The notes under the pieces were generated by a model. It saw nothing but the letters and a program-made list of their open reading frames with translations. It had not been told where the DNA came from and ran no database searches. A DNA stretch of 64,000 bases. It comes from Candidatus Palauibacter polyketidifaciens. GTDB taxonomy: Bacteria > Gemmatimonadota > Gemmatimonadetes > Palauibacterales > Palauibacteraceae. This document shows positions 1 through 64,000 of this stretch, piece after piece. Every line of letters starts with the position of its first letter. Position 1 is the first letter of the stretch. The stretch covers positions 1-64,000 of the forward strand of contig NZ_CANPVO010000033.1 in the NCBI RefSeq assembly GCF_947581785.1, written 5' to 3'. The position numbers and the translations under genes are program-made.

Positions 1-1349
1 CGGACCTCTACCAGCTCACCATGCTCAAGGCGTACTGGGAACACGGGATGCGCGAGACGGCCGTGTTCGAGTTCTTCGTCCGCCGTCTCCCCCCGAATCG
101 CAATTTCCTGTTGGCTGCGGGCCTGGCTCAAGCTCTCGACTACCTGGAAGGCCTGCGTTTCGAGCCCGACGAACTCGAGTGGCTCGGCGGCCAGCCCGGC
201 TTCCCCCCCGCCTTCGTCGACTGGCTCGCCGATCTGCGCTTCACCGGGGATGTGGACGCCATGCCCGAGGGGACCGTCTTCTTCCCGGATGAACCGCTGC
301 TGCGCGTGACCGCGCCGCTCCCTCAGGCGCAACTCGTCGAGACACGACTCATCTCGCTGCTCAACTTCTCCTCCCTCATCGCCTCGAAGGCAGTCCGCTT
401 CCGGCTCGCGGCCCCGACGGCCCGGCTGGTGGACTTCGGCCTGCGGCGGGCACACGGCTCGGAAGCGGGGCTACTCGCCGCCCGGGCCGCCTATCTTGCC
501 GGCTTCGACGGCACGGCGACCGCACTTGCGGGCCAGCGCTGGGGGATCCCGACCTTCGGCACCATGGCCCATTCGTTTATCCAGGCGCACGACAGCGAAG
601 CCGAGGCCTTCATTCGCTTCGCCCGCGCCCATCCCGAGAACGCGGTGCTGCTCATCGACACGTACGACACCGAGGCGGGCGCGTCGAAAGTCGTGGAGAC
701 CGCGGCCGACCTCCTGGCCGAAGGCATCGAGATTGGGGCGGTGCGGCTCGATTCCGGAGACGTCGCGTCCCACGCCCGCAGCGTGCGCCGGATTCTGGAT
801 GACGGAGGCTGTCCCGGAGTCCGGATCTTCGCGAGCGGTTCGCTCGACGAGCACGGCGTGGCCCGGCTGGCCGACGTCCCGATCGATGGCTTCGGCATCG
901 GGGCCGCCCTCACCGTTTCCGCGGACGAGCCGGCGCTCGACAGCGTCTACAAACTTCAGGAGTACGCTGGCCGGCCACGCCGCAAGCGCTCGGAAGGGAA
1001 GGCGACGTGGCCGGGTCGCAAACAGGTCTTTCGCACCTGCGAACGCGGTCGACTCGCGCGCGATGTCCTGGGGCTCGACGACGAGGCATTGTCCGGCGAG
1101 GCCATGCTTGTGCCCGTGGCGCGCGCCGGAGCACGACTGCGGTCGGATCCCCCGCTGGAGGAGATCCGCGATCGTGTCCGAGCCTCGCTGGAAACGCTAC
1201 CGGCGGAGCTTCGGGGACTCGAGTCGGCTCCCACGCCGTTCCCGGTGGAACCATCGCCGGCCGTGCGTGAACTCGCCCGGGAGGTCGACCGCCGGACTTC
1301 CGGCGACGACGTCGGGGAGGGCTTCGCGGCGACCGGCACACCCGGCTAG
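1..1349 (+). CDS. pncB: Nicotinate phosphoribosyltransferase, 5'-truncated by window edge
   Basis: Converts nicotinate, PRPP and ATP to nicotinate mononucleotide, the entry step of NAD salvage from nicotinate; cytoplasmic. The reading frame is open to the window edge (first full codon at base 3) and reads DLYQLTM before the first internal ATG at 21, which is the usual N-terminal motif of this family, so the true start lies upstream and only a few residues are missing. Family landmarks include FFVRRLPPNRNFLLAAG near the N-terminus, GLRRAHG, GTMAHSFIQ and the phosphate-loop region VRLDSGD. About 448 residues are visible, matching bacterial NAPRTases. The amidohydrolase start is 33 bp beyond the stop, but the functions are not obviously linked. 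Confident in function; the exact start is not in view. Confidence 0.95.
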   Translation, partial: DLYQLTMLKAYWEHGMRETAVFEFFVRRLPPNRNFLLAAGLAQALDYLEGLRFEPDELEWLGGQPGFPPAFVDWLADLRFTGDVDAMPEGTVFFPDEPLLRVTAPLPQAQLVETRLISLLNFSSLIASKAVRFRLAAPTARLVDFGLRRAHGSEAGLLAARAAYLAGFDGTATALAGQRWGIPTFGTMAHSFIQAHDSEAEAFIRFARAHPENAVLLIDTYDTEAGASKVVETAADLLAEGIEIGAVRLDSGDVASHARSVRRILDDGGCPGVRIFASGSLDEHGVARLADVPIDGFGIGAALTVSADEPALDSVYKLQEYAGRPRRKRSEGKATWPGRKQVFRTCERGRLARDVLGLDDEALSGEAMLVPVARAGARLRSDPPLEEIRDRVRASLETLPAELRGLESAPTPFPVEPSPAVRELAREVDRRTSGDDVGEGFAATGTPG

Positions 1350-1382
1350 CTTTCTCAACACGACCGTGTTCGAGGAGGTCAA

Positions 1383-2726
1383 ATGAGGTTCGCCAAACTT
1401 TCTCTGGGGTTCGCCCTCGCCGCGTACGCCGCGGCTCCCTTCGCCGCGGCCGGCGAGCAAGCGTCGCAGACCGGCGCCACCGCCTTCGTCGGCGTGAACG
1501 TGATTCCGATGGATTCCGAGCGGGTCCTCACGGGACACACCGTCGTCGTGCGCGGCGACCGGATCGTCGCGGTCGGGCCGGCCGCCGAGGTCGACGTGCC
1601 GGACGGCGCTCGTCGCATCGACGGCGCCGGGAAGTACCTGATGCCGGGACTGTCGGAGATGCACGGACACACGCCGGGCGGCTTTCCGACCGACACCTTC
1701 CGCGAACAGGTGATGTTCCTCTACGCCGCGAACGGCGTGACGACCGTGCGGGGGATGCTCGGACTGCCCGGCGACCTGGAGTTGAAGGCCAGGGCGAACA
1801 CGGGCGAGATCTGGGGGCCGACGCTCTACCTCGCGGGTCCGAGCTTCAACGGCAACTCGGTCACGTCGCCGTCGCAGGCGGCGGAACGCGTGTGGATCCA
1901 GAAAGAGGAAGGGTGGGACCACCTGAAGATCCACCCGGGACTCACCGTGCCGGAGTACGACGCGCTTGCCGCCGCCGCCGCACAGGCCGGCATTCGCTTC
2001 GGGGGCCACGTCCCGGCCGATGTCGGGATCCGCCATGCCATCCTCATGGGACAGGAGACCTTCGACCACCTCGACGGCTACCTGGAGGAGGCGGGAGGCG
2101 TCCGCGGCCCCATGGACCCAGCGAAGCTGGAGGAACTGTTCGCGCTGACGATCGGCGCCCGGGCGTGGGTCGTGCCCACGATGGTCCTCTGGGAAGTGGG
2201 CGTCATCGGCTTCGGCGACCCCGAGGCGCTCGCGGCCTATCCCGAGATGCGCTACTGGCCTCCGCAGGGCGTCCAGGGCTGGAAGGACCGCCTCCAGGCG
2301 ATCCAGGCGCGCGGCAACTGGGACGTGGAGCAGGCGCGCCTCCACGCGAGTAACCGGACGCGTCTCCTCGGCATGATGAACGAGGCCGGCGTGGGCATCC
2401 TCATGGGCACGGACTCACCGCAGATGTTCAGCGTCCCCGGCTTCTCGCTCCACCGCGAACTCGCGGCGATGGCCGACGCCGGGATGTCGCCGTACGAGAT
2501 TCTCGCCAGCGGCACCCGGAACGTCGGGGACTACTTCCAGGGCTACGACACCTTCGGGACGGTGGCCGCCGGCCGGCGGGCCGATCTCATTCTGACGAAC
2601 ACGAACCCCCTCGACGACGTGGCGAACGTCGCGGACCGCGCCGGCGTCATGGTGCGCGGCGTGTGGAAGTCCGAGGAGGAGATCCAGCAGGGGCTGGCCG
2701 AGATCGCCGCCAGCTTCGGCAACTGA
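1383..2726 (+). CDS. Secreted metal-dependent amidohydrolase (imidazolonepropionase-like)
   Basis: 447 residues with an N-terminal signal peptide (MRFAKLSLGFALAAYAAAPFAAAG), so probably periplasmic. The amidohydrolase barrel begins with the HxH metal-binding pair at His94 and His96 (MHGHT), and further barrel signatures follow, including GHVPADVG and the late GTDSPQ aspartate motif. The C-terminal stretch DTFGTVAAGRRADLILTNTNPL is the small beta domain typical of this superfamily. A GAGGAGG ribosome-binding site sits just before ATG 1383. Such secreted amidohydrolases are abundant in Gemmatimonadota; substrates are mostly unknown (peptides, cyclic amides or prolyl compounds are possible). It is followed 24 bp later by a cupin gene and may share its transcript. 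Confidence 0.85.
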   Translation: MRFAKLSLGFALAAYAAAPFAAAGEQASQTGATAFVGVNVIPMDSERVLTGHTVVVRGDRIVAVGPAAEVDVPDGARRIDGAGKYLMPGLSEMHGHTPGGFPTDTFREQVMFLYAANGVTTVRGMLGLPGDLELKARANTGEIWGPTLYLAGPSFNGNSVTSPSQAAERVWIQKEEGWDHLKIHPGLTVPEYDALAAAAAQAGIRFGGHVPADVGIRHAILMGQETFDHLDGYLEEAGGVRGPMDPAKLEELFALTIGARAWVVPTMVLWEVGVIGFGDPEALAAYPEMRYWPPQGVQGWKDRLQAIQARGNWDVEQARLHASNRTRLLGMMNEAGVGILMGTDSPQMFSVPGFSLHRELAAMADAGMSPYEILASGTRNVGDYFQGYDTFGTVAAGRRADLILTNTNPLDDVANVADRAGVMVRGVWKSEEEIQQGLAEIAASFGN

Positions 2727-2749
2727 CGGAGACGCACGGGACGGAGACG

Positions 2750-3190
2750 ATGATGACGGAGAATGGAACCGTACGCGGCGTGGTCGAGCGCCACGAAGGG
2801 ATCATTACGGTGCGGGGTGGCGGCAGGCACCGGGCCTGGAACGGGATCGAATACAAGACCGGGATGTGGGCGGAGAACGTTGGCTCGAACGCCCTCTCCA
2901 TGAACGTGGCGATGATCCCGCCGGGCGGCGTCGCGAAAGCACACATCCATGTGGATTTCGAAGTGATGCTCTACATCCTCGCCGGGCGCGTCCGCCACGA
3001 GTTCGGGCCTCGGCTGGAGAAGACGCTCGACAACGAAGCGGGCGACTTCATCTTCATCGAACCCGGCGTCCCCCACGAGGTGTTCAACCTCAGCGACACC
3101 GAGCCCGTCGTCGCGGTGGTCGCGCGCTCGGACGCGCAGGAGTGGGAGAACATCGTCGACTTCCAGCGCCCCGTGCGAGACTCACGGTAG
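2750..3190 (+). CDS. Single-domain cupin protein
   Basis: 146 residues starting MMTENGTV. ATG 2750 is preferred over upstream in-frame codons because CGGAG lies just before it and the upstream codons overlap the amidohydrolase. The cupin core is clear: motif 1 GGVAKAHIHVDFEVMLYILAG supplies two histidines and a glutamate, and motif 2 is PGVPHEVFN with a further histidine, so a bound divalent metal is likely. There is no signal peptide. Single-domain cupins include isomerases, dioxygenases and sensors, so the specific activity cannot be read from sequence. It probably forms an operon with the preceding amidohydrolase (23 bp gap). Confidence 0.8.
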   Translation: MMTENGTVRGVVERHEGIITVRGGGRHRAWNGIEYKTGMWAENVGSNALSMNVAMIPPGGVAKAHIHVDFEVMLYILAGRVRHEFGPRLEKTLDNEAGDFIFIEPGVPHEVFNLSDTEPVVAVVARSDAQEWENIVDFQRPVRDSR

Positions 3191-3254
3191 ATGCCAGGGC
3201 GCGGGACGTTCGTGCGGGCACACCGGCGGCGGAGGGAGACGAACCATAGGTCTT

Positions 3255-3283
3255 GAAATATGAGCATTGAATGTTCATATTTC
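3255..3283. promoter_or_regulatory. AT-rich 14-bp inverted repeat upstream of the ATPase gene
   Basis: Arms 3255-3268 (gaaatatgagcatt) and 3270-3283 (aatgttcatatttc) are complementary at 13 of 14 positions around one central base. The element stands out in GC-rich surroundings and ends four bases before ATG 3288, where no Shine-Dalgarno sequence is visible. It could be an operator for autoregulation or a leader hairpin. The symmetry is direct observation; the function is inferred. Confidence 0.55.
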
Positions 3284-3287
3284 ATGG

Positions 3288-4454
3288 ATGATCGCTCGTC
3301 CCGCGCACGTCGCTGAACTCGTCCGGAAGCTGGACGCCAACCCGGTCGTCGCCTTGCTCGGCGCCCGCCAGGTGGGCAAGACGACGCTCGCCGGCATGCT
3401 GGCGAGCACCCTCGCCGAGACGCAACGTCCGGTCACGAGCTTCGACCTGGAAGATCCGCGCGACCTCGCCAGACTCGATGAGCCGACGCTCGCCCTGGAA
3501 CCCCTGCGCGGCCTGGTGATCATCGACGAAATCCAACGCAGGCCGGACCTCTTCCCCGTCCTGAGGGTGCTTGCGGACCGCCGGCCGAGACCCGCGCGCT
3601 TTCTCGTCCTGGGCAGCGCCTCGCCCGAGTTGCTGCGCCAGGGGTCGGAGTCCTTGGCGGGCAGAATCTCGTTTCACGATCTCGGCGGTCTCGATCTGGC
3701 CGAGGTCGGACCCGAGCGGTGGCGCAGGCTGTGGCTGCGGGGCGGATTCCCCAGGGCATGGCTGGCGCGCAACAATGAGGCGAGCGCGGAGTGGCGGCGC
3801 GACTTCATCCGAACGTTCGTGGAACGCGACCTGCCGAGCCTCGGCATTTCCCTGCCGCCGCGGCTCCTGCACGATTTTTGGACCATGCTCGCCCACTATC
3901 ACGGGCAGATCTGGAACGGGGCGGAACTGGGGCGCGCCTTTGGCATCGCACACACGACGGTCCGGCGCCACCTTGACCGCATGACCGGGGCCTACGTCAT
4001 GCGCCAGTTGCGGCCGTGGCGGGAGAACCTCGGCAAGCGCGTCGTCAAGTCGCCCAAGGTCTACATCGCCGACAGCGGTCTCCTGCACGCGCTGCTCGAT
4101 ATCCCGACGGCGCGCGACCTCGCGGCCCACCCCAAGGTCGGTGCGAGCTGGGAGGGATTCGCCCTCGAACAGGTCGTGCGCCGCCTGGGCGCCCGCCCGG
4201 AAGAGTGCTACTTCTGGGCCGTGCACGGCGGCCCGGAACTGGATCTTCTCGTGGTCCGCGGCCGGCGGCGTCGCGGCTACGAGTTCAAGCGCACCGACGC
4301 GCCCCGCGCCACGGCTTCCATGCACGCCGCGATGCGCCACCTCGGGCTTGACCAGCTGGATGTCGTGCATGTAGGAAACGATACCTTCCCGCTGACCGAC
4401 GGGGTCCGGGCGGTTGGCGGGGGAGACATATTCACCGCAGTCGCACCGCTGTAG
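3288..4454 (+). CDS. AAA ATPase with DUF4143 nuclease-like C-terminal domain
   Basis: 388 residues from ATG 3288; a TTG at 3267 would add seven residues but lies inside the palindrome. The N-terminal AAA_14 domain has Walker A GARQVGKTT (residues 25-33) and Walker B LVIIDEIQ. It is followed by LGSASPELL, a winged-helix-like segment (TVRRHLDRM) and the DUF4143 region, which contains KSPKVYIADSGLLHALL and a late charged core (ELDLLVV, YEFKRTD) resembling a PD-(D/E)XK fold. This family is widespread, often as isolated genes, and its cellular role is unresolved; defence or toxin-antitoxin-like roles have been suggested. It is convergent with the next gene, with a 56 bp gap. Family assignment is confident; no function is assigned. 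Confidence 0.88.
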   Translation: MIARPAHVAELVRKLDANPVVALLGARQVGKTTLAGMLASTLAETQRPVTSFDLEDPRDLARLDEPTLALEPLRGLVIIDEIQRRPDLFPVLRVLADRRPRPARFLVLGSASPELLRQGSESLAGRISFHDLGGLDLAEVGPERWRRLWLRGGFPRAWLARNNEASAEWRRDFIRTFVERDLPSLGISLPPRLLHDFWTMLAHYHGQIWNGAELGRAFGIAHTTVRRHLDRMTGAYVMRQLRPWRENLGKRVVKSPKVYIADSGLLHALLDIPTARDLAAHPKVGASWEGFALEQVVRRLGARPEECYFWAVHGGPELDLLVVRGRRRRGYEFKRTDAPRATASMHAAMRHLGLDQLDVVHVGNDTFPLTDGVRAVGGGDIFTAVAPL

Positions 4455-4510
4455 GCGGATCGGGCGCATCCGTAACGACATGGAGATCGACGAGCCCTTC
4501 CGCCGCGGCT

Positions 4511-6439
4511 TCAGAATCCGAGCGACGCAGTCTCCCGCCTCACGTCTCCCGCCGCGGTCATCACCCCGGTTTCCGGGTCGCGCCATGTCACCGTCGGAGC
4601 GCCGGCACGCCAGTTCCACAGGCCCCAGGAGCGCACATCGTGGCCCATGGCGCGCAGCGCCTCGGCCGTCTCCGCCGGGATCCGGTCCTCCATGTAGAGG
4701 ACGGCGGGATTCCGGTTCACCTCGCTCCCGGTAGCCGGGAAGTTGTAGCTGCCGAAACGGGGCTGGTCCAACGCCTGCTCGGGGGACATGCCCCACACCA
4801 CGACGTTCAGAAAGACCTGCAGGAGGCACTGCATCTGCTGGTCGCCGCCCGGGGTCGAGAGCCCCATGAACGGCTCACCATCCTTCACCACCAGGAGGGG
4901 AGAGTTCGTGTTCCGCGGGCGCTTGCCGGGCGCCATCACGTTGGCCAAGTCGGGGTCCAGGTTGAACTGGCCCATGCGGTTGCCGAGTCCGAAGCCCCAT
5001 CCCGGGATCATGGGCGTGAAGGTGTGGCCGTCGCTCTCGGTGAGAGAAAACACGTTGCCCTCGCCGTCCATCACATTCAGAGAGGAGGTGTCGAAGGAGG
5101 GGGCTCCAGCGTCGGCATCGTCCGACCCCCGATGCTCCGGCGCGGCGGCAACGGGCTGACCTTCCGGTACCACGAAGCTCGCGGGTGCGCCCTCCGCGAC
5201 CGCCGCCATCCGTACCGGATCGCCCCACGGAGGCATGTCCGGGAACGCGCGATTCTCGTCGATGAGCCCGATGCGCTCGCGCGCGTACGCCTTCCCGTAC
5301 AATCCCTCCGGAGCGGGCGCGAAATCCGGATCCCCGACGTACTTGTGGGCGTCCGCCATCGCGAGGTTGACCACCTGTGAGACGAGGTGGATGTACTCCG
5401 GTGTGTTGTAGCCCAGGGCGCGCAGGTCGTAGTTCTCCAGCATGTTGAGCATCAGGATGATGCGTGGCCCCTGGCTCCACCCGTCGCCGGCGTGCACGTC
5501 GTAGCCGTTGAAGCCGGTCGCCAGCGGCTCCTCCCACCGACTCTCGTATCCCGCCATGTCCTCATAGCGGACGATGCCGTCGTGCTCCCGGAAGAAGCGG
5601 TCCACATCGCGCGCGGGGTCCCCGCGGTAGAAGGCGTCCCGGGCGGCGCGGATTCCTTCGGAACGGCTTCTTCCCGCCGCCAGCGCCTGCTGCTCGGCCT
5701 CCATCATGTAGCGGATGAGCCGCCCCAGGTCGGCGTTCACCATGAGATCGCCCAGGCGCTGCTCGCCGACCCCGTTGGGGAACCAGAAGTCGCGATTATA
5801 CGGAAAGGCGAGGATCTCCTCCGTCTGATCCTCGGTCATCCATTTCTGCATCTTGTAGAGGTGATAGCCCTCCTCGGCGATGCGCAGCGTCGGCTGCGCG
5901 GCCTCGCCGAAACTGAGGGTGCCGAAGCGGTCGAGGGCGGCGAGCCAGACGTCCACGTCGGCGGGAATCAGCGCGTTGTTGATGGGCGACTTGCCGTGCT
6001 CGAGGAAGTAGTCGAGGGTGGCGAGCGCGGGTGAGGTTCCCGCGCCGACCCGGGTGATCACGCGATCCTCGGCCGCGCTGTAGATGATGAGCGGCGCGAC
6101 CCCGGTCCATCCCGCGTAGTCCATCTTGAGCGCCTTGAGCGCCATCCCCGCGGTCACCCCGGCATCGAAGGCGTTTCCTCCCGCCCTCAGCACGTCGTAA
6201 CCGGCCTGCGTGGCGAGATAGTGCCCGGAGGAGATCACCCCGTGCGTGCCCATGATCCGCGGCCGCATGGCTTCGACGTTGTCGGCGTCGTGGACCGCGC
6301 CGTGACTCCGGAACGGAGCGATGGTGGCGAAGACGCCTTCCTCGGCGGCTGCGGACTCCTCCGGGACGTCCATCCCCGGACTGCACGCCGCGACGAGTGC
6401 CAGAGCTGCGACTGCGATCACACGTGCGAAGGGCTTCAT
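4511..6439 (-). CDS. ggt: Gamma-glutamyltransferase family lipoprotein
   Basis: 642 residues from ATG 6439, chosen because AGGAGG precedes it and the N-terminus then reads as a lipoprotein signal ending in LVAAC. Members hydrolyse or transfer the gamma-glutamyl group of glutathione and related compounds and self-cleave before a catalytic threonine. The matching site is Thr451 in DTSSLNVMDGEGNVFSLTES. Upstream landmarks are GGNAFDAGV and GGDGG-like loops; the C-terminal part contains NSPLLV and STPGGDQQMQ. The usual TTH before the cleavage site is altered to DTSS, so activity needs testing. It lies 97 bp downstream of qhpE on the same strand and might be read through from the amine dehydrogenase operon, but this is inference. 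Confidence 0.88.
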   Translation of the reverse strand: MKPFARVIAVAALALVAACSPGMDVPEESAAAEEGVFATIAPFRSHGAVHDADNVEAMRPRIMGTHGVISSGHYLATQAGYDVLRAGGNAFDAGVTAGMALKALKMDYAGWTGVAPLIIYSAAEDRVITRVGAGTSPALATLDYFLEHGKSPINNALIPADVDVWLAALDRFGTLSFGEAAQPTLRIAEEGYHLYKMQKWMTEDQTEEILAFPYNRDFWFPNGVGEQRLGDLMVNADLGRLIRYMMEAEQQALAAGRSRSEGIRAARDAFYRGDPARDVDRFFREHDGIVRYEDMAGYESRWEEPLATGFNGYDVHAGDGWSQGPRIILMLNMLENYDLRALGYNTPEYIHLVSQVVNLAMADAHKYVGDPDFAPAPEGLYGKAYARERIGLIDENRAFPDMPPWGDPVRMAAVAEGAPASFVVPEGQPVAAAPEHRGSDDADAGAPSFDTSSLNVMDGEGNVFSLTESDGHTFTPMIPGWGFGLGNRMGQFNLDPDLANVMAPGKRPRNTNSPLLVVKDGEPFMGLSTPGGDQQMQCLLQVFLNVVVWGMSPEQALDQPRFGSYNFPATGSEVNRNPAVLYMEDRIPAETAEALRAMGHDVRSWGLWNWRAGAPTVTWRDPETGVMTAAGDVRRETASLGF

Positions 6440-6520
6440 CGCGTCATCCTCCTGTATCCGCTTGCTTCCCACACCCCTGAAGCTACTTCCGCGGATCGCT
6501 CCGGCAACGACGCAACCGGG

Positions 6521-6536
6521 CGCTCCCGCGGGAACG
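6521..6536. terminator. 16-bp inverted repeat abutting the qhpE stop codon
   Basis: CGCTCCCGCGGGAACG is a near-perfect palindrome (one mismatched pair) whose last base touches the qhpE stop codon (6537-6539). It is identical at 15 of 16 positions to 59572-59587, two bases past the stop of the S9 peptidase gene. There is no T-run, so an intrinsic terminator of classic type is not supported; an mRNA 3'-end or protein-binding element is possible. Confidence 0.4.
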
Positions 6537-7289
6537 TCAGACCGCGGTCAGCCCCTCCAGTGCGGCCAGGGCGTCGGCCCGACCACGCGCTTCCGGGAAG
6601 AGTTCGAGCGCGAGGGCGACGATGCCGGTCGCGTTCGCCACGGCGAAGCTGATGCCGTTGAGGTTGCGCGTCGGCGGGACGCCCGGAATGGGCCGCGGGT
6701 AGCCCGACGCATACAGGACGCGCCGCCCATCGCGGCGACCGATGCGGACGCGGTGCCGCGGCAGGTCCCAGTCGAGGCACACGCCGAGCGCGCCGGGGAG
6801 GCTGCCCGGCAGCCAGCGCTCTCCCTCGTGGGAATAGGCCGCGATGACGAGCGTTCCGGCTCGCGCGGCGTGCTCGACCGCGGGCTGCAGCATCTCGATG
6901 CGGCTCCGGCGGGGCGTTCCGAGGCTCAGATTGGCCAGCTGGCAGCCGCGCTCCCCGGCCCAGTCGATGGCCTTCGCCAGCGTCCGGGCGCTCGTCGCAA
7001 GTTCCTCGTGAAAGACGCGGACGACACGGACCCGCGCGCCCGGCGCCTTCTCCTGGATGGCCGCGGTCACGGCGGTCCCGTGGCCCAGCCGGTCGGTCAG
7101 GTCGTCGTGCTCGCGCCCGTCGGGGGTGAGCGCGATGCCGCCCGCCAGGAGCCCCAGGTGCGGATGGCCCGGATGCGCCCCGCTGTCGATGACCGCGATC
7201 GAGACGCCCCGGCCGGTCCGGCTCCAAAGCGGTGCCGCGCGCATCCGCACGGAGGGCGCCACGGGCGGTCCCGCGGCGGGCGCCGTCAC
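6537..7289 (-). CDS. qhpE: Subtilisin-like maturation protease of quinohemoprotein amine dehydrogenase
   Basis: 250-residue S8 family serine protease with the catalytic triad in place: Asp35 in AVIDSGAHPGHPH, His70 in LGHGTAV, and Ser214 in NLNGISFAVANATG; NLSLGTP supplies the substrate-binding region. There is no signal peptide and no long prodomain, as expected for the cytoplasmic QhpE that cuts the leader from the crosslinked gamma subunit. GTG 7289 overlaps the qhpF stop by four bases (GTGA), showing translational coupling. It is the last gene of the qhp block. In characterised operons qhpE also sits next to qhpF. The assignment rests on motifs plus context; on motifs alone it would be only a small subtilase. 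Confidence 0.92.
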   Translation of the reverse strand: MTAPAAGPPVAPSVRMRAAPLWSRTGRGVSIAVIDSGAHPGHPHLGLLAGGIALTPDGREHDDLTDRLGHGTAVTAAIQEKAPGARVRVVRVFHEELATSARTLAKAIDWAGERGCQLANLSLGTPRRSRIEMLQPAVEHAARAGTLVIAAYSHEGERWLPGSLPGALGVCLDWDLPRHRVRIGRRDGRRVLYASGYPRPIPGVPPTRNLNGISFAVANATGIVALALELFPEARGRADALAALEGLTAV

Positions 7290-9004
7290 CCGGCGAACAG
7301 GGCGCGGAACGCACCCGGTCGACTGTCGAGCTCCGCCGGCCGCCCGTCCTGCGCGACCCGCCCGTCGCGGAGCACGACCACGCGCTCCGCCCGCCGCGCG
7401 AGCTCGGGACGGTGCGTGATGAGCACCGTGGTCCGCCCCCGCATCAGCGCCGCATAGCCCTCGAGCACCTGCGCCTCCGAGGCCGGGTCCAGCGCTCCCG
7501 TCGCCTCGTCGAACACGAGCACGGCCGGATCCGCGAGGAAGGCCCGCGCCACGGCCACGCGCTGCCGCTCGCCGGCGGATAGCTGCCGGCCCCGCTCCCC
7601 GACGACCGTCTCAGCCCCCTCCGGAAGCGATGCCATCAACCCATCGAGCGCGGCCGCCGCGAGCGCCCCGGCGACCTCCAGGTCCGTCGCGTCGGGCTTG
7701 GCATAGCGCACGTTCTCGGCGATCGATGCGTGGAAGATGAACGGATCCTGCTCCACCACGGCGACGTTCCGGCGCACGTCGGCCAGCGCGAGCTCCCGCA
7801 GGTCCCGTCCGTCGAGCAGCACCCGCCCGCCGTCCGGGTCGAGCTGGCGCGAGAGCAGATCCGCGACCGTCGACTTCCCGCTCCCGCTCGCCCCAACGAG
7901 CGCGACCACCTGCCCGGCGGCCACCTCCAGCGACACGCCTTCCAGCACCTCGCCTCCCCGCCCGAAGCCGAGCCGCACATCCTCCAGAACCAGCGCCCCG
8001 GAAGCCCGCCCCAGCCGCTCCGCCCCCTCTGCCTCCACGACCTCCAGCGGCGTGTCAAACAGTTCATGGACGCGGACGAGCGACGCCCGCGCGCTCGCCA
8101 GATTCGCGTACAGCCCCATCAGCGCCTGCACGGGGAAGAGGAGCCGCATCTGGTAGGCCATGAACGCGACGAACGTCCCCAGCGTCGTCGCCTCCGTGAT
8201 GACCCGGTAACCCCCGTACAGGAAGACGGCCGCCGTCCCCGTCTGCAGGAGGACCCCCGGCAGGCCTCCCGCCAGGTACGTGTACCGGCGCATCGACAGC
8301 AGGGCCCGCACGAAGCGGTCGTTGTGGCGCCCGAACCGCGCCGCCTCCCGCTCCTGGGCGTTGGACGCCACCACCGTGCGCACGCCCTGCAGCGTCTCGA
8401 TGAGGAAGCTCCCGATGTCCGCGCTCCGCTCCCGCAGTTGCGTCACGCGCCCCTCGAGCCGGTTCCGGTATCTCACCAGCGCCCAGAGGCTCGGCGGCAG
8501 CGCGATGAGCCCCGCCAGGAAGAGCCGAGCATCGAGATAGACGAGCATCCCCACCGTCCCGACGAGGAAGAGCACGTTCCCGAACAGCCCGAGCGCCGCG
8601 TCCGCGGTCACCCGCTGGATCTCGCCGATGTCGCTGTTGATGCGCGAGACGATGTCCCCGAACGGCGTCCGCGCGTAGAACCGCGGCGAAAGCCTCTGCA
8701 GGTGGCGGTAGAGCGCCAGCCGCATGTCGAACAGGATGCCGGCCGACACCCGCGTGTACCGCATCCCGCTCGCGACGTTCGCCCCGAAACCGAGGAGGGT
8801 GATTCCGATGAAGAGGCCGACGATCCTGAGCAGGAGAGGGAAGTCTCCCCCCAGGATCGCATCGTCGATCATCGACTTCGACAGGTAGGGAAGCGCGAGC
8901 CCGAGGGCGGTCCCGGTCGTGGAAAGGAGGACCACGGGAAGCAAAGCCCCCGCGTACGGTCGGACGTAGGCGAGGGCTCGGCGAAGGTGCGGGTCCCGGA
9001 TCAC
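7286..9004 (-). CDS. qhpF: ABC exporter of the quinohemoprotein amine dehydrogenase cluster
   Basis: 572-residue half-transporter with an N-terminal membrane domain of about six helices (residues 15-310) fused to an ATPase domain. The ATPase has Walker A GASGSGKST (about 368-376), signature LSAGERQRVAVARA, Walker B VLVFDEATGALD and the H-loop LITHRPE. In the known system QhpF is needed for translocation of the crosslinked gamma subunit to the periplasm, and the neighbouring protease gene qhpE overlaps it. The start is GTG 9004, 51 bp after the qhpB stop. A generic multidrug or lipid exporter would look similar, so the specific role comes from its position between qhpB and qhpE. Confidence 0.92.
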   Translation of the reverse strand: MIRDPHLRRALAYVRPYAGALLPVVLLSTTGTALGLALPYLSKSMIDDAILGGDFPLLLRIVGLFIGITLLGFGANVASGMRYTRVSAGILFDMRLALYRHLQRLSPRFYARTPFGDIVSRINSDIGEIQRVTADAALGLFGNVLFLVGTVGMLVYLDARLFLAGLIALPPSLWALVRYRNRLEGRVTQLRERSADIGSFLIETLQGVRTVVASNAQEREAARFGRHNDRFVRALLSMRRYTYLAGGLPGVLLQTGTAAVFLYGGYRVITEATTLGTFVAFMAYQMRLLFPVQALMGLYANLASARASLVRVHELFDTPLEVVEAEGAERLGRASGALVLEDVRLGFGRGGEVLEGVSLEVAAGQVVALVGASGSGKSTVADLLSRQLDPDGGRVLLDGRDLRELALADVRRNVAVVEQDPFIFHASIAENVRYAKPDATDLEVAGALAAAALDGLMASLPEGAETVVGERGRQLSAGERQRVAVARAFLADPAVLVFDEATGALDPASEAQVLEGYAALMRGRTTVLITHRPELARRAERVVVLRDGRVAQDGRPAELDSRPGAFRALFAG

Positions 9005-9055
9005 GCGGACCTCACGAACTCGAACGCCGGATCGAAACCGGATCGCGGGCCGGGA

Positions 9056-10156
9056 TCAGCCCGGATCGGGCACCACGACGACGCTCGTCATGTCCGCGTC
9101 CAGCGTCACCGTGCGCAGGAACTCGAACGTCTCCTCGTCGTAGATGTCGATCGTGCTGCCGGCATTGTAGATGTAGAGCTTCGTGCCGTCGGCGCTCGGC
9201 ATCAGCGCCATCCGCGGCCGCCCCGCGAAGGTGACGCGCCCGGCGACCCGCCGGTCCCGAAGATCGAACTTCCACATTTCGTAGTGCCCGATCTCGGACT
9301 TGAGCCCGTATCCCTTCGTCCCGTCCGGAGAGAGCACGAACGACACCCCCTCGTCGGGGCCGATCGGGTGGAACTCCACGTCCTGCCCGGCCAGATCCAC
9401 GGTCGCGATGCCCATGAGACGTCGGTTCTGGAGCGGATCCGTCATGCGGAAGAGGCCCGTGTAGACGCCGCCATCCTCCTGGTACGGGCTCTCGCCGAAC
9501 GGCAGCCGCATCTCGCCCAGCCCCGGCTCCAGCGGCTCCGAGATATCCCAGCGGTCGACCTCCTCGAAGGTCTCCGAGTCGAGCGCGACGAGGTCGTCCG
9601 CGAACATGTACAGGAGGTCGCCGTCGGGGGAGAACCGGAAGTTGGCGAACCGGCGCGGCTCCTCGCCGGGCCAGGGGATAGTGTCGGTCACCTCGTACGT
9701 GCCGAGGTCGAGACGAAGGATGGTCGGCTCGCCGATCTCGTACCGGTCCGCGAGCTTCGTGCGGCTCTGCACGAACATCGCCATCCATTCCTGGTCGGGA
9801 TGGACCTGGAAGGAACGGATCCAGGTGCGCGTCGCGCCTTCGCTCAGCGTGAACTCTCCGATGGACTCCTTGGAGGGGAGCGCAATGATCTCGATCGTCT
9901 CGAAGAACGGATCCATCACGTAGAGCCGCGACCGGTCCTCGGAGACGTCGAGACGAAGGGAGATCGGACGCTTGACCGGGATCCTGTCCACGACTTCCTC
10001 GGTGGCCTCATCCCAGACGAGGACTTCATTGCTGTAGTTGCCCATGTACCAGTGGGCGTTGCGGCCGTTCCCCTGAGCCTCCAGCGCCCGGACCCCGCTC
10101 AGGGCACAGGCGAAGGCGGCGACCGCGGCGAGACCGGCCGCGCGCGTCCGGACCAT
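9056..10156 (-). CDS. qhpB: Quinohemoprotein amine dehydrogenase beta subunit
   Basis: 366 residues. ATG 10156 gives MVRTRAAG followed by a Sec-type signal peptide ending near ALEAQ, so the mature protein is periplasmic. The rest is a seven-bladed, YVTN-like beta propeller with regular blades, for example LSPDGTKGYGLKSEIGHYE and PSADGTKLYIYNAGST. The length and propeller fold fit the roughly 37 kDa beta subunit, which packs against the diheme alpha subunit and the quinone-bearing gamma subunit. It begins 11 bp after the gamma-subunit gene ends; no strong Shine-Dalgarno sequence is seen, so translation may be coupled. Gene order D-C-B matches characterised operons. Confidence 0.92.
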   Translation of the reverse strand: MVRTRAAGLAAVAAFACALSGVRALEAQGNGRNAHWYMGNYSNEVLVWDEATEEVVDRIPVKRPISLRLDVSEDRSRLYVMDPFFETIEIIALPSKESIGEFTLSEGATRTWIRSFQVHPDQEWMAMFVQSRTKLADRYEIGEPTILRLDLGTYEVTDTIPWPGEEPRRFANFRFSPDGDLLYMFADDLVALDSETFEEVDRWDISEPLEPGLGEMRLPFGESPYQEDGGVYTGLFRMTDPLQNRRLMGIATVDLAGQDVEFHPIGPDEGVSFVLSPDGTKGYGLKSEIGHYEMWKFDLRDRRVAGRVTFAGRPRMALMPSADGTKLYIYNAGSTIDIYDEETFEFLRTVTLDADMTSVVVVPDPG

Positions 10157-10167
10157 CCGCGGGAGGC

Positions 10168-10500
10168 TCACGGGAAGACGAGGTCCAGCTTCCGCCAGTC
10201 CTTCTGCGCCGACGCGCACTGCGACGTCCAGTCCGGCGAGTGGTTGAGCTGGTCGGGCACGTGCGCCGGCCAGAAGCAGGCGAGGTGGCAGTCGAACAGG
10301 TCCCGCTCCACCGGCTGGCACAGCCCGGCCGTGCCGCCGGTCGAATCGACCTCCCAGCCGGGCGAGAAGACGAGCGAGCACCCGAGTGGGATGTGAGGCC
10401 CCTCCGGCCGGCTCTCGAGCCCCACGACGTCCAGCTCATCGCGGGCCACCTGAGCCTCGATGCGGCCTGCCTTCTGGTTGATCGGCTTCAAGTGTTTCAC
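10168..10500 (-). CDS. qhpC: Quinohemoprotein amine dehydrogenase gamma-subunit precursor (CTQ-bearing)
   Basis: 110-residue precursor starting at GTG 10500, with an N-terminal leader (about 30-36 residues) followed by the crosslinked core. All residues that form the peptide's covalent bonds in the crystallised enzymes are present at identical spacing: Cys41-Glu50, Cys61-Asp67 and Cys75-Asp83 for the cysteine-to-acid thioethers, and Cys71-Trp77 for cysteine tryptophylquinone. Conserved stretches are PGWEVDSTGG, LCQPVERDLFDC, CFWPAHVPD and the C-terminal KDWRKLDLVFP. The residue before the quinone tryptophan is Phe76, where I recall a tryptophan in Paracoccus, and there is one extra cysteine (Cys95). 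The leader is not a Sec signal, consistent with modification in the cytoplasm before export through QhpF. Confidence 0.95.
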   Translation of the reverse strand: MKHLKPINQKAGRIEAQVARDELDVVGLESRPEGPHIPLGCSLVFSPGWEVDSTGGTAGLCQPVERDLFDCHLACFWPAHVPDQLNHSPDWTSQCASAQKDWRKLDLVFP

Positions 10501-10549
10501 GTCTTCCCCCCTCGCATGCGAAGGTCGGCCGGGCCCGCGCCCGGCCGCG

Positions 10550-11989
10550 TCAATGGTCGAAGCGGGCCAGGTACTCCGGGTTCCGCTCCGACAACTCTCC
10601 GTAGATCTCCAGACACGTGTGCGTCCACGTCCGGACCCAGTTGCAGAAGTGCAGGTTGGGCGCGGTCGTCTCGCCGTGTCTCGTGTGCGCTTCGTGATAG
10701 CAGCCGCCCGAGCAGATGGGCCGGGCCCAGCACGTATGGCAGTCCGTCTTGTTCTTGATGTGGTGATCCTCGAGGAAATCCTTCTGCCGCTCCCGGTCGA
10801 TCCCCTCGGCGACAGTCCCGAAGCTGTGGTCGTTCGAGTAGGCGAAGCGGTGGCAGAGCGAGACGTCGCCCCCCGTCGTCACGCCCATCAGCCCGAGCCC
10901 GGCCCCGCACGGATATGCCTTGCTCACGCCCTTGTGGATCTCCTCCAGCGTGTCCTTCACGTTCGAGAAGCCGTGGTGCCGGTTCTCCACCGCGTGGTCC
11001 AGCCAGTCGCGCGCCAACTCCCCGAACTGGCGCAGCATGCGGTCGTATCCCTCGTCCTCGATCTCGTAGTCACGCCCGGAGGATGTCGTGACCGGGGCGA
11101 AGCCCACCTCCCAGAACCCCATCTCCTCCGTCAGGTGCTCGTAGATCCGGTGGATGTCGAGGTTTTCCCGGGTGAGCGTCACGCGCGCCCCGATCGGGCG
11201 GGACTTGTGACGCTTGAGGAGCTCCTTGATCCGGGGCTTGACGGTCTCGTAGGAGCCCTTGCCGCTGTGGAAGACCCGCATGCGGTCCTGCATCTCCTTC
11301 GGGCCGTCGATGGAGACGGTCACGCCGATCTCGTTGTCCGCCAGCCACTCGATGATGTCGGGGCGGAGGAGCGTCGCGTTCGTCGTGAGGCTGAACTCGA
11401 GCCGCTTCCCCTCCTCCTCGGCGCGGCGGCGGGCGTAGGCCACCGTGTCCTGGAGGACGGGGAAGTTGAGCAGCGTCTCTCCTCCGAAGAAGGTGAGGTG
11501 CGCGACTTCGAGCGGTCCCGACTCCTTGAGGAGAAACTCCACGCTCTCTCGCGCGGTCTCGTCCCCCATGAACTTCGGGTCGTCCGTGCAGGTCGTGTCG
11601 ACGATTTTGTCTTCGCCGTACTCGTAGCAGTAGGTGCACGCGAGATTGCACTTGTTCGTGACGTTGAGGACCATCGTCGTGAGCGGGAAGCCGTCGGGCG
11701 GCAGATCGTTCACGACCTGTTCGCCGGTAGCCCCCGCCTCCCCGATGGCGCGGATCTGCTGGAGTTCCAGCAACCCGTCGTGTACGCGGTCGACGGAGTA
11801 CCGGTCCGAGAGCGAGTTCACGACTTCCCCCGGCGCGCGGGGACCGTAGCTGAGCAGATCGAGGATCGCGGAGGATGCCGCGTCGATCCGGAAGATGCCG
11901 GCCGAGGGGACGAGATAGAGAAACCGCTCGCCCGCCGCCTCGAAGGCGTGGAACTCGCGCAGCGCCAGTTGGCCGACGGGTTTGATCAT
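10550..11989 (-). CDS. qhpD: Radical SAM/SPASM peptide-crosslinking enzyme
   Basis: 479 residues. The radical SAM cluster motif is Cys114-x3-Cys118-x2-Cys121 (CNLACTYCYEYG), preceded by a domain of about 95 residues likely to hold the substrate peptide, and followed by GGETLLNF and SLTTNATLL. The C-terminal SPASM-type region carries further cysteines (YPCGAG, SLCHRF, DCHTCWARPICSGGCYHE, HFCNW) for auxiliary Fe-S clusters. The enzyme forms the three Cys-to-Asp/Glu thioether bonds in QhpC. ATG 11989 overlaps the qhpA stop (ATGA), and qhpC starts 50 bp beyond its stop. Family and role are clear from motifs plus the adjacent matching substrate. Confidence 0.95.
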   Translation of the reverse strand: MIKPVGQLALREFHAFEAAGERFLYLVPSAGIFRIDAASSAILDLLSYGPRAPGEVVNSLSDRYSVDRVHDGLLELQQIRAIGEAGATGEQVVNDLPPDGFPLTTMVLNVTNKCNLACTYCYEYGEDKIVDTTCTDDPKFMGDETARESVEFLLKESGPLEVAHLTFFGGETLLNFPVLQDTVAYARRRAEEEGKRLEFSLTTNATLLRPDIIEWLADNEIGVTVSIDGPKEMQDRMRVFHSGKGSYETVKPRIKELLKRHKSRPIGARVTLTRENLDIHRIYEHLTEEMGFWEVGFAPVTTSSGRDYEIEDEGYDRMLRQFGELARDWLDHAVENRHHGFSNVKDTLEEIHKGVSKAYPCGAGLGLMGVTTGGDVSLCHRFAYSNDHSFGTVAEGIDRERQKDFLEDHHIKNKTDCHTCWARPICSGGCYHEAHTRHGETTAPNLHFCNWVRTWTHTCLEIYGELSERNPEYLARFDH

Positions 11990-13761
11990 GGCACCAGCCT
12001 CCCTGCCGGAACGCCCTGCCACGGGTCGAACTTGAGATAGAGCGGCACCGTGACGATGAGGTGGGCGCGGGCGCGGAGGGCGCCGCCGCCGTCCGCCGCC
12101 GCGTCGGAACCCGCGTAGGTCGCGACGACCCACACGTCGCCGATGTTGTTCCGGTTGCCCTTGCGGCTCTCGTTCGGACCGTCGATGGCCGGAGTGAAGA
12201 CGCCGTCGGATCCCAGCGCGCCCACGTACTGGATGTCGTCGTCGTCAAAGGTGGCCGTGTACTCCTCCATGCTCCAGGTCACGGGCACGCGCCCGAGCCG
12301 GATGTCGTCGTCCGTATTCGGCTCGCCGTCGGGGCCGTCGTCCCACCCGATCGCGTCGTACGGCTGATAGCCCTTCGGGAAGGCCCCGCCGCCGATCCGC
12401 GCCATGCCGGCGCGCGGCGTCACCTGGAGGCGGTCCACGCCGTCGTGGACCTGAATCGCGCCGGCCAGGCTCACGCCGCCCACGAAGAGGTCGCGCCCGC
12501 CGACCGCCGCATCGTCATCGACCGAGAGGCGAAGCGTGACCTGGCTCCCATCTCCGCCCGTCGCGGACTCGACCCGGACACCCGGCCCGAAATCGAAGTC
12601 CATCGCGTCGGGATTCGCCGGGAGGTTCAGACCGTGGACCCGGAGTTCGGCGGACGAAGCGCCGGTGCGGATCGCGCGCGGGTGCACACCCGATACGACG
12701 GGGCCGCCGCCCGCGCGGGTTAGCGTCACGTCGGGGCCGAACTCATCGTACGCGCCCGTGAACCAGCGGCCGGTCATCTCCTGCCATCCGCGGTCCACCG
12801 TCATGACTTCCCGCAACTCGTCCGCACCGCCGGGATTCGACCGGCCCCGCCACTGATAGCCCGTATAGACGATCGCCTGTCCGCTGCGACTCGCCTCCTG
12901 CCCCGACTCCGCGTATGTGTACGTCGCGCGGGAGCGGAACTCATCGGGTCCGTCGCCGGCGGAGATCTCCACCGTGCCGAAGATCTGTCCCTTCCCCGGC
13001 TCGAAGCCCGCCAGCGCCCAGGTGCCGGCGAGGCGCGGCGTGCGCATGGACGCCGACCAGGCGGACCATTCGGGCGTCTCGAGGGGAAAGGCCTCCGAGA
13101 GGTGGTCGATCGCCTCGTCCACCGGCTGAGGTCCGTCGCCGCCGTCCTGGAAGCCCTGGAAGTCGACGAGCGGGTAGAGGCCGCGGTGCGTCGCCATGAG
13201 AAGTTCCCACTCCTCGCGCGTGCGCCGCTGGGTGATGACGCGGCCCATGCTGTGGCACTGGATGCAGGTGTTCTCGACGTCGCGGTCTGCCTCGTAGACG
13301 TGTTCGATGAGGCGGCGCTCGACCTCGAAGCGGCCGGGCTCGAGTTCCCCCGGAGCGAGACCCTGCCGGTTGGAGAGGTAGCGCACGACCTCGCGCGCCT
13401 CGTCGGGGCCGAGGGAGACATCGTTGAGCGCCACCATCCGGCGGACCGATGTCTGCCACCCCTCCGGTGTCTTCCGCTCGTAGGAGATCCGCGTCATCCG
13501 CCCTTCGTCATCGCGTTCGTGACAGCGCTGACAGCGACGGATGATGATCTCGTGCTCGATCGGATAGCCCTCGTCGTCGGCCTGCGCCGGGACTCCCGCG
13601 GTGCCGGGGAGCTGAGCCGAAGCGAGGTCGACGGGCGAGGTCGCGGGCATGCCCGCGACCGGAGGCAGCGCGCCTGCGCCGAGGAAAACCAGCGCACCGA
13701 CGGCCATTCCGGCCGCCGGCCGTCGGTCAAGTGCCCGTCGCGTAGTCGCTTCGCGTCTCAT
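11986..13761 (-). CDS. qhpA: Quinohemoprotein amine dehydrogenase alpha subunit (diheme)
   Basis: 591 residues from ATG 13761 (GGAGG six bases upstream), with a long N-terminal export signal. Two c-type heme motifs, CQRCH (77-81) and CIQCH (166-170), lie in the N-terminal electron-transfer domain. Downstream are beta-sandwich domains, including an IPT-like segment (VSGVHPRAIRTGASSAELRVHG), as known for the roughly 60 kDa alpha subunit. In the assembled periplasmic enzyme the hemes take electrons from the tryptophylquinone after primary amines are oxidised to aldehyde and ammonia. Some 99 bp separate it from qhpG upstream; it overlaps qhpD by four bases. A c-type cytochrome maturation system must exist elsewhere in the genome. 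Confidence 0.94.
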   Translation of the reverse strand: MRREATTRRALDRRPAAGMAVGALVFLGAGALPPVAGMPATSPVDLASAQLPGTAGVPAQADDEGYPIEHEIIIRRCQRCHERDDEGRMTRISYERKTPEGWQTSVRRMVALNDVSLGPDEAREVVRYLSNRQGLAPGELEPGRFEVERRLIEHVYEADRDVENTCIQCHSMGRVITQRRTREEWELLMATHRGLYPLVDFQGFQDGGDGPQPVDEAIDHLSEAFPLETPEWSAWSASMRTPRLAGTWALAGFEPGKGQIFGTVEISAGDGPDEFRSRATYTYAESGQEASRSGQAIVYTGYQWRGRSNPGGADELREVMTVDRGWQEMTGRWFTGAYDEFGPDVTLTRAGGGPVVSGVHPRAIRTGASSAELRVHGLNLPANPDAMDFDFGPGVRVESATGGDGSQVTLRLSVDDDAAVGGRDLFVGGVSLAGAIQVHDGVDRLQVTPRAGMARIGGGAFPKGYQPYDAIGWDDGPDGEPNTDDDIRLGRVPVTWSMEEYTATFDDDDIQYVGALGSDGVFTPAIDGPNESRKGNRNNIGDVWVVATYAGSDAAADGGGALRARAHLIVTVPLYLKFDPWQGVPAGRLVP

Positions 13762-13860
13762 CCAGCCTCCGTTTCGAACCGGTGAATTGTGCGCCAATCG
13801 GTGCGGCCGCGCCACCCCGAACGGGGCATTCTCCACGCCTTGGGGCCGCCCGCCCGCCCG

Positions 13861-15411
13861 TCACGGGTCGGCCAGCTGGAGGAAGCCGGCGCCCACGGCG
13901 AAGGAGAGAGCGGCCAGAAAGTCCGGGAGCGGCACCGCCGTCCCTCGCCGGTTGTACGTCTCGAACAGGTCGGGAACCTGATCAGAGTCCGGCGCGACCT
14001 CCACGAGCCGGCGGAGGTCGACGTTGCGTACGTAGCGCGCGCCGTCCGGGAGTCGATCGGAGATGAGGTGGGTCTCGAGGGCGATCCGGTCGTCGACGAC
14101 GGCGGGGCGGGGCACGCTCGAGAGCCCCGACGCCGGGCGGAGACGCACGGCCGGCAGCGAGCGGATCGTCTCCCACGCGGTCCGCACCTCGGGGCGCGCG
14201 AGGAAGGCGTCGACCCGGCGTTCCGCAAGCGAGCGGTCTCCGGGTTCCGACACCGCGGGCGCTCCGGGTGCCGAAGCGGGCCCCGGGATGTCCGCGCCCG
14301 CTTCCCGGGCCGCGGCCAGGCGAACCTCCCAGAAGGCGTGGTCGTTCGCGGCGGCGGCCTGCTCGAAGAAGGGGACGGACAACGCCCGGTAGGTGCGGTA
14401 CACCTCGCGTTCCCGGTCGTCGTACAGCTCGCAGGCGGGTCGGGCCATGGCGTCGTCCTCGAGCCCCGTATGCGTCACGATCGCGGCGAGCCAGGCGGAG
14501 GCGAGCGCCTTCTTGACGCCGTACGAGGAGAGGGGGTCGATGAAGGAGCCGGCGTCGCCGACGAGGAGCAGGCCCGGCCGGCCGTGCGAGGTCGCGCCGT
14601 AGAGCGACGCGGGACATGCCCGCACGGGCCCGTCCAGCCGGCCTCCTTCGAGGCGCCGACCGAGCCGCGCCGCCTTGGCGAGTTCGGCGCGCCACATGCC
14701 GCCGAGGCCCTTCTCGCGCGCCAGGTGCGTGCGGCGCGGGTCGACCATCGCCGTGACGCAGCGGGTACGCGGGGATGTGGGCACCGACCAGGCCCACCCG
14801 TCGTGGTAGCTCTCGATGAGCGTACAGCCGGGGTCCGGCGGAGCGTGCCCGCGGTCCGCGGTCCAGCGGCCGACGAGCGCGAGCGTGGCGATCCCGCGTT
14901 CGCGCGCGCGCAGCCCGCGCCGGGCGAGCACCCCGGCCCGTCCGGAGGCGTCGAGCACCCAGCGGCCCCGGTAGCGCGCGGCCGAAGTGGCCACGCGCCA
15001 GCCATTGGGCTCCTCGGCCGTCTCGATGACCGGTCCGTCCGTCACGAGGCGCACGTCCGCCTCGCGGGCCACTCCGCGGAAGACGGCTTCGAGCGCCGCG
15101 CGCTCCGCATGGAATCCATGCTCGCGCTCTCCGAACCGTTCTTCACGGCGGGGCATCCCGGCCCACCACACGGTGTTGCCTTCGTTCGGCACGAGGCCCG
15201 CCGCGTCCAGAGCGTCCAGCGCTCCCACGCGTTCGAGGAGCTTCCGCGCCGAGCCAGGGATCGACTCGGCGAGCCATTTCGCCGGCGGGGCCGGCCGCGT
15301 GATCAACGCGACATCATGCCCGCGCCGCGCCAGCGACGCCGCGGCGGCGCAGCCGGCCGGCCCCCCGCCGACGATCAGGACATCGTAGACGTGTCGGTCC
15401 GGCCGGCTCAG
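13861..15411 (-). CDS. qhpG: Flavin-dependent tryptophan monooxygenase for CTQ formation
   Basis: 516 residues with a Rossmann FAD motif at the N-terminus (DVLIVGGGPAGCAAAASLARRG), a WWAG segment, and the second FAD motif GLLLVGDAGSFIDPLSSYG, resembling flavin-dependent halogenases and hydroxylases. In the known pathway QhpG dihydroxylates the gamma-subunit tryptophan that becomes the quinone. No ATG, GTG or TTG is available near the FAD motif. A CTG at 15411 fits: it lies ten codons before the first conserved strand and overlaps the upstream stop as CTGA. The longer open frame reaching 15630 overlaps the upstream gene extensively and is not credible as coding. Here qhpG precedes qhpA, whereas in Paracoccus-type operons it follows the ABC and protease genes. 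Confidence 0.9.
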   Translation of the reverse strand: MSRPDRHVYDVLIVGGGPAGCAAAASLARRGHDVALITRPAPPAKWLAESIPGSARKLLERVGALDALDAAGLVPNEGNTVWWAGMPRREERFGEREHGFHAERAALEAVFRGVAREADVRLVTDGPVIETAEEPNGWRVATSAARYRGRWVLDASGRAGVLARRGLRARERGIATLALVGRWTADRGHAPPDPGCTLIESYHDGWAWSVPTSPRTRCVTAMVDPRRTHLAREKGLGGMWRAELAKAARLGRRLEGGRLDGPVRACPASLYGATSHGRPGLLLVGDAGSFIDPLSSYGVKKALASAWLAAIVTHTGLEDDAMARPACELYDDREREVYRTYRALSVPFFEQAAAANDHAFWEVRLAAAREAGADIPGPASAPGAPAVSEPGDRSLAERRVDAFLARPEVRTAWETIRSLPAVRLRPASGLSSVPRPAVVDDRIALETHLISDRLPDGARYVRNVDLRRLVEVAPDSDQVPDLFETYNRRGTAVPLPDFLAALSFAVGAGFLQLADP

Positions 15412-16088
15412 TTCGCCCGCTGGCGCAGCGCGAACGCGCCCGCGCCGCCCGGTCCGTTCGTCGCGAAGCAGTAGAAACGCCCGTCGCCGCCCGTCCCGCG
15501 CAGGTCCTCGAGGCTGCAGCCCCGGGACCCGTGCGCCTCGTTCCACGAGGTCGGGTTCTGTCCGCCACCCGTGCGGTCGTGGTGCCCGACAAGCGCGCTG
15601 CCCTCGGCGCTCGACGTCCAGTTGCCGCACGTCGTGTCCCCGTCCGCGTCCGACGCCGTTCCGCTCATCAGCGACCCGGTGAGGATGTCGTGCTGGTTCG
15701 GCTGGTCGCCCCGGCCGTTCACCTCATCGCCATTCTCCGTAAGGATCGTGGCCTTCGTGAGGTTCGGGCCGTTGCTGTGCAGGTGCTCGACATCCCGGGC
15801 GATCATCGTCCCCGCGTGGTTGTACCACGGCCCCTCTCCGATCCGGTCGCGCGCGTTCACGCCGCCCGCGCCCGTCGTGCTCAGGTAAGCCCGCCACGTG
15901 CGGTCGGGCAGCCCCGCCGCCTCGGCCAGCGTCGCGCAGTACGCGTCCGCGCCCTCGATACCGCCGAGATCCGCACCGCCCCCCGGATTCGAACTGGTGA
16001 TGAAGAAGCTGATGTTCTCGTCCTGCGCCGCCGCCCCGCTCACGCCGAACGCGAACAGGACCGCCATGAAGCCAATCGTGCGTCTCAT
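15408..16088 (-). CDS. Secreted lectin/endostatin-like protein coupled to qhpG
   Basis: 226 residues with a signal peptide (MRRTIGFMAVLFAFGVSGAAAQ). The mature part reads FFITSSNPGGGADLGGIEGADAYC, then TWRAYLST, ARDRIGEGPWYN, LTGSLMSGT, TTCGNWTSS, GHHDR and GRFYCFA. This pattern belongs to secreted proteins often labelled lectin, with an endostatin/C-type-lectin-like fold; biochemical function is generally unknown. Four cysteines suggest disulfides and thus an extracytoplasmic location. Its stop overlaps the CTG start of qhpG (CTGA), so it is translated together with the amine dehydrogenase maturation genes. It is not part of the qhp operons I know, so the link is either a local fusion of operons or a real accessory. 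Confidence 0.75.
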   Translation of the reverse strand: MRRTIGFMAVLFAFGVSGAAAQDENISFFITSSNPGGGADLGGIEGADAYCATLAEAAGLPDRTWRAYLSTTGAGGVNARDRIGEGPWYNHAGTMIARDVEHLHSNGPNLTKATILTENGDEVNGRGDQPNQHDILTGSLMSGTASDADGDTTCGNWTSSAEGSALVGHHDRTGGGQNPTSWNEAHGSRGCSLEDLRGTGGDGRFYCFATNGPGGAGAFALRQRAN

Positions 16089-16120
16089 CTCCGACTCCCG
16101 TGCTGGTTGTGCGAAATCTG

Positions 16121-17185
16121 CTACCGCCGGATGTACTTTCTCATCTGGCGGGGTCCGACCTCGGCCCCGTAGAGGTTGCCGTGCGCATCGATCGCGATCC
16201 CCTCCGCGCCGCTCGTGCCGGACGCATCCTGATCGGGTTCCGGATCCGGGATGAAAGCCGTCACCCAGCCGGTCGCCGCGTCGCCGATGTAGATGCCGCG
16301 GAGCCACCCCTTGTTGCGGCGCGCATTCGACTCCGAGTCCGTCGAATAGAGGACATCGCCCTCATCGATGAACAGCCCGCTCGGACGTCCGAACTGGTGC
16401 CAGGTTTCGAGGTGGTTCCCCTCCTGATCGAAGATCTGGACGCGGCTGTTTCCGCGATCGCCGACGAAGAGCCGTCCCTGCGAGTCCATCGCGAGCGCGT
16501 GCGGGTCGCGGAACTCGCCGTTCGCCGTGCCCGCGCGTCCCCACTCCATGAGGAAGGTGCCATCGGGCGCGAACTTCACGATGCGGTTGTTGCCGCCCGA
16601 GTCGTGCCCGTCCGCGACGAAGATGCTGCCGTCGGGCGCGATGAGGATGTCCGACGGCTTGTTGAAGTGGTTCGGGCCGTCGCCGGCGACGCCCTTCTCG
16701 CCCAGCGTCATCAGGACCTTACCCTCGGGGCTGAACTTGTAGACCACGTGTCCCCAGCCCTCCGGCACCGGCGCGTATCCCACGGCGTCGGCGACCCACA
16801 CGCTGCCGTCCTCCTCGACGAACATCCCGTGCGGCCACGCGATCAGTCCCGAGCCGAAACTCCGCACGACGTTCCCCTCGGTATCGAAGAGCAGGATCGG
16901 GTCGACATCGCTTTCGACGCACAGGTTCGCGCCGCACCGCTCGCCCACCCAGATGTGTTCGCCGTCCGGGGCCGGGTAGACGGCGCTTGTCGCGCCCCAC
17001 GCGCGTCCGTCGGGAAGCTGTCCCCAGCCGTCCATCGCCATGTACGGGTTCGGCGCCGTCAACTGCGCCTCGAGCGCGCGGGCACCCGGAATGACTGCCG
17101 CCAGCGCGAGTCCCGTGACGAGTCCGATTCGCCTTGTGCCGAGCATCCGTCCTCCTGTCTTTCCGGTCCGTACCATCCACATCAT
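16121..17185 (-). CDS. Secreted NHL-repeat six-bladed propeller
   Basis: 354 residues. ATG 17185 follows AAGGGGGG and overlaps the upstream stop (ATGA). A signal peptide follows (GLVTGLALAAVIPGARALEAQ), then an NHL-type propeller with recurring blades such as NHFNKPSDILIAPDGSIFVAD, FRDPHALAMDSQGRLFVGDRGNSRVQIFD and GIAIDAHGNLYGAEVG. Such proteins resemble peptidyl-alpha-hydroxyglycine lyases in overall fold but are mostly uncharacterised; the catalytic metal ligands cannot be judged by eye. It lies 32 bp upstream of the lectin-like gene and so belongs to the same transcription unit as qhpG. Confidence 0.8.
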   Translation of the reverse strand: MMWMVRTGKTGGRMLGTRRIGLVTGLALAAVIPGARALEAQLTAPNPYMAMDGWGQLPDGRAWGATSAVYPAPDGEHIWVGERCGANLCVESDVDPILLFDTEGNVVRSFGSGLIAWPHGMFVEEDGSVWVADAVGYAPVPEGWGHVVYKFSPEGKVLMTLGEKGVAGDGPNHFNKPSDILIAPDGSIFVADGHDSGGNNRIVKFAPDGTFLMEWGRAGTANGEFRDPHALAMDSQGRLFVGDRGNSRVQIFDQEGNHLETWHQFGRPSGLFIDEGDVLYSTDSESNARRNKGWLRGIYIGDAATGWVTAFIPDPEPDQDASGTSGAEGIAIDAHGNLYGAEVGPRQMRKYIRR

Positions 17186-18603
17186 GTCCCCCCCTTCGCC
17201 TTCGCCGCCAGCCGGCCGAAGGGTCCGCTGACCGCCCACGCCGCGCCCACCACGATCAGCGCCAGCGCCCCCCAGCGCATGAGCGCGGCGCCCAGCGCTC
17301 CGTCGAAGGCGGGCCAGGCAAATCGGTAGGCCAGCAGGTCGGAGCCCCGCTCCGTCATCCAGTGCCAACCCGTGTGCGCCAGCAGCGCCGACCCGATGAT
17401 CGTCCCCATCCGCTCCGCCACCACCTTGCGGAACAGCACTTCGACCACCGGAACGGCGACCGCGACCACGACGAGCTGTCCCAGTTCCACCCCGACGTTG
17501 AACGCGAGCAGGGACGTGAGCAGGTGTCCGCCCGCGAACTGCAGAGACTCGCTGAGCGCGAACGAAAAGCCGAACCCGTGCACGAGCCCGAACCCGAACG
17601 CGAGCAGCCAGCGTTTTCGAGGTTTCGCCCCCACGATGTTCTCGAGCGCCATGTAGACGATCGAGAGCGCGATGAGGGTCTCGATCAGCGGCGGGAACCA
17701 GAGCGCGCGCGGCGCGATGCCGAAGGCTGAGGCGATGAGCGTGATCGAGTGCGCGATCGTGAAGGACGTGATGACCGGGACCAGGCCCCACAGCGTCCGC
17801 AGCGGGATGACGAGACAGAGGAGGAAGAGGAGGTGGTCGATCCCGTCCAGGATGTGCGTGAAGCCGAGCGACACGAAGCGCAGCGCGGCCTGGTGCCAGC
17901 GGGGGTCGAGCCGCACGAGTCCCGGGTCGCCGACGTACTGGAAGACGCGCTCCGGCCGATCCGGCGGCCGCAGGCGCAGCACCGTGACCGTGCGCAGGCC
18001 CAGGTGCGCGAAGCCCGGATCGATCGAGAAGCGGGATTCGTCCGACGCGATATCGTACTCCAGCAATACATCGAGCAGAGCCTGACGCCACGGGAGCTGC
18101 AGTCCGGGGTCGAGCGGCGGGGCGTCGAAGTGCGCCAGCGCCGTCTCGTAGGTGGCGAAGGACCGGTCCGAGGGGAGCGAGACGCGGGTCGCCACGATGC
18201 GGGGCGCTTCCAGGCGTCGATCTTCCTCGTAGAACGTCACATAGTCGGCGAGCCAGAGCTGCGCCGCATCGCGGAGGAACGGATCCGCCGCCTCCAGATC
18301 CAGATACCCGAGTCCGTACCGGGGGAACTCGATGTCCCGCATCGCCTCGAGCGGCGCCCGGACGAGGAAGCGGAGGCGGGATCCCTCCGGCGTGACGAAC
18401 GCCTGCACGGTGACGTCCGCCGGAATCTCGTGCGGCATGGCGGGGATCGCCTCGGCCACCCGATCCGGCGATCCCCGCTCGGCCGCGCGTTCCGGCGCCG
18501 CCCGCGCCGCGCCAGCCAGACTCGTCAGGCCGTAAAGCGCGAGGACGCACCCCATCAAGGGCGCCGTGCGCCGGGTTGGACGCCGTGCGTTACGTCGCTT
18601 CAT
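17182..18603 (-). CDS. HupE/UreJ-like membrane protein with periplasmic N-terminal domain
   Basis: 473 residues from ATG 18603. A signal/anchor (about 1-38) is followed by a soluble region of about 200 residues (VTVQAFVTPEGSRLRFLVRAP onward) and then about seven membrane helices. The helices begin at the HupE_UreJ_2 signature GFTHILDGIDHLLFLLCLV with its histidines and aspartate, and continue with FTIAHSITL, ALENIVG, GFGLVHGFGFS and LLAFNVGVELGQL. HupE-type proteins are linked to metal ion uptake, but this long two-domain subfamily has no settled function. It is the first gene of the co-directional block leading into qhp, and the 192 bp between it and the divergent propeller gene at 18796 must hold the promoter; I see no clear promoter motif there. 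Confidence 0.8.
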   Translation of the reverse strand: MKRRNARRPTRRTAPLMGCVLALYGLTSLAGAARAAPERAAERGSPDRVAEAIPAMPHEIPADVTVQAFVTPEGSRLRFLVRAPLEAMRDIEFPRYGLGYLDLEAADPFLRDAAQLWLADYVTFYEEDRRLEAPRIVATRVSLPSDRSFATYETALAHFDAPPLDPGLQLPWRQALLDVLLEYDIASDESRFSIDPGFAHLGLRTVTVLRLRPPDRPERVFQYVGDPGLVRLDPRWHQAALRFVSLGFTHILDGIDHLLFLLCLVIPLRTLWGLVPVITSFTIAHSITLIASAFGIAPRALWFPPLIETLIALSIVYMALENIVGAKPRKRWLLAFGFGLVHGFGFSFALSESLQFAGGHLLTSLLAFNVGVELGQLVVVAVAVPVVEVLFRKVVAERMGTIIGSALLAHTGWHWMTERGSDLLAYRFAWPAFDGALGAALMRWGALALIVVGAAWAVSGPFGRLAAKAKGGT

Positions 18604-18795
18604 CCACCATCCCCGGACTCCGTGAGACTGGGAAGAGCATTCCTGGTCCGCCCGCACGATGGCGCGGCCGGCCCGCGCCGTCGACCCCGGCCGGTCTCTG
18701 GACGAACGCGGATGGTATCTGTAGCGTGAATCGATCGGCCAAAGTCGGAATCGGGCGACTCGGGAGCGACTCAGGATCCGCAAGGAGAGACAGCC

Positions 18796-19992
18796 ATGAA
18801 CGGAAAGCGGCGAACGCTCATCTTCGGTGTGGTCGCGGGTATCGCTCTCGCGTTGGCGTGCGGTCAGGCGGCGATGGACGACGGCGCCGCGGCGAGCACG
18901 GGGCAGGGCGTCGAGGCGCCGATGTTCGAGGTGGATCCGTTCTGGCCGAAACCGCTGCCGGACCACTGGGTGCTCGGCTCGGCCATCGGCGTGGGCGTGG
19001 ACTCGCGCGACCACGTCTTCATCGTGCACCGCGGCAACCTCACCGAGCGCACGGAGGGCGGCGCCGACGCCGACCCGCCCATCGGCGAATGCTGCCGCGC
19101 CGCGCCGCCCGTGCTCGAGTTCGATCCGGACGGGAACCTCGTGAACGCCTGGGGAGGGCCCTCCGAGGACTACGTCTGGCCCGGCTCGAACCACGGGATC
19201 ACCGTCGACCACATGGACAACCTGTGGATCGGCGGGAACGGACCGAACGACACGCACATCCTGAAGTTCTCCCGCGACGGCGAGTTCCTCGCCTCCTACG
19301 GCGAGCCGGAGGCAGGCCCCGAACCCGACAGCCACAGCGAGACGCGCTTCAACCGCGTGGCGAAGCTCGCCTTCGACGCCTCGGCCAACGAGGCCTATCT
19401 CGCGGACGGCTACGGGGGACGCAGGGTCGCGGTGCTCGACGCATCGACCGGGGCCTTCAAGCGCTACTGGGGCGCCTACGGGAACGCGCCCGACGACACG
19501 CGGACGCCGCCCTACGATCCCGACGCGCCGCTCATCCAGCAGTTCCGGACGCCGGTGCACTGCGCCGAGCCTTCGCTCGACGGCCTCGTGTACGTGTGCG
19601 ACCGCCCCAACGACCGCATCCAGGTCTTCCAGACGGACGGCACGTACGTGGATGAAGTGCAGATCGCGCCGCGCACGCTCGGCGACGGGTCGACGTGGGA
19701 CATCGCCTTCTCGCGCGACGCGGACCAGAAGTACATGTACGTCGCCGACGGGAAGAACATGCGGGTCTACATCATGGACCGCGCCTCGCTCGAGATCCTG
19801 ACCAGTTTCGGGGACGGGGGCCGTCAGCCGGGCCAGTTCTTCGCCGTCCACAGCATCGCGACGGACTCGAACGGCAACATCTACACGACGGAAACCTACG
19901 AGGGGAAGCGCGTCCAGAAGTTCGTGTACATGGGCCTGGGCCCGGTACCGGCCGAGCACCAGGGACCGCCCTGGCCGCGCGGCGACCAGTAA
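18796..19992 (+). CDS. Lipoprotein beta-propeller, copy 1
   Basis: 398 residues; AAGGAGAG precedes ATG 18796. A lipoprotein signal ends at Cys22 (GIALALACG), followed by a low-complexity linker and a six-bladed, NHL-like propeller. Typical blades are DHVFIVHRGNLTERT, HGITVDHMDNLWIGGNG, DTHILKFSRDGEFLASYG, EAYLADGYGGRRVAVLDASTG and HSIATDSNGNIYTTETYEGKRVQKF. A CC pair (ECCRAAP) and two later cysteines (VHCAEP, YVCDRP) may form disulfides. It is a tandem paralogue of the next gene with nearly the same sequence, and it diverges from the HupE-like gene. Function is unknown; secreted propellers of this type are common in the inferred phylum. Confidence 0.8.
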   Translation: MNGKRRTLIFGVVAGIALALACGQAAMDDGAAASTGQGVEAPMFEVDPFWPKPLPDHWVLGSAIGVGVDSRDHVFIVHRGNLTERTEGGADADPPIGECCRAAPPVLEFDPDGNLVNAWGGPSEDYVWPGSNHGITVDHMDNLWIGGNGPNDTHILKFSRDGEFLASYGEPEAGPEPDSHSETRFNRVAKLAFDASANEAYLADGYGGRRVAVLDASTGAFKRYWGAYGNAPDDTRTPPYDPDAPLIQQFRTPVHCAEPSLDGLVYVCDRPNDRIQVFQTDGTYVDEVQIAPRTLGDGSTWDIAFSRDADQKYMYVADGKNMRVYIMDRASLEILTSFGDGGRQPGQFFAVHSIATDSNGNIYTTETYEGKRVQKFVYMGLGPVPAEHQGPPWPRGDQ

Positions 19993-20020
19993 ACTGTCGG
20001 ACCGGCGAGGAGGTACGGCC

Positions 20021-21214
20021 ATGAACGGCAAACGGCGAACCCTCATTGGCGGTATGACGGCCGGCGTCGTCATCGCGCTCGCCTGCGGGCAGGCCGCGAT
20101 GGACGACGCGGGCTCGGCCGACGCGACGGGACAGGGCGTCGAGGCGCCCCGGTTCGAAGTCGATCCCTTCTGGCCCAAACCCCTGCCGGAGCACTGGCTG
20201 CTCGGCTCCACCGTCGGGGTCGGCGTGGACTCCCGCGACCACGTGTTCATCATCCATCGCCGCGCCTCGATCAACCCCGGAACGGAACTGGGGCTCGATG
20301 CGGACCCGCCGACGAGCGAGTGCTGCCGGGCGGCCCCGGAGGTGCTCGAGTTCGATCCCGAGGGGAGTCTCGTGAACTCCTGGGGAGGCCCGTCCGACGA
20401 GTACGTGTGGCCGGAGTCGAACCACGGGATCACGGTCGACCACATGGACAACGTGTGGATCGGCGGCAACGGGGCGAGCGATTCGCACATCCTCAAGTTC
20501 TCGCGCGACGGCGAGTTCCTCGCGTCGTACGGGCAGCCGGCCCTTGGAGAGGAGCCGGACAGCCACAGCGAGACCCGCTACAACCGCCCGGCGAAGGTCG
20601 CCTTCGACGCGGATGCCAACGAAGCCTACGTCGCAGATGGCTACGGCGGGCGCCGCGTGGCGGTGCTCGACGCGTCGACGGGCGAGTTCAAGCGTTACTG
20701 GGGCGCCTACGGCAACGCGCCGGACGACACGCCGTCGCCGCCCTACGATCCGGATGCGCCGCCCCTCCAGCGGTTCCGCACGCCCGTACACTGCGCCGAT
20801 CCCTCGATGGACGGACTGGTCTATGTCTGCGACCGTGCCGGCGACCGGATCCAGGTCTTCCAGCGGGATGGGACGTACGTCGACGAAGCGATGATCGCGC
20901 CGCGCACGCTGGGCGCAGGCTCGACCTGGGACATCGCCTTCTCGCGCGATGCGGACCAGAAGTACATGTACGTCGCCGATGGGTCGAACCATCGCGTCTA
21001 CGTCATGGACCGCGCCTCGCTCGAGGTGCTGACGACGTTCGGCGACGGAGGCCGCCAGCCGGGGCAGTTCATCGGCGTCCACAGCATTGCGACGGACTCG
21101 AAGGGCAACGTCTACACGACCGAAACGTACGACGGGAAGCGGCTCCAGAAGTTCGTGTACATGGGCATGGGCCGCGTACCGGCCGAACAGGGCCCCCTCT
21201 GGCCAGGCCGCTAG
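20021..21214 (+). CDS. Lipoprotein beta-propeller, copy 2
   Basis: 397 residues, closely similar to the preceding gene from the first residues (MNGKRRTLI) to the last blade, with the same lipobox (Cys22 in IALACG) and the same cysteine positions. It starts 28 bp after copy 1 ends, with GAGGAGG before ATG 20021. The main differences lie in the loop after VFIIHRR (an insertion of a few residues) and at scattered surface positions, suggesting an old tandem duplication kept under selection rather than a recent copy. It converges on the TonB receptor gene with a 37 bp gap that contains two imperfect repeats of the coding end (ggccaggccgc). Confidence 0.8.
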   Translation: MNGKRRTLIGGMTAGVVIALACGQAAMDDAGSADATGQGVEAPRFEVDPFWPKPLPEHWLLGSTVGVGVDSRDHVFIIHRRASINPGTELGLDADPPTSECCRAAPEVLEFDPEGSLVNSWGGPSDEYVWPESNHGITVDHMDNVWIGGNGASDSHILKFSRDGEFLASYGQPALGEEPDSHSETRYNRPAKVAFDADANEAYVADGYGGRRVAVLDASTGEFKRYWGAYGNAPDDTPSPPYDPDAPPLQRFRTPVHCADPSMDGLVYVCDRAGDRIQVFQRDGTYVDEAMIAPRTLGAGSTWDIAFSRDADQKYMYVADGSNHRVYVMDRASLEVLTTFGDGGRQPGQFIGVHSIATDSKGNVYTTETYDGKRLQKFVYMGMGRVPAEQGPLWPGR

Positions 21215-21251
21215 AAAACCCCCGGCCAGGCCGCCAGGGAGCCCCGGGCCG

Positions 21252-23888
21252 CTAGGACGCCTGCAGGCGCGCGTACAGGTAGCGGCCGTTGAAGCCCATC
21301 GCCGAGAACGAGCGATAGGTGAAGATTCCCCCGAACGCGTCGACCCGCGTCGGGAAGGCATCGAAGAGGTTCTCGCCGCCGACCGTGAGGCGCCACCTTT
21401 CCGCGACGTCGATGTGGACTCCCGCATCGAAGGTGACCTTCGGTTCGAGGAGCCGGATCCTGTGGGGGTGCTCTCCGACGCCGACCGAGCGCAGCTCCTC
21501 CTGCGCCCCGTAGACGTTCGCTCCCACGCCGAACTCGAACGCTCCGCTCGTGAACCTCGTCTTGAACCTGCCGCGCCAGTCCGGGCGTCCCTCCTCGAGG
21601 AAGAAGACGTCGAAGCCGTCGTAGATCCTGAACGATTCGTCCCGCAGCGCCTCGTTCTCCTTCACGCAGGCCGCGATGTTGCCGTCGGGGCACCGCCCGC
21701 GCACCTGTCCCCAGTTCACGGAGGCCCCGAACTCGAGGCGTGACGCGTCCCCGAGCCGCCGCCCCCACGTGATCCCCGCGTCGATGCCGTACGACCGGAG
21801 GTCGACCACGTTGGAGAAGAAGCGGATCGATTCCGCGGCGAAGTCCGCCAGCAGAAGCTCGAGGAGGCCGCTGGCGCCCGTCTCCAGCCGGTTGGAGAGG
21901 AGGACGGCGTCGGCGACCTCCGTCGCATACCCGTCGACCGTGATGTGCAGTTCGTCGGCCGGCGTGAGCGCAAACCCCGCGCCGACGGAGCGCGACCTCT
22001 CCCCCCGGAGGGGCGACGCGCCGACGGCCCGGGCTTCCGGCGCGTCCACGGGAAACGTGCCCGCCTCGAACCCGAGGGTCGCGCCCGGCTCGTCCGGGTC
22101 TGCGCGCCGCCCCGCCGCGACGTGTCCGTAGTGAGACTGGCTCAACGCGGGCGGTCGGAATCCCGTGGACATGCTCGCGCGGAAGATGGCGGTGCCGGAG
22201 AGCGCGAGGCGCAGCGCGAGCTTCCCGTTCAGCGTGCCGCCGAGGTCGCTGAAGCGTTCGTAGCGTCCCGTCGCGGAGACCAGGAGCCGCCGTGCGAGCG
22301 GCGCGTCGACGTCACCGTGGAGGCCGACACTCGACCGGTACCAGCTCCCGGTCTCCTCCGGCCGGAAACCGGTGAAGCGTTGAGCACCCGCCGCCGCGAC
22401 GCCGCCGCTCTGGGTGGGGTGAAAGCCGTCGATCCGCGACGCGGGTTCTCCCGCCAGGATCCGGTAGCCGTCGACGCGGAACGTCGCCCCGAGGGCGAGG
22501 CTCACCGGCCCCGCGCCGAATCCCGTCTCGATCCGGCGCCCCACGTCCGCGTTCGCAAGGAACTGGTGGTTCTCGAGCGCACCCGTGGAGAACCGGGTCC
22601 CGTTCGGAATCCCCGGGTCGTCCGCGGTGCCGGGAATCCCGTCCGCGCCGGGCGCGCACGCCGATTCGAGGCACGGTCCGAGCGATGGGTTGAGCGTATC
22701 GAACAGGTCGTTGTCGACCCGATTGGCGCCATATTGCGCGTTCAGGTCCCAGCTCCAACCCCTCCTGGACGCATCCCCGATTTCGGTCTCGGACCCACCC
22801 CCCCGCCGATCCTCCACGCCACCCCTGAGGCCTGTGACGAGGGAAACGTCCCGCGCATCGGTGTCGAAGCTCGGCAGAAAGCCCAGCGGATGGATCCCGG
22901 GCCAGTTCCGGTCGTCCATCGAGCGCACGAAGAAATCCGAGTGCAGTTCCCGGCGCCGACTGTAGCCGCCGAACGCGTAGAGTTCGGCGCCCCCGGAGTC
23001 TCCGCGCACGGCCGTGACGGGGAGTTCGAGGTTGGCGAACAACATGAAGTTCGAGGATTCGCCGTCTCCCCACAGGTGGTTCGGCTGCGCCACCTCGTTG
23101 TGCTTGCGGATGACGACGCCCCCATCAACGAAGTCCGCGTCCCCCGGGAGGACCTGGTCGCGGCCATCGGCGCCCGCGCGGTTCACGGGTTCCCGCTGGC
23201 TGAATGCGCCCGTGAGGTTCAGGACACCGCCGCCGCCGATGCCCAGTCCCCAGTTCCCGGAGAGGTCGTAGCGAAGTCCGTCGTCATCCCACTCGTCCGG
23301 AAAGTGGTGGCCGACGGAGGCGATGAACTCGGGTGCGGAAACCGTGTTCCGGAGCCGGACGTCGATGACCCCGGCGATCGCGTCGGAGCCGTGCCGCGTC
23401 GTGCCTCCGCCGCGCACGACCTCCAGGTGGTCGATCGCTTGAAGCGGGAGGGCGTTCATGTCCACGCCGCTCGCTCCGGGAAAGGCGCCGCCGCCCAGCG
23501 TATGCACGACCGCCGTGGCGTGCCGGCGCTTCCCGTTCAGGAGGACGAGCGTGTGGTCCGGCGAAAGCCCGCGCAGCTGGAAGGGTCGAACGGCCGACGT
23601 GAGATCCGCGACCTGCCGGCGCGGGAAGTAGGCGGATGGCAGGAGTTCGCCGAGGACGGAAGCGAGTTCCGCCTGTCCGGTTTCGAGAAGCTCTGCTCGC
23701 GAGAGGATCTCGATGGACGCGTTCGTCCGCTCGTGGGCCGCCCGGTCGAGAGTGTCCAGCGCTGTGCGGCCCGACGGGCCGGCCTGCGCCTCGGCGGCCC
23801 GAGGCGCGGCGGCGGAATACGTCGCGGCGCCGGCGACGAGCAGCGTCCCTAGCACAAACCGCGCGGGTGAAATCCGCGTGTCGGTCAT
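21252..23888 (-). CDS. TonB-dependent outer-membrane receptor
   Basis: 878 residues from ATG 23888. Signal peptide (VLGTLLVAGAATYSAAAP), plug domain at about 45-170 (ILSRAELLETGQAELASVLGEL, PFQLRGLSPDHTLVLLNGKRRH, IDHLEVVRGGGTTRHGSDAIAGVIDVRL) and a C-terminal 22-stranded barrel. The last strand ends GRYLYARLQAS, and the serine end differs slightly from the usual aromatic terminus. There is no CarboxypepD-like N-terminal extension and no visible TonB-box partner gene here. The ligand is unknown. It is divergent from the Asp-box gene at 24046, sharing a 157 bp promoter region, and convergent with the propeller pair. Confidence 0.9.
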   Translation of the reverse strand: MTDTRISPARFVLGTLLVAGAATYSAAAPRAAEAQAGPSGRTALDTLDRAAHERTNASIEILSRAELLETGQAELASVLGELLPSAYFPRRQVADLTSAVRPFQLRGLSPDHTLVLLNGKRRHATAVVHTLGGGAFPGASGVDMNALPLQAIDHLEVVRGGGTTRHGSDAIAGVIDVRLRNTVSAPEFIASVGHHFPDEWDDDGLRYDLSGNWGLGIGGGGVLNLTGAFSQREPVNRAGADGRDQVLPGDADFVDGGVVIRKHNEVAQPNHLWGDGESSNFMLFANLELPVTAVRGDSGGAELYAFGGYSRRRELHSDFFVRSMDDRNWPGIHPLGFLPSFDTDARDVSLVTGLRGGVEDRRGGGSETEIGDASRRGWSWDLNAQYGANRVDNDLFDTLNPSLGPCLESACAPGADGIPGTADDPGIPNGTRFSTGALENHQFLANADVGRRIETGFGAGPVSLALGATFRVDGYRILAGEPASRIDGFHPTQSGGVAAAGAQRFTGFRPEETGSWYRSSVGLHGDVDAPLARRLLVSATGRYERFSDLGGTLNGKLALRLALSGTAIFRASMSTGFRPPALSQSHYGHVAAGRRADPDEPGATLGFEAGTFPVDAPEARAVGASPLRGERSRSVGAGFALTPADELHITVDGYATEVADAVLLSNRLETGASGLLELLLADFAAESIRFFSNVVDLRSYGIDAGITWGRRLGDASRLEFGASVNWGQVRGRCPDGNIAACVKENEALRDESFRIYDGFDVFFLEEGRPDWRGRFKTRFTSGAFEFGVGANVYGAQEELRSVGVGEHPHRIRLLEPKVTFDAGVHIDVAERWRLTVGGENLFDAFPTRVDAFGGIFTYRSFSAMGFNGRYLYARLQAS

Positions 23889-24045
23889 CCCGCATGTTCT
23901 CACGCGCTCGCGCCGAGCGCCAACGTAAGCCATCGGACCCCGACCGTCGCAGCCATCCATCCTCCCGCGCTGTACGGCGCGCGGACGGGGCGCAAGATTC
24001 GGGGCTCGGCCGCACTGAACGACTTCCGGAAGGAACCGGCAACCC

Positions 24046-27000
24046 GTGGCAGAATCCCGCATCGCCCGACCGACGACCCGAATCGCACGGACCCTGCTCG
24101 CGCTGGCGCTGCTCGGCACTTCCGCGTCCGCCGGCGCACACGCCCAGCCCGTCGACGACGAATGGCTCGATCTCCTCGAATGGCGCTCGATCGGGCCCAC
24201 CCGCGGCGGCCGCGTGCTCGGCGTGGCCGGCCACCCCACGGACGATCTCGTCTTCTACCAGGGCACCGCCGGCGGCGGCGTCTGGAAGACCGGGGACGGC
24301 GGGGCGAACTGGCGGAACGTCTCCGACGGCTACTTCGGCACGGGCTCCGTCGGGGCCGTCGAGGTCAGCCCTTCCCACCCCGAGATCGTCTACGTCGGCA
24401 TGGGCGAGACGTGCTTCCGCGGCAACGCCTCGCACGGCGACGGCGTCTACCGCTCCGACGACGGGGGCGCGAGCTGGCGGCACCTCGGGCTCGCGGAGAC
24501 GCTTCAGATCGCCCGTGTGCGCATACATCCGGCGAACCCCGACATCGCCTGGGTGGCGGCGCTCGGCGACTCCTGGGGTGCGAGCGAGGCGCGCGGCGTC
24601 TACCGCACGCACGACGGCGGCGCGACCTGGGAGAAGGTCCTCTACCGGGACGAGGACTCCGGCGCGATCGATCTCGTCCTCGATCCCGCGAACCCGGACA
24701 TCCTGTACGCGTCGTTCCTGGAATTGAGGCGCTTCCCCTGGGGCTTCCGCAGCGCGGGCCCCGGCACCGGACTCTTCAAGAGCACGGACGGCGGCGACAC
24801 GTGGACCGAACTGACCGACAACCCCGGCCTCCCGTCGGGTCTCAAGGGAAAGATCGGCATCACCGTCTCGCCGCGGAACTCAAGTCGTCTGTGGGCGATC
24901 GTCGACGCGGCGCGTGGCGCGAAGGGGATCTTCCGCTCCGACGACGCGGGTGAGACGTGGACCCGCGTGAACGAGGACGCCGACCTCCTCCAGCGCCCGT
25001 GGTACTACCACCACATCGTCGCGGACCCCGGCGACGAGAACACGGTTTTCGTCCTCAACGTCTTCCTCTGGAAGTCGACGGACGGAGGCGAGACCTTCGA
25101 GCGCGTGTTCACCCCGCACCCGGATCACCACGACCTGTGGATCGATCCCGCGAATCCCCGGCGGATGGTCAACGGGGGCGACGGCGGCGCCGCGGTAAGC
25201 TTCGACGGTGGCCTCTCGTGGTCGAGTCTTCTCAACCAGGCGACGGCGCAGATGTACCATGTGACCGCCGACCACCAGACGCCGTATCGGCTCTACGCTT
25301 CCCAGCAGGACAACACGTCGATCTCCGTTCCCGTCCGCTCGGATTTCGGCCGCATCGGCATCGAGGACTGGTACACCGTGGGCGGGGGCGAAGACGGCTA
25401 CATCGCGGTGAACACCGAGGATCCGAACATCGTCTACGCGGGGGATCACCACTGGGTGTACCGGTACGACCACCGCAACCGGCAGGTGCGGGACATCTCC
25501 CCGAACCCCGAGACGCACTACGGCTGGGGTTCCGCGGACATCAACTACCGGTTCTGGTGGACGTACCCGGTCATGACGTCGCCTCACGATCCGGACGTCC
25601 TCTATGTCACGTCGCAGCACGTCCACCGGACGACGGACGAGGGTCACAGCTGGGAGATCATCAGCCCCGACCTCACGCGCGCCGACCCGAGGACGCTGGA
25701 GCCGACGCCGGCATACGAGAATGAGGAAACGGGAGAATACTGGGGGCCGATCACGCGGGAAGCGTACGGTCCCGAATGGTACGCGACGATCTTCGCGTTC
25801 GCGGAATCGCCGCTCGAGCCGGGGCTCCTGTGGGCGGGGTCGGATGACGGATACATCCACGTGTCGCGCGACGGCGGGGCGAACTGGGAGAACGTGACGA
25901 TCCCGGATCTGCCCGAGTTCGCCCTGATCTCCATCCTCGAGCCGTCGCTCCACGATCCCGCGACGGCGTACGTCGCCGCGACGCGGTACAAGCTCTCCGA
26001 CCACGCCCCTTATCTCTACCGAACCACGGACTACGGGGAGACGTGGGCCCGGATCACGGCGGGGATCCCGGACAACGACTTCACCCGCGTGATCCGGGAG
26101 GATCCGGGCCGGGCCGGGCTCCTGTACGCCGGCACCGAACGCACGGTCCATGTCTCGTTCGACGCCGGGGACTCCTGGCAGCCGCTGAGCCTCAACCTCC
26201 CGGTCGTACCCATCCACGACCTCGTGCTCCGGGATGGGGACCTCGCGGCGGCCACGCACGGGCGCTCGTTCTGGGTCCTGGACAACGTGGACCTGCTCCA
26301 TCAGCTCGCGGCCGGGGAAGCGGCGAGCGAGCCGAGGCTCTTCCGTCCGCCGACCACGACCCGATTCAATCCTGGCGCCTCATCCGCCGCCCTGTTCTCG
26401 ACCATGGGCCGGCCGGGCGCGGGGGATCCGGCTGGCGCGAATCCGCCGGACGGCGTCGTGATCCCGTACTACCTGCCGGAGGCCGTGCCGGGCGGGATCA
26501 CGCTACGGATCCGCGAGGGCGAGGCGCTGATCCGCGAATTCTCCAGCGAGTCGGCCCCGGAACCGGCCGGGGCGGGCTTCTTCGGCCTGGGCGGGAGCGG
26601 CGCGACGCTCTCCGCCGACGCCGGTGCGCACACCTTCGCGTGGGATCTACGCGTGGAACCGGCGCAGTTGCTCGACGATGCCGTGTTTCAGGGCAGCGCG
26701 AACGGTCCCCGTGTGCCGCCGGGCGATTACACTGTTGAACTCATCCTGGGCGAGGCGACGCTTTCACAGCCCTTCTCGATCGTGCGCGACCCGCGGGTCG
26801 ACGTGACCGACGCGGAACTCCGCGAACAGTTCGAGTTCCTCCTCGAGGCCCGGGACCGCCTCACGGAGACGATGGAACTCGTGGCGAGGATCCGGGACAT
26901 GCGCGCCCTGGCCGGGGAGGCCGTCGAGCGCGGCGGCGGAGGCGACCGGCTGGAGGCGGCGCTCGCCGACCTCAATCGCGAACTCTACCCGATCGAGGAG

Positions 27001-27231
27001 CGGCTCGTGCAGTACCGGGCTCGCGCCGGTCAGGACCTGATCGCGAACCCGACGGGCATCGACAGCAAGCTGGCCCGGCTCATGGGGTTCGCCTCGATGG
27101 GAGACGGCACGCCCACGCAGGGACAGATCGATCTGTTGGCCCGACTGGGGGTCGGAATCGAGGAGCGGGCCGCGGCGGTGGACGAAATCGAGCGCACGAC
27201 CTACGCCGAACTCGTGCGCCTGGTCCCCTGA
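24046..27231 (+). CDS. Large secreted Asp-box (BNR/VPS10-like) propeller protein
   Basis: 1061 residues from GTG 24046 (GGAAGGA upstream). After a signal peptide comes a large propeller with many Asp-box turns: KTGDGGANW, RSDDGGASW, RTHDGGATW, KSTDGGDTW, RSDDAGETW, STDGGETF, RTTDEGHSW, VSRDGGANW, RTTDYGETW and VSFDAGDSW. A C-terminal region (about 770-1061) has a beta-sandwich part and a helical tail (QFEFLLEARDRLTETMELVARIRDMRAL). Sortilin-like secreted proteins of this build are very abundant in Gemmatimonadota and relatives and are mostly annotated as glycosyl hydrolases without evidence of activity. A degenerate copy of the tail persists at 30580-30803. Confidence 0.85.
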   Translation: MAESRIARPTTRIARTLLALALLGTSASAGAHAQPVDDEWLDLLEWRSIGPTRGGRVLGVAGHPTDDLVFYQGTAGGGVWKTGDGGANWRNVSDGYFGTGSVGAVEVSPSHPEIVYVGMGETCFRGNASHGDGVYRSDDGGASWRHLGLAETLQIARVRIHPANPDIAWVAALGDSWGASEARGVYRTHDGGATWEKVLYRDEDSGAIDLVLDPANPDILYASFLELRRFPWGFRSAGPGTGLFKSTDGGDTWTELTDNPGLPSGLKGKIGITVSPRNSSRLWAIVDAARGAKGIFRSDDAGETWTRVNEDADLLQRPWYYHHIVADPGDENTVFVLNVFLWKSTDGGETFERVFTPHPDHHDLWIDPANPRRMVNGGDGGAAVSFDGGLSWSSLLNQATAQMYHVTADHQTPYRLYASQQDNTSISVPVRSDFGRIGIEDWYTVGGGEDGYIAVNTEDPNIVYAGDHHWVYRYDHRNRQVRDISPNPETHYGWGSADINYRFWWTYPVMTSPHDPDVLYVTSQHVHRTTDEGHSWEIISPDLTRADPRTLEPTPAYENEETGEYWGPITREAYGPEWYATIFAFAESPLEPGLLWAGSDDGYIHVSRDGGANWENVTIPDLPEFALISILEPSLHDPATAYVAATRYKLSDHAPYLYRTTDYGETWARITAGIPDNDFTRVIREDPGRAGLLYAGTERTVHVSFDAGDSWQPLSLNLPVVPIHDLVLRDGDLAAATHGRSFWVLDNVDLLHQLAAGEAASEPRLFRPPTTTRFNPGASSAALFSTMGRPGAGDPAGANPPDGVVIPYYLPEAVPGGITLRIREGEALIREFSSESAPEPAGAGFFGLGGSGATLSADAGAHTFAWDLRVEPAQLLDDAVFQGSANGPRVPPGDYTVELILGEATLSQPFSIVRDPRVDVTDAELREQFEFLLEARDRLTETMELVARIRDMRALAGEAVERGGGGDRLEAALADLNRELYPIEERLVQYRARAGQDLIANPTGIDSKLARLMGFASMGDGTPTQGQIDLLARLGVGIEERAAAVDEIERTTYAELVRLVP

Positions 27232-27246
27232 GCGGGGCCCGTCCTG

Positions 27247-28029
27247 TTAACGGTCGCGCGTCGTGATCACGAGAGCGCCGATGTATCCGTCGCCCCCGTA
27301 GCGCGCCGAAGCTTCCGTACGCGACAGGATCTCGATCCGGCTCACGTCGTCGATGGAAAGCTCGCGAATCGCGTTCACGCCATCGCCTTCGCGCCTCTCG
27401 TTGATGCGTACTTCCATCACCTGCTCCCGGAACGACCGCCACGAACTCAACGTCACCGACGTGAGGAGGATGACCTCGCCGAGCGTGCTCATGCGGTCGA
27501 ATTTCAGGAGCGAGTGTTGGCGCAGCAGCTCGTACACGCTCATCTCCGGAAGGTCCACAAGATCCTCGGCGCGGATGACTTCGGAGCCCAGGATCCGGCT
27601 CCGGCTGCCCCCTGCGGCCAGAGATCCGACCTCCTCCCTCCGTCGGGGGTCCGCAGTCAGTGAGAGGGAAAGGTCCTGCTGGGCCAGCGTGACGGTCGTG
27701 GCGTACGGGAGGGCTTCGCCTCGCCGGTCCCCGAAGATGGCCCGCAACGAGACCTCCATTTCCCGCGGCAGCCCGCAGATGGCGTAAAGACCCTCCATGC
27801 CGACCTCGGCTTCGACGCTTTGACGGGCGTTGAACTGCACCCAACTCGCCGCCACTGTCGCGCCGGGTACGATCGTCCCCGCTTCGGGATCCGTCACGTA
27901 GCCCACGACGGCCGCCTCCGTCTCCGGATCCCCGCCCGGGCAGAAATCGGCGAAGGACTGGGCGGCCGCGGAGTTCGCAACCACGAGCATCAGTGCCGGC
28001 GCGGAAAGGCGCGCAAACGAGTACGGCAT
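27247..28029 (-). CDS. Secreted carboxypeptidase-regulatory/TonB-plug protein lacking a barrel, copy 1
   Basis: 260 residues with a signal peptide ending AAAQSFADFC. Residues about 30-130 form a carboxypeptidase-regulatory-like beta sandwich (AAVVGYVTDPEAGTIVPGATVAASWVQ, GLYAICGLP). Residues about 150-260 resemble a TonB plug: SEVIRAEDLVDLPEMSVYELLRQ and the terminal SRIEILSRTEASARYGGDGYIGALVITT. The stop follows exactly where the plug ends, so no barrel is encoded, and no barrel sequence follows. Two cysteines (DFC, ICG) may pair. It is a close paralogue of the next gene 23 bp upstream in the same orientation. Function is unknown; roles as a periplasmic adaptor or in signalling are possible. 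Confidence 0.8.
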   Translation of the reverse strand: MPYSFARLSAPALMLVVANSAAAQSFADFCPGGDPETEAAVVGYVTDPEAGTIVPGATVAASWVQFNARQSVEAEVGMEGLYAICGLPREMEVSLRAIFGDRRGEALPYATTVTLAQQDLSLSLTADPRRREEVGSLAAGGSRSRILGSEVIRAEDLVDLPEMSVYELLRQHSLLKFDRMSTLGEVILLTSVTLSSWRSFREQVMEVRINERREGDGVNAIRELSIDDVSRIEILSRTEASARYGGDGYIGALVITTRDR

Positions 28030-28052
28030 GTCGACTTCTCTCCCTCGCGCAG

Positions 28053-28832
28053 CTAGCGGCCCCGCGTTGTAATCGAGATCGCTCCGACGAAACCGTCTCC
28101 GCCGTAACGTGCGGAAGCTTCGGTACGCGTCAAAATCTCGATCCGGCTGATCTCATCGATCGACAGGTCGCGGATCGCCGCGACGCCGTCCACCTCCCGC
28201 CGCTCGTTGATCCTCACCTGGACGGACTGCAGGCGACCGGCGCGGAGACTCGAGGTCGCGGACGTGAGGAGGATGACCTCCCCCAGCGTGCTCATGCGGT
28301 CGAATCTGAGGAGTTGGTGCCGGCGCAGCAGTTCGTACACGCTCATCTCGGGCAGATGAAGGAGGTCCTCCGCGCGGATGACCTCCGAGCTGAACGCCTG
28401 GCCCCTTCCGCCGCCAGCCGCCAGCGATCCGACCTCCTCCCTCGTCGCGGGCTCCCTGGTAAGCGAAATGACGAGATCCGCCTGGGCCAGCAGAGTGGAT
28501 GTCGCGTAGGGAACGGCCTCTCCGCGCCGGTCTCCGAGGATGGCCCTCAGCGTGACCTCCGTGCCCTGCGGCAGCCCGCAAAGCGCATAGAGGCCCTGAA
28601 TGTCCGTCTGTACCTCGATTCGCTGGCGGGCGTCGTCCTGCACCCAGCTCGCGGCCACGGTCGCGCCGGCTACGATCATCTCCGCTTCGGGATCCGTCAC
28701 GTAGCCCACGACAGCCGCTTCCGTCGCCTCGTCGCCGGCGGGACAGAAGTCGACGAACGACTGGGCCTGGGCGGTGTTCGCGATGACCAGAAACAGGGCA
28801 GGCGCCGGAAGGCGCAGGAGCAAGTGTCGCAT
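28053..28832 (-). CDS. Secreted carboxypeptidase-regulatory/TonB-plug protein lacking a barrel, copy 2
   Basis: 259 residues from ATG 28832 (AGAGGA upstream). It has the same architecture as the neighbouring copy: signal peptide (ALFLVIANTAQAQ), regulatory-like sandwich (AAVVGYVTDPEAEMIVAGATV, GLYALCGLP), then the plug-like end SRIEILTRTEASARYGGDGFVGAISITT and stop. The two genes match along their full length with scattered differences, showing a tandem duplication. Fragments of further relatives survive at 35167-35275 and 36184-36309. The upstream 222 bp are shared with the divergent PhoX-like gene. Confidence 0.8.
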   Translation of the reverse strand: MRHLLLRLPAPALFLVIANTAQAQSFVDFCPAGDEATEAAVVGYVTDPEAEMIVAGATVAASWVQDDARQRIEVQTDIQGLYALCGLPQGTEVTLRAILGDRRGEAVPYATSTLLAQADLVISLTREPATREEVGSLAAGGGRGQAFSSEVIRAEDLLHLPEMSVYELLRRHQLLRFDRMSTLGEVILLTSATSSLRAGRLQSVQVRINERREVDGVAAIRDLSIDEISRIEILTRTEASARYGGDGFVGAISITTRGR

Positions 28833-29054
28833 GTCGGTTCCTCTCGTCTGCAATGGTTCTCTCGGCTGTGGCACGCGCGTGCGTGCCCGGTGCCGATGGA
28901 TGTCGCGGTGCGAGCGACCCACCGACCTCTTAGGATACTCCCCGTCCGATTTGCGTTTAGTCCGGGGCCCGGTCGGGAAGTCGACGACCCCGGTCAATGC
29001 TTATACTCGGCAACATGCCGCGGGTGCCGCCCCGAGGCAGTCACGGAGGAGCCG
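28833..29054. repeat. Divergent promoter region, partly duplicated at about 36310-36449
   Basis: The region lies between the plug-only gene (-) and the PhoX-like gene (+). Parts are repeated almost exactly upstream of the broken PhoX copy: ggtgcgagcga, ttaggatactc, ttgcgtttagtccg, tactcggcaac and cggaggagccgctga. The second copy lacks about 40 bases between gtttagtccg and atactcggcaa. The conserved blocks may mark promoter elements; TTATACT near 28999 resembles a -10 box for the rightward gene. Confidence 0.5.
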
Positions 29055-30428
29055 CTGAGCAAGATCGACAGACGAGATTTCGTGCGCCGCGCCGGACGCT
29101 GGGCGGGGGCCGCGGCGCTCGCGCCTTCGCTCTCGGGTCTCGCCGCATGTGCCGGCCCCGCAGCCGCGTCCCCGCGCCGGACGGCTCGCGGACCCGCCGG
29201 ATACGGACCCCTGCGCCCCGCGGGCCCGGAACTCGCCCTTCCCGAGGGGTTTTCCTATGCCGTCCTCGGGGTGGAAGGCCGTCCGATGTCGGACGGTCGG
29301 CCCACGCCCCGCGCGCACGACGGAATGGGACTCTTCCAGGTGAGCGACGATGTCGTCCGCCTGGTGCGAAACCATGAAGATCAGGATCCCCCCGGCGTCG
29401 CGGTTCCGCTGGTCCCCCCCGAACTGGCGTACGACCCCCTGGCGGGCGGGGGCACGACGACGCTGGAAGTCCGGATCGAGGCGGACGGGAGTCCGGTCCT
29501 CCTGCGGGATTTCGTGAGCGCGGGGGGGACGATGATCAACTGCGCGGGGGGGACGACGCCGTGGCGCAGCTGGCTGACGTGCGAGGAAACGACCTTCGGA
29601 CCGGGGCGCGGCTGGACGGTGCCGCACGGGTATGTGTTCGAGGTCCCCGCCGATGCGGACGAACCGGTCCAGGCGGAGCCGATACGGGACATGGGACGGT
29701 TCACGCATGAGGCCATCGCGGTGGATCCGGCGACGGGTTTCGTCTACGAGACGGAAGACTACAATCGTCGCTCGGGGTTCTATCGCTTCCGTCCCCATAC
29801 TCCGGGCGTTCTCCGGGACGGGGGCGTTCTGGAGATGCTCGCCGTGCGGGGGGGGCCGCAGGTGGATCTCCGCACCGGCCAGCAGCCGGGGGTGTGGCGT
29901 GAAGTCGAATGGGTGCCGATCGAGAACCCCGACCCGCCCGAAGCCGAACGTAGCGCGTCCACGGTCTGGACGGAGGGGTTCGAGGCGGGCGGGGCCCGGT
30001 TCTCCCGGCTCGAGGGCTGCTGGTACGCGGACCGGAGCATCTATTTCCATGCGACGAACGGGGGCGACGCCCAACTCGGCCAGGTCTGGCGGTACGTACC
30101 GGAGGACGAGGCGCTTGCGCTCGTCTTCGAGTCGCCGTCGGAGGACGTACTCTCCGGTCCGGACAACCTCACGGTGAGTCCCCGGGGCGGGATACTCATC
30201 TGCGAGGACAACTCCGGGGAAACGCACCTCCGGGGATTGTCGCCCGAGGGGGAGATCTTCCCCTTCGCCCGAAATATCCTGAACGTGCGCGAGTTTGCCG
30301 GCGCCTGCTTCACGCCCGACGGCCGGACGCTCTTCATCAACGTCCAGGGAGACACGATCTCGTTGGGGGCGGGGAACCTCGGCCAGACGTTCGCGATCTG
30401 GGGACCCTGGGAGCGGGGGCCGCTCTGA
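29055..30428 (+). CDS. PhoX-like DUF839 protein, Tat-exported
   Basis: 457 residues from a proposed CTG start at 29055, which has CGGAGGAG five bases upstream; no ATG, GTG or TTG occurs close by in this frame. The N-terminus DRRDFVRRAG followed by a hydrophobic, alanine-rich segment is a twin-arginine signal. The body matches the PhoX/DUF839 propeller family: PRAHDGMGLFQ, VRLVRNHED, CAGGTTPWRSWLTCEET, GRFTHEAIAVDPATGFVYETEDYN, GCWYADRSIYF, ILICEDN and the terminal FAIWGPWERGPL. PhoX enzymes are calcium- and iron-dependent alkaline phosphatases, but short members such as this may have other activities. Its stop overlaps the CTG of a truncated rlpA. A broken duplicate lies at 36450-37088. Confidence 0.82.
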   Translation: MSKIDRRDFVRRAGRWAGAAALAPSLSGLAACAGPAAASPRRTARGPAGYGPLRPAGPELALPEGFSYAVLGVEGRPMSDGRPTPRAHDGMGLFQVSDDVVRLVRNHEDQDPPGVAVPLVPPELAYDPLAGGGTTTLEVRIEADGSPVLLRDFVSAGGTMINCAGGTTPWRSWLTCEETTFGPGRGWTVPHGYVFEVPADADEPVQAEPIRDMGRFTHEAIAVDPATGFVYETEDYNRRSGFYRFRPHTPGVLRDGGVLEMLAVRGGPQVDLRTGQQPGVWREVEWVPIENPDPPEAERSASTVWTEGFEAGGARFSRLEGCWYADRSIYFHATNGGDAQLGQVWRYVPEDEALALVFESPSEDVLSGPDNLTVSPRGGILICEDNSGETHLRGLSPEGEIFPFARNILNVREFAGACFTPDGRTLFINVQGDTISLGAGNLGQTFAIWGPWERGPL

Positions 30429-30625
30429 GCCGGCGCAGCGCCGCGTTCGGCGTGGCGCTCGCTGTCGCGCTATCGGGCCAGGCCTGCGTGTGGTCCGTGC
30501 CGCTCGCGACGACGCCGTCCGCCGACCCGCCGCCCTTCGCCGACCGGCCGCTCTACGCCGTCGGCTGGACGCAGATCGGCGCGGCGGGGGTCTCGACCGT
30601 CTGCGGGCCGTGCTCTCGGAGTTGA
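30425..30625 (+). pseudogene. Truncated rlpA copy (signal peptide and linker only)
   Basis: Bases 30421-30531 are identical to 37081-37191, and similarity continues with a few mismatches to about 30580. The frame starts at CTG 30425 overlapping the PhoX stop (CTGA), encodes the lipoprotein signal of RlpA (ALSGQAC) and the proline-rich linker, then runs into unrelated sequence at GWTQIG and stops at 30625. The catalytic double-psi barrel and SPOR domain are missing, so this is a remnant of a duplication whose intact copy is at 37085. Confidence 0.75.
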
Positions 30626-30803
30626 ACGGCGAACTCTACCCCGTCGCCGCCCGCCTCGACCGTCACCGGGCTGGCGCCGGTCAGGATCTTCCTCGCGAAC
30701 CCCATCGACAGCAAGCTGGTACGGCTGATGGGATTCGCTTCAATCGGAGATGGCCCGCCCATCCAGGGGCAACTGGACCTGCTGCCTCGGCTCGCCGCCG
30801 ACT
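30580..30803 (+). pseudogene. Remnant of an Asp-box protein C-terminus
   Basis: Translated in shifted frames, this stretch matches the tail of the large Asp-box gene at about 26,930-27,160: LNGELYPVAARLDRHRAGAGQD, then after a frameshift PIDSKLVRLMGFASIGDG and IQGQLDLLPRL. It has no start and is fused to the truncated rlpA. From its end to about 31178 (about 375 bp) I see no gene; the composition drops in GC, and a short tandem repeat occurs at 31081-31129. Confidence 0.65.
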
Positions 30804-31080
30804 GGAGCAAAGAAGCCCTCTGCCCATTCCCGAGGAAGGCACTCGCGACACGCGACACCAACATCGGCGCCTCGCTTCGTTCGTCCGTCCCACCCGCTCC
30901 GACGGTCACCCACGCTTCGGCCCGTGCCGCCCTCTCTTGACAACACCCAGCGAGCCCCTTACCGTGCCTCCCACAAACATGTCAGCGATAACTCTCCCGT
31001 TTCCCTTGCCTCGGAGATCGCCAACTTTATCGGCGTGGCAGTTCGAATAGCAGGCTCAGCTTGTGAGTGACAGTGATTAT

Positions 31081-31129
31081 GTGCTCACTACTGAAATCAA
31101 GAGCGTGCTCACTACTTGAAATCAAGAGC
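31081..31129. repeat. Tandem direct repeat (24 and 25 bp) at the island edge
   Basis: Units 31081-31104 and 31105-31129 both read gtgctcacta(c)ttgaaatcaagagc-like sequence and differ by one inserted t. The repeat sits where the lower-GC island begins, just ahead of the next gene. It could be a slippage product or a junction scar. Confidence 0.6.
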
Positions 31130-31178
31130 GTTGGTGGCCGGACTGCAATTTTACCCTGGAGAAATACACTTGGTTGGG

Positions 31179-32192
31179 ATGGCTTGGCTCGTTACCATAA
31201 CCGGTTGGTTTTTGGTCGGCGCAATGGTTGTTGAGCCTGCCGAGACAGTGCATCGACAGTCACGGGACACGCGACTGTGTTTGGAGCAAGTCTATCAAGT
31301 CGATCTTCCCGATGATTTTGCACCCATTGGTCTAACCATTTCGAGCGATATTGGACCTGAACCAATCATTACGCTGTGGTCCCGATCGGCGCTATATCTG
31401 TTCAGTGTCTCGTCACTCGAGCCGACTCTGCGACGCGTCACTAACGCCGTACCACTCAATATCGACCCACTTTCGGCAGTAGTCACTGAATGGGACGGGG
31501 AAAGTCATCAGGTACAGCTGTTCGATGCTTCAGATGGATCGATATGGACGCTGGACGTAGCAACAGCAAACGTGGCCAGGTTCACAAGATCCGCCGAAGC
31601 GTCTTTGGCATCAGGTGCAACTCGAGATGCCGGCGGTTGGGTTCGGGCGCACAAAATCGTAGACCTGGCTGCGGATACTATGGGAATAACTCTAGTCAGG
31701 ATGGACCAGCAACTTCCGTCCGGATACGTCGCCGATTCCACCTTGTCCACCGGAGGACGACGCGGTGTAGATCGGATTCTACATATACGACCGGGGAATC
31801 ATGACGGTCTTGTGGTCAGCGAAGCCGCGTTCCCGTTTGCCACTGTCGTGTTTATGCACACCGGCCAGGAGCTGTGGCGGAGCTACGCGGATCCCGGTCG
31901 GTTGCGTGTGCTGCTAGAGGAACAAGATTTGCGTTACGTGGTCGCCACGCCGGCGATTGCACTGGGCGATGGAGTGTTGTCGACATTCGTGGGTCTCCGA
32001 TCAGGCCTGAGGGTGTCGGCTGTCCGGTCGCCGGGCGGCGGGGAGTCAAGGTATGCGCTTATCGGGAGCGACATGGCCTTCCTGGCGGGCATTTCGGAGC
32101 ATCGTTTGTTGGTGGCAACAAGGTATGACATGCCCCATGAGTTACTTCTTTATCGCTGGAGTTGGATCGACGAAAGCCGGAGTTGTGCCTGA
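31179..32192 (+). CDS. Hypothetical exported protein with propeller-like repeats
   Basis: 337 residues from ATG 31179; an in-frame TTG at 31116 would lengthen it by 21 residues but lies in the repeat. The N-terminal MAWLVTITGWFLVGAMVV is a single hydrophobic segment (signal or anchor). The rest is beta-rich with short repeating phrases (ITLWSRSALYLFSVSS, QVQLFDASDGSIWTLDVATANV, LLVATRYDMPHELLLYRW), suggesting a propeller. I do not recognise a named family. GC is clearly lower than in flanking genes (27 of 60 bases in 31141-31200 by my count). It ends 25 bp before the cysteine-rich gene and is probably co-transcribed with it and the next two genes. Confidence 0.6.
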   Translation: MAWLVTITGWFLVGAMVVEPAETVHRQSRDTRLCLEQVYQVDLPDDFAPIGLTISSDIGPEPIITLWSRSALYLFSVSSLEPTLRRVTNAVPLNIDPLSAVVTEWDGESHQVQLFDASDGSIWTLDVATANVARFTRSAEASLASGATRDAGGWVRAHKIVDLAADTMGITLVRMDQQLPSGYVADSTLSTGGRRGVDRILHIRPGNHDGLVVSEAAFPFATVVFMHTGQELWRSYADPGRLRVLLEEQDLRYVVATPAIALGDGVLSTFVGLRSGLRVSAVRSPGGGESRYALIGSDMAFLAGISEHRLLVATRYDMPHELLLYRWSWIDESRSCA

Positions 32193-32217
32193 CCGGCCCA
32201 AACCCAAGGAGGTCAGT

Positions 32218-32655
32218 ATGAGCCAGCGTGTCGTTGCTGCGATCCGCCGTAGTGCGCTTGTCCTCGTGATTGCTGCGATAGGATCGGTCACCACTCCCAG
32301 GCCGGCGGCCGCCCAGATGGGCTGCGTGTCCTGCTGGTTGGATTTGTGGGGGGGTGGCTTCGACTGCCTGACGTGGTATGTGGGTTATGAGGATTGCTTC
32401 GCCTTCGGTAGATGGTGCTTGGAGGGCGGTGGCATTTGCGAAGAAATCATGCAATTGGACGTTGCAGAAGATGGCTTCGTATACTCGCGCGACGCAGGAA
32501 GTGAAGACGCAAGAAGTGAAATAGGCAGCCTGGAGAGGAGCCGGAGGCCGGCGGACCGAGCGACGTCACGGACATGTGACGGCATCCTCCTCAGGGCTCG
32601 GGAGACGGACGCCGCCATATCCCGGGTGGCCGCGCCGGCTTTCTTGACTCTTTGA
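32218..32655 (+). CDS. Small cysteine-rich secreted protein of unknown function
   Basis: 145 residues from ATG 32218, with a strong AAGGAGG ribosome-binding site. A signal peptide (LVLVIAAIGSVTTPRPAAAQ) is predicted to leave about 112 residues. The mature N-terminus is rich in cysteine, tryptophan, tyrosine and glycine: GCVSCWLDLWGGGF, DCLTWYVGYEDCFAFGRWC, GGGICEEIM. That is seven cysteines within about 45 residues, then a charged, less ordered tail with one more cysteine. I do not recognise the family. Small Cys-rich secreted proteins next to six-bladed propellers occur in Bacteroidota as well, but no homology is claimed. It lies between two propeller-like genes in the low-GC island and is likely part of one operon with them. 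Confidence 0.65.
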   Translation: MSQRVVAAIRRSALVLVIAAIGSVTTPRPAAAQMGCVSCWLDLWGGGFDCLTWYVGYEDCFAFGRWCLEGGGICEEIMQLDVAEDGFVYSRDAGSEDARSEIGSLERSRRPADRATSRTCDGILLRARETDAAISRVAAPAFLTL

Positions 32656-32807
32656 GATACGGGTCGTCTTCCAGGTACGCTACCTTGTCGACGTTTGCCG
32701 GAAACTGCGGCCGGGGTCGGGTGGTGTGTCGTCCGGCTGAGGAGGACACGCCGCCCGATCGTCGACGGGGAGGAGTTCAACAAATCCCGGGCGAGGTATC
32801 GTTGACC

Positions 32808-33998
32808 ATGTTACGTGGCGTTTTTTTGTTTGCCGTCGCCGTCTCACCATTTGGGAGTGCAGCGGCGCAAGATTCGGATCTGTTCCGTTCGTCGGCGTCG
32901 CCGCAACTCAAGCTCACGCTGGGTGTGGAAATCCAATCAAGCGTCAATGGTACTACGACGTTGGCGGAGCCCCGGCAAATATTGGCGAGTTCCAGTGGCA
33001 TTTATATATTGGATCCGCTGATGCCAGGTGTCACGCGGTTCGACCGGCAGGGGGAATGGATCGGCACGATCGGCGAGAAGGGAGAGGGCCCGGGGGAGTT
33101 TCGCAGCCCAGATTCGATGGGATGGCTTTCCGACACGTTATGGGTGGTGGATCGTGATCTTGGTCGACTGTCCCTTTTTGATCGAGACATGGTCCACGTC
33201 AACTCCGTGAGTTTCCGAATCGTTACCGGCACGACCCTGGCAATGCCCCGTGCGGCGGTGGGACCGTGGGTGTTGAGTTTACCATACATTTCAGCGAACG
33301 CGAAGGCTCGTGAAGATTCGGTTCCTCTGCTCGCATTCGACAGAGGCGGAAATGTGCGAGACACGCTTGCGTGGATCGCGGGCGGACGATCGACGGTGTC
33401 CGTCACGATCACGCGACAGGGTGAGGATCGACAGGTCGTATCGGTTCGGAACCCATTCGACACACGAGGCCTGATGGCGCACGACCCCCAGAGCCGGTGG
33501 GTGTACATTGGCACCTGGGGAACTGATTCGAACGACAAGTCGTACTTGAAATTGGTGAAATTGGCTGCGGACGGCGATACCGTGAATGCTGCGGAGTTGC
33601 CTATAGAACGAGTGCCTGCTACGGGCGGCGACGTTCGCGCGCATGCAAGGAGACTCCGGGACGAAGCTCCGGAGTTGCTGCGACAGCGACTGTCGGTGTC
33701 GACATTGACGCGCGCGTTCTTGAGCCAGGTTCCAGATCCATCGATAAGCGGCGTTGATGCGATGCTTGCCAGCGAGGAGGGAACGATCTGGTTGCGGAGA
33801 ACGATGTGGATCGATGAAGCTGCCTCGGAACGGTGGCTCGCGTTTCGCTGGCACGAAGGTTTAGTGGGGCACGTCGTCCTGCCGATGGGCGAGTCCATGC
33901 TTGCGACCACGGGCGGGATGTTATGGAGTATAAGCCACGACGCGCTGGGGCTCCCATCGATCAAGGGCTGGAGTGTGACATCGTATCCGGGGAACTGA
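32808..33998 (+). CDS. Secreted six-bladed beta-propeller
   Basis: 396 residues from ATG 32808 (GAGG upstream). Signal peptide MLRGVFLFAVAVSPFGSAAAQ is followed by NHL/6-bladed repeats: GIYILDPLMPGVTRFDRQGEWIGTIG, GEGPGEFRSPDSMGWLSDTLWVVDRDLGRLSLFD, VPLLAFDRGGNV and MLASEEGTIWLRR. This is the type often annotated as a 6-bladed beta-propeller in Gemmatimonadota and Bacteroidota; function is unknown. Three bases separate its stop from the next start, so the two are translationally linked. Composition is intermediate between the island and the genome average. Confidence 0.75.
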   Translation: MLRGVFLFAVAVSPFGSAAAQDSDLFRSSASPQLKLTLGVEIQSSVNGTTTLAEPRQILASSSGIYILDPLMPGVTRFDRQGEWIGTIGEKGEGPGEFRSPDSMGWLSDTLWVVDRDLGRLSLFDRDMVHVNSVSFRIVTGTTLAMPRAAVGPWVLSLPYISANAKAREDSVPLLAFDRGGNVRDTLAWIAGGRSTVSVTITRQGEDRQVVSVRNPFDTRGLMAHDPQSRWVYIGTWGTDSNDKSYLKLVKLAADGDTVNAAELPIERVPATGGDVRAHARRLRDEAPELLRQRLSVSTLTRAFLSQVPDPSISGVDAMLASEEGTIWLRRTMWIDEAASERWLAFRWHEGLVGHVVLPMGESMLATTGGMLWSISHDALGLPSIKGWSVTSYPGN

Positions 33999-34001
33999 CA
34001 A

Positions 34002-35093
34002 ATGGGTGAACGGATTCTGGCTCGCGGACGACGAGCGATGGGGTTGGTCCCGCTTGGCATCCTGGGCTTTGCCACGGCAAGTCAGGGTCAAGAAGTCTCG
34101 GTGTGCGACGGACGCCCCGCTCTCCAGATCGCCGTAACGGATGCGTCAGGGCAGATGCCCCTGCCACAGGCGACCATCTTGGTACGCTGGACGGACGCCG
34201 TGCGGAAGCCTGTAAGACAACCTGCGGAGGTGGATGGGCGATTGTTTCTTTGTGCGCCCCGAGACGCGGGCACGGCGACGATATGGGCTGAGTTCGGTGA
34301 TGGTTCGAGCGAGCAAGTAGATGTCGCCCTTGAGTCGGGGACGGTCACGGACGTGGCCCTTCCGATTTCATTCGGTGAGGTGGCGACGGGTCGAATCGTA
34401 GGTCGCATGGACGATCTGTCCACAGGCGATCCAGTGGCTGCTGCAGCGGTGTCGGTTGTCGGCCAGACGGAAGTCGTAACGACCAACCGGCGGGGTCGGT
34501 TCGTGCTCAGCGGCGTGCCGGTTGGAGAGCATGAGCTGTCCGTGCAACGGATCGGCTACGCGACCCTTCGACACACCGTCTCCGTGCATAGAGGAATAAC
34601 CACGGACGTAGAGATTGACCTGGTGCCCGATCCCCTGGAACTGCAACCGATCGTGGCGTCTGTCACGAGGCCGCGTCGACTCGAGATCAACGGGTTCTAC
34701 GACCGCAGGTATTGGGGTGAGCTGACCGGAGGCGGTGTCTTCATCACGGCCGAAGACATCGACCGCCGGAGTCCCGCTCGTCTGACGCAGATGCTGGGCG
34801 AGGTGTCGGGGGTCCGCGCGAGTTGCAACGATCTTCGTGGTAGTCGGTGCCTGTTGTACAGTTCGCGATTGTCCGATGGGTTCTCGCCGGGAGGCTGCCA
34901 GATGAGTGTATATCTCAACAACAGTCCTGTTATCCGTCGAGGGTCCCCTTCATCGTACCAGGATTCGGTGAACGATCTGGTCCTACCCACCGAGGTAGCG
35001 GGGATCGAGGTCTATCGCAGCGCGTCCGAACTGCCAGCCGAGTTTGCGGGATACGATTCACAGTGCGGAGTCGTCGTGATCTGGACCAAATAA
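34002..35093 (+). CDS. Regulatory-like and TonB-plug protein without barrel, long form
   Basis: 363 residues from ATG 34002; ATG at codon 13 is an alternative. After a signal peptide there are two beta-sandwich modules of carboxypeptidase-regulatory type (LQIAVTDASGQMPLPQATILVRW; GRIVGRMDDLSTGDPVAAAAVSVVGQ with GRFVLSGVPVGEHELSVQRIGY). A plug-like domain follows (GGVFITAEDIDRRSPARLTQMLGEVSGVRASC, CQMSVYLNNSPVI, VAGIEVYRSASELPAEFAGYDSQCGVVVIWTK) and then the stop. There is no barrel, as in the genes at 27247 and 28053, though the sequence is more distant and carries extra cysteines in the plug. It ends the likely four-gene island operon. Confidence 0.75.
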   Translation: MGERILARGRRAMGLVPLGILGFATASQGQEVSVCDGRPALQIAVTDASGQMPLPQATILVRWTDAVRKPVRQPAEVDGRLFLCAPRDAGTATIWAEFGDGSSEQVDVALESGTVTDVALPISFGEVATGRIVGRMDDLSTGDPVAAAAVSVVGQTEVVTTNRRGRFVLSGVPVGEHELSVQRIGYATLRHTVSVHRGITTDVEIDLVPDPLELQPIVASVTRPRRLEINGFYDRRYWGELTGGGVFITAEDIDRRSPARLTQMLGEVSGVRASCNDLRGSRCLLYSSRLSDGFSPGGCQMSVYLNNSPVIRRGSPSSYQDSVNDLVLPTEVAGIEVYRSASELPAEFAGYDSQCGVVVIWTK

Positions 35094-35166
35094 CGGGGCC
35101 ATGAGCGGTAGTCCCCGCCGGTCGGCGGAGACCGTGCGGCGCTCTGGAGCCGGGGAGGGGCCAGGG

Positions 35167-35275
35167 TCGGCCCGTCGTGATCACGAGGGCCCCGACATCG
35201 AGATTGCCACCGTAGCGCGCGGACGCTTCGGTGCGCGAGAAGATCTCGATTCTGCTCACTTCATCGACTGACATC
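35167..35275 (-). pseudogene. Remnant of a plug-only protein (C-terminal end)
   Basis: On the minus strand this encodes SVDEVSRIEIFSRTEASARYGGNLDVGALVITT, the conserved end of the plug-only proteins at 27247 and 28053. There is no upstream part, signal peptide or start. On its other side the sequence switches abruptly to a transposase start. Confidence 0.7.
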
Positions 35276-35305
35276 TGGAACCTGGCAGACCGGAAGGAGG
35301 TCGGC

Positions 35306-35517
35306 ATGTCGCGGCGGCGGTACACGCCCAAAGCTGAAAGCGCAGGTGGTGCTCGAGGTTGTCTCGGGCGAGAAGACGCCCGGGCGTCTGGAGCGTTACG
35401 CTACGAGTTCGCCGGGCGGCACAACATCCGCGACATGGACACAGTGGCCCAGATGATTCACGTTGTGACGGGCCTGATCGGCAAGGGTCTACTCTACCCG
35501 GAGTTGGTTGGGAAGAC
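35306..35517 (+). pseudogene. Transposase debris, two fused fragments
   Basis: ATG 35306, with AAGGAGG upstream, begins MSRRRYTPK. One extra base shifts the frame, after which KLKAQVVLEVVSGEKTPGRLERY completes an IS3-type OrfA N-terminus. From about 35398 a different fragment follows, YEFAGRHNIRDMDTVAQMIHVVTGLIGKGLLYPELV, resembling the C-terminal end of another transposase family. No terminal inverted repeats or complete transposase are seen. Family labels are from memory and moderate in certainty. Confidence 0.6.
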
Positions 35518-35955
35518 ATGAGTACGGTTACACATGGAAGACACGGGCTGGCGACGGTTTGGGCGATTGCTCTGACAGGGCTGGTTGCCGCTTGTGGAGG
35601 GGACGGAACGACGGTCCCGGAGCCGGTAGGCGCGGCGGGTACGTGGCGTCTCACGGAGATCGGCGGCAGACCGATGCCAGTCGATATCGGGACGGGAAGC
35701 GATTGTGTGACGATAACTCAAGGGTCTTTGACGATTCGTACCGATGCCTCCTATGAAGACAGCGTGTCTCTTCGCGCCTGTGGTACGCTTAACACATCGA
35801 TGACGATCGCAATTACGGGTACATGGAATCAGGACGGCAATCTGGTTGATTTTGTCCCCGCTGAGGGTTGCGGTAACCGTGCGGTAGTTACCGCGACTTC
35901 GTTGCGGGTAGCTCGTGATTGTAGTCTAGGTGTACCGGTCGTGTATGCTCGGTAG
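35518..35955 (+). CDS. Small lipoprotein of unknown function
   Basis: 145 residues from ATG 35518. A lipoprotein signal ends at ALTGLVAACGG (lipobox cysteine 26), followed by a short linker and a compact beta-rich domain: GTWRLTEIGGRPMPVDIG, CVTITQGSLTIRTDASYEDSVSL, MTIAITGTWNQDGNLVDFVPAEG. The GTWRLTEIGGRP opening resembles META- or lipocalin-like lipoproteins. Three later cysteines may form disulfides. It stands alone in the island between transposase debris and the duplicated block, with the lower GC typical of the island. Confidence 0.65.
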   Translation: MSTVTHGRHGLATVWAIALTGLVAACGGDGTTVPEPVGAAGTWRLTEIGGRPMPVDIGTGSDCVTITQGSLTIRTDASYEDSVSLRACGTLNTSMTIAITGTWNQDGNLVDFVPAEGCGNRAVVTATSLRVARDCSLGVPVVYAR

Positions 35956-36183
35956 AGAGCTATGAATTTCGCCAACCGGACGTTGTGGACGGGCGTGGAT
36001 AAGCGATAGCACCCATCGGAGAGTTTGTGTTTGCGGGGTTTCTGATCGTATCTGCGATCAGCGCATTTCTGAGCTACGGGAAGAAACACTACGAGGACTG
36101 TATGTAATCCCCGGACTCGTGGCCGAATGCCGATGGAGGTCATCGAAGCCAACGAGGTGTCGTCAGGCCGGTGAACCTGTCGC
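35956..36183. other. Gap without a convincing gene
   Basis: Only a short frame from GTG 36027 to TAA 36107 is visible. It encodes a hydrophobic piece (VFAGFLIVSAISAFLSYGKK) that could be the tail of a lost membrane protein. No promoter or repeat is recognised. Confidence 0.4.
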
Positions 36184-36309
36184 ACCGACGAAGCCGTCTC
36201 CGCCGTAGCGCGCGGACGCCTCGGTGCGCGTCAGGATCTCGATCCGGCTGATCTCATCGATCGACAGGTCCAGGACAGGCCCCGGAGGGTGCAAGAGGGT
36301 GCCGCATGT
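36184..36309 (-). pseudogene. Internally deleted copy of the plug-only gene
   Basis: Bases 36184-36270 match the 3' end of the gene at 28053 (plug end RIEILTRTEASARYGGDGFVG) almost exactly. The sequence then jumps, near caggacaggcccc, to the region around that gene's start (gccgcatgtcg). About 540 bp of the middle is missing. Together with the broken PhoX copy that follows, it shows that the plug-phoX-rlpA block was duplicated as a unit. Confidence 0.7.
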
Positions 36310-36449
36310 CGAACTCTCTCCCGTCCGATGGTTGTCGCGGTGCGAGCGATCCGCCGACGTTTTAGGATACTCTCCGTCGGACTTGCGTTTAGTCCGCCCA
36401 TACTCGGCAACGTGCCGTGGGTGCCGCCCGAGGCGTGACGGAGGAGCCG

Positions 36450-37088
36450 CTGAACGGGATCGACAGACGAGACTTCGTGCGCCGCGCCCGGCGGTGGGCC
36501 GGGACCGCGGCGCTCGCGCCTTCGCTCGCAGGTCTCGCAGCGTGTGCCCGGCCGGCGGCCGCGTCCACGACCCGGACGGCTCGCGGATCCGCCGCGTACG
36601 GACCGCTGCGCCCCGCGGGTCCGGAACTCGCCCTCCCCGAGGGGTCTTCCCACGTCCTCCTCAGCGTGGAGGGCCGTCCGATGTCCGACGGTCGGCCCAC
36701 GCCCCGCGCCCACGACGGAATGGGACTCTTTCAGTGAGCGACGACGACGTCCGCCTGGTGCGGAACCATGAAGACCAAGACCCGCCCGGCGTCGCGGTCC
36801 CGCTGGTGTCCCCGGAACTGGCGTCCGCTCCCCTCCGGGCGTCCTCCGGGATGAGGGCGTTCCGGAAATGCTCGCGGTGCGGGGGGCGCCGCAGGTGGAT
36901 CTTCGCACCGGCCAGCGGCCGGGGGCGTGGCGCGAAGTCGAATGGGTGCCGATCGAGAACCCCGATCCCCCCGAAGCCGAACGCAGCGCAACCACCGTGT
37001 GGATGGAGGGGTTCGAGGCGGGCGGGGCCCGGGGGATCTCGGCCAGACGCTCGCCATCTGGGGACCCTGGGAGCGGGGGCCGCTCTGA
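36450..37088 (+). pseudogene. Broken duplicate of the PhoX-like gene
   Basis: The start region is nearly identical to 29055 onward (CTG 36450, with an alternative GTG at 36435), including the twin-arginine signal. At about 36735 one base is missing, giving an early stop after GMGLFQ. The match resumes in another frame (VRLVRNHEDQDPPGVAVPLV), then about 390 bp are deleted near 36835, and a second deletion near 37032 joins GFEAGGAR directly to the end of the gene (GQTLAIWGPWERGPL). The final TGA at 37086-37088 is kept and overlaps the rlpA start. Confidence 0.8.
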
Positions 37089-37741
37089 GCCGGCGCAGCG
37101 CCGCGTTCGGCGTGGCGCTCGCTGTCGCGCTATCGGGCCAGGCCTGCGTGTGGTCCGTGCCGCTCGCGACGACGCCGTCCGCCGACCCGCCACCCTCCGC
37201 CGACCCGCCGCTCTACGCGGTCGGCTGGACGCAGACCGGCATCGCCTCGTGGTATGGGGAGCCGTTTCACGGCCGGACCACGGCGGCCGGCAACACCTAC
37301 GACATGGATGCCATCTCCGCCGCCCACCGCACGATCCCGTTCGGGACCCGGATCCGCGTGGACAACCTCGACAACGGGCGCTCCATCGACCTCGACGTGA
37401 CCGACCGCGGCCCCTTCGTGCCCGGCCGCATCCTGGACCTGTCCCGGGGGGCGGCGAGGGAACTCGAAATGATCGGGCCGGGTACGGCGCGGGTGCGGAT
37501 CACCGTCATCGGGACGGCGACCCCGGTCTCCGCGCGCGGCGGCTGCGTCGTCGTCCAGGTTGCGTCCTTTCGGGAGCGCCGGAACGCCGAGGCGAAGCGG
37601 CAGGAAGTCGTGCGGGCGGGATTCGAAGCCGCGATCGAGCCGTACCAAGACATGTACCGCGTCGTGGCCGGCCCATTCGCGGATGAGCCGGCGGCCGGGC
37701 GCGCGCGCGAAACGCTCGGCGGGTTCATGCGCCGTTGCTGA
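37085..37741 (+). CDS. rlpA: RlpA-family septal lipoprotein with SPOR domain
   Basis: 218 residues from a proposed CTG start at 37085 overlapping the (pseudo)PhoX stop as CTGA; this start gives a normal lipoprotein signal ending LSGQAC. A proline-rich linker leads to the double-psi barrel (GIASWYGEPFHGRTTAAGNTYD, AAHRTIPFGTRIRVDNLDNGRS, VTDRGPFVPGRILDLSRGAA) and a C-terminal SPOR domain (CVVVQVASFRERRNAEAKRQEV to RVVAGPFADEPAAGRARE). RlpA proteins cleave denuded peptidoglycan at the septum, and the SPOR domain binds such glycans. The intact copy is the right-hand one of the duplication, while its upstream partner phoX is broken here. From the stop to 37952 (211 bp) I see no gene. Confidence 0.87.
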   Translation: MSRRSAAFGVALAVALSGQACVWSVPLATTPSADPPPSADPPLYAVGWTQTGIASWYGEPFHGRTTAAGNTYDMDAISAAHRTIPFGTRIRVDNLDNGRSIDLDVTDRGPFVPGRILDLSRGAARELEMIGPGTARVRITVIGTATPVSARGGCVVVQVASFRERRNAEAKRQEVVRAGFEAAIEPYQDMYRVVAGPFADEPAAGRARETLGGFMRRC

Positions 37742-37952
37742 CGGTCGCGGAGCAGGCCGGCCGCCGCCGGCGACGTGACCTCGCTCGCAGTTCAGTCGTG
37801 CTAGTGTCGTCACAGAACCGGAATAGCGAAGGTCGGGTGCCTCGGGTAGCTTTCGACACCCCCTGACTGCTTGCCGTCCGCGTGGCGGCGCGGCCCCCCG
37901 GGGTCCAGGAACCCGGGCAGGTCGAGAGCAGCGGTCTCCTGGTGGAGGATGT

Positions 37953-40900
37953 ATGCTTCGGAGAACTCACGCGCTCGTCGCGCTTGCCGCTCTCGCGGTC
38001 TTCTCGGGTCCCGCCGCCGCCGCGCTGGAGGGGCAGGCCGGCCGGTATTTCGGCCGGAACAAGGTCGTCTACGAGTCGTTCGACTTCGAGGTGCTCAAGA
38101 CGCAGCACTTCGACATCTACTACTACGAAGAGAGCGCGGCCGGCGCGCAGATGGTCGGCCGCCTCGCGGAGCGATGGTACGCCCGCCTTTCCCGTGTGCT
38201 CAATCACGAGTTCCGTCAGCGCCAGCCGATCATCCTCTACGCCGACCATCCGGACTTCGAACAGACGAACACCTCCGGCCAGTTCATCGACGAAGGCACG
38301 CAGGGCTTCACGGAGATCCTGAAGCGGCGGCTCGTGATGCCGATGATGGTGTCCCTCCACGAGACCGATCACCTGCTCGGCCACGAACTCGTGCACGCCT
38401 TCCAGTTCGACATGACGGGGCAGGGGACGGGAGGCCCGGGGCTGGATGTGCCCGGCGCGATCCGGCTCCCGCTGTGGTTCATCGAAGGCATGGCCGAATA
38501 CCTCTCGATCGGGCCCATCGACCCGTTCACGACGATGTGGATGCGGGACGCCCTGGATCTGGAAGACGGGTTCCCGACGATTCCGGAACTCGCGGACAGG
38601 CGGTACTTCCCGTACCGCTACGGTCACGCTTTCTGGTCCTACATCGGCGGCGCGTTCGGGGACGACCGGATCGGCCGGATCCTCAATCTCGCCGCGCGCA
38701 CCGGGAACCCGCTGGCGGCGATCGAAGCCGTCCTCGAGGTGCCGATTGGAGAGCTTTCGGACCGCTGGAAGAGCGAACTCGAGACCTATTTCGCCGACGC
38801 GCGCCAGGAGACCCGCTCCCCGGACGACTACGGGCGCCGCGTCGTCTACGAGCCTCCCGATGAGGGGAAGCTCCATCTTGGCCCGGCGCTGAGTCCCAAC
38901 GGCCTGGATATGGTCTACGTCTCGCAGAGCGACCTCTTCTCCATCGAGATGTTCGGGGCCGACGCACGCACCGGAGAGGTGAAGCGTCGCCTCACGAACA
39001 ACGCGGTCGACCCGCACTTCGAGAGCCTCCAGTTCATCCACTCGGCGGGGGACTGGCACCCGAACGGCCGGCTCTTCGCGGTCGCCGGCATCAAGACGGG
39101 CAATCCGCTGCTCACGATCATGGAGGCGGAGAGCGGAAATATCGCCAGGGAGATCCCGGTCGAGGGGTTCCAGCTGGGCGCGATCTTCACGCCGAGCTGG
39201 TCGCCGGACGGGTCGCACATCGCGTTCAGCGGCCACTCCGCCGGGTTCACCGACCTGTATGTGATCAACGTCGAGACCGGGCAGCTGAGGCGGCTCACGG
39301 AGGACCCGTTCGCCGACCTCCAGCCCGCCTGGTCGCCCGACGGCCGGTCGGTGGCGTTCGCGACGGACCGCTTCACGACCGACCTGGAGTTGCTCGTCCC
39401 GGGGACCTACCAGATCGCGCTGCTGGATCTCGAAAGCGGGGAGATCGAGCCGCTGCCGGGCTTCGACGACCAGTTCCGGAACTACAATCCGCAGTGGTCT
39501 CCGGACGGCCGGAGCCTGTACTTCGTGTCGGACCACGACGGGATCGCCAATCTCTACCGGCTCGACCTCGAGACGCGGGAGCGGTACCTGGTCACCGACC
39601 TGTGGACCGGGGTGAGCGGACTCACGGCCATCAGCCCGGCCGTGTCCGTGGCCCGCGGCACGGGTGACGTCGCGTTCAGCGTGAACAAGGGCGGGCCGTT
39701 CAGCTACGAGATCTACGTGATCGACGACCCGGACGTCCTCGCCGGGGAGCCGGCGCCCGAGATGCTCGTAGGCGTCGACGCCTCGATCATCCCGCCGCGC
39801 GAACGGATGTCGACCGCGCACGCGGAACTGCTCGCCAACGCCCGCCTCGGCTTGGCCGACACGATCACCTTCGAGGACGCCGAGTTCCGGTCCCCGCTAT
39901 CCCTCGATTTCATCTCGCAGCCCACGATCGCCTTCGGGGCGAGTGACTTCGGCGTTTTCTTCGCGGGCGGGGCGGCGCTGTTTTTCTCGGACCTGCTCGG
40001 CAACCGCACGCTCCAGACCATCCTGCAGGTCAACACGAGCTTCGGGGATCTGCTTCAGGGCACGGCGGCCCTGGCAGGCTACGAGAACCGGTCCAGTCGA
40101 TGGAACTGGGCCTTCATCGGGGGGCAGGTGCCGTTCGTCACGCGCCAGTTCGGGTTCGAGCAGGTTCAGGTCGGGAACAGGCCCGTGAACATCATTCGGG
40201 ATTTCCGTTGGTTCGAGATCAACCGGGAGCTGACCGGGATCGTCGCCTATCCCTTCAACCGGAATTCGAGGGTCGAGTTCTCCGCCTCGGCACGCCAGGT
40301 CGACTTCTCCGGCGAGATCGAGGATACCGCCTTCGACTTCTTCACCGGTCAGCTATTGGACAACGAGGTGACGGATCTGCAGGACTGCGAGGGGGACATG
40401 CTGTCGTTCAACCGTCGGCCCTGCGCCTTTGAGTCGCTGTACACGGCGAGCGGAAGCGCCGCCCTCGTATACGACAGTTCCATCTTCGGCGGCACGAGCC
40501 CGATCGCCGGACAGCGCTACCGGCTGGAGGTGGAACCGGCCGTCGGAACGCTGAACTTCCTGACGGTGACGGGTGACGTTCGCCGCTACGTCCGCGCCGG
40601 ACCGTTCACGGTGGCCGGACGGGCCCTCCACTTCGGCCGCTGGGGTGGCGGGTCGGACGACGCGCGCCTGGGCCGACTCTATCTCGGGGTGCCATCCCTC
40701 GTTCGCGGGTACGACAACCGGTCCATCGATGTCGCCGAGTGTACGGTCGCGAGCCAGGCCGCGTTCTCCAACTGTCCTCTCATCGCGAACCTCATCGGCA
40801 ACCGCGTGGCGGTAGGCAACGTGGAACTGCGGCTTCCCCTCCTGGGCGGGATCGGCGTGATCCGCGCCCCGGGCGTACCTCCGGTCGAAGTCGGCCTCTT

Positions 40901-41114
40901 CTATGACATGGGCAAGGCGTGGTCGGGCGAAACACCCCTGAACTGCCCGGATGGAAACTGCTCGTTCGAGGACCGGAACTGGGTGTCGAGCGCCGGTCTT
41001 CTTGCACGGGTCAACCTCTTCGGCCTCATGATCGGCGAACTCAGCTTCGTGCGGCCATTCGATCGTCCCGACAAGGGTTGGATCTGGCAGTTCAATCTGG
41101 CGCCCGGCTTCTGA
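37953..41114 (+). CDS. Peptidase-MA-like, TolB-propeller and outer-membrane barrel fusion
   Basis: 1053 residues from ATG 37953 (GGAGG upstream) with a signal peptide. Three parts are visible. First, a gluzincin-type peptidase (about 45-275) with HELVH at 144-148 and WFIEGMAEYL, whose Glu178 or Glu182 would be the third zinc ligand. Second, a TolB/PD40 propeller (about 285-620) with blades such as PSWSPDGSHIAFSGH, PAWSPDGRSVAFATD and PQWSPDGRSLYFVSDHDG. Third, a BamA-like surface-antigen barrel (about 650-1053) with GVPSLVRGYDN and a terminal FNLAPGF aromatic end. A protease tethered to an outer-membrane barrel through a propeller is implied. Substrate and orientation are unknown. Confidence 0.85.
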   Translation: MLRRTHALVALAALAVFSGPAAAALEGQAGRYFGRNKVVYESFDFEVLKTQHFDIYYYEESAAGAQMVGRLAERWYARLSRVLNHEFRQRQPIILYADHPDFEQTNTSGQFIDEGTQGFTEILKRRLVMPMMVSLHETDHLLGHELVHAFQFDMTGQGTGGPGLDVPGAIRLPLWFIEGMAEYLSIGPIDPFTTMWMRDALDLEDGFPTIPELADRRYFPYRYGHAFWSYIGGAFGDDRIGRILNLAARTGNPLAAIEAVLEVPIGELSDRWKSELETYFADARQETRSPDDYGRRVVYEPPDEGKLHLGPALSPNGLDMVYVSQSDLFSIEMFGADARTGEVKRRLTNNAVDPHFESLQFIHSAGDWHPNGRLFAVAGIKTGNPLLTIMEAESGNIAREIPVEGFQLGAIFTPSWSPDGSHIAFSGHSAGFTDLYVINVETGQLRRLTEDPFADLQPAWSPDGRSVAFATDRFTTDLELLVPGTYQIALLDLESGEIEPLPGFDDQFRNYNPQWSPDGRSLYFVSDHDGIANLYRLDLETRERYLVTDLWTGVSGLTAISPAVSVARGTGDVAFSVNKGGPFSYEIYVIDDPDVLAGEPAPEMLVGVDASIIPPRERMSTAHAELLANARLGLADTITFEDAEFRSPLSLDFISQPTIAFGASDFGVFFAGGAALFFSDLLGNRTLQTILQVNTSFGDLLQGTAALAGYENRSSRWNWAFIGGQVPFVTRQFGFEQVQVGNRPVNIIRDFRWFEINRELTGIVAYPFNRNSRVEFSASARQVDFSGEIEDTAFDFFTGQLLDNEVTDLQDCEGDMLSFNRRPCAFESLYTASGSAALVYDSSIFGGTSPIAGQRYRLEVEPAVGTLNFLTVTGDVRRYVRAGPFTVAGRALHFGRWGGGSDDARLGRLYLGVPSLVRGYDNRSIDVAECTVASQAAFSNCPLIANLIGNRVAVGNVELRLPLLGGIGVIRAPGVPPVEVGLFYDMGKAWSGETPLNCPDGNCSFEDRNWVSSAGLLARVNLFGLMIGELSFVRPFDRPDKGWIWQFNLAPGF

Positions 41115-41151
41115 CGGCGGTGCCGGCGGTCGCCACGAAGGGCGATTGTTG

Positions 41152-41502
41152 ATGGGCTTGATCCGGAGCTGGCTGATCAACGCGGCGGCGCTGTACGCGA
41201 CGGCGCGGCTCCTCGCCGGGGTCCGGGTCGACAGTCCGGAAGCGCTCATCGGAGGGGCGCTCGCGATCGGCCTCGTCAACGCGGTCATCCGCCCGATCCT
41301 GCGTGTCGTGACCTTTCCGATCACGGTCCTGACGCTGGGACTCTTCTACTTCGTCCTCAACGGCCTGATGTTCTACCTGGCCGCGTCACTCATCCCGGGG
41401 TTCGAACTCGCCGGCCTGGTGGCTGCGGTCGGCGGCGCACTCGTCATGTCGATCGTCGCGACGGTGCTACACGTCTTCCTCAAGCCGCGCAGGAAGAAGT
41501 AG
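41152..41502 (+). CDS. Phage_holin_4_2 family small membrane protein
   Basis: 116 residues from ATG 41152, a better start than TTG 41146 because it begins directly at the conserved MGLIRSWLINAAALYATARLL. Four hydrophobic helices are apparent (about 5-22, 28-46, 52-75, 85-108), with the family pattern ALAIGLVNAVIRPILRVVTFPITVLTLGLFYFVLNGLMFYLAASLIPGF. Despite the family name, chromosomal members occur in most bacteria without phage context; their role is unknown. It ends 50 bp from the convergent nfu gene. No phage genes are nearby. Confidence 0.88.
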   Translation: MGLIRSWLINAAALYATARLLAGVRVDSPEALIGGALAIGLVNAVIRPILRVVTFPITVLTLGLFYFVLNGLMFYLAASLIPGFELAGLVAAVGGALVMSIVATVLHVFLKPRRKK

Positions 41503-41532
41503 CCGAAGACGGCGGCGTTGGACCTCGTCGGG

Positions 41533-41562
41533 AGGCGTCAGGCGTAGAGGCGTCAGGCGTAG
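41533..41562. repeat. 15-bp perfect tandem duplication at the end of the nfu gene
   Basis: aggcgtcaggcgtag occurs twice in a row (41533-41547, 41548-41562) and straddles the minus-strand stop codon at 41553-41555. One copy is therefore just outside the gene. Confidence 0.75.
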
Positions 41563-42149
41563 TAGGGATTGCTGCCGGCGGCGTGGTCGGTGACGTCCTG
41601 CACGTCGACGATCTCCGGCGCCGCGTCCCGAATCATCTGCTTGATCCCCTGCGTGAGCGTCACCGAGGCCATGCCGCAGCCCTGGCAGCCGCCGCCCATC
41701 GTCACGTAGACGACGTTTTCGCGGATGTCGACGAGGCGCACCGTCCCGCCGTGCGATGCCACCCCCGGGTTGATCTGCTCGTCGATGACGCGGCGCACGC
41801 GGTCGACGAGAGGTCCATCCAATGGCTTGGCTCCGAGCGGCTGGATGTTGGGGTTGCTGAAGTGGAAGCCCGAACCCTGGAGCGACTCCACCCAGTCGAT
41901 GCGGGTTCCGGACAGGATGTCCGCGCTCTTCGAATCGACGACGACCTCGAAGCCGGGGGCATCGAACGACTGGTCCTCCGCTTCCCGCTCGAAGGGTTCG
42001 ATGAGCGCCATCTCGTATTCCGGCGCGATGGGGCTCGCGTTCTGAACGCTGACGCGTACCGCGAGACCTTCCGCCGGGTCCTCGCTGATGAATGATCGGA
42101 TCCGCTCGCTGGCGGCGTCGGTGAATGTCAAAAGATCCTTGTCGGACAC
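41553..42149 (-). CDS. NfuA-like iron-sulfur carrier protein
   Basis: 198 residues from GTG 42149 (AGGAGA upstream). The N-terminal half is a degenerate A-type (HesB/IscA-like) domain (LTFTDAASERIRSFISEDP, VVVDSKSADILSGTRIDWVES, GFHFSNPN). The C-terminal half is a NifU-type domain with the cluster-binding CQGC motif in GGGCQGCGMASVTLTQGIKQMI. This two-domain build matches NfuA, which accepts Fe-S clusters and delivers them to client enzymes. The A-type half lacks the cysteines of true IscA, as in E. coli NfuA. It is last in a fur-pyrE-nfu run (11 bp after pyrE), pointing to shared transcription with a metal-responsive regulator. Confidence 0.88.
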   Translation of the reverse strand: MSDKDLLTFTDAASERIRSFISEDPAEGLAVRVSVQNASPIAPEYEMALIEPFEREAEDQSFDAPGFEVVVDSKSADILSGTRIDWVESLQGSGFHFSNPNIQPLGAKPLDGPLVDRVRRVIDEQINPGVASHGGTVRLVDIRENVVYVTMGGGCQGCGMASVTLTQGIKQMIRDAAPEIVDVQDVTDHAAGSNPYYA

Positions 42150-42160
42150 GTCTCTCTCTC

Positions 42161-42727
42161 CTAGGCGCTGGCGGCCACCGCCGCCCTGAGATCGCTCGCC
42201 GTATAGAGTACCATTGTTCGCAGCCCCGCCCCCTCGAGCGTGGCTCTTCCCCCCTCTTCGCGGTCGACGAGGCCGAGTACGCCGAGCACCTCGCCGCGGG
42301 CGCGATTCACCGCCTCGACAGCCTGAAAGGCGGAGCCACCGGTCGTGATGACGTCCTCGACGACGACGACCCGGGCGCCGGGCTCGAAGCAGCCCTCGAT
42401 CAACTGTCCCTTGCCGTGTCGCTTGGCCTGCTTGCGCACCGAGAACGCGTGAATCGGGTCCCCCGCGCGCCAACTGGCGGCGGCAATCGCGTAGGCCAGC
42501 GGATCCGCGCCCATCGTGAGGCCGCCGACCGCATCCGGCCGAAATCCGGCGTCCCGGATGGCCGCGAGTCCGACCTCGCCCATCAACACCTGCCCGTGCG
42601 CGTGCATGGTCGAGGTCCGGCAGTCGATGTAGTAGTCGCTCCGGGCGCCGGAGGCGAGCACGAAGTCCCCGAGCCGGAACGAGCGCTCGGCGAGCAGGTT
42701 CAGAAGTCTCGAATGGGCGGAACTCAG
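42161..42727 (-). CDS. pyrE: Orotate phosphoribosyltransferase
   Basis: 188 residues using CTG 42727 as start: AGGAGG lies five bases upstream, and the resulting N-terminus LSSAHSRLLNLLAERSFRLGDF is needed for the fold. The first standard start (GTG 42661) would cut into FVLASGARSDYYID, the conserved first strand. Converts orotate and PRPP to orotidine 5'-monophosphate in pyrimidine synthesis; cytoplasmic. The PRPP loop is VVVVEDVITTGGSAF with the catalytic loop region FSVRKQAKRHG nearby. The upstream fur stop TAG overlaps the ribosome-binding site. Confidence 0.92.
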   Translation of the reverse strand: MSSAHSRLLNLLAERSFRLGDFVLASGARSDYYIDCRTSTMHAHGQVLMGEVGLAAIRDAGFRPDAVGGLTMGADPLAYAIAAASWRAGDPIHAFSVRKQAKRHGKGQLIEGCFEPGARVVVVEDVITTGGSAFQAVEAVNRARGEVLGVLGLVDREEGGRATLEGAGLRTMVLYTASDLRAAVAASA

Positions 42728-42736
42728 CGGAGCCTC

Positions 42737-43237
42737 CTAGCTGACCTGGCGAATCGCCTGACCGGATTCGGCGTCGCAGCGGGCACAGAGCCCGTACAGC
42801 TTGAGTTGACGTGTCAGTATATGGAAACCGAATTGCCGGGCGACCTCCGTCTGCAGCCGGTTGAGTTCGTCCCGCTGGAACCGGACGACGTCTCCACACG
42901 CCGTGCAGATCAGGTGGTCCTGCTGCGCCCGGCCCACCTTGGCCTCGTATCGCTTGAAACCCTCGTCGAAGTCGTGCTCGGTGGCGAGGCCGACGCGAAC
43001 CAGGAGGCTCAGCGTCCGGTAGACCGTCGCCTTCCCCGCGCGTTCGCCGTCGTCGCGCAGGCGTTCCACGATCTCGTCCGCCGACAAGCGCTGCCCGGAC
43101 TCGAACAGTACGCGGGAGATCGCTTCCCGCTGATGGGTGACGGGCAGATGATGCTCCTGCAGCGCGGCCCGGAAGAGGCCGAGCATCACGGCGGCGCAGC
43201 CGAGAGGCGGTCGGGGGGTAAGGGTGTTAGTAGTCAT
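42737..43237 (-). CDS. Fur-family metal-responsive transcription regulator
   Basis: 166 residues from ATG 43237. It has the winged-helix domain (LPVTHQREAISRVLFESGQRLSADEIVERL, KATVYRTLSLLVRVGLA) and the dimerisation/metal domain (DHLICTACGDVVRFQRDELNRLQ, LKLYGLCARCDAES). Two CxxC pairs (CTAC, CARC) fit the structural zinc site of Fur, PerR and Zur. The usual histidine run before HLIC is replaced by RAQQD, so the sensory site differs from E. coli Fur and the metal cannot be assigned. A palindrome at 43242-43259 lies against its start, suggesting autoregulation. pyrE follows ten bases later. Confidence 0.9.
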   Translation of the reverse strand: MTTNTLTPRPPLGCAAVMLGLFRAALQEHHLPVTHQREAISRVLFESGQRLSADEIVERLRDDGERAGKATVYRTLSLLVRVGLATEHDFDEGFKRYEAKVGRAQQDHLICTACGDVVRFQRDELNRLQTEVARQFGFHILTRQLKLYGLCARCDAESGQAIRQVS

Positions 43238-43241
43238 GGTG

Positions 43242-43259
43242 TTCTCAACGCGATGAGAA
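43242..43259. promoter_or_regulatory. 18-bp palindrome before the fur-family gene
   Basis: TTCTCAACGCGATGAGAA has matching arms TTCTCA/TGAGAA around an ACGCGA centre with one mismatched pair. It ends four bases before ATG 43237 and leaves no room for a normal ribosome-binding site other than GAGAA itself. It is a likely operator for the adjacent regulator; it does not match the classic Fur box. Confidence 0.5.
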
Positions 43260-43273
43260 GATAAGCGCCCTCG

Positions 43274-44008
43274 TCACGCCTGCAACCGGCGCGCCTCGAA
43301 GTCGTCCACGACCTGCCGCAACAGGCGATCGACGGGGGAGGCCGGCCGGGGCGTGAGGAATCGGTCCGAAAAGCGATTCAGGGCCACGCGGAGAGCGGTG
43401 AACGTCTTTGCGGCGTCGCGATAGCAGCCATCGAGTTGCTGGCGGCGGGCGAAAGGGGCGTCGGCGGCCAGCGAGAAGCCGGTTTGACCCATCGCCTCGT
43501 AGTAACCGAGGTCGGGTCCCGCCTTCCGTCGCTCCCGGGTGGAAATCGAATCCGGGAAGAGGCCCGACAGCCAGAGCGCGAAGTTGCCGAGATGCGCGCT
43601 GAGCAGAAAGCCGCGGCGACCGTCCGATTCGGCGATCTCGGCCACCAGGTCGACGAGATAGCGGTACTCGCAGTCGTCGTACTCGGTGATCCGGTGGGCT
43701 CGCGCCTCCCTCGCGAAGTGGAGGAAGATCGAGGTCACGTAGTCGGCCATGAGGCGGGATTCGACGCCGCCCTCGAGCAGGCTGTGACGCAGCGCCACGT
43801 AGGAGAAGAGGGCCAGCGGGAGCGCCGAAAGCCCCGGTTCGGCGGTGAGCGCGCCGGGTGCCTTCGGGTGATCGAGCAGCGCGTCGATCCCGCGCTCCGC
43901 GACGAGCGTCTCGAGGCGGGTCCGGTCCTCGCCCCCGCGGGCGAGCATGTAGACGAGTCGGGCCGCGTCGTCCCGTCCGAAGGAAGCTCTGACATCCGGA
44001 AGAATCAT
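43274..44008 (-). CDS. Conserved-looking hypothetical protein, cytoplasmic
   Basis: 244 residues from ATG 44008 (GGGGAG upstream). No signal peptide or membrane segment. The sequence is mainly helical: ARLVYMLARGGEDRTRLETLVAERG, LFSYVALRHSLLEGGVESRLMADYVTSIFLHF, YDDCEYRYLVDLVAEI, LLSAHLGNFALWLSGLFPD and a C-terminal QVVDDFEARRLQA. I do not recognise the family. It is 36 bp upstream of fur on the same strand and divergent from the DUF192 gene, so it may head the fur-pyrE-nfu transcript, although the palindrome between them suggests that fur also has its own promoter. Confidence 0.65.
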   Translation of the reverse strand: MILPDVRASFGRDDAARLVYMLARGGEDRTRLETLVAERGIDALLDHPKAPGALTAEPGLSALPLALFSYVALRHSLLEGGVESRLMADYVTSIFLHFAREARAHRITEYDDCEYRYLVDLVAEIAESDGRRGFLLSAHLGNFALWLSGLFPDSISTRERRKAGPDLGYYEAMGQTGFSLAADAPFARRQQLDGCYRDAAKTFTALRVALNRFSDRFLTPRPASPVDRLLRQVVDDFEARRLQA

Positions 44009-44139
44009 GCCGCTCCCCCTTCCCGTGGTCCCCTCGCGTCGGCCCCCGCCACCTCGTTCCATACCCCAACCTCGTCTGCTAGTTTTCTTTCCGGGAGGAG
44101 TGGCCGCAACGGAGTCGACCCGGATGACAACGATCTGAC

Positions 44140-44652
44140 ATGCTGAGAAAACAATTGAGAGAGCGCGGATTCGTGCTGCTGGCGGCGCTTGCGGCCGTTT
44201 TGGCTGCGTGCGGCTCGGCGGACGCGGACGTTCGCGGCACCGACGTTGGGGCGAATGGCGAGCAGGCCGCCGAGACGGGAACGGGTGCCGTCGCCCAGGC
44301 CGTGGAACTCGTCCCGCTCCGGGTGGGCGGGATCGCGATCCAGGTCGAGATCGCCGACGATGCCGACGAGCGCCAGCGCGGGCTGATGTTCCGGGAGTCG
44401 CTCGCGGAGAACCAGGGGATGCTGTTCGTCTACCCCGAGCAGCGCATCCTTGGGTTCTGGATGAGGAACACGCTCATCCCCCTCGACATCGCGTACATCG
44501 ACCGCGAAGGCCGGATCGTCGACATCCAGCAGATGGAGCCGCAGACCACGGAAACCCACGACTCGGCCGCGCCCGCCATGTACGCGCTGGAGATGAACCA
44601 GGGGTGGTTCGAGGCCAACGGGATCCGCATCGGCGACCTCATCGAGTTCTAG
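44140..44652 (+). CDS. DUF192 lipoprotein
   Basis: 170 residues from ATG 44140. A lipoprotein signal ends at AVLAACG (Cys24), followed by a linker and a DUF192 domain: VEIADDADERQRGLMFRESLAENQGMLFVYPEQRILGFWMRNTLIPLDIAYIDREGRIVDIQQM, ending ALEMNQGWFEANGIRIGDLIEF. The domain is widespread and small, and its function is unknown. The fumarase start is 55 bp downstream on the same strand, but a link is not implied. Confidence 0.85.
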   Translation: MLRKQLRERGFVLLAALAAVLAACGSADADVRGTDVGANGEQAAETGTGAVAQAVELVPLRVGGIAIQVEIADDADERQRGLMFRESLAENQGMLFVYPEQRILGFWMRNTLIPLDIAYIDREGRIVDIQQMEPQTTETHDSAAPAMYALEMNQGWFEANGIRIGDLIEF

Positions 44653-44705
44653 GCACGCGCAGCGCGCAATCCGGAGAACCCACGACCCACCCACGGACGA
44701 CCCAC

Positions 44706-44741
44706 GCATGGATCATCGCACAGGCATGGATCATCGCATAG
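44706..44741 (+). repeat. 18-bp tandem duplication carrying two start codons
   Basis: Units 44706-44723 and 44724-44741 (gcatggatcatcgca plus cag or tag) differ at one base. Each carries an in-frame ATG for fumC, so the duplication created a second possible start six codons upstream of the ancestral one. Confidence 0.7.
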
Positions 44742-46114
44742 AGAAGGACTCCATGGGGGAGATGGCGATCCCCTCCGACAGGCTCTATGGAGCGCAGACG
44801 GAGCGGGCCCGCCAGAACTTCCCCATCTCCGACCTCCGCTTCGGACGCCGCTTCATCGAGGCGCTCGGCGCGATCAAGCTGGCGGCCTCCCGCGTGAACC
44901 GGGAACTGGGACTCCTCGATCCCGAACTCGGCGAAGCGGTCGAGCGGGCGGCCGGCGAGGCCATGACCGGGGAACTGGATTCCCACTTCGTGCTGGACAT
45001 CTTCCAGACCGGGTCCGGCACGTCGACGAACATGAACGCGAACGAAGTCATCGCGAACCGCGCCATTCAGCTGCTGGGCGGCGTCGTGGGTTCGCGCAGC
45101 CCCGTCCACCCCAACGATCACGTCAACCTGGGGCAGTCGTCGAACGATGTGATCCCCACCGCCACCCACGTCTCGGGACTCGTCGCGATCGAGCGCGAGC
45201 TTCTGCCCGCGCTGGAGCGGCTGCGCGCGGCGCTCGCGGAGAAGGCGGAGGAGTTCGATCACATCGCCAAGGCGGGGCGCACGCACCTGCAGGACGCGAC
45301 GCCCGTCCGGTTGGGACAGGAGTTCGGGGGCTACGCCAGCCAGGTGAGGCACGGGATCCGGCGCGTCGAGGCCGTGCGTCCCGCGCTCGCCGAACTCGCC
45401 ATCGGAGGGACGGCGGTGGGAACCGGCATCAACACGCCGGCGGACTTCGGCGCGCGGATGTCGGCGGCGCTGAGCGAGATCCTCGGGGTCGGGTTCGTGG
45501 AGGCGTCCAACCACTTCGAGGCGCAGTCGGCGCGCGACGCGGTAGTCGAGGCGAGCGGGGCGCTGCGAACCGTCGCCGTGAGCCTGACCAAGATCGCGAA
45601 CGATCTGCGGTGGCTGTCATCCGGCCCACGCACGGGGCTGGGCGAGATCAACCTGCCCGCGGTGCAGCCGGGCTCGTCGATCATGCCGGGCAAGGTCAAC
45701 CCGGTGATGGCGGAATCGGTGCTCCAGGTCTGCGCGCAGGTCATTGGCAACGACGCCGCGATCGTCGTGGGCGGGCAGTCGGGGAACCTCGAACTCAACG
45801 TCATGATCCCCGTGATGGCCCATAACCTGCTCGAGAGCGTCCGGATTCTCTCCACCGCGAGCGTCGAGTTCGCCGAACGCTGCGTCCGCGGGATCACGGC
45901 GAACGAAGAGCGCTGCCTCCGGAACGCGGAATCCACCGCGGCGCTCGCCACCGCGCTCGCGCCCGTCATCGGGTACGACAAGGCGGCCGAACTCGCCAAG
46001 CTCAGCCTCGCGGAAGACCGCACGCTGAAGGAACTCGTCCTGGAGCAGGGGCTCGTCGCCCCGGCGGAACTCGACCGAATCCTCGATTTCCGCGCGATGA
46101 CCGAGCCCGGCTGA
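44708..46114 (+). CDS. fumC: Class II fumarate hydratase
   Basis: 468 residues from ATG 44708, or 462 from ATG 44726; the latter gives MDHRIEKDSMGEM, closest to the usual N-terminus. Interconverts fumarate and malate in the citric acid cycle; a homotetramer free of Fe-S. Signatures: TGSGTSTNMNANEVIANRA, HPNDHVNLGQSSNDVIPTA, KAGRTHLQDATPVRLGQEFGGY, and the superfamily loop GSSIMPGKVNPVMAES carrying the catalytic serine. The C-terminus IGYDKAAELAKLSLAEDRTLKEL is complete. Neither start has a strong ribosome-binding site. Confidence 0.95.
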   Translation: MDHRTGMDHRIEKDSMGEMAIPSDRLYGAQTERARQNFPISDLRFGRRFIEALGAIKLAASRVNRELGLLDPELGEAVERAAGEAMTGELDSHFVLDIFQTGSGTSTNMNANEVIANRAIQLLGGVVGSRSPVHPNDHVNLGQSSNDVIPTATHVSGLVAIERELLPALERLRAALAEKAEEFDHIAKAGRTHLQDATPVRLGQEFGGYASQVRHGIRRVEAVRPALAELAIGGTAVGTGINTPADFGARMSAALSEILGVGFVEASNHFEAQSARDAVVEASGALRTVAVSLTKIANDLRWLSSGPRTGLGEINLPAVQPGSSIMPGKVNPVMAESVLQVCAQVIGNDAAIVVGGQSGNLELNVMIPVMAHNLLESVRILSTASVEFAERCVRGITANEERCLRNAESTAALATALAPVIGYDKAAELAKLSLAEDRTLKELVLEQGLVAPAELDRILDFRAMTEPG

Positions 46115-46182
46115 CCCGACCCGGCCGTCGCCTCGTCGCCCCGGTGCGCCCGTTGCCCCGTCGCGCCCGTCGCCACGGCGCG

Positions 46183-47112
46183 CTATGGGATGGGGACCAG
46201 CGCCTCCGGAAGCAGTCGATTCACCGTGAGGCTGGAGAGCCGGAAGGCTTCCGCTCCGTCCGCGACCCGGCCGACCCAGTCTCCGCGTTCCTCGTCCTCC
46301 AGCAGGAGGATCGCGAGTTCGAGTCGCCGGCCGGTCACATCCGCGGACCCCTCCGAGAACACTTCGAACGATCCATCCGCGAGCGCGAAGTCGGCGGCCG
46401 CCTCTTCCTCCTCCGTGGGGAAGCCGGAGGCGGAGACGGAGGGCAGGATGGCGAGGAGCCTCTGCACGAGCGCCGAATCCGCCGGCGCGTCCCCCGCGAA
46501 CCACCCCTCGTCGCTCCGGCGCAGCACCGCCTCCCGGTCCCCGCGGCGCATGAGGATCTCGCGTACGCCGGCGGTGTCCACGGACGCGATCAGGCGCGGG
46601 CGCCACCCGTCGCGGTCCCGGTTCAGGTAGCCCCCGGCCGGACCGTCGAGCCGATAGACGACATCGTCGCCGGGGAGACGCACGAAGTAGCCTCCGGAGC
46701 GCGTGTCGCGGCCGCCGAGCTGGAACCGCCGCACGTCGCCGCCGGCCGTTCGCACTTCGACGTGCCGACCGCCCTCCGCGACGCCCAGGTTCGCGTGGTT
46801 CGACGGGTTGCGCGCGACGAGCTCGGACGAAGAGAGCTGCCCGATCACGTCCAGGAGGTCGCGGATCTTCGGTTCATCCGCCACGTATCCGTCGACCATC
46901 CACCCCGCGTCCGTCCGCTCCAGACGCACGGTGCCGGCATTCTCCGCGAGCACGATGTCCACGCCCGCGATGGAGTCCGTCACCACGAAGGAGAAGCCGT
47001 CCCCGACATCCAGCGTCCCTCCCTCGCCGCTGTCCCTGAAGAGCTGGGGCAGGTAGAGGAGGACGGCCACGCCGAGCACGACCGCGATGACCTTCAGCTG
47101 CCTCGCGTTCAT
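46183..47112 (-). CDS. DUF4340 protein of a GldA/GldG-type ABC operon
   Basis: 309 residues with an N-terminal signal anchor (LKVIAVVLGVAVLLYLPQL) and a DUF4340 region of repeated beta units (GVDIVLAENAGTVRLERTDAGWMVDGYVAD, IRDLLDVIGQLSSSELVARNPSNHANLGVAEGGRHVEV, FQLGGRDTRSGGYFVRLPGDDVVYRLDG). ATG 47112 overlaps the preceding stop (ATGA). DUF4340 genes very often follow gliding-type ABC permease/GldG genes, but their role is unknown; an extracytoplasmic partner of the transporter is likely. Confidence 0.85.
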   Translation of the reverse strand: MNARQLKVIAVVLGVAVLLYLPQLFRDSGEGGTLDVGDGFSFVVTDSIAGVDIVLAENAGTVRLERTDAGWMVDGYVADEPKIRDLLDVIGQLSSSELVARNPSNHANLGVAEGGRHVEVRTAGGDVRRFQLGGRDTRSGGYFVRLPGDDVVYRLDGPAGGYLNRDRDGWRPRLIASVDTAGVREILMRRGDREAVLRRSDEGWFAGDAPADSALVQRLLAILPSVSASGFPTEEEEAAADFALADGSFEVFSEGSADVTGRRLELAILLLEDEERGDWVGRVADGAEAFRLSSLTVNRLLPEALVPIP

Positions 47113-49360
47113 ATGAGCGCTCCCCCCTCCGTGAAGGAGCGCTGCTGCACCTGCCGCCTCCGCGCGAGCCGCAGCACGCCGACGAGTACGAAGAGCAGCG
47201 GGACTCCGGCCAGGTTCCCGTACCGGGTCAGATCCGGGAGCCACTCGTTGGGGAAGAGGAGGAGCGGCGGCGCGCGGTCCTTGGACCGGATGGAGATCAG
47301 CGCCTCGTCCTGGGCGAGCCAGTCGATCGCGTTCTGGAAGAAGATCATCCCGGCCAGCCCGGACATCGACTGCGAGAGCGTCTCGTCGTGGACCAGCGAC
47401 GAGGAACCCGCGAGGACGATGCGGCCACCGCCCGGCTGCGTGTAAGCCAGGGCGAGCGTCTCCATCACCACGTCTTCCTCCGAGATCCGTCCACCCGGCG
47501 CGATCAACGCCTCCCACTCCTGCATCGCATCGATCGAGAGCGGGGTCTGCAGTCGTCCGCCTACCTCCGAAGTCGTGAGAAGCGGCGTCACCAGGGTGCT
47601 GTCCTCCACCTCGACGAGGAGCGGGCTTCCGAACCGGATCGGCACGTTCGCCACGCCGTCCACGATCACGTGCTCGGAGGCTGGCTGGGCGAGCGCCCAT
47701 AGAGGATACGGTACGATGAGGGCGCCGCCCTGAGACGGCACCTGCACCTGTTCGTGGAGCGCCAGGTCGAAGGCCATCGACGGGACGATGCCGAGTCCTC
47801 GCGCCTGCAGCAGCGAATCGAGCGCCGGATCGAAGGTCGGGCCCGCGTAGAGCGCCTGCATGTCCGCCGTCACGCCCGACTTCAGGATGAAGAGGCTCCC
47901 GCCCTCGTCGACGAAGCGGCTCAGGATCTCGCCCGCCGCGGGCTCGAGCGGCGTCCGGCCGCCGGCGATCACGAGTATGTCGATCGAATCCGGCACCGCC
48001 GCGGTCGTCGAGTCGACGCGGAACTCCATCAGATCGTACTCCAGGGCGAGGCGGCCGCGGGCGAGCCGAAGCCCCGCGTCCAGACTCAGTTCGCCGTGTC
48101 CGGTCAGGATCCCGATGGCGGGACGTTCCGGGCGCGTGAGGGCGCGGATCATGGAGGCGAGACGGTATTCGAGGTCCGCCGTCTGCCGGATGAACGGGAT
48201 GATCTGGCTCTCGCCGGCGTACTGGACCGCGAGCGCGAAGTAGCGCTCCTGGTACGACACCTCGTCATCGGCCATGACCTGGAAGGGCACGGGGCGGATG
48301 CCGAGCAGCCCAGCCTCCTCCCCGGCGTCCGGATCCTCGTCGGGGTCGAGGCGCACGAGGTTCACGTTGGCGCCGCCGGTCGCGTCGAGATCCCGGAGGA
48401 GGTCGTCCACGTCCCGGCCCACGGCCGCAAGTTGCGCCGGCAGCTCCGCGGACTGGAAGAGCTTGAGCGTGACGAGGTCGTCCACGCCGCGCAGCAGGTC
48501 GGCCGTCGGCGGGGAGAGCGTGTAGACCTTGCCGGGCGTGAGGTCGAGCCGACCGCGCAACTGCGCGCCCGCCAGCGCGGCGAAGACCGCGATCCCGACC
48601 AGGCCGAGCACGCCCACCCGCAGCCGCCCGTACGACGGCCGTTCGCGGCTCAGGCGTTCGCGCATGACGGAGAAATACGTGAGCGAGAGGAACGCCGTCC
48701 CGAGCGCCGCGAAGTACAGGACGTCCCGCAGATCGATCACGCCTCGCGCCACGTTCGAGAAGTGCCCGAGCACGCCCAACCGCGTCGCCACCGCCGCGAG
48801 CGGGGCGGGGAGGGAGAGGGTGACTGTGGGAAGTCCGATGAGGTAGAGGGCGAAGCCGACCGTGACGCCGATAATGAACGCGGTCACCTGGTTTCTCGTG
48901 AGCGAGGAGGCCCACAGGCCGACTGCGATGAGCGCCGATATGAGGAACATCGATCCCAGGTACTGGGAGAAGACGACGCCCCACTGAAGGTCGGCGCCGA
49001 AGGTGAGGCCGAGCGGGATGCCCAGCGTCCCCGCCATCGCGATCAGCAGGAAGAAGAGGACGCCGAGGAACTTGCCGAGCAGGAACTCCACGACCTGGAT
49101 CGGCTGCGCGAGCACGAGTTCGAGCGTCCCCGCGTTCCGCTCCTCCGCGAACGACCGCATGCAGACGGCCGGAATGAAGAAGAGCAGGAGCCACGGAAGG
49201 AGCGACAGCATAGGCCGCAGCGACGCCTCGCCCAGGAGGTAGGCCTCCTGGAAGTAGAAATAGAAGTTGATCCCGAGGAAGATGACGAGGAGGATGTAGG
49301 CGGTCGCGTGGTCGAAGTAGCCCGCGAACTCCCGCTTCGCGACGGTGAGGATGCGGCCGA

Positions 49361-49364
<4 letters not shown>
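47109..49364 (-). CDS. Fused ABC permease and GldG-like protein
   Basis: 751 residues joining two usually separate functions. Residues about 1-250 are an ABC-2 type permease with six helices (YILLVIFLGINFYFYFQ, MLSLLPWLLLFFIPAVCMRSFAEERNAGTLELVLAQP), as in GldF. After a further helix (GVLGLVGIAVFAALAGAQL), residues about 280-700 are a GldG-type extracytoplasmic domain (LTPGKVYTLSPPTADLLRGVDDLVTLKLF, RPAIGILTGHGELSLDAG, IDILVIAGGRTPLEPAAGEILSRFVDEGGSLFILK). The protein ends with a last helix and a positively charged tail. ATG 49364 overlaps the ATPase stop. Despite the Gld name, such operons occur widely in non-gliding bacteria, and the substrate is unknown. Confidence 0.86.
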
Positions 49365-50383
<1,019 letters not shown>

Positions 50384-50511
50384 ACGAGTGGCATCGGATC
50401 CGGGTTGGATGTGTGCGACGGGGCGGAAAAGGTAGATCGGGTGCGGTGCGAGTCAAGCACCGCCGCGGGTCATCGCAGACAGGCCGGTGGCGCGGGTGTA
50501 GCTTCCCCGGC

Positions 50512-52452
50512 ATGAACGTACTCCTCGATGCGGGTCGGCGCGTGGTGGGGCTCGCGCTGGTCGTGCTCGTCGTCGTCCCCGTCTTCGTGGTCCTCGATCC
50601 GGCCGCGCCGCGCGGCGCGCTGGACGACCTCATGCGGCGGTCGGGGTTCGAGCACTGGACGTACACGTGGGGCGTTTCGACCGGCGTCTGGACTCTGCTC
50701 GCGGTGGGAGTCGCCGCGCTCGTTGCGGCGTTTGGGCGCGGGTGGCTGTCGATGACGCTCGCGCGGATCGGGCGGGCGATCGAGCGGCCGCCGGCGTGGG
50801 CGGTGGCCGCGTCCATGGGGCTTCTCGGCGCCGGGCTCGCGACCGCGGTCGCGCTGGTCGCGTTCGATGGGCGCACGCTGGTCACCGACGCGAGCGTGAA
50901 CCTCCTGCAGGCTCGGTACTTCGCCGCCGGGGCGCTGGCCGGACCTCCACTCGCGATGCCGGAGTTCTGGTCCATGCAGTTCATGGTGCAGACGCCCGCG
51001 GGGTGGGTGTCCCAGTATCCCCCGGCCCACGCCCTGTGGCTTGCGGCGGGCTTCAAGCTGGGTGGTCCGTGGATCGCGGTGGCGGCGACCATGGGAATGC
51101 TCGGCGTCTTCTCCGTCCTCTCCTTCGAGCGCCTGTTGCCCGACCGGGTCGCGGCCGCCCGCCTCGGCGCCCTGCTCGCCGTCACGAGCCCCATGCTGCT
51201 GGCCCTCGCCGGGGCCTACATGAACCACGCCACGGTCGCGGCCTTCGCCGCGCTCGCCCTCTGGCTGTCGCTCCGGGCCGAGACGGGCCGGGCCGCGTGG
51301 GCGCTGGCGGCGGGCGGCGCGATGGGCTTCATGGTCACGACACGTCCCATCTCCGGTCTGCTCATCGGCGTCGCCGTGACGGCTGGCGTGTGGCTCACCG
51401 CGCCACGGCAGGAACCGGGCCTGCACCGGCCGTGGCTTCTGCGCCGCTTCGCCTGGTGGGCGCTGGGCGGCCTCCCGTTCGCGGTCGGTTTCGGCTGGTT
51501 CAACGCCCGCTTCTTCGGTAGCCCGCTTACCCTCGGCTACACCGCCGCCGCCGGCCCCAGCCACGGCCTCGGCTTCCACATCGACCCCTGGGGCCGCATG
51601 TACGGCTTCACGCAGGCGCTGGGCTATACGTCGACCGAATTGCTCTCGGTCGGGCGCGGAATCTTCGGCACTGTGCTGCCGGTTGCCGCGATCATCGGAC
51701 TCTATTTGCTCCTCGCGCGCCGCCTGCGGCGCGGCGAGCGCATCCTCGCCGCGTGGGCGCTCCTGCCGATCGTGGCGAGCGCGCTCTACTGGCATCACGA
51801 CCTGGTGTTCGGGCCGCGCATGCTCGGCGAGGCCGTGCCGGCCTGGTGCGCGCTCCTCGTCCTCGCGGCGATCGGTCTATCGCGCGCGGGCCGCCGCCCG
51901 TGGCTCTCGGACGGGATCGCCGTCCTGGTCCTCATCCCTCTCGTTTACGGCCTGACCGTTGGGGGGGCGGAGCGCGTCGTGCGCCTGGGAGGCCGCGCCG
52001 CGCTTGTCCCGGAAATCACGGAGCCCGGCCCATCGCTCGTGTTCGTGCACGAGTCCTGGCAGGACCGGATCGGTGCGCGGCTCGCCGCGCGGCCCATGAG
52101 GCTCGACAGCGTAAGGGCCCTTCTGACACAGTATGATCCCTGCCGTCTCGAGGGTGCTCTCGTCGGAGCGCAGCAACCGGAGGAGGTGGTCGATCGGTGC
52201 GGGCGCGAGCGGGCGGCCGACCGGCTCGGCGCGATGGGCCTCACCAGTTACGTGTGGCGCGGGGACTTGCCCGGGCTCGGCGGCTCGGGCGTGCTTTGGA
52301 CCCGTGATCTCGGGCCGGAAGCGAACGCGCGCCTCATCGAGGCGGAACCGGGCCGAACGCCCTTCCTCGTGCTCCCGGACAGTGCGAGCGCCGGCCTCGT
52401 CGTCCCCTACCAGATGGGCGTGAATGCACTCTGGGGGCCCACTCCGCCGTAG
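50512..52452 (+). CDS. Polytopic membrane protein, GT-C glycosyltransferase-like
   Basis: 646 residues from ATG 50512. About 11-13 membrane helices are visible, the first being VVGLALVVLVVVPVFVVL. A large first periplasmic loop contains FDGRTLVTDASVNLLQARYFAAG and QTPAGWVSQYPPAHALWLAAGFKLGG, the acidic and aromatic pattern of GT-C enzymes that use lipid-linked sugars. The middle has MNHATVAAFAALALWLSLRAE and MVTTRPISGLLIGVAV, and a soluble C-terminal part (about 545-646) follows. Specific substrate is unknown. It is divergent from the ABC operon and convergent with vapC. Confidence 0.7.
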   Translation: MNVLLDAGRRVVGLALVVLVVVPVFVVLDPAAPRGALDDLMRRSGFEHWTYTWGVSTGVWTLLAVGVAALVAAFGRGWLSMTLARIGRAIERPPAWAVAASMGLLGAGLATAVALVAFDGRTLVTDASVNLLQARYFAAGALAGPPLAMPEFWSMQFMVQTPAGWVSQYPPAHALWLAAGFKLGGPWIAVAATMGMLGVFSVLSFERLLPDRVAAARLGALLAVTSPMLLALAGAYMNHATVAAFAALALWLSLRAETGRAAWALAAGGAMGFMVTTRPISGLLIGVAVTAGVWLTAPRQEPGLHRPWLLRRFAWWALGGLPFAVGFGWFNARFFGSPLTLGYTAAAGPSHGLGFHIDPWGRMYGFTQALGYTSTELLSVGRGIFGTVLPVAAIIGLYLLLARRLRRGERILAAWALLPIVASALYWHHDLVFGPRMLGEAVPAWCALLVLAAIGLSRAGRRPWLSDGIAVLVLIPLVYGLTVGGAERVVRLGGRAALVPEITEPGPSLVFVHESWQDRIGARLAARPMRLDSVRALLTQYDPCRLEGALVGAQQPEEVVDRCGRERAADRLGAMGLTSYVWRGDLPGLGGSGVLWTRDLGPEANARLIEAEPGRTPFLVLPDSASAGLVVPYQMGVNALWGPTPP

Positions 52453-52480
52453 CAGCCCGCGAAAAAGCTCCGCTGCCAGC

Positions 52481-52897
52481 TCAGGCGTGCGATTCCGGCG
52501 CCGTCGGAACGACGAGTTCGAGGTCCGTGTGGCGGGCGATCGTGTCGAAATCGCGATTCCGGGCCAGCAGCGGGCGCTGCGCATCCAGGGCCGCGGCGGC
52601 GACCATGCAGTCTACCGAGGACCGAATCGTACGTCCCGCCCGCTGACACGTGCGGTAGATCCGCGCCGCGCGCTGGAACTGGCCCAGCGAGTCGGGGATC
52701 AGGATCTCGAAGCGGCCGAGCAGCTTCAACAGATCCCACTCGTCGGATTCGCTGCGACAGCCTGAAAGGAGTTCCATAGCCGCGGGAGCGGGCGTGGCGA
52801 TCGTGCTCCCGGTCCGTACGGCATGTCTCAAAGCAAGGTGGACGGGACTTTCCGTGCAGCGCAGGTACTCGATCCACGCGGACGTGTCGACGATCAC
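52481..52897 (-). CDS. vapC: PIN-domain toxin (VapC-like ribonuclease)
   Basis: 138 residues, a complete PIN domain. The acidic site is present: Asp4 ([12 protein letters not shown]), Glu42 (AAMELLSG), Asp96 ([12 protein letters not shown]) and Asp116/Asp118 ([10 protein letters not shown]). VapC toxins cleave specific RNAs and are neutralised by a cognate antitoxin. ATG 52897 overlaps the stop of the upstream antitoxin gene (ATGA). The target RNA is unknown. Confidence 0.88.
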
Positions 52898-53310
52898 AGG
52901 GGCTCGACCGTGTTGCCGTCTCGCATCTCATCCAGGTCGCCCGCCCAGCCCACACCCTGCATGGCGAGTGCCTCCTCCTTCGTCATCGGGATGAAGGACT
53001 GGCGGAACACCGCTTCCTTCACGGCCGCCGACCAGTTGGCTCGTCCGTACCGCTGGCGCACCGCCTCCAGTTCACGCTCCGGCAATCTCACTTCCAGATC
53101 GACGAATCGCAGGCCGGCGGACTCGGCGGCGCCGTATCGCGGCTCCGCCTCGCGCACGGCGAAGACGGAGCCACCCCTCAACTCGCGTTCGCGCGCGTCC
53201 CGCAGCGCCCGCCGCACCCACGCGGACACCGTGACGCGGTTGCGCCGCGCCGCATCGCGGATCTCGTCCAACTCCGCCTCCGGCATCACCACCTGCAGTC
53301 GCTTACTCAT
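52894..53310 (-). CDS. vapB: VapB-like antitoxin with two ribbon-helix-helix-like segments
   Basis: 138 residues, long for a VapB. Residues 1-45 ([38 protein letters not shown]) look like a CopG-type ribbon-helix-helix domain. A second similar unit begins near residue 68 ([37 protein letters not shown]), followed by a toxin-binding type tail ([24 protein letters not shown]). The architecture suggests fusion of two antitoxin DNA-binding units, or a pseudo-dimeric RHH in one chain. AT-rich repeats at its start (53304-53332) are the likely operator. Confidence 0.75.
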
Positions 53311-53332
53311 ATCGTAAGTATGATATACTCAT
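53304..53332. promoter_or_regulatory. AT-rich repeated operator at the vapBC start
   Basis: tactcat occurs at 53304-53310 and 53326-53332 (22 bp apart), and arms atatc (53309-53313) and gatat (53322-53326) form an inverted repeat between them. The element covers the vapB start codon and upstream bases in an otherwise GC-rich stretch. This suits autoregulation by the toxin-antitoxin complex, which is known for the family; the site itself is inferred. Confidence 0.5.
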
Positions 53333-53387
53333 CACGCATCAGGCTGCAACGGGTTGCCGGGGGTTGGAGCCCTTCGCGGGGTGGAGG

Positions 53388-54392
53388 TCAGTCCTCGGAG
53401 AAGGCGGCGTCGAAGGCGGTGGCGGAGGGGGGGAAGGTGAGGGCCCGGAGGCGTTCGCACGCTTCGCGGGCGCCGTGTTCGCGGTCCATGCCGCTGTCCT
53501 CCCACTCGATCGAGAGGGGGCCGTCGTAGCCGATCCGGTCGAGGGCGCGCAGGACCTCCTCGAAGTCCACTCGCCCGCGCCCAATGGAGCGGAAATCCCA
53601 GCCGCGGTCGGCGTGCCCGAAGTCGAGGTGGCCGCCGAAGGTGCCGGAGCGGCGCGGGGTGTCGGACCACCACACGTCCTTCATGTGGGCGTGGTGGATG
53701 CGGTCGCCGAATTCGAGGATGAAGGCGACGTAGTCCACGCCCTGGTAGGCGAGGTGGCTGGGGTCGTAGTTGAAGCCGAACGCGGCGTGCCCCGCCACAG
53801 CCTCCACGGCCCGCGCCGCGCTGGCGGTGTCGAAGGCGATCTCCGTCGGGTGCACCTCGAGGCCGAACTTCACGCCAGCCGCGTCGAAGGCGTCGAGGAT
53901 CGGGGTCCAGCGGTCGGCGAAGTCGGCGAACCCGGCGTCCACGAAGCCGGCCGGGTGCGGGGGGAAGGCGTAGGCGGCGGCCCAGATCGAGCTGCCGGTG
54001 AAGCCGTTCACGACCGGGACGCCGAGCGCAGCCGCCGCGGCCGCCGACCGGCTCATTTCCGCCGCGGCCCGCCGCCGCACGGCCTCGGGGTCGCCGTCGC
54101 CCCACACGCGCTCCGGCAGAATGAGCTGGTGGCGGGCGTCGATCGGATCGCACACGGCCTGGCCAACGAGATGGTTGGAGATCGCGTGCACCTCGAGGCC
54201 GTGGGCCGCCAGCAGGTCCCGCTGCCCGGCCGCGTAGCCCTCCTCCTCCGTCGCGCGCACGACGTCGAAGTGGTCGCCCCAGCAGGCAAGCTCGAGCCCG
54301 TCGTAGCCCCACGCGGCCGCCTTCGCGGCGAGCGTCGCCAGCGGCATGTCCGCCCACTGGCCGGTGAACAGCGTGATCGGTCGTGCGCTCAT
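53388..54392 (-). CDS. Sugar phosphate isomerase/epimerase family protein
   Basis: 334 residues from ATG 54392, overlapping the upstream stop (ATGA). A xylose-isomerase-like TIM barrel: [113 protein letters not shown] and [12 protein letters not shown]. The Glu, Asp, His and Glu metal ligands are at the expected strands. These enzymes isomerise or epimerise sugars and inositols. It is third in an operon with the dehydrogenase and MFS transporter, pointing to uptake and catabolism of one sugar or inositol-like compound. Confidence 0.87.
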
Positions 54393-55588
54393 CGCGTCGG
54401 CTCCCCCGGCTCCGCGGGCGGCTCTCCCGGCGGTTCGTACCGCGCGTCCACCCACGCGCCGCGGCGCCCGCTCTCCACCGCCCGTTCGAGGAAGTGAACC
54501 CCGCGGGCCCCGTCCCACACCGTGGGGAAGTCGAGATCCGTCTCGTCCGGCGTCCGCCCTTCGTCGAGCGCACCGATGGTCGAGATCACGCTCCGGTACA
54601 GGTTCGCGAACCCCTCGATGAACCCCTCCGGGTGGCCCGGCGGGACCCGCGACGCTCCTGCCGCCTCGGGCGAAATCCAGCCGTGTCCCCGTCGCCGCGG
54701 CCGGGCCCGTCCGTCCGGCGTCCGGTGCCACAGCGTCTCCGCGTCGTCGTGCCGCCAGGCGATCGAGCCCTCGCTCCCGTACACGCGGATCGCGAGCCCG
54801 TTCTCCTCGCCCGCCGCCACCTGCGACACGGTGAGCGTCCCCCGCACGCCGCCGTTCCACCGCATGAGCAGGCTCGCGTCATCTTCCAGACGCCGCCCCG
54901 GAACGAACGTCGTCAGCTCGCCGCACAGTGCCTCGACCTCCAGCCCGGTCACATAGCGGGCCAGGTGATGCGCATGCGTCCCGATATCCCCCAGCGCCCC
55001 GGCGGCCCCCGCCTGCTCCGGATCCGTGCGCCACACGGCCTGTGGGTGCCCGGTCAACTCGAGCGGCGTCGCCAGCCACCCCTGGAAGTACTCGAGCTGG
55101 ATGCGTCGGATAGTCCCGACGCGCCCCTCGCGCACGATGGCGCGCGCGTCCTTGATCATCGGGTAGCCGCCGTAGTTGTGCGTGAGCGCGAACACGCGGT
55201 CCCCGGCCGCCACGAGCCGGCACAGCGCCTCGGCGTCCGCGACCGTCGTCGTCAGCGGCTTGTCGCACACGACGTGGAACCCCGCTTCGAGGAAGGTCCG
55301 CGCCACGTCGAAGTGGAGATGGTTCGGCGTGACGATGATCACGAAGTCGAGCCGTCGATCCCGAGGCAGGGAAGCCTCGGCCTCCGCCATCTCCGCATAG
55401 TTTCCATACACGCGGTCGGGGTCGAGTCCGATCTCGGCCCCCTTCGCCGCGGACCGCTCCGGGTCCGACGAGAAGGCCCCCGCCGCGATGCGCGCCAGAC
55501 CGTCGAGTTCCGCCGCCATCCGGTGCACGTCCCCGATGAATGCGCCGGGTCCGCCCCCCACCATCCCGTAGCTGAGGCGGCGGTTCAT
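54389..55588 (-). CDS. Gfo/Idh/MocA-family oxidoreductase
   Basis: 399 residues. An N-terminal NAD(P)-binding fold opens with [22 protein letters not shown], followed by [35 protein letters not shown], the EKP-like signature with Asp for Glu. Next come [23 protein letters not shown] and the C-terminal sandwich [33 protein letters not shown], whose His pair is the usual catalytic region. The family oxidises or reduces sugars, inositols and derivatives. It overlaps both neighbours by four bases, so the three proteins are translationally coupled. Confidence 0.9.
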
Positions 55589-57063
55589 CCGCCGCCCGCC
55601 CCCGCTCCGATCCGCACGGCTCGATATCCGCCGGCGCGCCGGTCCCGCAGATAGAGGAGCCCGAAGATGAAGACGAGGGCTCCCGTGTACGGCAGAACGG
55701 ACCGGAACGAGACCCGACCTCCATAGTTGTCCGCCGGCCCGAGGATCGCGTTGGCTCGCTCCGCCAGCGCCTCATCGCCCCCGGAGTTGATGATCGCCCG
55801 CAGCGCGTTCGCCGTGACCGACTCCGGCAGCGCGCCATCCGGCCCCACCCCGGCGAGTGCCTCACCGACCGCTTCGCCCGCCGCCGCCAGATCCGGGGCG
55901 GTGCTCGCGTCGGCCCCGGCGAAAGCCGCCGCCGCATCGGCGAACAGTGCCTGCGTCTCGACCGCCGGAAGCCGCTCGTGCCCCACCTCGTCGGCGATCC
56001 GCCCCATCCACGGCGTCGTCCACAGCCCGACGACCGCCATCCCCGTCGCCCCCATCATCCCCAGCCCGAGCGCGCCGGAACGCGGCACGCGCTCCGACAC
56101 GAAGCCGAGCATTGTCGGCCAGAAGTAGCACACGCCGACCGCGAACACGGTCGCGGAGGCGAACGCCATCACCGTCGTCTCCGCGTAGCTGAGCCACAGC
56201 AGTCCCACGACGGAGATCGCCGCACTCGCCGACAGCACTCCGGTCGGCGAGAGCCGCTCGACCGCGAACCCGGCCTTGTAGCGCAGGATCGCCATCAGGC
56301 CGTTGATCCAGGCCAGCACGAGGATCCCCGGAATCCCGCCCGCCTCCAGCACCGCGGGCACCCACCGGTTCGGCCCCAGCTCCGTCGAGGCCGTGATCGC
56401 CATGCAGAAGAGCATCAGGATCATCAACGGCGTCATGAACGTGGCCTTGAACATCTCCATCATGCCGACTCCGGCGCGCACGCCCTCGGTCGGCGGGAAC
56501 TCCTCCCGCCACATCAGGTGACCGTAGATGAGGGTGGGGATGAGGATGAGGCCGATCTTCAGCTGCCACGCGGTGAGGCCTGCCCAGTCCAGGCCGAAGG
56601 CGAGCACGGAGCCGATCACGATCCCGCCCGGGAACCAGACGTGGAACTGATTCAGCTTGACCGTCTTCCGCTCCGGATAGAGCGCCGCCACCAACGGGTT
56701 GCAGGCGGCCTCGACGAGGCCGTTCCCCAGCGCCAGCGTCAGCGCCCCGAAGAACGCCTGCCAGAAGCCGCCGGCCGTGATGAGCACGGCCGCCCCCACC
56801 AGATGACACGCGAAGGCCAGCCGGAGCAGGAACCGCATCCCCAGCGTGTCGCAGAACGGCGCGAACACCAGTTGCGACACGGCGAAGCCCCAGATTCCGG
56901 CGCCCGCGATCCAGCCGATATCGGAGTTCGTGAGCGTGAATTCGCCCTTCAGCGTGAGCATGACCGCCCCGACCACCGCGAAGGTGACGGAGGTCGCGAT
57001 CAGCGACACGCAACTGGCCAGGAAGAGCCGCCTCGGGCGGACGGAGGACGAGGTCGTATCCAC
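55585..57063 (-). CDS. MFS transporter, sugar-porter like
   Basis: 492 residues from GTG 57063 (AGGAG upstream). Twelve membrane helices are apparent, opening with LFLASCVSLIATSVTFAVVGAVMLTLKGEF, then SDIGWIAGAGIWGFAVSQLVFAPFCDTLGMR, the MFS loop motif in variant form, and FFGALTLALGNGLVEAACNPLVAALYPE. An insertion of about 90 residues rich in alanine (VETQALFADAAAAFAGADASTAPDLAAAGE) lies before the final helix, an unusual soluble loop. First gene of the three-gene catabolic operon; the 142 bp upstream are shared with the divergent S9 peptidase gene. Confidence 0.87.
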   Translation of the reverse strand: MDTTSSSVRPRRLFLASCVSLIATSVTFAVVGAVMLTLKGEFTLTNSDIGWIAGAGIWGFAVSQLVFAPFCDTLGMRFLLRLAFACHLVGAAVLITAGGFWQAFFGALTLALGNGLVEAACNPLVAALYPERKTVKLNQFHVWFPGGIVIGSVLAFGLDWAGLTAWQLKIGLILIPTLIYGHLMWREEFPPTEGVRAGVGMMEMFKATFMTPLMILMLFCMAITASTELGPNRWVPAVLEAGGIPGILVLAWINGLMAILRYKAGFAVERLSPTGVLSASAAISVVGLLWLSYAETTVMAFASATVFAVGVCYFWPTMLGFVSERVPRSGALGLGMMGATGMAVVGLWTTPWMGRIADEVGHERLPAVETQALFADAAAAFAGADASTAPDLAAAGEAVGEALAGVGPDGALPESVTANALRAIINSGGDEALAERANAILGPADNYGGRVSFRSVLPYTGALVFIFGLLYLRDRRAGGYRAVRIGAGAGGG

Positions 57064-57205
57064 GGAACACTCCTCGGATGAGGTCGGCGCGCACGCTAGC
57101 GCCGCCTCGTCCGACTCCGCAACGGCGGCGGCGACCCCCGAAACCCTACCGGCCGGCGAACGCTTCGGTCTATTCTTCCCCGAGTCAGAAACCAAGGAGG
57201 ATCCC

Positions 57206-59569
57206 GTGAGACGTCCCTCGATTCGCCGCCCGTCACCCGTCACCCTCGCCGCCCTCGCGTGCGGCGTCCTCGTGCTTGCCGCGCTGCCGGCGGGAGCCGC
57301 CGCCCAGTCCCGGCCCTACCAGCCGGAATCCGTGAGCGCGAGCGAGTACGCGCGCGCCGAGCAGTTCCTGCCCTGGCACGCGGAGAAGCTCACGTCCGGC
57401 GTCACGGTGAACCCCCGCTGGGTCGACGCGAACCGATTCTGGTACCGCAACCAGGTCTTCGGCGGCCACGAGTTCATCATGATCGACGCCGCGGCCCGCA
57501 CCCGCCGGCCCGCCTTCGATCACGACCGGCTCGCCGCCGCCCTCTCCGAGGCTTCCGACGCGAGCCACGAAGCGACGGATCTTCCCTTCGACGAGTTCGA
57601 GTTCAACGCGGCCGGCGGGATCCGCTTCTGGACGGACACCCACGAGCGCTGGGACTGCGACATCGGCGCCTACCGCTGCACCGGTCCGGACTCGGTCGCG
57701 CGGGCGACGCATGAAATCGATTCGCCCGATGGCGCGCTCGCCGTCTTCTCGCGCGACGAGAATCTGTGGGTCCGCGACACCGGTTCCGACGAGGAGCGCC
57801 AACTCTCGACGGACGGAGAGTTGCACTGGGGCTACGGCGTCGCGCCGGAGGGCTGCTGTCAGGAGATCTCCAACCGCCGCCGCGACTTCAAGCCGCCCCC
57901 GGTGGCCGAGTGGTCCCCCGACGGCCGCCGGGTCGCGACGCACCGCTACGACGAGCGCGACGTCGAGGACCTCCACCTGCTCGAGGCCGCGACCGGGCGC
58001 CCGATCCTCCACAGCTACCGCTACGCGCTCCCCGGCGATTCCATCGTCCCCACCTGGCAGCTCCACCTCTTCGACGCCGAGACCGGAGCCCACGTGGCGG
58101 CCGACTACGACCCCGTCGTCGGCTACTTCGGCGGCGCGGACACGACCTGGCACGCCGCCCAATGGACCCCGGACGCCGCCCGCGTCTACTTCTCGCACCA
58201 TTCGCGCGACTTCAGGAACCAGACGCTCGTCGAGGTCGACGCCGCGACGGGCGCATCGCGCAAGGTCATCGTCGAGAGCGGCGACACCTGGGTGGAGCTG
58301 AACCAGCTCCGCACGCCCTACAACTGGCGCGTGCTCGACAACGGGAGCGAGTTCATCTGGTTCTCCGAGCGCGAGGGCTGGGGCCACCTCTACCTGCACG
58401 ACCTCGCCACCGGAGAGATGAAGAGCCGGATCACGCAGGGCTCCTGGCTCGTCGTCCAGCTGCTCGCGGTCGATGAGGCCGCGCGGCAGGTCTACTTCAC
58501 CGGCGTGGGGCGCGAGCCCGGGCGCGATCCGTACCGGCAGCACCTCTATCGAGCGTCGCTCGACGGCGGCGGGGTGACGCTCCTCTCGCCGGAGGACGCC
58601 CACCACGCGGTCTCCGCCTCACCCGACGGCCGCTACTTCGTGGACACGTACTCCACCCGCTCGACGGCACCGGTCACCGTCCTCAGGGACGACGCCGGAC
58701 GCCCCGTGATGACGGTCGAGCAGGGGGACATCTCCCCGCTCCTCGAAGCCGGCTGGGAGCCCCCGGTGCGCTTCTCCGCGAAGGCGCGCGACGGAGTGAC
58801 GGACGTGTACGGCTATCTCTGGCTTCCCCCCAACATGGAGGAGGGAGCCGTCTATCCCGTCATCGACTACGTCTACCCGGGCCCCCAGATCGGCCCCATC
58901 CGCACGCCCGGCTTCACCTCCGGGCCGCGGGGCCAGGGCCACGCGCTCGCCCAGCTCGGCTTCATCACCTTCGCGGTCGACGCCATGGGCACGCCGTACC
59001 GCTCCAAGGCCTTCCACGAGAGCTACTACGGGAACATGCGGGACAACGGGATCCCCGATCACGTCTCCGCGCTCAAGGCGCTCGCCCTTCGCTATCCCAT
59101 CGACATCGAGCGGGTAGGGATCTTCGGCCACTCCGGGGGCGGCTTCTCCTCGACCGACGCCATCCTCACCTTCCCGGACTTCTTCAAGGTCGCGGTGTCG
59201 GGGGCGGGGAATCACGACCAGCGCGGATACCACTTCCCGTGGGGGGAAAAATACCACGGGCTGCTCGAACGGAACCCGGACGGGACGGACAGCTTCGACT
59301 CGCAGGCGAACCAGAACATCGCCTCGAACCTCAAGGGGAAGCTGCTGCTCCATTACGGGTCGCTGGACGACAACGTGCACCCGAACATGACGCTGCTCGT
59401 GGCCGACGCCCTCATCGAGGCGAACAAGACGTTCGACATGCTTGTTTTCCCGAACCGGAACCACGGCTACGCGCGCGAGCCGTACCTGATCCGGCGCACC
59501 TGGGACTACTTCATCGAGCACCTCATGGGCGCCGCGCCCCCGGTCGACTACCGGATCGTCCAGCCGTAG
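57206..59569 (+). CDS. Secreted S9 family (DPP IV-like) peptidase
   Basis: 787 residues from GTG 57206 (AAGGAGG upstream). A signal peptide (LAALACGVLVLAALPAGAAAQ) precedes an N-terminal DPP IV-type propeller (about 60-540). The C-terminal alpha/beta hydrolase has nucleophile Ser643 in FGHSGGGFSS, Asp721 or Asp722 in LDDNVHPN, and His753 in NRNHGYAREP. The family cleaves dipeptides or oligopeptides, often after proline. The GxSxGG motif is complete, so activity is expected. It is divergent from the MFS operon and ends two bases before a perfect 16-bp palindrome. Confidence 0.9.
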   Translation: MRRPSIRRPSPVTLAALACGVLVLAALPAGAAAQSRPYQPESVSASEYARAEQFLPWHAEKLTSGVTVNPRWVDANRFWYRNQVFGGHEFIMIDAAARTRRPAFDHDRLAAALSEASDASHEATDLPFDEFEFNAAGGIRFWTDTHERWDCDIGAYRCTGPDSVARATHEIDSPDGALAVFSRDENLWVRDTGSDEERQLSTDGELHWGYGVAPEGCCQEISNRRRDFKPPPVAEWSPDGRRVATHRYDERDVEDLHLLEAATGRPILHSYRYALPGDSIVPTWQLHLFDAETGAHVAADYDPVVGYFGGADTTWHAAQWTPDAARVYFSHHSRDFRNQTLVEVDAATGASRKVIVESGDTWVELNQLRTPYNWRVLDNGSEFIWFSEREGWGHLYLHDLATGEMKSRITQGSWLVVQLLAVDEAARQVYFTGVGREPGRDPYRQHLYRASLDGGGVTLLSPEDAHHAVSASPDGRYFVDTYSTRSTAPVTVLRDDAGRPVMTVEQGDISPLLEAGWEPPVRFSAKARDGVTDVYGYLWLPPNMEEGAVYPVIDYVYPGPQIGPIRTPGFTSGPRGQGHALAQLGFITFAVDAMGTPYRSKAFHESYYGNMRDNGIPDHVSALKALALRYPIDIERVGIFGHSGGGFSSTDAILTFPDFFKVAVSGAGNHDQRGYHFPWGEKYHGLLERNPDGTDSFDSQANQNIASNLKGKLLLHYGSLDDNVHPNMTLLVADALIEANKTFDMLVFPNRNHGYAREPYLIRRTWDYFIEHLMGAAPPVDYRIVQP

Positions 59570-59571
59570 CA

Positions 59572-59587
59572 CGTTCCCGCGGGAACG
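59572..59587. terminator. Perfect 16-bp palindrome just after the S9 peptidase stop
   Basis: CGTTCCCGCGGGAACG is fully self-complementary. It is followed by a second hairpin (cccggcc at 59588-59594 with ggccggg after a ten-base loop) but no T-run. Nearly the same 16-mer abuts qhpE at 6521-6536. A 3'-end element is likely; its mechanism is unknown. Confidence 0.45.
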
Positions 59588-59684
59588 CCCGGCCTCGACA
59601 GCGGGGCCGGGCGGACCGCTTGTCAGCCTTCCTCGTCCGGCGCACGTTCAGCCGGACAGAGCCGACCCTTATCCGGAGGACCCC

Positions 59685-61214
59685 ATGCGCCGCGCCCCTG
59701 ATCGAACATTCGTGACGCACCTCTGCTGTGCGCTTTCGCTCTCCCTGTTCGGCCTTCTGGCCTGCGCGCCCGAGGACGGTGGCGAGGCCGGTGGCGACGA
59801 AGCCTCCGGCGAGAGCCTCATGGAGCGCGTGATCGCGCGCGGCGAGTCCCTTGAGCTTCCGACGGAATGGGATCCGCCTCCGGGCGAGCCGATCGTGCAC
59901 CACACCGCGGGCTTCGCGAAGACGCTCTGCTCGGGCGTCTTCATCACCGGACTCGACTGGCGTGACGCGGCCGCCAACGTGGGCGGCTTCACGGCGCCCT
60001 TCCAGCACCGCGGCGCGGTCGTCGACACGGTCGTGGACATGGAGGCGCGGACGGTGAGCCTCACCCTCGGCTCGGGGATCACGCGCACCGCCAAGCTGTA
60101 CGGCAGCCAGGGCTGCATCACGAACCCGCTGGGCCAAGACTCGATCTACTTCACGCCCTCCGTCGTCGAGCCGATGACCCCGGATCCCGCCACCACGCCG
60201 TGGCCCATGGGGGACGTGCTCCCGGACGAGCCGTACCCGCCCGAGATCGACATGGACAAGGTCGGGCAGGCGGTCGAGATCGCGATGGACCAGGAGGGGA
60301 TGACGCTCGGCTTCGTCGTCACCTACCAGGGCCGGATCATCGGCGAGGACTACGGCCCCGGCGTCGACATGCACACCCCGTTCGAGAGCTGGTCGAAGGG
60401 GAAGTCGCTCACGGGAACGCTGATGGCGGTCCTCATCCAGCAGGGCGTGTACGGGCTGTGGCAGCGCGCGCCGATCCCGGAATGGCAGGACGACGACAGG
60501 AAGAACATCCGCATCGCCGACATCATGCGGATGTCGAGCGGGATCCGGATCGTCGCGCCCCAGGACCCGGATTATACGGAGGAGATGGGGTATCCCGACC
60601 ACCTCTATCTCTACACCGGCGAGAACGCCTTCGAGTGGGCCGCGACGCGCCCGCAGCAGTGGGAGCCCAACACGGTGGGGCGGTACCGGAACACCGACCC
60701 GGCGCTGACGAACTACCTGACCCGCCTCGGCGTGGAGGGGCGCGGCGAAGACTACCACGCCTTCCCGCAGCGGAACCTGTTCGACAAGCTCGGGATCCGG
60801 AACTTCATCATGGAGACGGACCCGAACGGGAACTTCCTCACGCAGGGCTACGAGTTCGGCTCCGCGCGCGACTGGGCACGGCTCGGCAACCTCTACCTGC
60901 AGGACGGCGTGTGGGAGGGCGAGCGCATCCTCCCCGAGGGCTATGTCGACTACGCGATGGAGATCGCCCCGGCCTGGATCGCGGACGGACGGCCCGTCTA
61001 CGGCGGCGGCTTCGTGTGGAAGGACCTCGGCTTCCCCATCGAGGATGACTACGGCGGGTTCGCGGGCGCCGGCGGGCAGTACACGGTGTTCATTCCGGCG
61101 CGCGGCCTCGTCATCACGCGTCTCGGAAAATACACGGGCGCCGGTCCGGGCCGGGAGAACCTGGACGCCGCGATCGCCCTGCTGATGGAAGCCGTGCCCC
61201 CGATCAGCGACTAA
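59685..61214 (+). CDS. Beta-lactamase-fold serine hydrolase lipoprotein
   Basis: 509 residues from ATG 59685 (GGAGG upstream) with a lipoprotein-like signal (LSLFGLLACAP). The serine hydrolase (class C-like/AmpH) domain has Ser235-x-x-Lys238 (ESWSKGKSLTG), Tyr334-x-Asn336 (RYRNTDPALT) and a late GAGGQYTVF in place of the KTG or HxG strand. An N-terminal region (about 50-190) precedes the catalytic domain. It may act as an esterase, peptidase or amidase; true beta-lactamase activity is unlikely. It is convergent with the exonuclease gene across a short tandem repeat. Confidence 0.87.
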   Translation: MRRAPDRTFVTHLCCALSLSLFGLLACAPEDGGEAGGDEASGESLMERVIARGESLELPTEWDPPPGEPIVHHTAGFAKTLCSGVFITGLDWRDAAANVGGFTAPFQHRGAVVDTVVDMEARTVSLTLGSGITRTAKLYGSQGCITNPLGQDSIYFTPSVVEPMTPDPATTPWPMGDVLPDEPYPPEIDMDKVGQAVEIAMDQEGMTLGFVVTYQGRIIGEDYGPGVDMHTPFESWSKGKSLTGTLMAVLIQQGVYGLWQRAPIPEWQDDDRKNIRIADIMRMSSGIRIVAPQDPDYTEEMGYPDHLYLYTGENAFEWAATRPQQWEPNTVGRYRNTDPALTNYLTRLGVEGRGEDYHAFPQRNLFDKLGIRNFIMETDPNGNFLTQGYEFGSARDWARLGNLYLQDGVWEGERILPEGYVDYAMEIAPAWIADGRPVYGGGFVWKDLGFPIEDDYGGFAGAGGQYTVFIPARGLVITRLGKYTGAGPGRENLDAAIALLMEAVPPISD

Positions 61215-61233
61215 CCGCGATCGGCGACTAACC
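61201..61233. repeat. Near-perfect 16-bp tandem repeat over two convergent stop codons
   Basis: cgatcagcgactaacc (61201-61216) is repeated with one change at 61218-61233. The first copy holds the TAA of the serine hydrolase (61212-61214); the second provides the TAG of the convergent exonuclease gene (61228-61230 on the minus strand). Confidence 0.7.
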
Positions 61234-62118
61234 CGCTGGCTCCCGGCGCGCCCCAGCGAGGCGCCCTGCACGAGCAGGAAGGTCCGGGGCGTCGAGGATC
61301 GTCGCGACGAGGTCGAAATCGTCGCGGGGGCCGGTCCATTCGAGGTCGTCCACGGTCGCTGAGACCGGGGCGTCGCGGACAAGCGTGGCGAGGCGGCGGA
61401 AGAGGAGCGCGTCATCGAGCGCGGTGCGCAGCGTCTGGGCGAGGCGTTCGGGGCCGCGCACGGAGACATCCCAGTCTCTTCCATCCGAGGGGATGTCCTC
61501 TATGCGGCCGTAACGCGAGAGCACGGCGGCGGCGGTCTTGGCGCCGAAGCCTCGGATGCCGGGGAATCCGTCCGCGGAGTCTCCCACCAGGGCGAGCCAG
61601 TCGGGGATCGCGGCGGGAGGGACCCCGAACTTCTCGATGACGCCGGCCTCGTCGCGCAGGAGCCGCTGTCGGCGGTCGAACTGCACGATGCGGTCGCCTT
61701 CCACGCACTGGGCGAGGTCCTTGTCCGGGGTGCAGAGGAAGACGCGCTCCACGCGCGGGTCCGCGGCGGCCATCGCGGCGCCGGACGCCATCGCGTCGTC
61801 CGCCTCATGCCCCACCATCGGCCACACGGTGAAGCCCGCCGAGGCGAGCGCCTCATCGACGAGCGGGAACTGCGAGTAGAGCGCCGGATCGATGCCCGAG
61901 CCGTCCTTGTAGCCGGGCCACAGATCGTTGCGGAAGGATTCGATGACGCGGTCGGTGGCGATCGCGACGTGCGTGGCGCCGCCCTCGAGGAGGCCGAGCA
62001 TCGAATTCACGACCCCGCGCGTCGCCCCCACCTCGTGGCCTCCGGCGTTCTTCGCCGACGGTGCGCCGTAGAAGTGCCGGAACAACTCGTAGGTGCCGTC
62101 GATGAGGTGGACCTGCAC
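61228..62118 (-). CDS. 5'-3' exonuclease (Pol I N-terminal type), stand-alone
   Basis: 296 residues from GTG 62118. It has the 5'-3' exonuclease/FEN-like fold: VHLIDGTYELFRHFYGAP, VAIATDRVIESFRNDLWPGYKDG, VGHEADDAMASGAAMAA, VFLCTPDKDLAQCV, and the helix-three-turn region LVGDSADGFPGIRGFGAKTAAAVLSRYG. The acidic metal ligands are at their normal places. Stand-alone members process RNA primers or flaps in replication and repair. It is divergent from proB, with about 200 bp between starts. Confidence 0.88.
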   Translation of the reverse strand: MQVHLIDGTYELFRHFYGAPSAKNAGGHEVGATRGVVNSMLGLLEGGATHVAIATDRVIESFRNDLWPGYKDGSGIDPALYSQFPLVDEALASAGFTVWPMVGHEADDAMASGAAMAAADPRVERVFLCTPDKDLAQCVEGDRIVQFDRRQRLLRDEAGVIEKFGVPPAAIPDWLALVGDSADGFPGIRGFGAKTAAAVLSRYGRIEDIPSDGRDWDVSVRGPERLAQTLRTALDDALLFRRLATLVRDAPVSATVDDLEWTGPRDDFDLVATILDAPDLPARAGRLAGARREPAG

Positions 62119-62319
62119 GCGAACTCTGCCCTCCGCTGACGCCCCGCCGCGATTCTCCGCCCCGTCCCGCTCCCGCCTCCGAAGCGTCGTGCGTCGGAGC
62201 GTGGTGTGCAACGGCCCGCTCCGGGGACTGGTGCGGGGGTGGCGCCGGTGTACCTTTGGTGGCCTTCCGCCGGCCCCGCGGCCGGCTGTCGGTCCCGGTC
62301 CCGCTGTGAGGCGTTCGAC

Positions 62320-63501
62320 GTGAGCCAGCTCCAACCAGTCTCGACCCCCGACGGCGCCGTCGCGCCGGCCGTGACGCGCCAGGCGATCGCGACGGCCGAC
62401 CGCGTCGTACTCAAGGTGGGGACGGGCGTCGTCACGCACGACGATGGGACGATTGCCCTCTCCCGTCTCTTCCGCGTCGTGGAGAGCGCGAGCCGCCTGC
62501 GGCGGGAGGGCCGGGAGGTCCTCATCGTGACTTCGGGAGCGGTGGGCCTGGGACGCGTCGCCCTCCAGCTCCCGGAGCCGCCCGAGACGGCCTCGCTGAA
62601 GCAGACGTGCGCCGCGATCGGCCAGAGCCGGCTCATGGAACTCTACCAGCAGGGGTTTGCCCGGCTAGGCGTCACCTGCGCGCAGATCCTCATCACGTGG
62701 ACGGACTTCGACGACCGGGTGCGCTACCTGAACCTGCACGAGACGCTCCAGAGTCTGTTCCGGCTCGGCGTCGTCCCCGTCGTGAACGAGAACGACGCGA
62801 TCTCGCTGAACGATCGCGTGTATCGGGGAACGGGCAAGCGGCCGATCTTCGACGACAATGACCGGCTCGGGGCGCTGGTCGCGAGCGAACTGGCGGCGGA
62901 TCTCATCGTGCTCCTCACGGACGTTCCGGGCGTCATGACGGCCGATCCCAGACGCGACCCGGACGCGAGGCTCGTCGGCCGGATCGACCGGCCCGATGAA
63001 CACGGACTCGACGTGGACGGGCGCTCCGGGCTCGGCCGGGGCGGGATGGCGAGCAAGCTGGAGGCGGCCCGCGTCGCGTCGCGCGGGGGTTGCCACACCG
63101 TCATCGCTTCGGGGGTCGATCCGGGCGCGCTCGACCGCGTGCTGGCCGGCGAGGAGGAGGGAACGTGGATCCCGCCGCGCGCCGCCCTCTCCTCGCGCAG
63201 CCGCTGGATCGCCTACTGTTCACACCCGCGCGGGACGCTGGTCCTGGCGGAGGGCGCAGAGGAACGTCTACGGAGCGGCGAGCCGCTGCGGGCCGGGGAT
63301 GTCGCGCGGGCGGACGGCGCGTTCCGGCGGGGCGACGTGGTCGAAGTTCGGGCGCTCGATGAATCGCTGGTCGGACGGGGCGTCGTCGCGCTCGACTCGC
63401 GACTCGTCCTCCAGGCGGCCTCACATCAGGCGGCCTCACATCAGGCGGGAGCCGGCGTTCAGGTCGTGGGGCGGGAGCATCTCATCCTCAAGGAATCATG
63501 A
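62320..63501 (+). CDS. proB: Glutamate 5-kinase
   Basis: 393 residues from GTG 62320 (GAGG upstream). The amino acid kinase domain has VVLKVGTGVV, EVLIVTSGAVGLG, VVPVVNENDAIS, DNDRLGALVASELAADLIVLLTDVPGVMTADPR, and GRGGMASKLEAARVASRGG. A C-terminal PUA domain follows (SRSRWIAYCSHPRGTLVLAEGAEERLRSG to VVALDSRLVLQAA). Catalyses ATP-dependent phosphorylation of glutamate, the first step of proline synthesis. A 15-bp tandem repeat near the end duplicates AASHQ. Its stop overlaps the proA start (ATGA). Confidence 0.94.
   Translation: MSQLQPVSTPDGAVAPAVTRQAIATADRVVLKVGTGVVTHDDGTIALSRLFRVVESASRLRREGREVLIVTSGAVGLGRVALQLPEPPETASLKQTCAAIGQSRLMELYQQGFARLGVTCAQILITWTDFDDRVRYLNLHETLQSLFRLGVVPVVNENDAISLNDRVYRGTGKRPIFDDNDRLGALVASELAADLIVLLTDVPGVMTADPRRDPDARLVGRIDRPDEHGLDVDGRSGLGRGGMASKLEAARVASRGGCHTVIASGVDPGALDRVLAGEEEGTWIPPRAALSSRSRWIAYCSHPRGTLVLAEGAEERLRSGEPLRAGDVARADGAFRRGDVVEVRALDESLVGRGVVALDSRLVLQAASHQAASHQAGAGVQVVGREHLILKES
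63413..63442 (+). repeat. 15-bp tandem duplication inside proB
   Basis: aggcggcctcacatc occurs at 63413-63427 and again at 63428-63442, followed by a partial third copy. It adds an in-frame AASHQ duplicate in the PUA domain, near the protein end. Confidence 0.75.
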
Positions 63502-64000
63502 TGGAAGCGATTGAATTGAAGTCGGAACGGACGGAGACGCCGACGGAGACGCTGAGGGAGCGGGCGGCCGGAGTACGGGCGGCGCAACGCACAATCGGAA
63601 GCGCCGAGGCGGAGCGCCGGGCGGCGGCGCTGCGCGCGCTGAAGACGGTTCTGGTCCGATCGCGGGACGAGATCTCACGGGCGAATGACGAGGATCTGGC
63701 GCGCGCGGCGGAGGAAGGGCTTTCCGGATCCCTCCTCCACCGGCTGGGGCTCCCCGATGCCAAGTTCGAGAGCCTGCTCGAGGGGATCGACGCGCTGGTC
63801 GAGGGCGAGGACCCGATCGACCGCGTCCTCACACGCACGGAGCTCGATGAAGGTCTCGTCCTCGAACGCGTGCGCAGCCCGCTCGGCGTCCTCCTCATCA
63901 TCTTCGAGAGTCGGCCCGACGCGGTGATCCAGATCGGGTCGCTCGCCATCCGCTCCGGGAACGGAGTCATCATGAAGGGCGGCCGCGAGGCGGCGCGCTC
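63498..64000 (+). CDS. proA: Glutamate-5-semialdehyde dehydrogenase, 3'-truncated by window edge
   Basis: 167 residues visible from ATG 63498 (ATG 63501 also possible; AAGGA upstream). An aldehyde dehydrogenase fold, with RERAAGVRAAQRTIGSAEAERRAAALRAL, FESLLEGIDALVEGEDPIDRV, VLERVRSPLGVLLIIFESRPDAVIQIGSLAIRSGNGVIMKGGREA being the conserved cofactor-binding start. Reduces gamma-glutamyl phosphate in the second step of proline synthesis. The overlap with proB ensures co-translation. The catalytic cysteine lies beyond the window. Confidence 0.94.
   Translation, partial: MMEAIELKSERTETPTETLRERAAGVRAAQRTIGSAEAERRAAALRALKTVLVRSRDEISRANDEDLARAAEEGLSGSLLHRLGLPDAKFESLLEGIDALVEGEDPIDRVLTRTELDEGLVLERVRSPLGVLLIIFESRPDAVIQIGSLAIRSGNGVIMKGGREAAR

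Follow-up and report, generated by a model that had tools for sequence, protein, structure and literature searches.

A small, predicted secreted cysteine-rich protein with beta-propeller partners in a recurring gene set of Gemmatimonadota

A four-gene operon of Candidatus Palauibacter polyketidifaciens is one case of an unnamed gene set that recurs across Gemmatimonadota. Its core comprises three genes, encoding in order a beta-propeller-like protein (P1), a small cysteine-rich protein (CRP), and a six-bladed beta-propeller (PROP); judged by their sequences, these are export-type proteins encoded in one transcriptional direction and inherited as a unit. It is tentatively proposed, with somewhat less than even confidence, that the operon represents a conserved P1-CRP-PROP set in which oxidized CRP docks on the propellers to form an envelope or secreted complex for recognition or delivery. 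The main rivals to this assembly are a role of CRP in antagonism between bacteria and a role in signaling.

The operon and its insertion site

The window, that is, the whole stretch of DNA analyzed here, spans 64,000 nucleotides of a 3.2 Mb Gemmatimonadota genome, with the operon on contig C33 (G000:C33). Its features relevant to this work are as follows.

28891..30600, + strand: left flank copy, with an intact phoX-like gene (PF05787, 4.8e-74) and a truncated rlpA-like start; repeats D1, D4, D5, and D7
31179..32192, + strand: P1, probable exported beta-propeller-like protein, 337 aa (genus orthologues, AF2 model, Foldseek)
32200..32217, + strand: strong Shine-Dalgarno sequence (AAGGAGG) before CRP, seen in the sequence; relatives also have purine-rich sites
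32218..32655, + strand: CRP, small, predicted secreted Cys-rich protein, 145 aa (alignments A1 and A6, phylum search, Cys parity, tail position)
32808..33998, + strand: PROP, exported six-bladed beta-propeller of the DUF5128 type (PF17170, PDB profile matches, congener orthologues)
34002..35093, + strand: plug protein, with CarboxypepD_reg and TonB-receptor plug domains and without a barrel (PF13620, PF07715)
36325..37741, + strand: right flank copy, with a truncated phoX remnant and an intact rlpA-like gene carrying DPBB and SPOR domains (repeats, domains)

A preliminary description of this DNA, made from the letters alone, had reported four secreted proteins in a row with atypical composition and a very strong ribosome site before the smallest of them. 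The four plus-strand reading frames and the gaps of 25, 152, and 3 bp between them are indeed present, the operon proteins begin with hydrophobic N-termini of the signal type, the operon genes have a GC content of 0.56-0.61 versus 0.685 for the window, and the AAGGAGG motif accounts for the ribosome site. Most genes of the relatives' operons are likewise lower in GC than their surroundings. On its 5′ side the PROP frame remains open as far as 32652 and there overlaps the stop codon of CRP. Beyond the plug gene on its 3′ side, and still inside the low-GC stretch, a 145 aa exported lipoprotein-like protein is encoded at 35518-35955, for which a Pfam search returned no match.

The operon sits between two diverged phoX-rlpA copies whose closest relatives differ, the left copy being nearest to congener G014 and the right rlpA copy to G006/G010, as if one of them had arrived in foreign DNA. 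The region of the left copy is contiguous, and the site uninterrupted, in 11 congeners, and those congeners that bear the operon carry it on contigs other than that of the phoX-rlpA site. For the genome of the window, the earlier description of the operon as an island is upheld by its low GC, its insertion between duplicated flanks, and the uninterrupted sites in congeners. The operon was likely gained through recombination with congener DNA.

Five genomes preserve the CRP frame and its cysteines at an identity of about 30%, which argues for its translation. A second genome of the same species points the same way, with two synonymous changes in the CRP gene and none that is non-synonymous, although these numbers are small. 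CRP is 100% identical in a public contig of Gemmatimonadales bacterium SB0661_bin_41. A chance open reading frame as the source of CRP was set aside after a control scan: a strict search for frames with a signal peptide and at least six Cys recovered only CRP itself from 180 kb of control DNA versus 14 frames from 76 kb around relatives of P1.

Anatomy of the cysteine-rich protein

CRP consists of a signal peptide, a head with six cysteines (C36-C74), and a tail with a single one (C120). The preliminary description had placed seven cysteines within about 45 residues; the protein is Cys-rich as stated, but only six of them (C36, C39, C50, C60, C67, and C74) are clustered, within 39 residues, and the seventh lies apart at residue 120, the 26th from the end. 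The only invariant columns of alignment A6 are C36, C74, C120, and G86. Among 41 distinct CRPs, the head contains six (22 cases), eight (13), or ten (1) cysteines, and these 36 proteins each have one further Cys in the tail. The tail Cys occupies position 23, 26, or 27 as counted back from the C-terminus in 33 of the 41. Many members share the tail pattern R-x-C-x-G-x-[IV]-V-x-R-x-Y-S ... R-x5-[IL]-x-[IL]. Two members have five head cysteines and one in the tail, so that all of their cysteines could pair.

The even number of head cysteines suggests closed disulfides, and the odd Cys of the tail suggests a bond to another chain. Together with the signal peptides, the even head counts suggest that CRP is a disulfide-rich secreted protein. 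Searches with CRP of Pfam, NCBIfam, and the PDB returned no relatives. A structure prediction from four sequences gave an unusable model (pLDDT 41.6), and for this reason any docking of the CRP tail is a guess. The identity of CRP as a defense gene was considered and set aside; PADLOC models recognized no family among the five proteins tested.

The propeller partners

The first gene had been described as propeller-like, and this is supported with moderate confidence. P1 has no Pfam match, only spurious NCBIfam matches, and no sequence relative in the PDB. Its AF2 model from four sequences (pLDDT 72, pTM 0.70) is all-beta, and with this model Foldseek retrieves NHL and WD40 propellers at a TM score of about 0.5. 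Orthologues in four congeners are 37-39% identical to P1, and its cysteines C34 and C336 are invariant across the genus.

The third protein is a six-bladed propeller, as had been claimed, of the DUF5128 type. PROP exceeds the curated cut-off of PF17170 (23.1 bits, cut-off 22.9), although the match covers one short stretch only, and its copy in a second module of the same genome reaches 30.7 bits. In the PDB, NHL propellers are retrieved by a PROP profile, and orthologues in congeners are 40-42% identical. A simple lipobox rule is satisfied by 5 of 32 propellers and 1 of 19 P1 proteins in the set compared; since most fail this rule, membrane anchoring of P1 or the propellers is not claimed. The host genome contains 33 propeller profile matches, few of them with an adjoining Cys peptide, and the many propellers without CRP indicate that these proteins have other uses as well. 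One cluster, at L094:3653-12147, encodes seven adjoining exported proteins of the propeller type or similar to it, without Cys peptides.

Recurrence within the genus and the upstream regulator

A CRP search of relatives found the protein in four congeners (G001, G004, G007, and G011), at 30-32% identity to the CRP of the window, and all four share the gene order P1, CRP, propeller, plug. Presence of the operon within the genus is patchy. A second module in the host genome itself, on contig C42, contains a P1-like protein, CRP, a DUF5128 propeller, two CarboxypepD_reg proteins, and a regulator. In the four congeners a regulator gene is located directly 5′ of P1, its product having a receiver-like N-terminus and a C-terminal helix-turn-helix; in the C42 module it is located 3′. 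The regulator is absent from the window operon, and a copy hidden elsewhere in the window was considered and set aside.

The recurring regulator is an argument for reading CRP as a secreted signal or sensor ligand, with the propellers as receptors and the AraC-like regulator, through its receiver-like N-terminus, responding to CRP. Such a role would also fit other sets of a Cys peptide and a propeller, which are preceded by genes for an ECF sigma factor and a zf-HC2 anti-sigma factor. This role is nonetheless quite unlikely: the window operon has no regulator and none is conserved throughout the family, no transmembrane link between propeller and regulator was seen, and the Pfam matches of the regulator fall below the cut-off (for the L026 regulator, 22.9 bits versus 33.6 for HTH_18).

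Recurrence across the phylum

A profile built from 18 CRPs was searched at E <= 0.01 against 395 sampled Gemmatimonadota genomes from 138 genera, and found CRP relatives in 48 of the genomes and 22 of the genera, the weakest of these matches being possibly false. Of the loci from this search, 24 outside the first genus group were examined; on the strand of CRP, a propeller-type gene follows immediately in 23 of them and a P1 match precedes in 13. This set is not wholly independent, because some of its loci were themselves sources of profile seeds and the neighborhood of P1 or of a propeller was where some seeds first came to light. A wider set comprised 35 CRP matches: a propeller gene follows CRP in at least 29, and P1 or a propeller precedes it in 19, with genes that often overlap or nearly touch. 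Failure of the small protein to recur beside propeller or plug partners would have told against the preliminary description; its recurrence with propeller neighbors across the phylum instead strongly supports an uncharacterized secreted Cys-rich protein that has propeller partners. Relatives of either propeller type were absent from a plasmid collection. Among the papers listed by literature searches on NVEALA, Gemmatimonadota six-bladed propellers, small Cys-rich secreted proteins, and plug proteins without a barrel, none described the P1-CRP-propeller set.

The distances of CRP and PROP are correlated (r = 0.82, n = 32, p about 0.0005), which shows joint inheritance rather than contact, as the common descent of linked genes also yields such a correlation. 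Among the 18 complete P1-CRP-propeller triads compared, the corresponding values are 0.68 for CRP and P1 and 0.83 for P1 and PROP (n = 18, each p about 0.0005).

Genomes carry several divergent CRP paralogues, and those examined each have their own propeller. Along with the patchy distribution in the genus, this would be expected if CRP were a disulfide-rich toxin directed at bacteria or other competitors, with a variable head and a constant delivery tail, and if the propeller served as periplasmic immunity protein or carrier. With cysteines excluded, the head is slightly more variable than the tail (identity 0.18 versus 0.23), yet so small a difference is no strong evidence for a toxin. CRP matches no toxin or defense family, and it is accompanied by two propellers rather than one immunity-like protein. 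A toxin of this kind is considered unlikely.

Plug proteins without a barrel

The fourth protein had been described as a plug without a barrel, and the domain searches agree. It matches CarboxypepD_reg (PF13620) at 2e-15 and Plug (PF07715) weakly at 0.0025 (18.8 bits, cut-off 23.9), and its C-terminus (...GVVVIWTK), the usual junction of plug and barrel, ends the protein at residue 363. The 22-strand beta-barrel of TonB-dependent transporters is absent from this protein, from the following reading frames, and from the congener copies, which occur singly or up to three in tandem and are 46-51% identical; in G007 the plug gene is broken into fragments. The domain order resembles the N-terminal portion of Oar-type transporters (CarboxypepD_reg, Plug, and barrel), which differ by having the barrel. 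In Myxococcus, the Oar-type TonB-dependent transporter Oar is required for PopC secretion (PMC6434023). Lacking a barrel, the plug protein cannot by itself be a transporter. As a partner of CRP, a role given to it in the preliminary description, it is optional and is found mainly within the genus. The regulator is optional too, neither being universal in the CRP set.

The host genome appears to encode a large family of plug-only proteins. Two tandem barrel-less CarboxypepD_reg and Plug proteins adjoin the island on the minus strand (27247-28029 and 28056-28868), the second reaching 24.0 bits for Plug (cut-off 23.9), and remnants of a plug-type gene are located on the other side at about 35187-35282 and 36180-36275.

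Comparison with other cysteine peptides and propeller enzymes

In Bacteroidota, TolB_like proteins (PF15869) neighbor NVEALA peptides (PF14055). CRP is similarly secreted, Cys-rich, and followed by a six-bladed propeller, and it could be asked whether the CRP-PROP pair is the Gemmatimonadota form of this pairing by descent. Another propeller of the host genome, which follows a short Cys peptide on L093, matches TolB_like at 4e-15, and the PROP of the window does so weakly (0.026). Yet none of 18 CRP members matches the NVEALA profile at E <= 0.1, and that profile, positive in a Bacteroides control, gave only a match of 0.156 at an unrelated place in the host genome. CRP also differs in being longer, in its constant Cys-containing tail, and in usually being preceded by a second propeller-like gene. 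As CRP has no NVEALA match, the resemblance is one of layout and not of membership, and common descent is very unlikely.

A propeller encoded beside a small Cys-rich exported protein also recalls methylamine dehydrogenase and quinohemoprotein amine dehydrogenase; by this analogy, CRP would supply a propeller-based redox enzyme with its small, disulfide-rich subunit. This is highly improbable and was set aside: the few invariant positions of alignment A6 do not include the Trp pair that gives rise to the quinone cofactor, maturation genes were not recognized by eye among the called neighbors, and CRP is without a PDB match.

Shorter secreted Cys peptides also precede propellers in the host genome, some of them downstream of genes for an ECF sigma factor and a zf-HC2 protein. 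At L093:1426-5711 and L091:6525-9652, genes for an ECF sigma factor, a zf-HC2/TPR protein, a secreted Cys peptide of 67-68 aa, a TolB_like-type propeller, and a small protein follow one another, and this is a second kind of Cys-peptide and propeller set in the genome. Very short secreted Cys peptides, in tandem pairs, stand ahead of a propeller gene at L091:3628-4119 and L028:1407-2014.

Proposed assembly and implications

CRP is most likely an oxidized periplasmic or secreted ligand that would assemble with the propellers. In the proposed assembly, the operon proteins would first reach the periplasm through Sec, where CRP would be oxidized after export and its head would fold with three or four disulfides. 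The constant tail may then dock on one or both propellers, leaving the head exposed, and the leftover Cys may form a covalent dimer or a bond to a partner. The resulting envelope or secreted complex would recognize or deliver something, with the head as its business end. In most congeners carrying the set, the upstream AraC-like regulator would control it, and the barrel-less CarboxypepD_reg and plug proteins, as optional accessories, may connect the complex with TonB or with a receptor barrel. A bolder version of this proposal is rather doubtful. In it, CRP would represent a new class of disulfide-bonded secreted proteins, with a Cys head that varies and a tail that stays constant and bears one free Cys, and would form on the two co-encoded propellers a phylum-specific envelope complex for recognition or delivery that has no described counterpart.

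Through this analysis, an anonymous small open reading frame becomes a defined protein family with partners, extending to as many as 22 genera in a phylum whose members are mostly uncultured. The family follows a clear rule for its cysteines, keeps a fixed order of genes, and has several paralogues in each genome, which provides concrete pairs to express. The CRP sets may also partly explain the abundance of six-bladed propellers in these bacteria, as seen in the 33 profile matches of the host genome.
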